DNA of 32,205 nucleotides from positions 1 through 32,205 of the IMG/VR virus record IMGVR_UViG_3300024520_000321. The stretch is one strand, 5' to 3'. The notes below the pieces were generated by a model that saw nothing but the letters and a program-made list of their open reading frames with translations, had not been told where the DNA came from and searched no databases. Position numbers and translations under genes: made by a program. Below are positions 1-32,205 of this stretch, piece by piece. Every line of letters starts with the position of its first letter. Position 1 is the first letter of the stretch. Origin of the DNA: a virus.

Positions 1-1159
1 TAGCCATTAATATACTGCATTGGCTTTTTAAGTTGTCGTAATTTTCACCCATTAACGCCCTTGAATTATTTACGAACCCAATACAGTTTAAATAATCTAC
101 TACTCCACCTCCTACACCATCTTCATCAGCTACAGTATTATTATTAGATATTTTATATTCACGTTGCAATTCAATAGCCTTTTCAACTACTTCATTAACT
201 AAACTTTTACCCATTGAATAACGAGCTACAACTACCCAACCATGCCAAACCCTAAATACAGTTTTATCTTTACCTTTTCTAGCTACATCTATAGATAAAT
301 AATGTTCTCCTTCAGGTTTAATATGGTTACCGTTCCAATACGCTGTAATAGAATCATAGTTAATTATAGTAGCTGGATCGTTATCATATTCCCAATTGCC
401 AAAATATAAACGTTGTTTACTAGCCTTGTCTAATTCAAGTAAACTATCAAGATAAGATTTAGGGAGGTGAGGGTTATCTGTTGGTAGTGCCTGTACGAAT
501 TTTCTTTGTCTTGGTAGTTCATTAGATTTATGTGGTTTATAGAATTTCTTATACGTCCAATTTTTAGCTGGGTTACAACTACCTAACATTTTAGGCATTA
601 ATCCTTGTGTTAATTCACCTTTTGAATTTAACCATTCACATGGTAATCCTTCTTTATTACATTTAGTGACTTTCATAGTGGATGTAAGCTCACCGTGTTT
701 ATCCCATTCAGTTAATTTATATCTAATACGTGATTTAACTACTTGCCATGCTTTGTAAACTAACTGGTTACATTCATCTATAAAAGCACCTGTAATTTCT
801 AATGAACCTAAACTATCAAAATGCGGATCACTAGGATATAAAAATAAATCTTTTAATATTATTTCGCTACCATTTTTCCAAAAGATAGTATTTGATTGAG
901 CATTAAATGTGTATTGGTCAGATATACCTAGTTCATTAGTTAGATCAAAGAAGCTATTTAATGTGGTTTCTTTTAGTGTTTTTAATTTAGAACGCCCCAT
1001 TAACCACCTAGAGCCTGAATGTTTTAAACTCATTTCTATAAGCCACAAACAACCTAAAGCACTTTTTCCTCCACCTGCCGCACCTCCATAAATTACTTCA
1101 CTAGTGGTATCATCTTTTAAATAATATACTGCGTTTTCTTGTTTTGGTAGTAGTTTCAT
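1..1159 (-). CDS. terL: terminase large subunit (3' end outside window)
   Basis: This is the motor ATPase and nuclease that packages DNA into the prohead. The frame is open from ATG at 1159 to the window edge, about 386 codons, so the C-terminus is missing. Translation shows Walker A GGAAGGGKS at residues 25-33, Walker B-type GAFIDE near 124-129, a coupling-type GSCNP segment, then the RNase H-like nuclease beginning YLSIDVARKGKDKT (first catalytic Asp) and continuing to ADEDGVGGGVVDYL (second acidic site). The start follows directly after the TAA of the DUF551 gene. The terminase small subunit lies just upstream, the usual order. Portal and capsid genes are expected beyond position 1. Confidence 0.95.
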   Translation of the reverse strand, partial: MKLLPKQENAVYYLKDDTTSEVIYGGAAGGGKSALGCLWLIEMSLKHSGSRWLMGRSKLKTLKETTLNSFFDLTNELGISDQYTFNAQSNTIFWKNGSEIILKDLFLYPSDPHFDSLGSLEITGAFIDECNQLVYKAWQVVKSRIRYKLTEWDKHGELTSTMKVTKCNKEGLPCEWLNSKGELTQGLMPKMLGSCNPAKNWTYKKFYKPHKSNELPRQRKFVQALPTDNPHLPKSYLDSLLELDKASKQRLYFGNWEYDNDPATIINYDSITAYWNGNHIKPEGEHYLSIDVARKGKDKTVFRVWHGWVVVARYSMGKSLVNEVVEKAIELQREYKISNNNTVADEDGVGGGVVDYLNCIGFVNNSRALMGENYDNLKSQCSILMA

Positions 1160-1363
1160 TTACTTAGGTGGTTCAGGTAATTCCATCCAATGGGTTATCT
1201 TAGTATGTATAGTTCCGTTCCAATCACCCCATTCTTTATACGGTGGATCATATGATAATGTTCTTAATACATTCATATTATCCCAACCCTCAAACCTACA
1301 TAAAACAGTATCATCGTTTATTGGTAATCTATCTTTTACACTTATCCATTTAATCATCTTCAT
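1160..1363 (-). CDS. DUF551 family small protein
   Basis: 67 aa. The pattern WISVKDRLP near the N-terminus and HWMELPEPP at the end matches the DUF551 family, which is widespread in phages and has no established function. It overlaps the end of the terminase small subunit by 14 bp and abuts the large subunit start, so it is co-translated with the packaging genes. That placement hints at a packaging-related or moron role, but nothing in the sequence proves either. Confidence 0.8.
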   Translation of the reverse strand: MKMIKWISVKDRLPINDDTVLCRFEGWDNMNVLRTLSYDPPYKEWGDWNGTIHTKITHWMELPEPPK

Positions 1364-1727
1364 GCGGTTTTACACCATTACCTAATTCAATTATAGTAGT
1401 GGTATTTTTGTTGGTGTTTTCGTTAACGGATTCAGTACGTTCAATGTAACCACGTTTTTTACCTTTGGTCTTTAAATAGAACATAGTAGAACTAGGTACA
1501 CCGTTTTTTATTTGTTTATGTAAAGCACCTTCAGCAAAATCTAAAGCAACATCTTGTAAAGCATCTACTTCTTTTTTAAACTCAGGATCATTATTATAAT
1601 ATTCATAAAATGTACTTCTATGAATATTTGTAGCTCTACAAGCTGGAGAAACAACACCCAACGATTTTTCTAAGGCTATCAATAAAGCCCTTTTATTATT
1701 GTCGGTTGTGTTTTTTTTCTTATCCAT
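1350..1727 (-). CDS. terS: terminase small subunit-like protein
   Basis: 125 aa, a normal length for small terminases. Residues about 13-50 read as a helix-turn-helix (LLIALEKSLGVVSPACRATNI followed by HRSTFYEYYNNDPEF), the RSTFY...DPEF pattern typical of phage terminase small subunits and their relatives. Next comes an acidic helix and the segment KKRGYIERTE, which resembles the end of the oligomerisation domain. Position directly before the large terminase supports the call. It should recognise the packaging site and stimulate the large subunit ATPase. Confidence 0.82.
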   Translation of the reverse strand: MDKKKNTTDNNKRALLIALEKSLGVVSPACRATNIHRSTFYEYYNNDPEFKKEVDALQDVALDFAEGALHKQIKNGVPSSTMFYLKTKGKKRGYIERTESVNENTNKNTTTIIELGNGVKPHEDD

Positions 1728-1751
1728 TGTTACCAGCTAATTGTATCCATA

Positions 1752-1874
1752 TTAAAAAAACAAATTATATGCACAATTCCAATATTTAATATACCCCATT
1801 ACTAATACAGGAAAAGCTACTAAAAGCCCTCCTAATATTAACCACGCTTTTTTACTTGACATTTGATTTTTCAT
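1752..1874 (-). CDS. small single-pass membrane protein (40 aa)
   Basis: The ATG at 1874 opens a 40-codon frame ending in TAA at 1752. A short basic, polar N-terminus (KNQMSSKK) precedes one hydrophobic helix, AWLILGGLLVAFPVLVMGYI, then a short tail. It fills the gap between the 63-aa gene and terS. I do not recognise a family; a small membrane effector or lysis accessory is possible. Confidence 0.55.
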   Translation of the reverse strand: MKNQMSSKKAWLILGGLLVAFPVLVMGYIKYWNCAYNLFF

Positions 1875-1884
1875 AATTTTTCTT

Positions 1885-2076
1885 TTAATATCCGTTAACG
1901 TCCTTATCTATTCTTTTTATTAATGCTATTATATCTTCTGCTAATTTATCGTTTAATTTATCTATAAATTTAGATTCTTCAGATTCTTCTTTTACATCGT
2001 CTAAACAGTCAACTGGGTATTTTTCCCAATATTTAGCATTACTTTTATTAAATAATTCAATTAATTCTTCTTTCAT
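1885..2076 (-). CDS. hypothetical acidic protein (63 aa)
   Basis: 63 aa, rich in Glu, Asp and Lys, probably all helical (KEELIELFNKSNAKYWEKYP at the start, LAEDIIALIKRIDKDVNGY at the end). It starts one base after the stop of the 185-aa gene, consistent with translational coupling. No family recognised. Confidence 0.6.
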   Translation of the reverse strand: MKEELIELFNKSNAKYWEKYPVDCLDDVKEESEESKFIDKLNDKLAEDIIALIKRIDKDVNGY

Positions 2077-2077
2077 A

Positions 2078-2635
2078 TTAAAATCTATTGTTAATTATGT
2101 CTTTTAAATTATTTTCTGTAAAGTCACCATTTAAAGTAACTGTTTTAGGTTCTTCAATTATTTCTGCCCATTTGCCTTTATGAAATACTACCGAATTCCA
2201 GTCTACACTTTCAACCCAAATACCTAATTCAGATTCATAACTACTAATATTAAAATTATCACTACTAATCATGGTTTTTTTAGGTTCATCAATCATAAGG
2301 TGTATGTTAAACGGTTTTATAGTATAACCTTTTTTATACCTTTTTTTAGCTTCTTTAATTAGTGCCGTTTCTACTTCTTTGCGTGTGGCTGGTGTGTCAT
2401 CTATAACTGAAAATATCAACAGTTCAATATCATTTTCCCACTCACCATCGAAAAAACCATAACCTTTAATTCTGTCGTTTAAAACTTCAGTTATAAAATA
2501 AATATACCCTAATTGAGTCGGGTCTTTATACCACTTCCCAACCTCTAAACTAGGTAATTCTTTTAACTGTTTTTTTAGTTGTTTCTTTTCTTGTTTAAGT
2601 TCTTCTAACCTTTGTACTATTTCTTCCTTATTCAT
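2078..2635 (-). CDS. hypothetical phage protein with N-terminal coiled coil (185 aa)
   Basis: Residues 1-27 form a highly charged predicted coiled coil (EEIVQRLEELKQEKKQLKKQ). After that comes a probably beta-rich globular part with WYKDPTQLGYIYFITEV and IKGYGFFDGEW, a pattern I associate with uncharacterised Bacteroidetes phage proteins. The start is preceded by an A/T-rich stretch ending AAATAAAATG. It lies after the intergenic hairpin at 2712-2746 and before the packaging genes. Function unknown. Confidence 0.75.
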   Translation of the reverse strand: MNKEEIVQRLEELKQEKKQLKKQLKELPSLEVGKWYKDPTQLGYIYFITEVLNDRIKGYGFFDGEWENDIELLIFSVIDDTPATRKEVETALIKEAKKRYKKGYTIKPFNIHLMIDEPKKTMISSDNFNISSYESELGIWVESVDWNSVVFHKGKWAEIIEEPKTVTLNGDFTENNLKDIINNRF

Positions 2636-2650
2636 TTTATTTTTGTTTTA

Positions 2651-2684
2651 TTGTGTAAATATACAAATAATTTTATTATATTTG
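2651..2684 (+). promoter_or_regulatory. possible plus-strand Bacteroidetes-type promoter
   Basis: Plus strand: TTG at 2651-2653, then a 23-base spacer, then TATATTTG at 2677-2684, matching the -7 consensus TAnnTTTG. The spacing is at the long end. If real, it would start a short plus-strand RNA ending at the hairpin at 2712-2746. No plus-strand gene follows, so this is tentative. Confidence 0.25.
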
Positions 2685-2711
2685 TCATTCCTGATAGTTT
2701 ATTTTTGTTTT

Positions 2712-2746
2712 AAGAGCCTACTGATTTATTTTAGTAGGCTCTTTTT
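2712..2746 (+). terminator. perfect 11-bp stem-loop with T-tract on the plus strand
   Basis: AAGAGCCTACT (2712-2722) pairs perfectly with AGTAGGCTCTT (2733-2743) around a 10-base loop. On the plus strand it runs into TTTTT; on the minus strand, the direction of all genes, only TTAAAA follows. It therefore looks like a plus-strand intrinsic terminator, or on the minus strand a weak terminator or RNA-stabilising hairpin between the holin gene and the 185-aa gene. Confidence 0.6.
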
Positions 2747-2749
2747 CTA

Positions 2750-3223
2750 TTACTTATTTTTACGTTTAGAATGTTTACCAAATTCACGCAAAGCAAAATA
2801 ACCACCATAAACTGTAGGAATAATAACTATTAATAAACTAGTGTATTCACTTGGTAAATATACTTTTAAATACCCCATAACGAAATAAGACAAAAGCAAT
2901 AAACTAATAAAATGTAGCGTTATTGGTCTAGCAGTTTTAGAAAGTTTATTATCAGATTCGTTATCTGATTCCCATCTTGAAGTTATATTTTCTTCTATTA
3001 TTTGCATCTCCATTAGATCCAATTCACGAGCTTTATTAAATTCAATTTCTTCTAGTGGCGTCAATGTAGTTTGTCCTTGAATCCAGTTACCTAGATTTTC
3101 AAGTGATTCTTTACCTGTCAAATCACCAAATATTTCTAAACCTTTACCAATTGCACCAGGTAATTTTTCTTTAGCGAATTTAAATAATTTACTGTCTTTT
3201 AATTTTTTTCTATCTTTTTTCAT
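2750..3223 (-). CDS. holin, GTA/3TM holin-like
   Basis: 157 aa. A basic, amphipathic N-terminus precedes the segment ITSRWESDNESDNKLSKTAR and PITL. The RWxxDxxSDxxLSKxxRPxTL pattern is characteristic of the 3TM holin family (GTA_holin_3TM). Two clear membrane helices follow (about residues 103-121 and 128-146) and then a basic tail, HSKRKNK. It should oligomerise in the inner membrane and time lysis. Its start overlaps the metallophosphoesterase stop (ATGA). The DUF5675 lysin lies two genes upstream, which supports a lysis cassette. Confidence 0.8.
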   Translation of the reverse strand: MKKDRKKLKDSKLFKFAKEKLPGAIGKGLEIFGDLTGKESLENLGNWIQGQTTLTPLEEIEFNKARELDLMEMQIIEENITSRWESDNESDNKLSKTARPITLHFISLLLLSYFVMGYLKVYLPSEYTSLLIVIIPTVYGGYFALREFGKHSKRKNK

Positions 3224-4434
3224 CTTATAAATATTGGTTTAACTGTGTTTTCTATTCCTTTGTATTGTTCTAAAATAAACCCACGTCTACCTTTTTTAAA
3301 GTTGTTTTGAACCCATTGTGAACTAGGTGAAAGGGCTGGATAATTATAATAGTAAAAATCATCAGAAGTACACATATCAAATAAACATTGGTGGCTATCA
3401 CCTTTTTTGAATACAATTAAATCAGCGTTTTTGTAAATCTCGTTATGTTTACAATATTGGTCTATCTTTTCTACTCCTTTAGGGTCTAGGAATGGTTTAA
3501 AACCAAATTTCAAAGTAGAATCATCTTTACCATGTGTAATTATAAAAGCTACTTTATTAACGTAATAATGATTTATAAATTTAGTATGATTAACTACTAG
3601 TACTTCTGGGTACTTTTCGTTTACTACACTTTTAAAAGCACTATTGACAAAGTAACCAAAAGAACCAGCATGATTATCATTACAAATATTATTGATTTGT
3701 ATATTAGGATAAATATTTACTAATGTGTCAATGATTAACATTTTAAATTCAAGTGCTAAATCAAAAGCTTCTTCATTAGTCATGTTTTGAGGTAATGCAT
3801 GGCCACCACGAGTAGTAAACCCATTGTAACCGTCTAAAAGATCACCTAATTCATCTATAATTAAAGTATTAGATGTTTTATTATCAATGGTTTTTTGAAT
3901 TAATATCTCAGCTGATTCTAAAATGCTTTCTTTATCCCATTTAATAGGGTACATTGACTTCTTAAATTTATCGGTGTCCATGCCGATATGTAAATCAGTG
4001 TATGTTAGTACGTCAAAATCATTAACTTCAGGTGTGGTGACTGCTTTAGTTTCTACTGGCTTAATATGTTTTTTAATAATAGATTCAATATCTATTTCAT
4101 CTATAGCTTCAGTAGATTTTTTAGGCTCTGTAATTATCCATTGTTGGCCTGTAGTAGTGTTAGTAGATAGCCTTTTAATTTCATGGTTATCAGGTACATC
4201 TATAAGCCGTTTTTGTTGTCGCTTTTCTACCTTTGATATTACTTCACCTTTTTTATTAGTGGTTAGTTTAGACACTTTAAATTCTGTCTTACGTAATTCT
4301 CTAAACTCTGTTAGTTTTGTTATTAGCTTTTCTGAAAGCCTATATCGTTTTGTACTTCTATTATTATCGGCTTTATCAAAATCCAAACCTAAATATTCAG
4401 CTTCTAGCTTTTTTAGTCTTAATTGCTTTTTCAT
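3220..4434 (-). CDS. calcineurin-like metallophosphoesterase
   Basis: 404 aa. After about 135 charged residues of unclear fold comes a metallophosphoesterase core with the metal-binding motifs in order: TDLHIG (D147, H149), ELGDLLDG (GDxxD at 197-201), CNDNHAG (N254, H255, in place of the usual GNHD), THGKD (H301) and KGDSHQ (H348). Such enzymes use two metals to hydrolyse phosphodiesters or phosphomonoesters; SbcD/Mre11-type nucleases belong here. It sits between the lysin and holin, with ATGA overlaps on both sides. Its substrate cannot be read from sequence; a DNA-processing role is as plausible as one in lysis. Confidence 0.85.
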   Translation of the reverse strand: MKKQLRLKKLEAEYLGLDFDKADNNRSTKRYRLSEKLITKLTEFRELRKTEFKVSKLTTNKKGEVISKVEKRQQKRLIDVPDNHEIKRLSTNTTTGQQWIITEPKKSTEAIDEIDIESIIKKHIKPVETKAVTTPEVNDFDVLTYTDLHIGMDTDKFKKSMYPIKWDKESILESAEILIQKTIDNKTSNTLIIDELGDLLDGYNGFTTRGGHALPQNMTNEEAFDLALEFKMLIIDTLVNIYPNIQINNICNDNHAGSFGYFVNSAFKSVVNEKYPEVLVVNHTKFINHYYVNKVAFIITHGKDDSTLKFGFKPFLDPKGVEKIDQYCKHNEIYKNADLIVFKKGDSHQCLFDMCTSDDFYYYNYPALSPSSQWVQNNFKKGRRGFILEQYKGIENTVKPIFIR

Positions 4435-4907
4435 ACGTTAGGTGTTAAGGTTTGTACATAAATTTTAACTTCTTCACCCATTAGCAAAGCGTTTGATATT
4501 TTAATGTATAATTTTTTATAGGCTTCTGTACTTTGACCTATTAAATTTTTATCTGCGTTAGCTTGTTGACCTACTAACAAACAACCTGCTGTATCTTTAT
4601 CAGTATTACCAATATGAATTAGAATATATTGAAATTCCATATTAGGAGTAATCAATTTAAAATCAGGTGCATTTGTTACAGCTAACATTCCTTTATGAAA
4701 ACCAAATTTAGTAGAATATTTATTATGAAATCTACCTTCTTTTCTAAATGTTATATCGTATAATCCGTTTGGTATTCGAGTTTCACCATAAACTTTTTTT
4801 GTTCGTCCTTCATCTTCTAAGCCGTAGCATTGAAATTTGCCGTCTATCAACCATAAACTATCGGTATAGTTATTTGTCGAATTGTATCTAATTAAATCTA
4901 CTCTCAT
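4431..4907 (-). CDS. DUF5675 family protein, putative peptidoglycan-active lysin
   Basis: 158 aa. The segment ILIHIGNTDKDTAGCLLVG (about residues 95-113) has the HxGN...D...GC arrangement found in DUF5675 and reminiscent of L,D-transpeptidase (YkuD) active sites: H98, N101, D105, C109. The N-terminal part (FQCYGLEDEGR, GETRIPNGLYDI) also fits. No signal peptide is seen, so export would depend on the holin. No classical lysozyme or amidase appears in the window, making this the best endolysin candidate. Confidence 0.75.
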   Translation of the reverse strand: MRVDLIRYNSTNNYTDSLWLIDGKFQCYGLEDEGRTKKVYGETRIPNGLYDITFRKEGRFHNKYSTKFGFHKGMLAVTNAPDFKLITPNMEFQYILIHIGNTDKDTAGCLLVGQQANADKNLIGQSTEAYKKLYIKISNALLMGEEVKIYVQTLTPNV

Positions 4908-4913
4908 AATATA

Positions 4914-5072
4914 TTATTTTTTAATTTGCCATGGTTTAATGTTTGGGTGTAGTGACTTCCACTGTTTCCAGTCTGTTCTATCTTTATTAGCTGGATCTGT
5001 TTTAGGTGTTTTATATTGTAACCCTAAAAAGAATACCATTACTAAAGCTGTGCCGAATATTATTGTTTTCAT
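4914..5072 (-). CDS. small protein with N-terminal membrane anchor (52 aa)
   Basis: MKTIIFGTALVMVFFLGLQY forms an N-terminal membrane helix or signal anchor, followed by a short polar, Trp-containing domain (DRTDWKQWKSLHP). Its ATG overlaps the TGA of the 37-aa gene (ATGA), and the lysin starts a few bases after its stop. Position and topology would suit a lysis accessory such as an i-spanin-like protein, but it lacks a coiled coil and this is inference only. Confidence 0.55.
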   Translation of the reverse strand: MKTIIFGTALVMVFFLGLQYKTPKTDPANKDRTDWKQWKSLHPNIKPWQIKK

Positions 5073-5182
5073 AAATAACTAAGTATTTTAAATATTGCTA
5101 TTGATAACGCTGTGAATCCTGTAAATATAACTATATTAAATTGTACTTCAGGGTCTTTAATGTATTTTATTGCTTTTTTCAT
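5069..5182 (-). CDS. tiny membrane protein (37 aa)
   Basis: MKKAIKYIKDPEVQF is followed by one hydrophobic helix, NIVIFTGFTALSIAIFKILS. The TGA overlaps the next ATG. It may be an antiholin- or pinholin-like peptide given its place ahead of the lysin. The 140-bp gap upstream (5183-5322) shows no promoter matching the consensus and no clear minus-strand gene. Confidence 0.45.
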   Translation of the reverse strand: MKKAIKYIKDPEVQFNIVIFTGFTALSIAIFKILSYL

Positions 5183-5322
5183 TTCTCTTTAATTTAAATA
5201 AAAACCACTATTAGAACGCCATGCCTAAACAAACAACAAGCCAAGAAAATCTCCAACTAAAAAACGTATTTAGTAAAAAATAAACTTGTTTCTGTACTCC
5301 AACGGTTAGCGGTTTTTTATAT

Positions 5323-5520
5323 TTATTTAATTATTCTCAACTTCAAATCAACTCTAAAACCAAATACTTTAGCATATTGTTTTAATGTTTTAAATGATAC
5401 TGCTGATTTTCCTAGTTCCATTTGTGAAATATGTTGCATTGAACAACCTACCTTTAATGCAAATTCTGATCTATTTAATCCAGTGTGATTTCGTAATTCT
5501 ATTAATTTTTCTTTTAGCAT
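5323..5520 (-). CDS. XRE-family helix-turn-helix regulator
   Basis: 65 aa, a stand-alone HTH_3 domain: LRNHTGLNRSEFALKVGCS then MQHISQMELGKSAVSFKTLK, the classic Cro/CI-type arrangement with recognition helix around HISQMELGKS. No oligomerisation or protease domain. It follows the methyltransferase gene by 11 bp and is probably transcribed with it. Likely a DNA-binding repressor of phage promoters, perhaps at the repeated promoter elements found upstream; the target is inference. Confidence 0.85.
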   Translation of the reverse strand: MLKEKLIELRNHTGLNRSEFALKVGCSMQHISQMELGKSAVSFKTLKQYAKVFGFRVDLKLRIIK

Positions 5521-5531
5521 TATTTATTTAT

Positions 5532-6545
5532 TTAAAAAAGTTCTTTTTGTTCTAATTGCTCTTTAAATCTTCTTTCAGCGTCTTTTACATTTAGTTTAGC
5601 TTGTTTAAAATAAGAATCTTTTAATTCAACTCCTATAGCTTTACGCCCCATTGATAAAGGACTAAATACATCACTACCTACACCCATAAAAGGACTAAAC
5701 ACTACCTCATTAGGATTTGAATATAAATCAACTAATCTATCTAAAACATCTAATTGAGTTGGTGTTACGTGTTTCTCATCATCTTCTTCTTTACTATCTT
5801 TAAAGTTTAAACAATTACCCCCTCTTATATCATCCCATACTGAACTAGCGTAACGTTGCCAAATATAGTAATTTCTTTTTGTTATTTTATCTGGTTTTTT
5901 TTGAGTATCTAAATAATCCCATAATTCGTCAGGAGTTTTAAATTTAGCGTTCTCTTTGTAGTTATTCCATGCTGTTAACATCCCTTCTAATATTGGTCTA
6001 GATCCAGCATAATTTTGTAAACCAAATTTATGAGTTACTGGTGTTTCGTTTTCACCTTTCTTTTTAAATACTAAAATATAATCAGGATTAGCTGTGAAGC
6101 ATTTTGTACTATCTTCTACTATGTGCTTATGCATTAATGACTGAACCATTGTTTTAATACGTACTTTTAATGGTTCTTTCCAAACTGTTATACGGTTTTT
6201 ATATTCAAAGCCATGTTTTTTATAAAGTTTAATAACTTCAGCTGGAAAATCTGATAACGTACCATCTACTTCACAAAAATCAGTAACATGAAGTGCATTA
6301 ATACGACCTTTTTTTGTAACCCTTGACAGTTCTTTTACTAGGTATTCAAACTGTTGTAAAAATTCATCATTACCACTAACGTTACTCATATCTCTTTCAC
6401 TACTAGAATACGTGTATAAATTAGCGAACGGTGGAGAATAGATACAAAGATCTATACTATCATCCTTAATAGTTGGTAATACTTCCATACAGTCACCATT
6501 ATAAAGGCTGTAGTTATCAGTGTGTACTTGTTCTTTTACTTTCAT
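5532..6545 (-). CDS. site-specific DNA methyltransferase (N4-cytosine/N6-adenine type)
   Basis: 337 aa. Catalytic motif IV reads SPPF at residues 37-40 (IDLCIYSPPF), and the SAM-binding motif I comes late as VVFSPFMGVGSDVF near residue 285. The order IV-then-I places it in the beta-class group. SPPF/SPPY motifs are typical of N4-cytosine enzymes but also occur in others. It lies 7 bp after the SNF2-type helicase stop. It could protect phage DNA from host restriction, or mark DNA for the adjoining helicase/nuclease. No cognate restriction endonuclease with a recognisable target domain is beside it. Confidence 0.88.
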   Translation of the reverse strand: MKVKEQVHTDNYSLYNGDCMEVLPTIKDDSIDLCIYSPPFANLYTYSSSERDMSNVSGNDEFLQQFEYLVKELSRVTKKGRINALHVTDFCEVDGTLSDFPAEVIKLYKKHGFEYKNRITVWKEPLKVRIKTMVQSLMHKHIVEDSTKCFTANPDYILVFKKKGENETPVTHKFGLQNYAGSRPILEGMLTAWNNYKENAKFKTPDELWDYLDTQKKPDKITKRNYYIWQRYASSVWDDIRGGNCLNFKDSKEEDDEKHVTPTQLDVLDRLVDLYSNPNEVVFSPFMGVGSDVFSPLSMGRKAIGVELKDSYFKQAKLNVKDAERRFKEQLEQKELF

Positions 6546-6552
6546 TTTTGTT

Positions 6553-7920
6553 TTATTTTAAAAATTTTGGTTTTACTATTTCTTTATTAAATTCTTTTAC
6601 TTTTTGTTTAAATGAATTATTTACACTATTTAATAGATTTAAATATAATTCTTTTGCTTTTTCTGTTTTATGCTGAAGTGTTTTCACTACTCTTTCTTGA
6701 CCATCTGAAATAACAATATCAATAGTTACCTCATTCTTTTGTCCGAACCTCCAAAACCTTCTTATAGCTTGGTAGTATTGTTCGTAACTCCATGTAGGAA
6801 AAAAAACAGAATGATTACAATGTTGCCAATTTAAACCCATACCAGTAATTTTAGCTTTTGTAATTATTCTTTTTATTTCACCATTAGCAAAAGCTAATAA
6901 AATTTCTTCTTTCTTTTCTATCGATTGACTACCTATTATTTCTACAGCTTCAGGGTCTAATTGTTTTAATATTGCACTTTCATTATTAGTATTACACCAA
7001 TATACAGAAGTTTTACCCTTTGCTAGTTCTACAGCTTTTTTACATCTTATTAATTCAGTTTCTTTTTGCTCATGCCTAACTTCTGTCATTGTTTTAGCAA
7101 TAGGTGTAAACATTTGTATTTGACCTTGTACATCTATTAAAGATTGATTTTTTACAGTATGCGTATTAGTTACTAATTCAGGTAAAATATATCTCTCATC
7201 ACTAAAACCAATATCACTAGGCATTTTTACCATTAACGCCCATTGATTTACCCATGAAAAAAAATCTTTTTCAGCGTGTGGCTTTAAATAAAATTTATTA
7301 CCAATATTATTACGCCCTCCTGTATCATTTTGATTATTCTTAAAAAAAGTTGCTAACATATCCATGTAACCCATATAACCTAACGCTTCACTAGACGTAC
7401 CTAATTCTATAAAATCGTTAGGACTAGGTGTAGCTGTACTTAAAAATCTATACGGTAATTTTTTAACAAAATTAGTTATCTTAGTTTTTATTTGACCGTT
7501 AAAATTCTTCAATATACTAGATTCATCTAATACAACCCCTTTAAAATCTTCACTATTAAAATAGTGTAACCTTTCATAATTACAAATAACTATATTTTTT
7601 GTATGTGTACCATTTTTTGAATACTCAATATCAGTAACGCCCATCTTATTAGCTTCTACTATAAATTGAAACGCTACGGCTAAAGGTGTTAATATTAATA
7701 CTTTTCCTTTCGTTTCGTTAACAATGTTTTGAGCTAGTGAAATTTGTATTAATGTTTTACCCATTCCAGTATCTGCAAAAATTGCCATCCTACCTTTTTT
7801 ACAAGCTCTAGTTATTATCTCCCTTTGAAAATCAAAAGCCATATCAGGCATAAAGTTTGGTTCAAAACCAAAGCTACCTAGTAGATGCTTCTTTGTTTCT
7901 AAAAATTCTTTGTATTCCAT
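6553..7920 (-). CDS. SNF2-like SF2 helicase/translocase
   Basis: 455 aa. Motif I ADTGMGKT (49-56), motif II LDES (131-134), motif III STATPSPND (161-169), and motif VI QAIRRFWRFGQ near residue 400, preceded by GMGLNWQHCNHSVFFPTWSYEQYYQ. These are diagnostic of the SNF2/RapA-like branch. Such phage proteins often travel with VRR-NUC nucleases and methyltransferases, as here. Probable role: ATP-driven DNA translocation or remodelling during replication or repair. It has its own promoter-like element at 7943-7966. Confidence 0.9.
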   Translation of the reverse strand: MEYKEFLETKKHLLGSFGFEPNFMPDMAFDFQREIITRACKKGRMAIFADTGMGKTLIQISLAQNIVNETKGKVLILTPLAVAFQFIVEANKMGVTDIEYSKNGTHTKNIVICNYERLHYFNSEDFKGVVLDESSILKNFNGQIKTKITNFVKKLPYRFLSTATPSPNDFIELGTSSEALGYMGYMDMLATFFKNNQNDTGGRNNIGNKFYLKPHAEKDFFSWVNQWALMVKMPSDIGFSDERYILPELVTNTHTVKNQSLIDVQGQIQMFTPIAKTMTEVRHEQKETELIRCKKAVELAKGKTSVYWCNTNNESAILKQLDPEAVEIIGSQSIEKKEEILLAFANGEIKRIITKAKITGMGLNWQHCNHSVFFPTWSYEQYYQAIRRFWRFGQKNEVTIDIVISDGQERVVKTLQHKTEKAKELYLNLLNSVNNSFKQKVKEFNKEIVKPKFLK

Positions 7921-7942
7921 TTCCTTAATTATTTATTTTTGT

Positions 7943-7966
7943 CAAATATAAACATAATTATTTATT
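7943..7966 (-). repeat. 24-bp direct repeat carrying a -7 promoter element (copy 1)
   Basis: Identical over 24 bp to 9079-9102. The minus strand contains TATATTTG (7950-7943), a perfect TAnnTTTG -7 box, placing transcription start near 7936, 16 bases before the SNF2 ATG. A -33 TTTG is not obvious. The repeat also includes the stop codon of the VRR-NUC gene; the preceding bases give the same N-K-stop ending as the other copy. Confidence 0.7.
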
Positions 7967-8287
7967 AAAACCTAATATTTCTTTAAATTCTTTTAAATTT
8001 CTTACTAAAAAATACTGGTGTCCTAGTTTCTGTACATCTTCTTCAAATCTTTTTTGTTTATCAGATTGTCTACCTATTTCGTTTTTCACTTCTACAAATA
8101 GTACTTTATTATTTAAAACTATTACTAAATCACTTACTCCACTAAGTAAACCAGTCAATAATAAATCTTTCATAGCCATGTAACCGCCTGAACGTTCATT
8201 AGGTACACTAAAACATAAACCACGCCCATAGTAATTAGATCTAAAGTATTTTACTATTTCCTGTTGTATTTTATTTTCTGCTTTCAT
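7958..8287 (-). CDS. VRR-NUC domain nuclease
   Basis: 109 aa, the stand-alone phage form. The motifs GLLSGVSDLVIV (catalytic Asp), KVLFVEVKNE (E-x-K) and GRQSDKQKRFEEDVQKLGHQ followed by YFLVRN match the VRR-NUC/PD-(D/E)xK nuclease family. Such proteins are thought to act on branched or flapped DNA together with SNF2-type helicases. It lies directly ahead of the SNF2 gene. Two hairpins with identical loops lie in its upstream leader (8305-8360). Confidence 0.92.
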   Translation of the reverse strand: MKAENKIQQEIVKYFRSNYYGRGLCFSVPNERSGGYMAMKDLLLTGLLSGVSDLVIVLNNKVLFVEVKNEIGRQSDKQKRFEEDVQKLGHQYFLVRNLKEFKEILGFNK

Positions 8288-8304
8288 ATATTAAAAAATT
8301 AAAG

Positions 8305-8324
8305 TGAAACATTAAAACGTTTCA
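8305..8324 (-). repeat. hairpin with conserved loop, copy 1
   Basis: TGAAAC (8305-8310) pairs with GTTTCA (8319-8324) around ATTAAAAC. The apical plus-strand sequence CATTAAAACG recurs in two other hairpins at 8334-8360 and 8768-8796, although the stems differ. It lies 18 bases upstream of the VRR-NUC start codon and would be in its leader RNA. Confidence 0.65.
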
Positions 8325-8333
8325 TAACAGCCA

Positions 8334-8360
8334 ATAGGAGAGCATTAAAACGCTCCCTAT
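8334..8360 (-). repeat. hairpin with conserved loop, copy 2
   Basis: ATAGG-A-GAGC (8334-8343, one bulged A) pairs with GCTC-CCTAT (8352-8360) around the loop ATTAAAAC. Nine base pairs. Same CATTAAAACG apex as copies 1 and 3, with unrelated stem sequence. Confidence 0.65.
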
Positions 8361-8365
8361 TTTGG

Positions 8366-8380
8366 TGTTGTGTGTAATAC
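8366..8380. repeat. 15-bp inverted repeat, left arm
   Basis: TGTTGTGTGTAATAC matches the reverse complement of 8637-8651 at 14 of 15 positions. The two arms bracket the 76-aa gene at 8380-8610; this arm ends on its stop codon. Confidence 0.7.
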
Positions 8381-8610
8381 TACTGCCAATATTCATTTGG
8401 ATAACGAAAATCTCGCCCTTCTTCGGGTGCAATTTCAGGTTCGTAAAATCTACCTTGCCCGTGTTTTCTAGTTTTCTCATTTGGTTGGTATGTAACCGTA
8501 AAGGGGCTTTTTGCACCTTCAATAGTTCTGCAATCATTTACCTTTCCATCTACTTTTTTAGCAAATGAAAGGGCGGCTTTTTCGCTTTTAAATCGTTTTC
8601 TTCGTGCCAT
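8380..8610 (-). CDS. basic hypothetical cassette-like protein (76 aa)
   Basis: The start chosen is MARRKRFKSEK at 8610. An upstream ATG at 8652 would add 14 residues (LCVVRVFSTNL...) encoded across the inverted repeat and looks wrong. The protein is very basic at the start, and ends PEEGRDFRYPNEYWQ. I recognise no named domain; the style resembles small genes scattered in flavobacterial genomes between repeat arrays. Base composition is visibly richer in G+C than the flanking phage genes, and the gene is framed by inverted repeats and hairpins. Probably captured from a host; function unknown. Confidence 0.65.
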   Translation of the reverse strand: MARRKRFKSEKAALSFAKKVDGKVNDCRTIEGAKSPFTVTYQPNEKTRKHGQGRFYEPEIAPEEGRDFRYPNEYWQ

Positions 8611-8636
8611 TTTAATTAAGTTTGTGCTAAACACAC

Positions 8637-8651
8637 GTACTACACACAACA
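8637..8651. repeat. 15-bp inverted repeat, right arm
   Basis: GTACTACACACAACA, inverse of 8366-8380 with a single mismatch. It lies 26 bp upstream of the 76-aa start codon. Confidence 0.7.
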
Positions 8652-8767
8652 ACGTATAAAATCCATTGCTATTAAGTGTTTTTCGTTTGGTCTTTGCTTG
8701 TTTATATTATTTATTTTTTAATCTGATTATTATCGCTTATTTATAAGCAACGTATCTTATACAACAC

Positions 8768-8796
8768 GTTGTAAAACATTAAAACGATTTTACAAC
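8768..8796 (-). repeat. hairpin with conserved loop, copy 3
   Basis: GTTGTAAAA (8768-8776) pairs perfectly with TTTTACAAC (8788-8796) around CATTAAAACGA. Longest of the three conserved-loop hairpins; it lies just downstream of the 70-aa gene's stop on the minus strand. Confidence 0.7.
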
Positions 8797-8819
8797 ACGG
8801 TATATAAATAATAAAAATA

Positions 8820-9032
8820 CTAAGTCCACGTTCTCACAATAGTATTCGTTACTAAATCAGATATTTGAAGTTTGTGTACAGTTTTATCGTGCAGCCCTTC
8901 GCATAGCTTTTCTGCATCTTTTAAGGTTTTTGCACTTTCCACATAGTCCCACATATTAAACATAAAACTATCTCGCTTTATACTTAATTGAATCAAATAT
9001 CTTTCGCCTGTTCTTGTATTATCTTCTGTCAT
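8820..9032 (-). CDS. hypothetical protein (70 aa)
   Basis: Reads TGERYLIQLSIKRDSFMFNM then a helix SAKTLKDAEKLCEGLHDK and a strand-like end, VHKLQISDLVTNTIVRTWT; an alpha/beta mini-domain. No family recognised. Codon and base use are less A+T-rich than the neighbours, as for the 76-aa gene downstream. A -7 box at 9079-9086 lies upstream, giving a leader of about 40 bases. Probably an accessory gene acquired with the cassette region. Confidence 0.65.
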   Translation of the reverse strand: MTEDNTRTGERYLIQLSIKRDSFMFNMWDYVESAKTLKDAEKLCEGLHDKTVHKLQISDLVTNTIVRTWT

Positions 9033-9078
9033 ATCTATCCGTATTTTTACTATTCATATACCTATTCATTATCGAGTA

Positions 9079-9102
9079 CAAATATAAACATAATTATTTA
9101 TT
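9079..9102 (-). repeat. 24-bp direct repeat carrying a -7 promoter element (copy 2)
   Basis: Exact copy of 7943-7966. The minus strand contains TATATTTG (9086-9079), and the unit again includes the stop codon of the gene before it, here the SF2 helicase ending N-K-stop. Predicted transcription start is near 9072, upstream of the 70-aa gene. Confidence 0.7.
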
Positions 9103-10686
9103 TTCATAATGTTTATTAATTTTATTAAATACTTTTTTTTCAAAATCTTTTATAGTTCGTTTTCTGTTACCTTCTAAAGTTGATCCATGTAAAGCAAAAT
9201 AAATAGGTCTAACAAATGACTGTATTTTACTTTTTAGATAATCTTTATTAGCTTTTATATTATTTACACTAGTATTAGCAAATATAAACATATCTAGAAT
9301 GTAGTTAGCTGTTAAATTTTTAGAATCATTTATGTTTAAACCTTTAGCTTCTGAATACCTTAATATGCTATTAGGTGTAGGTGGTGGCATTTCTTTAACC
9401 TGTTCAGCTATTACTATTTTAGATTTAGCTTTTCTTTTAGGTGGTTCTTTTGCACCACATACCTTACATTCATAACTTTCAATTAATGAATCACAATTAT
9501 GACATACTATAAAATCTTCTAATTCTCTAATTCGTGTTTTCTTTTCTTTTTCGTTGTTATAAATTGTTTCCCAGTCTACATCATCTGACCATGAACCAAA
9601 CCTACCTAAATTACCACCTAAATCTATACATAAAAAAAACGGTTTAAATATCTTATCTGTAATACGTCCACCACGACCTACCATTTGATGATATAAACTA
9701 AGTGATTGTGTAGCCTTATTCAATATAATCGCTTCTACATCATCTACATCAAAACCAGTTGTAAATACACCGACTGACATTAATATACCATTAGGCGTAT
9801 TCCTAAACCATTCTACTACGTCTTTTCGACTTTCTTTAGATTTAGAATGGTACGATCTAACATTATAGCCTTTCATTTTAAACATTTTATAGGCTTCATC
9901 ATTCGCTTCTATATTAGAATTGAATACCATAGTTTTCTTATCTAAACAATGTTCTTCATAATTAGCTAATAGGTTTTCAGTAGATGCTAAATTATTAAAT
10001 ACTTCATCCTGTGATTTTTTAGAATATTCACCACTCGCATCTGTTTGTAATTTATCTAAGTTTGGTAAATCACATGAAAGATTATGAACTGGAGTTAAAA
10101 AACCTAAATCTATTAATTCTGATATTTTAACGCCCTGTATTAAATCACCGTACCAACGTTTTAAACTAACTTTTAAAGTATATTTTTGTGTGTCTTTTCC
10201 ACAGCATTGTGATTCGGTTTCGTGTTTTTCTCCGCAGTACTTACATTTATAATAAGATTCTGATTTCATTGTTACAGGTGTGGCTGTGAATCCTAAAAGC
10301 CTACCTTTAAAATCATTGAATACTTTTACAAATTGTAAATTTTGTATTTCATCCACTATAATTAAATCAATGTTATCTAAATTAAATATACCTTTTTTAA
10401 TACGGTTATTTACAGTTTCAACCATTCCTATTAATACTTCACCTTTGCCTATCGTTTTAGTTTTAGCTGTTATAAGTGATTTAGTACGTGTTATGTTTTT
10501 AGCTGTTTGTTCTAGTAATTCAGTACGGTTAACCAATATCAAAATACGTCCTTTATAGTTATTAGCTAGGTATGAAAATATAATTGTTTTTCCTGAACCT
10601 GTGCTGGACTGTATGCAATTTCTAGGGTTTTTACTTGCATTGATTTGATTTACTAGATTTTCCTGATAGTTTCTAAGTTTAATCAT
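9094..10686 (-). CDS. SF2 DEAD/DEAH-type DNA helicase with zinc fingers
   Basis: 530 aa. Motif I STGSGKT (28-34), motif II VDEIQ (D112-Q115, departing from DEAD/DEAH), motif III FTATP (133-137), motif VI QMVGRGGR (334-341). Two Cys clusters: C148/C151/C161/C162 inserted in the helicase core and C395/C398/C407/C410 after it (CHNC...CKVC), both likely zinc ribbons. A relative of the type III restriction/UvrB-like helicases common in phage replication modules. It follows the primase and a 64-aa gene, so probably unwinds DNA in replication or initiation. Confidence 0.92.
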   Translation of the reverse strand: MIKLRNYQENLVNQINASKNPRNCIQSSTGSGKTIIFSYLANNYKGRILILVNRTELLEQTAKNITRTKSLITAKTKTIGKGEVLIGMVETVNNRIKKGIFNLDNIDLIIVDEIQNLQFVKVFNDFKGRLLGFTATPVTMKSESYYKCKYCGEKHETESQCCGKDTQKYTLKVSLKRWYGDLIQGVKISELIDLGFLTPVHNLSCDLPNLDKLQTDASGEYSKKSQDEVFNNLASTENLLANYEEHCLDKKTMVFNSNIEANDEAYKMFKMKGYNVRSYHSKSKESRKDVVEWFRNTPNGILMSVGVFTTGFDVDDVEAIILNKATQSLSLYHQMVGRGGRITDKIFKPFFLCIDLGGNLGRFGSWSDDVDWETIYNNEKEKKTRIRELEDFIVCHNCDSLIESYECKVCGAKEPPKRKAKSKIVIAEQVKEMPPPTPNSILRYSEAKGLNINDSKNLTANYILDMFIFANTSVNNIKANKDYLKSKIQSFVRPIYFALHGSTLEGNRKRTIKDFEKKVFNKINKHYENK

Positions 10687-10687
10687 T

Positions 10688-10882
10688 TTATTCTGAGTAA
10701 GTTTCTGTTATTTCTACTTCATAACCTAATTCAATAAGTATTTGTTCAATCATAGTTTTTGAATCTTGATTATGTAAATCTAATTCTTTGCCGTTTACCT
10801 TTGTAACTGTGCCATAATCTGCACAACATCCATCTGCGCATCTATAATAATATTCTTCTAATTCAATTTTTACTTTTTTCAT
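10688..10882 (-). CDS. hypothetical Cys-rich small protein (64 aa)
   Basis: Contains EEYYYRCADGCCADYGT, a three-cysteine cluster that might bind metal, then an acidic alpha/beta tail ending EVEITETYSE. Its ATG overlaps the primase TGA (ATGA), and the helicase begins two bases after its stop, so it is tightly coupled to the replication genes. No function known. Confidence 0.75.
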   Translation of the reverse strand: MKKVKIELEEYYYRCADGCCADYGTVTKVNGKELDLHNQDSKTMIEQILIELGYEVEITETYSE

Positions 10883-13119
10883 TTCTTTAAATGTCTATAA
10901 AATGTTCTTCTACTAATGTCTAATGCGTCTGCTATATCTTTTTTAGGTATGTTAGGAAATTTATTTGAAACTAATATACTTAATTCCTTAGCTGGTTTTT
11001 CTTTGTGTTTATTAATAAATTCACTTAATGTATTATTTTGTTTATTCTCAATCTTATTATTTTTTGCCATTGAAATAAAATAATTACTTAATTCAGTAGC
11101 ACCTTTTATAGATTTATCTGTAATAACTGTAGCGTGTTCATCATTGTAAATTTTATTAATAAACTCTAATATCAATGCAAATCTAGGAATGTACGTAATT
11201 TGCTTTGCAAACATTCCAGTGTGGTTAGATAATTCATCTTCACTATTCATTAAGTCAATTAAATGCTTATGGCTTTTAGTATATTCTTTTTTAGCAGTAG
11301 ATGTTAATTCTAATATTTTAGGTATTATTACACCATCTACAATAGTTGTTAAATCACGATCTATAACTTCTTTTATTTTAAAAATTACATCTCTATACTG
11401 ATCAATTAACCTTTCATCTAATTCTTCTAAAGGTGGATATTTAGCTGTTTTTTTAGGGTCGCAAAATAACATACGATCCATAAAACCGTTGTTTTGATTT
11501 TCGTTAGTTTGAAATTCTTTAAAAATAGCTGGTTGAATACCACCCAAAATAGGTATAAATGGATTTTCTACAAAAGCATCTTCACTAGTTTTACGATTTA
11601 ATACAATTGCATCACCTGACCACGCACTTAAAAATCTTTCTTTGTCTGATCCATCTCTATACTTGTTCATGTCTTTAAACCATCCAGCTAATTCATCTTT
11701 AAAAACTCCGATTGATTTAGGGTTGTGGTAATGAATATCAATTAAAGATTCAATAGTAACATCATCTACGATTAACTGTGATTTAGTAGGCGCTTCTATA
11801 CTTGCGTTTACTTGTTTATCTTCTTTTGATAGGTTTTCATATTCTTTAAATTCCTTTTGGCGTTTCATGTATCGCTTTATTTCTTGGCTATTCAAATCTA
11901 ACAAAGGTTTCAAAATTAACTTAATATCAGGCGTTTTACCTACTCCAGCTGAACCTATTACGCTGATCCATAAAATAGGTGAATCAATCCATCCATTTTT
12001 TACTTTTACTTTTAACGTATTACCGACCAGAACCGAAATTAACCAAAGATAACTAACACACATAAAATCTATACTCGCATTAAGTTTTAGGTGGCACTCA
12101 TTAATATAGTTCTGCACTCCAGCTGGGAAAATGTGTAAAGGAAATTCAGTGTTTTCTACAGGTGTTATTTCTGTTATTGGTGCTTCTTCAGTTGGTTTAT
12201 ATCTATCACCATAACCATCTGCATAAGCTTGTTTAGTTGCTTCTGAATAATCACCACCAAAGTACTTATAAGTATAAACATCAAAACTATTTAAAGGCTT
12301 TTCATGTGGGTAAATTGTACCTGTACTAAATAAATACATCTTATTTGAATCGTCAAAAATATGACCACTAAAATATGAATCTGAGCCTTTACGCTTTATT
12401 AATGTAGATTTCTTTTTGTGCGCTATAATATCAAAATCATCAGAACAAATATCTAAAATAGAATTTCTTTGTGCGTAGTCCTCCCAAGGTGTTAAACCAT
12501 CTTGTGTTATTGTCTTTTGCTTCTTTAGTTTAGGCTGTACTACTTCTTCATAGTTATAAGTTTCTGATATTTGCCATAACATTCTTCTATCTTCATCTGA
12601 TATGTAATCTATTTCATGGTATTGTAAACCCTTAACCCTTTTGTAGATATAAACAAATCCTTTTGTACCTCTTGATTCAATTAAAGCTTCTTTATATCCT
12701 TTTGGTTTAGCTATTTTAGTGTTTCCTTGTACTAATTTAGATTTGTATAAAATATGATAACCTAAACTTTGAGTTTGAACAATGCAAAACTTACCGTAAA
12801 AGTTATCAATATGACTATCCAATAAATCAAAGTATTCTTTTAAAAATCCATCACGATCTTGTTTAGTTTTTAATATCTTAGAATCTACATCTATTGCTTC
12901 AACATCAGATTGACCAGTAAGCAACCCAAAAGAAACAGTATCTTTATCTTTATACCATCCATCAAACTGTAATAAATTCGCTGGTGTTTCATAAAAGGGT
13001 GTAGTACTAAATAAATTAGGTTTATGATTTCCTTTATGTTCCTTTATAGGTATTACAGATAAACCTTTATTTAATAGGTTGGTGTAAAAACCCTCTTTTT
13101 GTTTTATTAGTTTTTTCAT
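10879..13119 (-). CDS. bifunctional primase/polymerase-DUF3987 helicase fusion
   Basis: 746 aa. The N-terminal Prim-Pol domain shows AIDVDS (D77, D79), SLGYHILYK (S118...H122) and IESRGTKGFV (E148), the catalytic pattern of archaeo-eukaryotic-type phage primases. A middle linker with YFGGDYSEATKQAYADGYG follows. The C-terminal DUF3987 ATPase has Walker A GSAGVGKT (389-396) and a Walker B-like VFKDE (472-476). It ends in a helix-turn-helix, KKDIADALDISRRTFYRHLK. It should prime and unwind DNA at the fork and may recognise the origin through the HTH. A 100-base structured leader and a strong promoter precede it. Confidence 0.92.
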   Translation of the reverse strand: MKKLIKQKEGFYTNLLNKGLSVIPIKEHKGNHKPNLFSTTPFYETPANLLQFDGWYKDKDTVSFGLLTGQSDVEAIDVDSKILKTKQDRDGFLKEYFDLLDSHIDNFYGKFCIVQTQSLGYHILYKSKLVQGNTKIAKPKGYKEALIESRGTKGFVYIYKRVKGLQYHEIDYISDEDRRMLWQISETYNYEEVVQPKLKKQKTITQDGLTPWEDYAQRNSILDICSDDFDIIAHKKKSTLIKRKGSDSYFSGHIFDDSNKMYLFSTGTIYPHEKPLNSFDVYTYKYFGGDYSEATKQAYADGYGDRYKPTEEAPITEITPVENTEFPLHIFPAGVQNYINECHLKLNASIDFMCVSYLWLISVLVGNTLKVKVKNGWIDSPILWISVIGSAGVGKTPDIKLILKPLLDLNSQEIKRYMKRQKEFKEYENLSKEDKQVNASIEAPTKSQLIVDDVTIESLIDIHYHNPKSIGVFKDELAGWFKDMNKYRDGSDKERFLSAWSGDAIVLNRKTSEDAFVENPFIPILGGIQPAIFKEFQTNENQNNGFMDRMLFCDPKKTAKYPPLEELDERLIDQYRDVIFKIKEVIDRDLTTIVDGVIIPKILELTSTAKKEYTKSHKHLIDLMNSEDELSNHTGMFAKQITYIPRFALILEFINKIYNDEHATVITDKSIKGATELSNYFISMAKNNKIENKQNNTLSEFINKHKEKPAKELSILVSNKFPNIPKKDIADALDISRRTFYRHLKK

Positions 13120-13130
13120 TAGCTGTTAAA

Positions 13131-13219
13131 ATAGAAAACCCGAATTACTGTAGCGCCTTGGATTGCATTTAGTAAAACGGGTTTCTGTATAAATTTCTTT
13201 GAAAGTTCCAAGGCTTTCG
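13131..13219 (-). ncRNA. structured leader RNA with predicted kissing loops
   Basis: On the minus strand, hairpin 1 is GAAAG/CTTTC (13218-13214 with 13205-13201) with loop CCTTGGAA. Hairpin 2 is AAACCCG/CGGGTTT (13184-13178 with 13142-13136), a symmetrical 2x2 U-U internal loop, then TTACT/AGTAA (13175-13171 with 13149-13145 read as complements), and a 21-base apical loop. That loop contains TCCAAGGC, complementary over 7-8 bases to the loop of hairpin 1. A U-rich tract follows hairpin 2, as in a terminator. The predicted transcription start is at the foot of hairpin 1. No known riboswitch class recognised. Confidence 0.55.
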
Positions 13220-13225
13220 ATATGA

Positions 13226-13255
13226 CAAATATACTAAACTTTATTTAATATACAA
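13226..13255 (-). promoter_or_regulatory. Bacteroidetes-type promoter for the primase operon
   Basis: Minus strand TTG (13255-13253), 19-base spacer, TATATTTG (13233-13226). Both boxes and the spacing fit the Bacteroidetes sigma-A consensus. Transcription should begin near 13219, giving a leader of about 100 bases before the primase ATG. Confidence 0.75.
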
Positions 13256-13278
13256 CTTTTTTATTGTTTTTTAATTTA

Positions 13279-13475
13279 TGTGTCATTTGTGCCATAAAGG
13301 GACGTAAAAGGGACATTGAAAATATAGCTCTATACGGGTTTTTAGTACGTTACAGAGCCTTTTTATCTAAAAATGTCCCAATGTCACACCGAAAACGGAA
13401 AATAAAAAAAAACTAAAATTATAAACCTTAATATATCTTATTGGCACAACGGGACATTTTACGTGACATTTGCAC
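13279..13475. other. repeat-rich non-coding region, candidate origin or operator
   Basis: Within the 378-bp gap 13120-13497, short motifs recur in both orientations: GGGAC (13299, 13310, 13451), TGTCCC (13374), TGTCA (13281, 13382), GTGACATTTG (13463-13472), GTGCC (13289) and GGCAC (13443). ACGTAAAA at 13302 has its inverse TTTTACGT at 13457-13464. Short A-tracts lie between (13404-13412). Clustered iteron-like motifs next to a primase carrying an HTH suggest a replication origin or multi-site operator. No gene is visible here. Confidence 0.45.
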
Positions 13476-13497
13476 TCTATCCCAATAAAAACCCGTA

Positions 13498-13692
13498 TTA
13501 AGGCTTGGCACACTTTTGACGCATACTCTGTAATTTTTCAATATAAAGCACTGCATCCATTAACTCCTCTTTTAGATGTTGTAAAAAGTCATCATCATTG
13601 TTTTCTTCTAAAGTTGTGTTATATTTTTTAATTCCTACTTCAGAACGTTGTTTGAATTGATCAATTACTTTTTCTACTATTATGTCTTTCAT
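13498..13692 (-). CDS. hypothetical protein, MazG-like helix (64 aa)
   Basis: MKDIIVEKVIDQFKQRSEVG then IKKYNTTLEENNDDDFLQHL and KEELMDAVLYIEKLQ. The pattern 'QRSEVGIKKYNTTLE...HLKEELMDAVLYIEKL' is widespread among phage hypothetical proteins and resembles one acidic helix pair (ExxxD) of MazG-type nucleotide pyrophosphatases, but it is too short for a full domain. It lies after the terminator at 13704-13734, so depends on read-through or an unseen promoter. Confidence 0.75.
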   Translation of the reverse strand: MKDIIVEKVIDQFKQRSEVGIKKYNTTLEENNDDDFLQHLKEELMDAVLYIEKLQSMRQKCAKP

Positions 13693-13703
13693 TTTATTGT
13701 ATT

Positions 13704-13734
13704 AAAAAAACCACCTAAATTATTCAGGTGGTTT
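13704..13734 (-). terminator. intrinsic terminator
   Basis: AAACCACCT (13708-13716) pairs with AGGTGGTTT (13726-13734) around a 9-base loop; on the minus strand the stem runs into seven T residues (13710-13704). It ends transcription after the 116-aa gene. Confidence 0.85.
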
Positions 13735-13751
13735 TAGGTTAAACTTATTTA
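13734..13751 (-). repeat. 18-bp repeat preceding terminator (copy 1)
   Basis: TTAGGTTAAACTTATTTA on the plus strand, identical to 14521-14538. On the minus strand it lies at the 116-aa stop codon immediately before the terminator hairpin. Confidence 0.7.
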
Positions 13752-14099
13752 AATTCCAAAACTATACTCGTCTAATAATTCACGATTGATATTATAATCT
13801 TCATCTGTTACTATTTCAAATATTTGTATTTCAAAGCTGTTAATATATTTATCAGTAATTAAATCAAGTACAGTCATTTCGTTAAAAATCTCACATAATC
13901 CATGTACTGTTATTTCAAATTCTAATTTTTGATATTTATATTCAGTAGTATATTTCTTTTTCCAGTCTTGAATTTCTGTTTTCATTTTGAAATAAGTATA
14001 ATCATCTCCATCTTTGCAACTGAATTTTGCGTAATGTTCTAAGATGTTATAAATTTCTAACATCTTTATTGTTTTTTCTATGTTTTCTTTTGTTTTCAT
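13749..14099 (-). CDS. hypothetical protein (116 aa)
   Basis: Starts KTKENIEKTIKMLEIYNILE, then CKDGDDYTYFKMKTEIQDWK and a run of acidic and aromatic residues; mostly helical at the N-terminus and strand-like later. No family recognised. It lies 12 bp after the 113-aa gene and ends at a strong terminator. Confidence 0.7.
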   Translation of the reverse strand: MKTKENIEKTIKMLEIYNILEHYAKFSCKDGDDYTYFKMKTEIQDWKKKYTTEYKYQKLEFEITVHGLCEIFNEMTVLDLITDKYINSFEIQIFEIVTDEDYNINRELLDEYSFGI

Positions 14100-14111
14100 A
14101 ATATTTATTTT

Positions 14112-14453
14112 TTAAAACAATTCTTCTTTAATTAAATAACCAAATTCCATTAAATGTCTAACACCATCTGTAAAATTACTATGTGATTCTATAAAATTAT
14201 TAGGTATTTCTCCATTTTCCCACATATTAAATAGTTTTTCTCTAGCTTGTGGTCTTGTCATTTTAAATTGTTCTTCATGCTTTATAAATTTTTTAAGATG
14301 GGTTATTATTTTTTTAGCTTGGTCTATATTTATAAAAATATCAGCTTCTTGATCTGAATCAGGCTGATATATTGAAAGTAATATTTCTCCATTATACAAA
14401 AGATTTTGTTCTGTTCTAAGAGTTGAGTATTGTCTTTTTATTAATTCTTTCAT
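14112..14453 (-). CDS. hypothetical protein (113 aa)
   Basis: The N-terminal 60 residues look strand-rich (NGEILLSIYQPDSDQEADIF), then IDQAKKIITHLKKFIKHEEQ, then a helical C-terminus, TRPQAREKLFNMWENGEIP. The 'R..AREKLF.MW..GEIP.N' ending recalls small phage DNA-transaction proteins but I cannot name a family. It starts 31 bp after the terminator at 14484-14519; no promoter matching the consensus was found, so read-through is likely. Confidence 0.7.
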   Translation of the reverse strand: MKELIKRQYSTLRTEQNLLYNGEILLSIYQPDSDQEADIFINIDQAKKIITHLKKFIKHEEQFKMTRPQAREKLFNMWENGEIPNNFIESHSNFTDGVRHLMEFGYLIKEELF

Positions 14454-14483
14454 AATTTATTTTTTAAAAATCTATTGATTATT

Positions 14484-14519
14484 TAAAAACTGAGCCGAAT
14501 AAATTAATTAAACGGCTCA
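14484..14519 (-). terminator. intrinsic terminator
   Basis: TGAGCCG (14491-14497) pairs with CGGCTCA (14513-14519) around a 15-base A/T loop; on the minus strand GTTTTTAAA follows (14490-14484). It lies after the DUF3127 gene and after the second copy of the 18-bp repeat. Confidence 0.75.
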
Positions 14520-14520
14520 A

Positions 14521-14538
14521 TTAGGTTAAACTTATTTA
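14521..14538 (-). repeat. 18-bp repeat preceding terminator (copy 2)
   Basis: Identical to 13734-13751. It lies 13 bp after the DUF3127 stop codon and next to the terminator stem. Confidence 0.7.
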
Positions 14539-14551
14539 TTATTTTGTTGGT

Positions 14552-14878
14552 TCAAAAAGGTAAATCATCATCACCTTCTTTAGTAGCTGGAACATCTGCA
14601 CTTAGTAAATTAATCTTCCACGCATCCAAAGTATTAAAAACTTTTACTATACCATCTGCATTAGTCCATTCACGCCCACGCAAATTAAAAAACACTTCTA
14701 CCTGTTGACCAACTTTAAAACTGTCTAACAACTCGGTTTTATCTTGTGATGCTTGAAATTGTATCGTTTGCGGATATTGCCCTGAAGCATCAGTTAATAC
14801 AAATTCACGTAATTTAAATTTATCTGATACTTGTCTAGTATCGTTAATTACTTTTAATTCTCCTTTTAATGTGTACAT
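14552..14878 (-). CDS. DUF3127 protein, probable single-stranded DNA-binding protein
   Basis: 108 aa. MYTLKGELKVINDTRQVSDK followed by FKLREFVLTD and YPQTIQFQASQDKTELLDSF matches DUF3127, an OB-fold-like family concentrated in Bacteroidetes and their phages. The C-terminus EGDDDLPF is an acidic tail ending in Phe, as in bacterial SSB proteins where it recruits partners. The nearby YqaJ exonuclease supports a recombination/replication role. A terminator follows. Confidence 0.85.
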   Translation of the reverse strand: MYTLKGELKVINDTRQVSDKFKLREFVLTDASGQYPQTIQFQASQDKTELLDSFKVGQQVEVFFNLRGREWTNADGIVKVFNTLDAWKINLLSADVPATKEGDDDLPF

Positions 14879-14894
14879 ATTTATTTATTTTTAT

Positions 14895-15095
14895 TTAAGT
14901 GTTTACTATTAATATTGTTTCAAGTTTCTTTCCTAAATTTTCCTTATTATATTCTTTTCTTAGTTGTTTTCCTATTTTTCGTTCTTCTTTAGTTTTCTTA
15001 AATTCATTTCTATCAATAAAAACTTTTCCTAAGTTAATTTCATAATTAACCTGTCTTCTCATTTCAGCCGTGTAGCTTTCTTGTGTCTTTTTCAT
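14895..15095 (-). CDS. hypothetical basic protein (66 aa)
   Basis: Rich in Lys, Arg and Glu (KKTKEERKIGKQLRKEYNKE), probably helical; may contact nucleic acid. It sits between the YqaJ exonuclease and the DUF3127 gene. No family recognised. Confidence 0.6.
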   Translation of the reverse strand: MKKTQESYTAEMRRQVNYEINLGKVFIDRNEFKKTKEERKIGKQLRKEYNKENLGKKLETILIVNT

Positions 15096-15106
15096 ACTTT
15101 CTATTT

Positions 15107-15754
15107 TTAAAATTCTAATTGTTTAATTGATTCTTTTATTTCGTTTTCTAATTCAATAGCTTTTGCTTTAGCTACTTCTACTGCATTTTCAACTGACATT
15201 AAAACAGGTTTAGATTTAGTTCCTAGATTTATTTCTGTTTCCCTTGTAATAGTTGCACAATATAAGGGTTTTATTTTGTTTTCAGGTCTAAAACTCGCAA
15301 AAGTTAAACTTTCTAATTCAGGATTGATAGTGAAATGATGTAAGCATTGGTGTATATGATCCAATGGAATACCTCCATTTAAAATAGTTTCAATGTGTTT
15401 TTTACTTGAAGGACACTTTATTTCTACAGCGTGTTTTTTATCTTCAGTAATTCCATCAGGACTAATACCTAAAATACTAATTTCTTCACATTGTAACCAC
15501 CCAGCATTAATGAAGTTATGACCTGTATATTTAATAGTTTCCTTTTGTGCGTATGGCTCTAGCTCGTTACCCCTTTCCATATCTGGACTAGTATAATTAT
15601 CTATTTCTTCAAAGTCCTCTAAAAACTGCCCTAATAGCTCTAATTTTAAAGTATCACCTTTTGTAAATAATCCTTTTGATAATGTACCGCCTACTTTTCG
15701 GTAGCGTGTTTCGTGCCAAATTGGCGTCCCTTGTTTTACGTTTATTATTTTCAT
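15107..15754 (-). CDS. YqaJ-type viral recombinase exonuclease
   Basis: 215 aa, normal length. QGTPIWHETRYRKVGGT (8-24), MERGNELEPYA (59-69), GISPDGI (D100) and AVEIKCPSSKKH (E111, K113) are the catalytic landmarks of the YqaJ/lambda-exonuclease PD-(D/E)xK family. It should resect dsDNA 5' to 3' to leave single strands for annealing. No RecT/Beta-type annealing protein is recognisable beside it; the 177-aa protein just upstream or the DUF3127 protein might serve. Its ATG overlaps the preceding stop (ATGA). Confidence 0.92.
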   Translation of the reverse strand: MKIINVKQGTPIWHETRYRKVGGTLSKGLFTKGDTLKLELLGQFLEDFEEIDNYTSPDMERGNELEPYAQKETIKYTGHNFINAGWLQCEEISILGISPDGITEDKKHAVEIKCPSSKKHIETILNGGIPLDHIHQCLHHFTINPELESLTFASFRPENKIKPLYCATITRETEINLGTKSKPVLMSVENAVEVAKAKAIELENEIKESIKQLEF

Positions 15755-15936
15755 TTTATAAATTTTTTAATTCTTGTTAAGTTAATTACTATGAATATTG
15801 TATTAAATATTATTATAAATAAATCTAATGAAGTGCTTAAAATTTCATTTGATTCATATACCCACTTAATACCAAAACATAATAATATAAAGTGTACAAA
15901 AGTATATGTTAAATTTCCTATTATTTGACTTTTCAT
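15751..15936 (-). CDS. small two-helix membrane protein (61 aa)
   Basis: Two hydrophobic segments (IIGNLTYTFVHFILLCFGI and LDLFIIIFNTIFIVINLTRI) with a basic C-terminus, KKFIK. It starts one base after the stop of the 177-aa gene and overlaps the YqaJ start by ATGA, strong signs of a real coupled gene. A membrane protein amid recombination genes is unexpected; superinfection exclusion or anti-host action is possible but unproven. Confidence 0.6.
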   Translation of the reverse strand: MKSQIIGNLTYTFVHFILLCFGIKWVYESNEILSTSLDLFIIIFNTIFIVINLTRIKKFIK

Positions 15937-15937
15937 T

Positions 15938-16471
15938 TTATTTTAGTTTAGTTTTTAATTCTTCTTTCTTTGCTAAAACTGTAGGTAGTGTTTTTTCATT
16001 CGGTTCTAATGCACCCCATGTAGTTTTAAGATCTTCTAAAGTTTTACATTCACCTAACATAGCTAAAGCTGGTTTATCGTCTGTTTTGTTAGTTGGTAAA
16101 GCGTATTTTACTTTTATACCTCCAGTAGTTTTACCCATCATTTTTACATTTTCATCAAAATATAATTCAATTTCTAAACCTACCCAGTTAGCAATATTTC
16201 TACTTTCAGAAGGTGTACATTTATGTAAATCTTTGTATATTTTAGCTATCTGTTTTCTATTACCTGAATTTACTACCATTGGTTTGTAGTTATCAAATTC
16301 TAAAAAATAGCCATCTGTTTTATTACCTGATACGTTTACATTTGTATCATAATAACTTTCTTTAATAACTAAGATACATTTACCCTTTTCTGCTATTATT
16401 CCTTCTACATCTACACCAGCTAAATGTGTAGATTTTCTGTACTTCATACTGTCTATTCCGTATTCTTTCAT
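15938..16471 (-). CDS. conserved phage hypothetical protein, possibly recombination-associated (177 aa)
   Basis: Features KPMVVNSGNRKQIAKIY then NWVGLEIELYFDENVKMMGK and TTGGIKVKYALP, followed by a helical C-terminus (LGECKTLEDLKTTWGALEP). I associate this pattern with proteins coded beside YqaJ exonucleases in Bacteroidetes phages, but know no assigned function. ATGA overlap with the 146-aa gene. It could be a DNA-binding or annealing partner of the exonuclease. Confidence 0.75.
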   Translation of the reverse strand: MKEYGIDSMKYRKSTHLAGVDVEGIIAEKGKCILVIKESYYDTNVNVSGNKTDGYFLEFDNYKPMVVNSGNRKQIAKIYKDLHKCTPSESRNIANWVGLEIELYFDENVKMMGKTTGGIKVKYALPTNKTDDKPALAMLGECKTLEDLKTTWGALEPNEKTLPTVLAKKEELKTKLK

Positions 16472-16908
16472 TTTATTTTTAATTTTAAATTTAAATTTTC
16501 TTCTTGTAAGTTTAATAATTCGTTTTTCACTACTCTATTATAATTCAATGAATTTTTATAATTTTTCAATAATTCATTGTATTTAGTTTTTAAAGTTTCA
16601 TGTTTTTCTTCTAATATAGTTTCTTGTTTTTTACCTAACAAAATACTTTCAAGTTCTAGATAGTCATATTGTATATCTTCAGTAAAAATAAACTCATTAT
16701 AAATATTTTTATAATAGTTATAGTACATGGTTCTATTTCTGTTTATTTCATCACAAATTTTATCTTGATGAATTTCACCTACTTCAATACATAATTTAAC
16801 GTAAATTAATCTTGAAGCATGTACACCTCTATTTCTATTCCTAGACCTTATATCTAATCCAGTAAACTCATTAACCTTATCTGCTATCCTTTTAGCTGTT
16901 AATCTCAT
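16468..16908 (-). CDS. DNA-binding-like protein with C-terminal coiled coil (146 aa)
   Basis: Residues 1-70 include DIRSRNRNRGVHASRLIYVK and LCIE, which recall the signature helix region of the DnaA C-terminal domain (R..R.....AR.I..YL), and then EINRNRTMYYNYYKN, a possible recognition helix. The C-terminal half (about 90-146) is a long coiled coil (EEKHETLKTKYNELLKNYKN). It may be a replication or transcription regulator. Overlaps the 51-aa gene and the 177-aa gene by 4 bp each. Confidence 0.7.
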   Translation of the reverse strand: MRLTAKRIADKVNEFTGLDIRSRNRNRGVHASRLIYVKLCIEVGEIHQDKICDEINRNRTMYYNYYKNIYNEFIFTEDIQYDYLELESILLGKKQETILEEKHETLKTKYNELLKNYKNSLNYNRVVKNELLNLQEENLNLKLKIK

Positions 16909-17060
16909 CTTGCTTGTAGTTTACCGATTTTATCCATAAATCCTTGTTCACGCTCTTTAATTATTTCAGCGTATTCTTCATCGTATTTTAGTAATGCGTT
17001 AATAGCAATTTGACTATAATACTTAATTTCCTGTTCTGTGTAAAATGTGTTATTTTTCAT
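16905..17060 (-). CDS. hypothetical helical protein (51 aa)
   Basis: ATG at 17060, TGA at 16905 overlapping the next ATG. The sequence KNNTFYTEQEIKYYSQIAIN then ALLKYDEEYAEIIKEREQGF is mostly helical and charged. No family recognised. Six bases separate it from the stop of the 100-aa gene. Confidence 0.6.
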   Translation of the reverse strand: MKNNTFYTEQEIKYYSQIAINALLKYDEEYAEIIKEREQGFMDKIGKLQAR

Positions 17061-17066
17061 CTTGTT

Positions 17067-17369
17067 TTATATTTGTTCTTCTATTAATGTTTCTAATTCT
17101 GCTCCTATTTCTACTTCATCACCTTCTAAATCTAACATTCTTAAAACGTGATAAATTTCTATATCATCAGGATAATCACTTTCATCATCACCTATAGATA
17201 CGGTAAAATATAATGTAAATTGACCATCATTTAATTCTAATTCAACTTCATCTAAATGTTTTACGCCATACATCCACTGTTTGTTATAGTGGTCGCCTTT
17301 AATAAAATCTATTGCTAGAATATTATTCATTTCTGTAATCGTGTCTAATACTTCTTTCCTATTTTCCAT
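17067..17369 (-). CDS. hypothetical acidic protein, first gene of early operon (100 aa)
   Basis: Strongly acidic (GDDESDYPDDIEIYHVL, LEGDEVEIGAELETLIEEQ). The high negative charge could mimic DNA, as in several phage anti-restriction proteins, but no family match supports this. Its ATG lies about 5-7 bases from the promoter -7 box, so the mRNA would be leaderless or nearly so. As the first gene after a strong promoter and terminator it is probably made early. Confidence 0.7.
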   Translation of the reverse strand: MENRKEVLDTITEMNNILAIDFIKGDHYNKQWMYGVKHLDEVELELNDGQFTLYFTVSIGDDESDYPDDIEIYHVLRMLDLEGDEVEIGAELETLIEEQI

Positions 17370-17373
17370 ACTG

Positions 17374-17405
17374 CAAATATAAAGACTAACTTTGTATTAA
17401 ACAAA
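17374..17405 (-). promoter_or_regulatory. Bacteroidetes-type promoter, near-leaderless
   Basis: Minus strand TTTG (17405-17402), 20-base spacer, TATATTTG (17381-17374), an almost ideal match to TTTG-N19/20-TAnnTTTG. The start codon is at 17369, so transcription would begin at or beside the A of ATG. Confidence 0.85.
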
Positions 17406-17430
17406 TTTATTTACAGTTATTTTTAAAATA

Positions 17431-17462
17431 AAACAGAAAAACCCACTATAAAAATAGTAGGT
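17431..17462 (-). terminator. intrinsic terminator of the structural operon
   Basis: ACCCACTAT (17441-17449) pairs with ATAGTAGGT (17454-17462), nine pairs with one G-T wobble, AAAA loop; on the minus strand TTTTTCTGTTTT follows. It separates the late operon from the early promoter at 17405-17374. Confidence 0.85.
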
Positions 17463-17487
17463 GAATCAATGGTAGCAATGGATTAGA

Positions 17488-17763
17488 CTATTTTAAAATA
17501 GTATTCAATTCTCTTTGCTGATTTTCTTGGTTAGTTTCAATTTTAACCAAAAGTAAGCTCATTGTTTGTAAAGTTTTAGACATACCTTTAATCATTTTTT
17601 CATTATCTGTATGTCTTTTATCGTTAGTCTTTTGTGACTGTTTCCAAATGTAAAGTAGTAATGATATTACTACACCAAAAACTACTGTAAGTGTCGCTAT
17701 TGGTAGCCAAACACCCTCATTTGTTTGCTCTATTGCTTTTAATATTTCTTCTGTTTGTTCCAT
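17488..17763 (-). CDS. holin-like single-TM protein (91 aa)
   Basis: A short acidic N-terminus (EQTEEILKAIEQTNEGVW), one membrane helix LPIATLTVVFGVVISLLLYI, then a basic/polar coiled-coil tail. This layout resembles BhlA/UviB-type holin-like proteins. It overlaps the 121-aa membrane protein gene by 25 bp and is the last gene before the operon terminator. It may be a second holin or a spanin-like partner; the main lysin and 3TM holin lie elsewhere (2750-4907). Confidence 0.6.
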   Translation of the reverse strand: MEQTEEILKAIEQTNEGVWLPIATLTVVFGVVISLLLYIWKQSQKTNDKRHTDNEKMIKGMSKTLQTMSLLLVKIETNQENQQRELNTILK

Positions 17764-18104
17764 TGTTCACTACTCATTATTACTGTTATTCCTATTATAA
17801 AACATATTAAAACTTTAAAATACATAACGTTGTTTATACTACTATTTAGCACCTCATAAGGTACACTTAAATTAAAAATTTCCATTAATAACCCACCAAA
17901 AAACCAACTACCTAACAAAGTTGAAACTCTTTTTAAATGTTTATTTAATTTTTCAACTATAAAAGGTAAACTAAACCCTAAAAACGACAACAATAAAAAC
18001 AAAATAATATAATAAGCATTATCAAAGTACTCAGTATTAGCCAATATAGGCGGTACTAGATTAAGCATTGCCATTAATAATATTAATATAATTGTCAGTT
18101 TCAT
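17739..18104 (-). CDS. multi-pass membrane protein (121 aa)
   Basis: Three or four hydrophobic segments (KLTIILILLMAMLNLVPPIL, YIILFLLLSFLGFSLPFIV, a weaker one around LGSWFFGGLLMEIF, FKVLICFIIGITVIMS) with a basic loop EKLNKHLKR and a basic end. It is coupled to the 91-aa membrane protein by a 25-bp overlap. A holin/antiholin pair is a reasonable guess; an inner-membrane injection factor is another. Confidence 0.6.
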   Translation of the reverse strand: MKLTIILILLMAMLNLVPPILANTEYFDNAYYIILFLLLSFLGFSLPFIVEKLNKHLKRVSTLLGSWFFGGLLMEIFNLSVPYEVLNSSINNVMYFKVLICFIIGITVIMSSEQWNKQKKY

Positions 18105-18125
18105 AGGGTTTAGTTTATTTAATTT

Positions 18126-18296
18126 CTATTGTGGCGGTAATTTAGGACGCATTAGAGGTCCACCATCATCTGATCCTACAAATTCTATAATTAAATCTTC
18201 ACTTGTAGTTAAATCAGCTATTTCTAATTCAAATTCAAATGTACTTTGTCTAATGTTTGCGCCTTGTATCTCGGCTGTAATTTTTACTTTTTTCAT
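18126..18296 (-). CDS. hypothetical small protein (56 aa)
   Basis: ATG at 18296, preceded by AATAAATAAAT. It reads KKVKITAEIQGANIRQSTFE with a predicted beta hairpin, then LTTSEDLIIEFVGSDDGGPL and a Pro-rich end. Six bases after the SGNH gene stop. Possibly a small tail accessory protein; no family recognised. Confidence 0.55.
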   Translation of the reverse strand: MKKVKITAEIQGANIRQSTFEFELEIADLTTSEDLIIEFVGSDDGGPLMRPKLPPQ

Positions 18297-18302
18297 ATTT
18301 AT

Positions 18303-19694
18303 TTATTTGTTTAAAAACATTTTTAAAGGTCTATTAATATCTTCTAACGGCATAATATAATCATTTTTAGTATAGAATAAATGTAGTTCAGGAACGTCAC
18401 CGCTTGCGTCATAAGTTGCCCCATCCATTGAGATAGTAATATGCATTGATGTAGCACCCTTTGGAACTATAATAGTGTAATAATCATTTACAGAATTTAA
18501 ATATTCTGGTAAACGTTTTAAAATTTCTTTTACCATAACGTTATTAGGGTAAACCCAGCGAATTTCTGCAATAGTCCCAGCTAGGCTTGTATCAAATTTT
18601 AATTTATAACAATCATCTTCTGAGACATTAACTTTTGAAAAACAACGCCAAGTATTAACGTTATTTAATCTTAACTCACCGCTTGCAAAATCATTTCTCC
18701 ACCCCGACTGTAAAATAGTAGGAGTTGCGTTGTATGGTTGTGGTGCTTCTGTTATTGGAAACTCAAACATATTAACCTTGAATCTTAATTCTGACGGTGT
18801 TATATTGTTCATTATCCAGTTGTAAATCCTACGCCCTCCGTTGTCGCTAACGTGCAAAGAATCTGTATAGTATGAATTAGCTTTGTTAGATTGTGTAACA
18901 GATGGTCTAATATTTTCAAACCCTCTAACCATATCCACATAAGGCAAATCTAATTCGTCCGCTATTTCTGAAATCATTTGAATCATTAAGGCATCATATT
19001 CGGGTATGGTTGTAGCATTAGGACTAACTAAAAGAATGTTAACGTTTGGCACTAAATTAATAAAAGTTTGAATGTTCGCTTTATAATCTGCCTTACCTTG
19101 TATAAAATCACTAGCTACCCATCCAGTTATTGACACATCATTAAAACCAAATGACAATTCAACTATTGTATCACTTCCATCTACACCCTTACAGTTATCA
19201 ATAGCCATTTGCATAGTTTCCGCTTTTGTACCGTTAACCCATTCGGTTGAGTTCATTGTGGTAGTAGCGTTTAAATATACGTCTGTAATATTAACTTGTT
19301 GAAGTAATCCTCTTGCATAATCTATTATATCAGTGTAAGCCGTTCGACCTCTTAAAGAGTCACCACTAATAATATAATTTATATTTCTTTTGTGAAAGGC
19401 TGAGTCACGAATAACATCTTTTAATTTATCCATTGGAGATAGTACAGCAGTTCCGCCAGTAGTTGTGTTTGTAGTGTTATTAATTACCGTTGTTTCTCCT
19501 AAAGGCATAAAATCCAAATCACTAAAAGTATTTATACCGTTAGCTTTTTTGAACTTCATTTGATTAGTTGAGTTATAAAAATCATCAGACACGTATAAAA
19601 TAAACTCGTCTGTATAGATGTCTGTATTATTAGCCCATTGTGAAGCTGTCTTTACTATGTTTGTACCTTGTGCTTGTAAATCTATTACTGCCAT
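18303..19694 (-). CDS. SGNH/GDSL hydrolase tail protein
   Basis: 463 aa. The first about 90 residues look like a tail-attachment or adaptor domain. The SGNH core follows: block I ISGDSLRG (Ser113), block III GFND (183-186), and block V DSLHVSDNG (D278, H281) completing a Ser-Asp-His triad. After about 300 comes a beta-rich C-terminal domain, likely carbohydrate-binding. Such phage enzymes remove acetyl or other ester groups from capsule or lipopolysaccharide. It directly follows the lectin-like tail protein, so likely works at the tail tip. Confidence 0.85.
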   Translation of the reverse strand: MAVIDLQAQGTNIVKTASQWANNTDIYTDEFILYVSDDFYNSTNQMKFKKANGINTFSDLDFMPLGETTVINNTTNTTTGGTAVLSPMDKLKDVIRDSAFHKRNINYIISGDSLRGRTAYTDIIDYARGLLQQVNITDVYLNATTTMNSTEWVNGTKAETMQMAIDNCKGVDGSDTIVELSFGFNDVSITGWVASDFIQGKADYKANIQTFINLVPNVNILLVSPNATTIPEYDALMIQMISEIADELDLPYVDMVRGFENIRPSVTQSNKANSYYTDSLHVSDNGGRRIYNWIMNNITPSELRFKVNMFEFPITEAPQPYNATPTILQSGWRNDFASGELRLNNVNTWRCFSKVNVSEDDCYKLKFDTSLAGTIAEIRWVYPNNVMVKEILKRLPEYLNSVNDYYTIIVPKGATSMHITISMDGATYDASGDVPELHLFYTKNDYIMPLEDINRPLKMFLNK

Positions 19695-19707
19695 AATTTT
19701 TATTTAT

Positions 19708-21288
19708 TTAAAGTCCTAATTCTGTTAAAGTGTATGTTCTTGATAATAACGCTCTTCTTGACCCCGTGTGACCAGCTAAAGATGAGCCAAGTGAAGAAAC
19801 AAAGTATCCAACTGTTGTGCTGTCTCTTGTGCTACTCCATAAACTTAAAGCGGTTGAAGATGTATCTAAATTAAAAGGCGAATAATTTAAAACATTTCTA
19901 TTAACCCCATAATAAAATAAATTTAATAATTGCGCCATATTACAAACATACCAACCACTTAAACTGTTTTTTGTATATGGTTGTCCGTTCAATTGGTCTG
20001 TCATTTTACGTGCAATTTCTACTGGTATGTAATAGCATAAAACGGTATTATTAATTTGGTTAAACGTAGTCCAGTCAACTACCACCCCGCTTACATACAA
20101 TTGAGTTCCTAAATCATCCGTGAACCTTGCAGTATTTCCAAATTTATTATTATAATCTAGAGTAAAGAAGTCAACGCCTTGACCAAATTGTAAATTCCCA
20201 TCATCATTAGTTGTGAATGGATTAGCGCCTGTTTTACTTAATTGGCTAGCGTTTATAGCTGGTACACTAGGTGTACAAACAAAAGGAGTTTGGGCTGGTG
20301 TGGCTACAGTTGAACCATCACTATCTGTATTAGTAATATCGGGTAAAACTAAGTTACCCTCTGCTAAAATATTAGCATTATAACTAGCATCTGAATTAGT
20401 AACTGTTGAATCGTTTATTATTTGCGTTTCTGTTGTTCCGCTTGGTATTACATTTGTATAAAGTGTGTTCCCGTTCGAATCGTCTATTATTTGTGTAGCA
20501 TCTCCACCACCTGTAGTATAATAGAATGATCCACCAGCTTGTACATATTCTTTAAAAACATTGTTTTCGTAAATGCTAACTGGGTTGCAAATTGAAACTA
20601 TTGGCATTGTATTACACACGTCTACAACATAAGGTAAAGCTATTTTTAACTGGCATCCACTTAATTGACCGTTTAAAATTTGTTTATCGTAACCTTTGTT
20701 AGTAATGTATTCACCAAAATTAACGTGGTTAGTTACAGTATGGCTTTCTAATTCACCGAATAAATCACGCCTTTTTTTAATAGTTCTAATGAAAAAATCT
20801 ATCTCATTTAACATTGGGTGTATTGCTTCAGTGTAATGTTTATCAATATCCCAATCTTGATAATATGTATCAGTTAAAAAGAATAAATTTAAATCAGGTG
20901 TAATAGTTTCAGCATCTTCAAAACGATCATTGTAATCAATATCTAAAAATTCGAGTAACCAAATAAAAGGGTATTCTTTTGTATTTTGGTTTGCTATCTC
21001 ACCATCTACTTTTTTAGGTGTACCATGTTTAAATACAGGCGGTGTAATAGTAAATTCTGTAGCAGTAGGTATAATTGAACCTTTAATAGTTAATGATTCA
21101 TTTAAAGCAAAATCTGTAATTCTATAAACTACACCATCTATAGTAATTGACCTTTGCGAATTAAGATAATAAGTATAATCTACGTATAAAGTAAAAGTAC
21201 CATCTACGTTAGTAATAACACTACTAATAGTTAATTTATGTTCTGTAGTGCTTATTACATCACTTAATATTTTAATTGGTAAAATCAT
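19708..21288 (-). CDS. tail protein with C-terminal DUF1566-like domain, putative receptor binding
   Basis: 526 aa. Residues 1-230 contain PFIWLLEFLDIDYND and NLFFLTDTYYQDW, a block I associate with conserved Bacteroidetes phage tail proteins. Residues about 245-335 are repeat-like beta material (VQAGGSFYYTTGGGDATQII; NSDASYN...LPDITNTDSDGST). From about 368 to 526 the pattern FGNTARFTDDLG, GWYVCNMAQLLNLFYYG, LNYSPFN, LWSSTRDSTT matches the DUF1566/Lcl_C (C-type lectin-like) fold used in ligand binding. A -7 box lies upstream at 21321. Best candidate for host recognition. Confidence 0.78.
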   Translation of the reverse strand: MILPIKILSDVISTTEHKLTISSVITNVDGTFTLYVDYTYYLNSQRSITIDGVVYRITDFALNESLTIKGSIIPTATEFTITPPVFKHGTPKKVDGEIANQNTKEYPFIWLLEFLDIDYNDRFEDAETITPDLNLFFLTDTYYQDWDIDKHYTEAIHPMLNEIDFFIRTIKKRRDLFGELESHTVTNHVNFGEYITNKGYDKQILNGQLSGCQLKIALPYVVDVCNTMPIVSICNPVSIYENNVFKEYVQAGGSFYYTTGGGDATQIIDDSNGNTLYTNVIPSGTTETQIINDSTVTNSDASYNANILAEGNLVLPDITNTDSDGSTVATPAQTPFVCTPSVPAINASQLSKTGANPFTTNDDGNLQFGQGVDFFTLDYNNKFGNTARFTDDLGTQLYVSGVVVDWTTFNQINNTVLCYYIPVEIARKMTDQLNGQPYTKNSLSGWYVCNMAQLLNLFYYGVNRNVLNYSPFNLDTSSTALSLWSSTRDSTTVGYFVSSLGSSLAGHTGSRRALLSRTYTLTELGL

Positions 21289-21320
21289 AGTTTGTTAAAA
21301 TTGTTACACTTTAATCATTA

Positions 21321-21328
21321 CAAATATA
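21321..21328 (-). promoter_or_regulatory. -7 promoter box before the lectin-like tail gene
   Basis: Minus strand TATATTTG, a perfect TAnnTTTG match in the short gap between two tail genes. No TTTG is found at the right distance upstream, so it is a partial promoter at best. It would allow separate expression of the receptor-binding and SGNH genes. Confidence 0.35.
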
Positions 21329-21329
21329 A

Positions 21330-22247
21330 TCAAAAATTTCGTTTTCTTGTACTTTGATTGTACTCAGTTAATTTAATAATGTAAGATAAAGTGCCATTGT
21401 ATTCATGTTGAATAGGTTTATCAATACTTAAAAGACTAACAAACTGCTTTTTATAATCAATTACATTATTATTATTATAATCGTCTATTTGCATTTTATT
21501 AGCTAATAAATCATCTTTAATTACGCTAGTACTAACCGAACTAGAAACTTGTTTAATAGTTAAATCAAAGTTATCAGTAATTTTAGTTTGTATTTGATGT
21601 AAATCTCCATTGTTTAATTGTAGGTTATCAATTTCAACGTTTTCTTCATCTAGTTTAAAAGATCCGTTTAATCTAGTTTGAGTAACCCAATCACCTATAG
21701 ATAAGTTTCTATAGTCTAAACCGTTTTCAATGTAACCATTTTTATACGTTGTAATTCTTACCGTACCATCTGCATTAGTACAAGAAAAAGGCGCTACTCT
21801 AAAACAAAAGCTTTCTTCTCTTGTTCTTGAACCTCCGCCACCATCAATAACGATAGTTAAATTATATTTATCAAATCCTTCTAAACCTGCTATAGTGCGC
21901 CAGTTTAATACTAAGCCCCAGTAACGATTCTTTAAAGTATTTAAGGCGTAAAAATCACCGTAAGTACTATCTACTATATCTACTGTAAAACCTGAGCTAT
22001 TGGATAACGTAGCTGTAACAGTTGAACCCGTAGCCGTTTCATAAAGAAAACTAGATAAATCATTAAATTTTACATTAGCATCTGATAAATTAGCGAATAC
22101 AGGTAAACAAGAATCACTACATACATAGTAATCTTTGCAACTAGTAGTACTATCAAATATAGCGGTACTAATACTTTCTATGGTTCTTTTAGTTGCTAAA
22201 TAGTTATCAGGTCTTAAATAGCTAATAGGTGGTGTTAATTTTATCAT
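21330..22247 (-). CDS. putative tail protein, Cys-containing (305 aa)
   Basis: Starts MIKLTPPISYLRPDNY. It has a cysteine group CKDYYVCSDSC near residues 37-47 and a further FCFRVAPFSC near 150, a glycine-rich loop DGGGGSR, and strand-rich composition. ATGA overlap with the 787-aa gene. Its position among tail genes supports a structural role at the distal tail; I know no domain for it. Confidence 0.7.
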   Translation of the reverse strand: MIKLTPPISYLRPDNYLATKRTIESISTAIFDSTTSCKDYYVCSDSCLPVFANLSDANVKFNDLSSFLYETATGSTVTATLSNSSGFTVDIVDSTYGDFYALNTLKNRYWGLVLNWRTIAGLEGFDKYNLTIVIDGGGGSRTREESFCFRVAPFSCTNADGTVRITTYKNGYIENGLDYRNLSIGDWVTQTRLNGSFKLDEENVEIDNLQLNNGDLHQIQTKITDNFDLTIKQVSSSVSTSVIKDDLLANKMQIDDYNNNNVIDYKKQFVSLLSIDKPIQHEYNGTLSYIIKLTEYNQSTRKRNF

Positions 22248-24607
22248 GTGTTGAATAATCGACCATAAACATTGTATTCAATGTTTGGATCTAAATTTAA
22301 ATTATTAGTATTACAAATTAAAGTTACTTTGTTACTTATTGAAACAATTTCTACTACTGTAGTATTTCCACTAGCTAAAGTATCTGACGGGCTTAATGGA
22401 TTAAGTGGATTACTCCAATCCTTTTGAGTAGATAAACGCCAAATATTAGAAACTTGACCGACTTTTTCTATAAATATTTCGCCTTGTAATTTTGGTAAAA
22501 CACCTAAAGTATGATCAAATTCTATTTCAATTCTCACGTCTTGATTGTTATAAATATTATCAGTTAAATTATTATTAATATCATAAATATAAGTAGTAGC
22601 CGTAAAAGGATTAGAACCGCTTACATCAAAATCTAATTCACTAGAAATATCTGATTCAATTCTATAAATAGTGTCGGGTTGTGCTAAACCTCCTTTTAAT
22701 ACTCCTGAAGTATCAACTCCTATAGTTAAATCAATTACACCATAAATATCATACCCATTTAAACCCGAATAATTAGAAGTCTTTTCATTAAGATTATTAT
22801 TAGGTTGTGCTGAATTATAGAAAATATTATCTACTGATAAATTAGCTATCCATTCACGCCATTTTACCTCAAAAGATAATTGACCGTTCCATAATTGCCA
22901 AGTATTACCATAGGTAGGTACTTCAGAATTTAATATTATTCTATTAAAATCTTCATTAGGTGTAATGTTATATGAATTTTGATAATCTACATTTACTAAT
23001 TGATAAGGATAGGTTGTAATACCTGTACTAGTTGTAATTACTGCACCTACGTTTATAGGTGTATTAGCTAGTTCAAATTGTTCTACGTCATTTTTATAGG
23101 CTATTAATCTAAAGATACAAGATTTAACAGTAGCAAATTCTTCTGCCTTAGTTTCAAAGCTAAAATAGCACCCCATAAAATCTGCATCCCACCCAGTAAA
23201 GTTAGTGAACTCTGAAGAAGTTGGTTTAACTATATTTTGATTACTTGTGTAAAATCTAATATCATTATTTTGAACTAGTCCTTGAATATCATTATCAAAA
23301 CTCCATAAATTAGAATCAATTTTTAAATTTACTCTATTTGTTATATCAGGTGCTAAAGTGTTATCATCTATTAATAAAGACATTAACCAGCTCTTAGTAT
23401 CTTCAATAATCAATTGTTGATTAGCTGAGTAAGTTACAGTAAAACCAACATCTAATAAACTATTATCAGCGTTTAAAGTAACAGAACAACCAGTAATAAT
23501 TGAACTATTTATACCTACAAAACCTACCTCAGTTTCTAAAGAATCTACCATCCAAATATCATCAAATGAATCAGATTTATTTTCATATTCAGAGCCTGTA
23601 GGTAACTTACTATGTTTAAATATAATTTGCTGACCCGTTACAAAATTACCAGCGTTATTTTTTACTTGAAAAGTTACAGTGTTTGTATCTGTACCTTCTA
23701 AAGTTTGTGATGAATATGAATTAGATATTACTAAATTTTCAATTGAATAATCATTATTAAACCCGTTAAAGTTTTCATTATAATAACCTACAGAACCACT
23801 TAAACCAGCATCTTCTAAAACTCTGTTATAATTGTTGTTTGTTTCAGCTAAAAATAAACCGTAACCATATTTAAAAGTATTGGTACCAATTAAATTAGAA
23901 GGTGCTAATACATCATCTATATTAGATAACTGACCGTCTAAATAGTAAGGTATTTTAAAAGTGTGTTTAATTTCAAATTGGTGAGCATAACTTCCACTAG
24001 GGGTAAAGCGCATTTCAACAGTTCCTAAATCCCAGCTAATACCGTTTGACGTAATAGGGTTTAAAGTTTGAAAAGCACCAGTTAACGAATTATGGTAATA
24101 GCTTTGCTCGTTAGAATCGAATGGTGATTGATAATTATTATTATTTGCACTTAATTGATTTAAGCCGTATTTATAATTTACTCTATCAGGTACACTAGTA
24201 ACTACTATTTCAAAATCTGACCTATCAGAATCAACTAAACCAGCTAAATCTAAATTAGTTTTAGTAACATTTAAAACATTACCATTAGAACCTGTTACTG
24301 AAAAAATAGTTTCACTAACAGTAATTCCATTCCATGAAATATTAACCGTAGCACCTACACTTAAACCTTCTAAAAACCAATTACCGCCAAAAGTAAAAGT
24401 TCCATACGTTACACCAGCTACATAATTAAATGAACCAAAATCAGAAGCTAATACATTAGTGTAAACTGATACTGTTCTAATTAATTGAACAGTTTCACCT
24501 ACATTACCAACTAATTCACCTGTAAAATCAGTTAAATTATCTGTAAATCCTGATCCGTTTCTAAGTTCATTATAAAATTTAGTATCTAGTACTTGAAAAT
24601 CATTCAT
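22244..24607 (-). CDS. large beta-rich tail protein (787 aa)
   Basis: Rich in Asn, Thr, Ser and alternating hydrophobic residues throughout, with no helices of note, as expected for a fibre or distal-tail beta structure. Repeated stretches such as TNTVTFQVKNNAGNFVTGQQ look like immunoglobulin-like sandwiches. The start directly follows the TAG of the 55-aa gene. Position after the tape measure and 608-aa protein suggests a baseplate hub, tail tip or fibre component. Confidence 0.72.
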   Translation of the reverse strand: MNDFQVLDTKFYNELRNGSGFTDNLTDFTGELVGNVGETVQLIRTVSVYTNVLASDFGSFNYVAGVTYGTFTFGGNWFLEGLSVGATVNISWNGITVSETIFSVTGSNGNVLNVTKTNLDLAGLVDSDRSDFEIVVTSVPDRVNYKYGLNQLSANNNNYQSPFDSNEQSYYHNSLTGAFQTLNPITSNGISWDLGTVEMRFTPSGSYAHQFEIKHTFKIPYYLDGQLSNIDDVLAPSNLIGTNTFKYGYGLFLAETNNNYNRVLEDAGLSGSVGYYNENFNGFNNDYSIENLVISNSYSSQTLEGTDTNTVTFQVKNNAGNFVTGQQIIFKHSKLPTGSEYENKSDSFDDIWMVDSLETEVGFVGINSSIITGCSVTLNADNSLLDVGFTVTYSANQQLIIEDTKSWLMSLLIDDNTLAPDITNRVNLKIDSNLWSFDNDIQGLVQNNDIRFYTSNQNIVKPTSSEFTNFTGWDADFMGCYFSFETKAEEFATVKSCIFRLIAYKNDVEQFELANTPINVGAVITTSTGITTYPYQLVNVDYQNSYNITPNEDFNRIILNSEVPTYGNTWQLWNGQLSFEVKWREWIANLSVDNIFYNSAQPNNNLNEKTSNYSGLNGYDIYGVIDLTIGVDTSGVLKGGLAQPDTIYRIESDISSELDFDVSGSNPFTATTYIYDINNNLTDNIYNNQDVRIEIEFDHTLGVLPKLQGEIFIEKVGQVSNIWRLSTQKDWSNPLNPLSPSDTLASGNTTVVEIVSISNKVTLICNTNNLNLDPNIEYNVYGRLFNT

Positions 24608-24775
24608 CTATTTCTTTTTAAATTGTTGTTTTTGGCGTTTCAACCATCTATTATATTCTTCTTTTTCTTCAGGTGTAGCTTTAGAAAGTAATTCAGTTTG
24701 AATACCTTTTAAATGCTCTAAAGCACCCCTTAATCCATCTGTAGCACCTTTTAATTGTTTATTAAAGTCTGTCAT
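24608..24775 (-). CDS. small charged protein between tail genes (55 aa)
   Basis: ATG at 24775 overlapping the 608-aa gene's TGA (ATGA), ending in TAG adjacent to the next ATG. It reads TDFNKQLKGATDGLRGALEH then a helical, very basic end, LKRQKQQFKKK. Tight coupling on both sides makes it very likely real. Perhaps a minor tail or chaperone component; no family recognised. Confidence 0.7.
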   Translation of the reverse strand: MTDFNKQLKGATDGLRGALEHLKGIQTELLSKATPEEKEEYNRWLKRQKQQFKKK

Positions 24776-26598
24776 ACCGTTGTTTCTATTAAATTATCAA
24801 TGTAATTTTCAAAAATATAATAGCTAACTATTGCATAATCATTATCTACACTCCAGTTAACACTCGTAAATTTACCTAAATTTCCATTAACATCATTAAA
24901 AAATGAGTTATTTATTATTTGAGCAAACGATTCAGCACCGAATGGAATACGAACATCTGTAAATATTTTCTTTTGGTTTGTATTATTTAAGTTGTTAGGG
25001 TCTTTAATTCCTGAAACAAAAGATTTATAACTATGGTAATTATTATACAAAGCAACCGCCCCCACTTTATCAGTAAAATTAGTTGGTATTTTATTATTTT
25101 CTAAATAGACAATTTTTGGAGTACTAAAAAAGTGATTTTCTACTTTCATAGCACCCTCACGTGATGTAATAGCTAATAAAAAACTATTATTACTTTCTAA
25201 TCCTTGGTCGAAAAAATCAGATAGTGATTCAAATATTTCTTTTACATCTGCTACCATTGTATTGTTAGTTCCAACTAATGCTTCAAAAGCATCAAATAAA
25301 TCATCTACAGCGTTTTTTCTAACACATAAAGCGTAAGGTATTTCTACTGAATCCACGCCTTTTATTAAAACGTTTCTAGTATCGTTTACAGTTATTGGAG
25401 TCACAATAGTTTCACTAAATGAATCGTTTACATCTGTTATAGTATGCTTGTCGCTATCATCATCTGCATAGTTTATAAAAGTTCTACCTTTTAATTCGTC
25501 TACATTGTAACTAATTATTCCGTTTTGCGTAAATGGTGAATCTTCTACACGAACATCAGGCATAGTGTATGAAGGGTTTAAAGTCCACGAACTATCGTTA
25601 TAAGGTAGCAAAGTGATTACACCATTTGAAACCGCTATTTTTGTAAAAAATAATTTATTACATAAATCGAACGCTTCAGAAAGTGTATAACCATAGTCAT
25701 TAGGTTTTAAAATACCGCTTAACGTAGCCTGAAAAGCATTTATACCACTACCAAAAAATCCAACTGGTACTAAATCTTGTCCTTCATCTGTTTTATGCGG
25801 ACAAAGTACCACATTTTCTAATACCGTATTAAAAGCACCTGCACCAGTATCTAAAGTATAACCCATGTATTCCGCACCCTGTTCTAAGAACGTTTTTAAT
25901 TTAATCCCTCTATGATAACGAACCAAAGGAAATAAAGCTTTTTGAATTGCTTCTAATTGGTCAACTAATTGATTGATTATAATAGCTAAATTTATAATGG
26001 TTGTACCTAAATTTAATAAAGCTTGACCTACACCCAAAGTAGTAATATCAGCACTTATATTAACAAATTTAAATATTTCATCAATACCACTTTTTACAGT
26101 CATAAAAGCTGTACTAATAAGCTGCAGGTTTTCTAAAAGTGTTTTTCTATTCTCTATTAAATATGGAATATTAACACCCATATTAGTTGGCATAGCACCA
26201 TCTTGATTAGGATTAAGATTTTGCAATAATAACATTGTGATACCTTGCGCACGTTCACTAACTCCATTTAATGAATTAGTTTTAACTAAACTTAATTCTG
26301 ATTCATTACTACCTTTTACTTTGTACGTATTCCAATCTAAGTAACCGCTAAAAGGCACGTAATTATTAGCACCATCATTAATAGTTATTTCAAACGGTAA
26401 GCCTTCAGTCGCACCAACGTTATTAAAAAACCAATCTTTAATTACTTCATTAGACTGATCAACAAAGTTTAAAGCACTAAAATTAATATTAGCTTGTACG
26501 CTATCATTATCAAAAGTAGCATTTACTTCTAAATTTTGCCATTCTCTAGGTGGTAAATTTTCTTGACCATTTATTTTAAAGCTTGTTATTGTAGACAT
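24772..26598 (-). CDS. putative distal tail/baseplate protein (608 aa)
   Basis: The N-terminus (FKINGQENLPPREWQNLEVN then beta-rich SALNFVDQ...PFEITINDG) suits a distal-tail-like beta domain. A hydrophobic helical stretch, LLNLGTTIINLAIIINQLVD (about 190-215), follows, then mixed beta domains with PDVRVEDSPFTQNGIISYN. It lies right after the tape measure, where distal tail and hub proteins are coded in siphoviruses. I assign it by position and composition rather than a known motif. Confidence 0.7.
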   Translation of the reverse strand: MSTITSFKINGQENLPPREWQNLEVNATFDNDSVQANINFSALNFVDQSNEVIKDWFFNNVGATEGLPFEITINDGANNYVPFSGYLDWNTYKVKGSNESELSLVKTNSLNGVSERAQGITMLLLQNLNPNQDGAMPTNMGVNIPYLIENRKTLLENLQLISTAFMTVKSGIDEIFKFVNISADITTLGVGQALLNLGTTIINLAIIINQLVDQLEAIQKALFPLVRYHRGIKLKTFLEQGAEYMGYTLDTGAGAFNTVLENVVLCPHKTDEGQDLVPVGFFGSGINAFQATLSGILKPNDYGYTLSEAFDLCNKLFFTKIAVSNGVITLLPYNDSSWTLNPSYTMPDVRVEDSPFTQNGIISYNVDELKGRTFINYADDDSDKHTITDVNDSFSETIVTPITVNDTRNVLIKGVDSVEIPYALCVRKNAVDDLFDAFEALVGTNNTMVADVKEIFESLSDFFDQGLESNNSFLLAITSREGAMKVENHFFSTPKIVYLENNKIPTNFTDKVGAVALYNNYHSYKSFVSGIKDPNNLNNTNQKKIFTDVRIPFGAESFAQIINNSFFNDVNGNLGKFTSVNWSVDNDYAIVSYYIFENYIDNLIETTV

Positions 26599-26600
26599 AA

Positions 26601-29600
26601 TTAAAACATTGGTTTATGGTTGTTAGTAGTTTTATTTCCTATTCTAATGGTTTCAGTTGCTATTTTAGAAAGTGCATCATAATTAAATTTGTGTTCAGGT
26701 ATTTGTATATTATTAATTGCTTGTATAGTTTTTTGCTGATATTTAACTAATCTTTCATCATTTATAGCGTCTATACTGTTTACTGCATTAATCGCACGTC
26801 TACCAACAAACTCACCGTTTTTAAGCATAAGCGCACCTTTTACAATGTCGCTTTGTTTCATTTTGCCTAATTTACGGCTATTGTCTACACCTATAATATG
26901 TTCGTCTTTATGCGCTTTAATTATATGTGTGTCTTTATCACCGCTAATTGCATAAGCATTACCTAAATCAGCTCCTAATGTTGTTTCAGTTCCTTTATAA
27001 AATCCTTTTAAAGTACTTATAAAACCACCCATTTCACCACTAGCTGAAGCTAAAGCGTTACCATCACCTGATTGAATTTTTTGATTTGCTAAATTCAATC
27101 CAGTTACTAAAATTTGTAAGTTTCTTTTTTTCTTCTCAAGTGCTTCTATGTTTTCTCTTTCGTTTGCTATGGCTTGTTTTTCTGCTTTTACTGATTCCTG
27201 CGCATCTAAATTACCAAGTTGTGCCTGTTGTTTTAAATCGTTAATACGTTCCTCAGAATCTGTAATACGGTTTTGACTTTGCTCAATTGAAGCGTCTAAT
27301 TCCATATTAATTGATTCAGCTACTCCTTTAAATAGCTCAGTAGTTTGGTCTGCTAATTCTTTTACATCATCTATTAATTTTTCCTTATTTTCCTCTGACA
27401 TTAACTGCCATTCATGGTAAAATCTAGTAAATACATTTAATGAATCTTTACCTACAGTTGATTCAATTTCTTCACCTATATTATCTACATCATCTATTAT
27501 TTGTTCTGATATTTGATTAGTATGCTCAGAAAATTTATAATCTTCTAAAGGTAACCCATCTACTACTGGTATTAAGTCTATTTCAACTTCAGGTTTATTA
27601 CCCCCGCCTGGACCGCCTGAACCACCTGTACCAGTGTCGCCTTCTCCTTCGATTACTTTTTTATCGTCTTCAAATTTCTTCAATATACCTAATCTAATCC
27701 TTGCCTCATCCGCAACTAAATCTACTTTTTGCTCTGCAAACTTCTTTGTATCTTCTAAGTCTTTTATTCTTTGTGCTTTAGTGTTTGAATCAGTTATATT
27801 TTGTGCTTTTGCTTTTTCTTTCTCAAATTCAGCATCTATAAATTGTTGAGCTAAAACTTTTTGTTTAACAATAGCTGTTTCTATAATTTCTTTCCTTAAT
27901 TTCTTTTGTAACTCTATTGCTTGCTCCTGAGTTAAATTCTCTAAGTCATAATCTTTTAATAATTCAGGGTACTTATCAGTAAGTTCAGTAATCAATTCAT
28001 TTCTTTGTTCTTGTGTTAGATTACCGTTAACTAATAAGTCAATTCTTTTTTGTTCTTTAGCCGTATATTCAGTAACCGCTTCACCATACTTTTTAATACC
28101 AGTTTGAGCTAAAGCAGTTATGTGAATAGCATCACGTTGAGCCTTTTCATAATCAGTTACAGCTTCTTCTGCGCCCCACATTAAATCAGAAAAGTTTTCT
28201 ACTCCTTGACCTAATGTTAGAAAATTAGTAACAGCTGATACTACAATATCTAACGTATCAGTAAGTGCATTTTTAAAATTATCTAATGAACCAAATGCTT
28301 GTAGCCAAGTATCAGAAAAGTTTTTTATTTTAACTGTGACTTCACCAAAAGGTATTTTTTTTAGTTTTTCGTCTGTTTGTTCTAATCCATTAGCTAAATT
28401 AATAACAGCCGTTAATCCGTCTACAAAGCTAATTATCATTTTAGACATATCGCTTTTACCTGCGGCTAGGTTTAAAAATAAAGATGTAGTAGCATTTGTT
28501 AATTTATCCATTGAAGCACTAAGAGTTTGATTTTTTACATCAAATTCTTCTGTTAAGCTTGTACCATTTTCAAACGCTTCATTTGCTAATAATTGATTCT
28601 TTGTAAATTCTTCTTGTGTAACTGCTAAAGTGGCCAATACTTGTGTAACTCTAGCGCCACCTTTAGTACCTAAAGTAGTAAGCAAATCTGTAAAACCTGA
28701 TAAGCCATCACCACTTTCTTTAGCTTGGACTGTTAAATCTCTTAATGTGCCTAATGCGTCTTTTTCAAATTTTTCTTTAAATTCTTCTACAGATAAACCT
28801 GATAATTTAGCAAAAGCACCCATATTTTTACTAATAGATGCTAAAGTATTATTGATATGAGTACCAGCTACTTCCATAGATAAACCAGAATCAGCAAAAG
28901 TTGCACCTAAGGCGGCTATATCAGATGTCGGTATGTTTAGAATTTTACCAATACCTGAAACTCTAGTAGTAAAATTTACAATTTCGTTAGCAGTTGCTTT
29001 AGTATTAGCCGCTAATTCATTAATAACAGAACCTACTTTCAATAAACCTTTTTCTACTCCGAATTTATCTATAGAACCACCTAAATCAGCTATTTTACCA
29101 ATCATAGTGGCTATTTCTTCAGCTGAACCGCTTATATCATCACCTAAAGCTACAAATAACTTATCAGCTGATTTTACAAAACCTTTAATGTCAGAAACAC
29201 CTTTAATACCTAACCTACCAGCTGATACTGCTAATTCTTGTAAACCTGATATAGCAGTTCTAGTATCTATTTTAGATAATTCTAAAGATAATGTTTTAGC
29301 AGCTTCTTTAGTTAATCCTGTTGTTTTTTGTATATCCGCTAAAGCTTCATCAAAATCAACTAAAGCCGTTACACCAGCCCTTAAACCTTGTGCTAATAAA
29401 AATACACCACTAGTTAAACCTAATGCACCAGCAAATGATGTTAATGAAGCTTTCGCACCTTTTAATGCGCTTGAATATCTACCTACATTTATACGGCTTT
29501 GACTTAATGCGCTACTATTCTTTTTAAATACTGCATTAGATTGATTAATTTTAGCTATTAACTCCTGTTGTCTTAATCTACCATCTTTAGTAGTTAAATT

Positions 29601-30017
29601 TAATTTTCTTAGTTCTTGTTCGTATTTCTTAACATTTAAAGAAAGTCTATTTAATGAACCAGCTTCTGAATTTTCTAATTGAATTTTTAGTTTTAATTCA
29701 GCTCTTTGTTTTCTATTTGCTTCAGCTAATTTTAATCTACCTTGCACTTCTAAATCTTCAGCCTTTCTTAGTTGATCGGTAACAGTTTTAGACTGTTTCT
29801 TTAAATTAATAGATTTTTGTACTTCAGCATTTATTTGCTGTATTCCTTTAGCTGAATTAGGATTAACACCCCCTAAACCACTTTTAGCAGTAGAAGCCGT
29901 TTTTTTAATTTGAGTATCTAATTCAGAATATACTTTTTTAAGCGTTTCAGCTTGTGTAATGGCGTTTTTTAAATGACCATCTTCTATTATTTCACTTCCT
30001 TTTATCGTCTTAGCCAT
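26601..30017 (-). CDS. tail tape measure protein
   Basis: 1138 aa. An N-terminal helical/coiled-coil region (1-190) is followed by a hydrophobic helix (FAGALGLTSGVFLLAQGLRA, about 195-215) and the canonical tape-measure segment FDEALADIQKTTGLTKEAAK with LQELAVSAGRLGIKGVSDIK. Repeated helices occupy the middle; a Gly-rich linker (GEGDTGTGGSGGPGGG, about residue 800) separates a second coiled coil (LDASIEQSQNRITDSEERIN). By the usual 0.15 nm per residue, the tail would be near 170 nm long. It sets tail length and is ejected into the host envelope. Eight-base overlap with the preceding gene. Confidence 0.93.
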   Translation of the reverse strand: MAKTIKGSEIIEDGHLKNAITQAETLKKVYSELDTQIKKTASTAKSGLGGVNPNSAKGIQQINAEVQKSINLKKQSKTVTDQLRKAEDLEVQGRLKLAEANRKQRAELKLKIQLENSEAGSLNRLSLNVKKYEQELRKLNLTTKDGRLRQQELIAKINQSNAVFKKNSSALSQSRINVGRYSSALKGAKASLTSFAGALGLTSGVFLLAQGLRAGVTALVDFDEALADIQKTTGLTKEAAKTLSLELSKIDTRTAISGLQELAVSAGRLGIKGVSDIKGFVKSADKLFVALGDDISGSAEEIATMIGKIADLGGSIDKFGVEKGLLKVGSVINELAANTKATANEIVNFTTRVSGIGKILNIPTSDIAALGATFADSGLSMEVAGTHINNTLASISKNMGAFAKLSGLSVEEFKEKFEKDALGTLRDLTVQAKESGDGLSGFTDLLTTLGTKGGARVTQVLATLAVTQEEFTKNQLLANEAFENGTSLTEEFDVKNQTLSASMDKLTNATTSLFLNLAAGKSDMSKMIISFVDGLTAVINLANGLEQTDEKLKKIPFGEVTVKIKNFSDTWLQAFGSLDNFKNALTDTLDIVVSAVTNFLTLGQGVENFSDLMWGAEEAVTDYEKAQRDAIHITALAQTGIKKYGEAVTEYTAKEQKRIDLLVNGNLTQEQRNELITELTDKYPELLKDYDLENLTQEQAIELQKKLRKEIIETAIVKQKVLAQQFIDAEFEKEKAKAQNITDSNTKAQRIKDLEDTKKFAEQKVDLVADEARIRLGILKKFEDDKKVIEGEGDTGTGGSGGPGGGNKPEVEIDLIPVVDGLPLEDYKFSEHTNQISEQIIDDVDNIGEEIESTVGKDSLNVFTRFYHEWQLMSEENKEKLIDDVKELADQTTELFKGVAESINMELDASIEQSQNRITDSEERINDLKQQAQLGNLDAQESVKAEKQAIANERENIEALEKKKRNLQILVTGLNLANQKIQSGDGNALASASGEMGGFISTLKGFYKGTETTLGADLGNAYAISGDKDTHIIKAHKDEHIIGVDNSRKLGKMKQSDIVKGALMLKNGEFVGRRAINAVNSIDAINDERLVKYQQKTIQAINNIQIPEHKFNYDALSKIATETIRIGNKTTNNHKPMF

Positions 30018-30471
30018 TACTCATATTCTTTAAGGCGGTGTGCCATTCTATTACTGTAGTTTCTTTCGGGTCAATTCTAAAACCCTTGTATTTTTCTAAA
30101 TGGTCTTTTAATGAATAAAAACCAATAGCCTCACCTGAATTGAGTTCATCTAAATCAGCGTCTAATATACTCAATTTTGTGTTAATAAATCTATCTTTTG
30201 TCAAAATAAATTCATAATTTAATATAGCTTTTTGTTTTAGTAAATTAATACGCTTAATAAATTTTTCATCCAATCCAAAAACTTCAATATATTCGTCTTG
30301 TAATGAATCCCATAATAAACCAATCTTTTCATTAACTCGACCTTTACCGCTAATAAATAAATGTTTTAAATCACCTGTTTTTAATATTTCGTACCAGTTC
30401 CATATTGGTAAAAATTCAATTGATTGGTAAGTTTTTTCTGTAGTACTGAATATAGAGTTTAGTTGCTTCAT
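30010..30471 (-). CDS. putative tail assembly chaperone, downstream frame (153 aa)
   Basis: Mostly helical with Trp-rich start (FLPIWNWYEILKTGDLKHLF). It lies immediately ahead of the tape measure, overlapping it by 8 bp, and overlaps the previous gene by 56 bp in the +1 frame. This two-frame overlapping arrangement between tube and tape measure genes is the hallmark position of tail assembly chaperones (lambda G/GT type). It has its own ATG, so can also be made independently. Confidence 0.7.
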   Translation of the reverse strand: MKQLNSIFSTTEKTYQSIEFLPIWNWYEILKTGDLKHLFISGKGRVNEKIGLLWDSLQDEYIEVFGLDEKFIKRINLLKQKAILNYEFILTKDRFINTKLSILDADLDELNSGEAIGFYSLKDHLEKYKGFRIDPKETTVIEWHTALKNMSNG

Positions 30472-30859
30472 TTATTAATATTTGTAAATTCGTATCTGTT
30501 AATCCTAACACATCAATACCATATTCATCAAATAAATTAGTATTTTCTTTAAACGGGTTAGCATCAATTACTATTAATGCTTTTTTTACTTGTACTTTCC
30601 AACTATCCCAAAAAGCGCCCGTGTCATTTAATGTGTAGTATTTACCCCCCCTACCTTTCTTGTCGAATATAGAGTAAGTACCTAAATGCGCACCTAAACT
30701 ATCGACTTTATCTTTTCCTAATTGTTCGTCAGTGTTTAGATGCGTAATTAGCTCTTTAATAAATCTGTTATCCAATACTAATTTAAATATTTTATCTTCT
30801 TGGTTTTTCAACGCTATTAGATCAGTGGCATATTTGAATAAACTAGTATCTTTAAACAT
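30416..30859 (-). CDS. putative tail assembly chaperone or tail completion protein, upstream frame (147 aa)
   Basis: The start chosen is MFKDTSLF at 30859, one base after the previous stop. An ATG 21 codons earlier is inside the 63-aa gene. The protein contains GKGRGGKYYTLNDTGAFWDS in its middle part (starting KKGRGGKY) and helices at both ends, a pattern also seen in tail-completion-like proteins. Near its end an AGA-AAA-AAC run lies within the 56-bp overlap with the 153-aa frame. Function assigned by position. Confidence 0.65.
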   Translation of the reverse strand: MFKDTSLFKYATDLIALKNQEDKIFKLVLDNRFIKELITHLNTDEQLGKDKVDSLGAHLGTYSIFDKKGRGGKYYTLNDTGAFWDSWKVQVKKALIVIDANPFKENTNLFDEYGIDVLGLTDTNLQILINEATKLYIQYYRKNLPIN

Positions 30860-30860
30860 T

Positions 30861-31052
30861 TTATTTTTCTTCTTTTTTACCTCTAGACTTAGCCTTAAAT
30901 GGCTTCTTTTCGGTAGTATCAATTCCTAACTCTTTAGCTACTTCTTTAATGTCACGCCCTCTAAGTTTTCCACCGTAAACGGCTTTAAACTCAGAGAAAG
31001 TAACATCTTTAAAAGCTATTTTGTTAAAGTGATTTTTAACAAATTCCTTCAT
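30861..31052 (-). CDS. hypothetical small basic protein (63 aa)
   Basis: KEFVKNHFNKIAFKDVTFSE then FKAVYGGKLRGRDIKEVAKE and a Lys-rich tail, KPFKAKSRGKKEEK. Its ATG shares one base with the TAA of the tube gene (TAATG). A small conserved-type helical domain followed by a disordered basic tail; perhaps a tail assembly factor. No family name known to me. Confidence 0.7.
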   Translation of the reverse strand: MKEFVKNHFNKIAFKDVTFSEFKAVYGGKLRGRDIKEVAKELGIDTTEKKPFKAKSRGKKEEK

Positions 31053-31954
31053 TAAGGTATTGTAACAGTTACTGGTGCTAATTCAAAGCCATCTTTTGAA
31101 CTAGTAACGATTATAGTATTACCTGAAGTAAAAGTTGCTAATACAACATAAACACCATCAGCGCCTTCAATAACTGAAGCTGGAGTAACAACACCCGCAA
31201 CTGTATCAGTAAACACCCAATCACCAATTAAAGCACCTGTAAAAGGTGGTAAAGCAAAAGGATTACCGTAAATAACTTTAGCAGTTAAAGTCATCCCTGT
31301 AATAGCTGGTAAAGTAGCTACTGCAACAACATCAATCAAACCAGCGATTTCTAATAAATCAGTAGTAATAGTTTGAGCGTCTAAAGTTCTCAAATCTTTG
31401 TCTTTTACAGATTCTTTTACCATAAACTTCAAGTGCACATTTTGTACTTCTGTAGCTGTAGGTTCTTTATAGATAGCGTATAATGTACCTAATTCGATTT
31501 TGATAGGAATTAAATCACCATTTTCATCAATAATACCAGTTAAATTACCGTTAATATCAATTTTATAGTAACCATATTTACCGTTAGCGAATGAATTTAA
31601 AACCCCTTCAAATTGTGGGTTAGCAAAAGCACCGTAAACAATACCATCATAAGTACGCGTACCTACCTTAGTATTATAAGAAACTCCATCAATATCTTGT
31701 GTAGTTGGTTCAGCACGTTCACCAATTACTGTTTTCAAGTTCATTACTGGATACCATCTTTTTGATTTATCCGACTGATTAATTAAAGCCGATACATAAG
31801 AAGCATCTACTGCATCTGAAGCTGAAATTTTGTTTACTGATCCATCATCAGCAATTTGTTTTACTAGGACTATCCCAGCATCTACATTTTTTTTAGGTAC
31901 GCATGACGGTTGACCCGTATTTTCTGCACCATTGTTACAAGCATTTGTTGCCAT
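31052..31954 (-). CDS. putative major tail tube protein with C-terminal Ig-like domain
   Basis: 300 aa. The N-terminus (ATNACNNGAENTGQPSCVPK) and the body, with DGVSYNTKVGTRTYDGIVYG and GALNGYYKI-type strand patterns, suit a tube protein. The last about 75 residues (LPAITGMTLTAKVIYGNPFA ... ITVTSSKDGF-like strands) form an added beta-sandwich, as often seen on tail tubes. The gene is isolated by a 120-bp leader and followed by the chaperone/tape-measure genes, the expected position. It could instead be a capsid decoration protein; tube is preferred from order. Confidence 0.65.
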   Translation of the reverse strand: MATNACNNGAENTGQPSCVPKKNVDAGIVLVKQIADDGSVNKISASDAVDASYVSALINQSDKSKRWYPVMNLKTVIGERAEPTTQDIDGVSYNTKVGTRTYDGIVYGAFANPQFEGVLNSFANGKYGYYKIDINGNLTGIIDENGDLIPIKIELGTLYAIYKEPTATEVQNVHLKFMVKESVKDKDLRTLDAQTITTDLLEIAGLIDVVAVATLPAITGMTLTAKVIYGNPFALPPFTGALIGDWVFTDTVAGVVTPASVIEGADGVYVVLATFTSGNTIIVTSSKDGFELAPVTVTIP

Positions 31955-32077
31955 AATTTAAAATTTAATTTTTGTGCTTTTTTAAAATACGCAAAAGCAA
32001 CTTAGCGCAATATTATTTATTATAACAAATTTAACTTTTTTTTATTATATTTTATGTATTTAAATCATAATTAATAA
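31955..32077 (-). promoter_or_regulatory. A/T-rich intergenic region with possible promoter
   Basis: Two candidate -7 boxes on the minus strand: TAAATTTG at 32033-32026 (perfect TAnnTTTG but no -33 box), and the weaker TAAGTTGC near 32013-32006 preceded by TTTG 21 bases upstream. Either would give the tube gene its own transcript, reasonable for a protein needed in many copies. The leader also holds TTGCGC...GCG repeats without a clear hairpin. Confidence 0.35.
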
Positions 32078-32205
32078 TTATGGTACATCATTTACAATAT
32101 CGGCTACTGTCATATTAACCATAGTAGCATCTAAAGTACCGTTTGTATCTTGTAAAGTTGGGTACGTGTCGCCATCACCCATACGCCACCAATTATTAGG
32201 GGCGC
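32078..32205 (-). CDS. C-terminus of a LamG-like structural protein (5' end outside window)
   Basis: The last 42 codons are visible, ending in TAA at 32078: NNWWRMGDGDTYPTLQDTNG followed by TLDATMVNMTVADIVNDVP. The W-RMGDGD-x-P...D-x-x-G...ATMVNM pattern is what I recall at the ends of LamG/concanavalin-like domains in phage structural proteins. Only the tail of the gene is here, so the rest of the protein and its place in the particle are unknown. Confidence 0.6.
   Translation of the reverse strand, partial: APNNWWRMGDGDTYPTLQDTNGTLDATMVNMTVADIVNDVP

Follow-up and report, generated by a model that had tools for sequence, protein, structure and literature searches.

A leader RNA with two hairpins, joined by pairing between their loops, precedes a primase gene in a viral DNA of 32,205 nucleotides (IMG/VR record IMGVR_UViG_3300024520_000321; this whole stretch is referred to as the window), and dozens of phage contigs, as well as cultured Flavobacterium phages, share its layout. 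We regard this kissing-hairpin leader as a real, uncatalogued candidate RNA switch of Bacteroidota phages and not as a chance fold. Observed are a well-supported structure, its conservation, a position between promoter and start codon, and a phage distribution; that the leader sets the expression level of the downstream gene is inferred, without RNA data. The existence of the leader RNA family and of its kissing pair is, in our judgment, nearly certain. It is a widespread structured RNA family absent from Rfam, in phages whose RNA regulation is little known, and its often-changing but always-matched loop pair, which provides over 40 natural kissing pairs, is unusual as RNA covariation goes. 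Cultured carriers (lillamy9-1, mumin6-1, morran9-1 and FCV-3) make the function directly testable. If the switch reading is true, the leader would be a common control point for phage replication and other early genes.

The leader in the window consists of a small hairpin (P1), a linker and a larger hairpin (P2). The features are as follows, together with the basis of each assignment.

13226–13255, minus strand: promoter TTG-N19-TATATTTG, with TTG at 13255–13253 and TATATTTG at 13233–13226 (read from the sequence; a TAnnTTTG box precedes P1 in relatives).
13131–13218, minus strand: the whole kissing leader RNA, directly 3' of the Bacteroidetes-type promoter.
13201–13218, minus strand: hairpin P1, GAAAG/CTTTC, 13218–13214 paired with 13205–13201 (fold; covariation of the P1 stem).
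13213–13206, minus strand: P1 loop CCTTGGAA (read from the sequence).
13207–13214, minus strand: K, the 5' half of the loop-loop helix, GCCTTGGA, made of P1 loop and closing G (exact complement of 13162–13155; covaries).
13186–13200, minus strand: A-rich linker AAAGAAATTTATACA between P1 and P2 (alignments A1 and A3).
13135–13185, minus strand: hairpin P2 (fold; P2 covariation).
13185–13178 with 13142–13135, minus strand: P2 outer stem GAAACCCG/CGGGTTTT, the last pair being G-U (fold).
13175–13171 with 13149–13145, minus strand: P2 inner stem TTACT/AGTAA (fold).
13155–13162, minus strand: K', TCCAAGGC, the 3' strand of the loop-loop helix, located in the P2 apical region (covariation).
13128–13138, minus strand: U-rich stretch TTTTCTATTTT, which overlaps the base of P2 (a T-rich tail follows P2 in 54 members).
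10879–13119, minus strand: first gene of the leader transcript, a Prim-Pol/DUF3987 primase-helicase of 746 aa (Pfam, PHROG).

The TATATTTG and TTG elements match the Bacteroidetes promoter consensus, so P1 is expected to begin at or within a few nucleotides of the transcript 5' end, although the start itself has not been measured. The preliminary description had proposed a promoter-proximal leader with loop complementarity over 7–8 bases; on the minus strand we read an exact 8-nt complement, such that K and K' can form 8 base pairs, and this loop-loop duplex in isolation has a predicted energy of −12.9 kcal/mol. The secondary-structure fold of 13131–13219, which cannot count loop-loop pairs, is predicted at −21 kcal/mol, where shuffled sequences average −12.7 (z −3.1; 1 of 200 shuffles equally good). 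A chance fold was rejected on the covariation described below. A AAAGAAATT-like motif in the linker recurs among relatives in alignments A1 and A3. The U-rich tract said to follow the second hairpin is real, though interrupted, and could serve as a terminator-like tail, an AU-rich ribosome site or both; it was not listed by a generic terminator scan because the P2 loop exceeds the length that the scan allows. The primase ATG follows at 13119, and the gene product matches Pfam DUF3987 (E 1.7e-52), Prim-Pol (1e-3) and the helicase and primase PHROGs. The window also carries genes for phage tails and for DNA metabolism. Upstream of the leader, and separated from it by a few small genes, is a DUF3127 gene (14552–14878, minus strand); in morran9-1 a DUF3127 gene is directly upstream of the leader (L086:2567–2926).

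The kissing helix is supported by compensatory changes. Among 13 relatives of the window's subfamily, 93% of the alignment cells in this helix are paired, and in six of the seven pairs both partners have changed. For the structure as a whole the covariation score was 0.531, compared with 0.220 for shuffled alignments and 0.07–0.22 when the partners were slid; the P1 and P2 stems also covary. Because the kiss had been a criterion in picking some of these rows, two independent tests were run. In one, the loci were searched with a covariance model (R1) from which the kissing pairs had been left out, and all 18 tested matches, which lie outside the training set, had a complementary run of at least 6 bases with their own partner, whereas swapped partners reached this in 29% of cases and none of 301 permutations did as well. 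Some of these 18 had already been seen by the scanner described below, some are closely related to one another, and the model E-values are rough. When viral contigs were scanned with a fixed motif that left the loops unspecified, 11 of 11 members with the P2 stem kissed, among the matches listed. The kissing sequence changes freely provided that both loops change together. A lack of compensatory changes in homologous leaders would have refuted the two-hairpin, loop-paired leader as first described; such changes were looked for and are abundant. The structural claim of that description stands, and the RNA is much more widespread than the single sequence could reveal.

We fetched 80 primase relatives from viral contigs and inspected their upstream regions, many of which share this layout although their loops differ widely in sequence, for example the kissing pairs GTGTGGTA/TACCACAC (L004), GTGTGAGA/TCTCACAC (L006) and AGTAGTAG/CTACTACT (L007). 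In many Bacteroidota phages, a TAnnTTTG promoter is followed directly by P1, a 6–10 bp kiss between the loops of P1 and the larger P2, a T-rich tract and a start codon. A scanner requiring promoter, P1, kiss, P2 and U tail gave 28 matches in 715 kb and one in dinucleotide-shuffled sequence; one or two of the 28 resemble repeat artefacts (e.g., the minus strand of L011). Later scans added further members, and at least 41 different kissing sequences are known, each remaining complementary; family size and number of these codes are lower bounds. The nearest relative (L003) has a leader identical to that of the window (97/97), compared with 93% identity in coding DNA and 67% in upstream DNA. In several phages (L079, L172, L053 and L041) two or more leaders are present, and their codes differ. 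Structure-aware searches were needed because blastn with the window leader against phages matched mainly the AT-rich promoter. MAFFT placed the loops out of register in a mixed alignment of 28 members, which was set aside. An AGTAG/CGAAA internal loop is restricted to one subgroup. By eye, a small extra hairpin is apparent in the P1–P2 linker of some members (L014:3804, L017:1023, L043:3830, L044:3690 and L041:3645), as exemplified by ACGTTAATTATTTAACGT in L043.

Exact kissing partners are present in the cultured Flavobacterium phages morran9-1 (GTGAGAAG), lillamy9-1 (GTGAGACG) and mumin6-1 (GTGGAACG) and in the F. columnare phage FCV-3 (GTAGAGAG). With the morran leader as blastn query, matches were obtained in about 113 Flavobacterium phage records, those of F. 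columnare covering only the first part of the leader. The annotated gene morran91_gp042 overlies the leader RNA (L087 14157–14300; MN812219.1) and is probably not protein-coding. For the mumin, pippi and tant phages, the paper describing them reports no lysogeny genes; its species list of Muminvirus contains lillamy and morran (PMC7077304). Since the family occurs in phages reported to lack lysogeny genes, a point that does not extend to the phage of the window, prophage immunity is unlikely as its general role. In 299 Flavobacteriaceae genomes we found no convincing copy: 13 had weak model matches, mostly of about 70 nt, none of which passed the promoter-plus-kiss scanner, and one of which, by eye, was a plain terminator. 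On this search we rejected a host element borrowed by phages, and the leader RNA looks like a phage element; the filters were strict and the model covered a single subfamily, so divergent copies could have been missed. A protein-based search of genome contigs gave two loci, and one member, L083, sits beside a phage-type primase, its contig having been binned with a Psychroflexus MAG.

In 53 of 54 members the leader is followed by an ATG that opens a reading frame. The distance from the end of P2 to this ATG is 9–28 nt in 46 of the 53, 31–48 nt in 6 and 86 nt in 1, so that 52 of 53 fall within 9–48 nt. A stretch like AGTTACTGGTTATCTTAAAACCTTTATTATTATG occurs between P2 and ATG at L086:3157–3190 and also in L127, L131 and L169, where the gaps are longer. 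The first genes belong to many unrelated clusters, including primase (22), a small MEH/MKH protein (5), HNH and GIY-YIG homing endonucleases, N6 methylase, ERF recombinase, helicase and a Lin1244_N protein; the high share of primases results from the way in which the loci were collected. The element is accordingly not primase-specific, a point beyond the preliminary description, and a feedback specific to primase was rejected. Nor do these genes fit the pattern of a metabolite riboswitch, in which the genes of one pathway would be expected; as to a conserved ligand-binding core, the features observed are the AAAGAAATT-like linker and, in one subgroup alone, the AGTAG/CGAAA internal loop. Three free-standing homing endonucleases, of NUMOD4/HNH_3/AP2 and GIY-YIG types (L053:8085–8700, L164:2881–3465 and L235:2118–2510), each have their own kissing leader, suggesting that the leader may travel with mobile genes. 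The stem-then-U-tract feature of a terminator is present, with T at 0.65–0.89 over the six positions that follow the final G/C of P2 in the 54 members, but a T-rich tail was partly a selection criterion; the tract is almost absent in L110 and L201. At primase-type loci, phage-specific clusters of short repeats lie just upstream of the leader promoter (window 13307–13471, L003:3607–3835, L007:3560–3834, L012:3586–3761 and L026:3700–3796). Their sequences differ from phage to phage (GGGACATT, ACAATGTAACAT, AAGTGTGAAA, GTGTAACATGTTACAC and AGTGTAAAGTAA), and the clusters, strong in L007, L012 and L026, are weak in the window. One possibility is that they are origin iterons to which the Prim-Pol/DUF3987 protein binds for replication.

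A minority of members, again beyond what had been described, repeat the loop-1 sequence just before the ATG (K''), so that K' could pair either with K in the kiss or with K'' at the start codon. These members are L057 (AGTGCAG), L065 (GGGCAT), L081, L110, L230 and L053, and by eye also L235, L318 and L454. K'' occurs in 6–7 of 41–47 distinct codes, compared with 0.4–0.6 expected by permutation, and between the homologous loci L057 and L065, K, K' and K'' have all changed together. U tracts tend to be weaker where K'' is present (p 0.006–0.017, 9 members vs 45); the K'' and U-tract comparisons are post hoc, the data having already been seen. The split resembles that between translational and transcriptional riboswitch platforms, and some members have neither K'' nor a strong U tract. 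The window has no K'' and no further match of at least 7 nt to its own code, on which ground a trans target of that code in its own genome was rejected.

How such an RNA would act has to be inferred. That this new phage leader-RNA family works in cis as an expression switch is our preferred explanation, one that we consider equally apt to prove right or wrong; the function is not backed by RNA data, and neither an antiterminator hairpin nor a trigger has been identified. The K–K' pairing would form co-transcriptionally, given that transcription completes P1 and exposes K' before it reaches the 3' arm of P2. The 'on' state would be the kissed form, in competition with an 'off' state of two kinds: where the U tract is strong, P2 may close as a terminator, leaving a short RNA of about 85–95 nt, and in K'' members K' may pair with K'' at the start codon and block translation. 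A protein, accumulating leader RNA or polymerase speed alone might tip the balance. The RNA of the window is of the type with a U-rich tail and no K''. The covarying kiss, the leader identity with L003, the 9–48 nt between P2 and ATG, the T-rich tail, and K'' with the weaker U tracts of its carriers speak for a switch; the lack of RNA data on start, short RNA and termination speaks against it, as do the interrupted tract and the missing K'' in the window, and the members that have almost no U tract or have neither K'' nor a strong one. Early termination, an RNA of about 90 nt and a switch of the operon, all raised in the preliminary description, remain inferences, none of them preferred by these data.

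It is also possible, though we think it distinctly less probable, that nothing is switched and that the leader is a constitutive 5' module, whose kissed, stacked 5' end guards the mRNA from decay while the AU-rich ribosome-binding region before the ATG stays open and the kissing sequences drift with compensation. The fixed place at the 5' end near the ATG, the unrelated downstream genes and the free drift of the kissing sequence would all suit such a module, but protection needs no terminator-like tail, and the joint change of K'' with K and K' suggests competing pairings. Less likely again is recognition in trans, in which a terminated leader, from the phage itself or from a co-infecting phage of the same code, would pair with the loops of new leaders and shut the operon, the loop sequence being a specificity code as in P4 CI RNA, C4 RNA, IsrK and plasmid copy control. 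At least 41 codes exist, which differ between phages of the same hosts (lillamy GTGAGACG, mumin GTGGAACG) and among leaders of one phage (L079, L172); K'' lies at the ATG in some members; and IsrK offers a precedent for a short RNA and a read-through mRNA from one promoter (PMC4825925). Set against this are the lack of any demonstrated RNA, the absence from the window of another match to its code, the occurrence in phages without lysogeny genes (PMC7077304), which excludes a simple prophage immunity, and the fact that neutral compensated drift can also diversify codes. We hold it slightly more doubtful still that private self-complementary codes let phages recognise their own leader RNA in trans and so set replication-gene expression, as plasmids do with antisense RNA; the code would then measure gene dose or a co-infecting phage of the same code.

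The remaining explanations have little in their favour. Processive antitermination like that of HK022 put, in which the folded RNA would bind RNA polymerase so that later terminators are read through, is improbable: two hairpins do come right after phage promoters, ahead of several operons per phage, but the T-rich tail and the fixed short distance to the start codon do not fit, and to our knowledge neither loop pairing nor K'' is a feature of put. We see very little room for the leader as an element of a replication origin, or as primer RNA, beside the primase gene. ColE1 priming likewise uses kissing loops, and repeat clusters lie upstream of the leader at primase loci, but leaders also precede homing-endonuclease, methylase and recombinase genes, with several per phage, and a replication primer is not favoured by such unrelated genes. 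Least tenable is an ordinary terminator or AT-rich region with loops complementary by chance; P2 with its T tract is terminator-like, and the weak model matches in host genomes look like plain terminators, but the kissing pair covaries in sets that were chosen independently, which contradicts this explanation, and we rejected it.

No known RNA class accounts for the leader, in agreement with the initial impression that no named class matches. Rfam 15 gave no match for the window at gathering scores and only chance-level matches in the region at E up to 10, and in 15 member loci only a tRNA was matched; the models of C4 antisense RNA and IsrK were not matched, and by this criterion the leader does not belong to the IsrK family. 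We found no description of a kissing leader RNA in the literature, preprints and most subscription papers being outside the coverage. In HK022 put, two hairpins directly follow a phage promoter, but put is not known to have a loop-loop code, a T tract or a fixed start-codon distance. The leader RNA of C4 (RF01695), from P1/P7-type phages, has loops complementary to sites near the downstream start codon, a likeness shared by the leaders with K''; most leaders, including that of the window, differ in lacking K'', and the family occurs in phages without lysogeny genes. Phage P4 CI also involves leader RNA pairing in a primase-helicase operon, with a pairing segment that can match copies on both sides, but it has no sequence relation to the leader. 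P4 depends on an RNA that is processed and acts in trans, and its role is lysogenic immunity; neither has been shown for the leader. The criterion of serving the prophage immunity of a temperate element is not fulfilled in the family, since its carriers include phages reported to be without lysogeny genes (PMC7077304), a point that does not extend to the phage of the window. The leader resembles ColE1 RNA I/RNA II in that two hairpin loops pair over about 7–9 nt with a freely changing code; the ColE1 loops belong to two RNAs from opposite strands, whereas the leader holds both in one transcript. IsrK of the Salmonella prophage Gifsy-1 yields a terminated short RNA and a read-through mRNA from one promoter, and alternative pairings control translation (PMC4825925). 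Its layout and host differ from those of the leader, for which a short RNA and trans action have not been shown and which is defined by its internal kissing pair; the loop segment complementary to the start-codon site that marks C4 and IsrK is present in a minority of relatives, as K'', and absent in the window. IsrK is the closest functional parallel that we found in the literature, and the present leader may work likewise.
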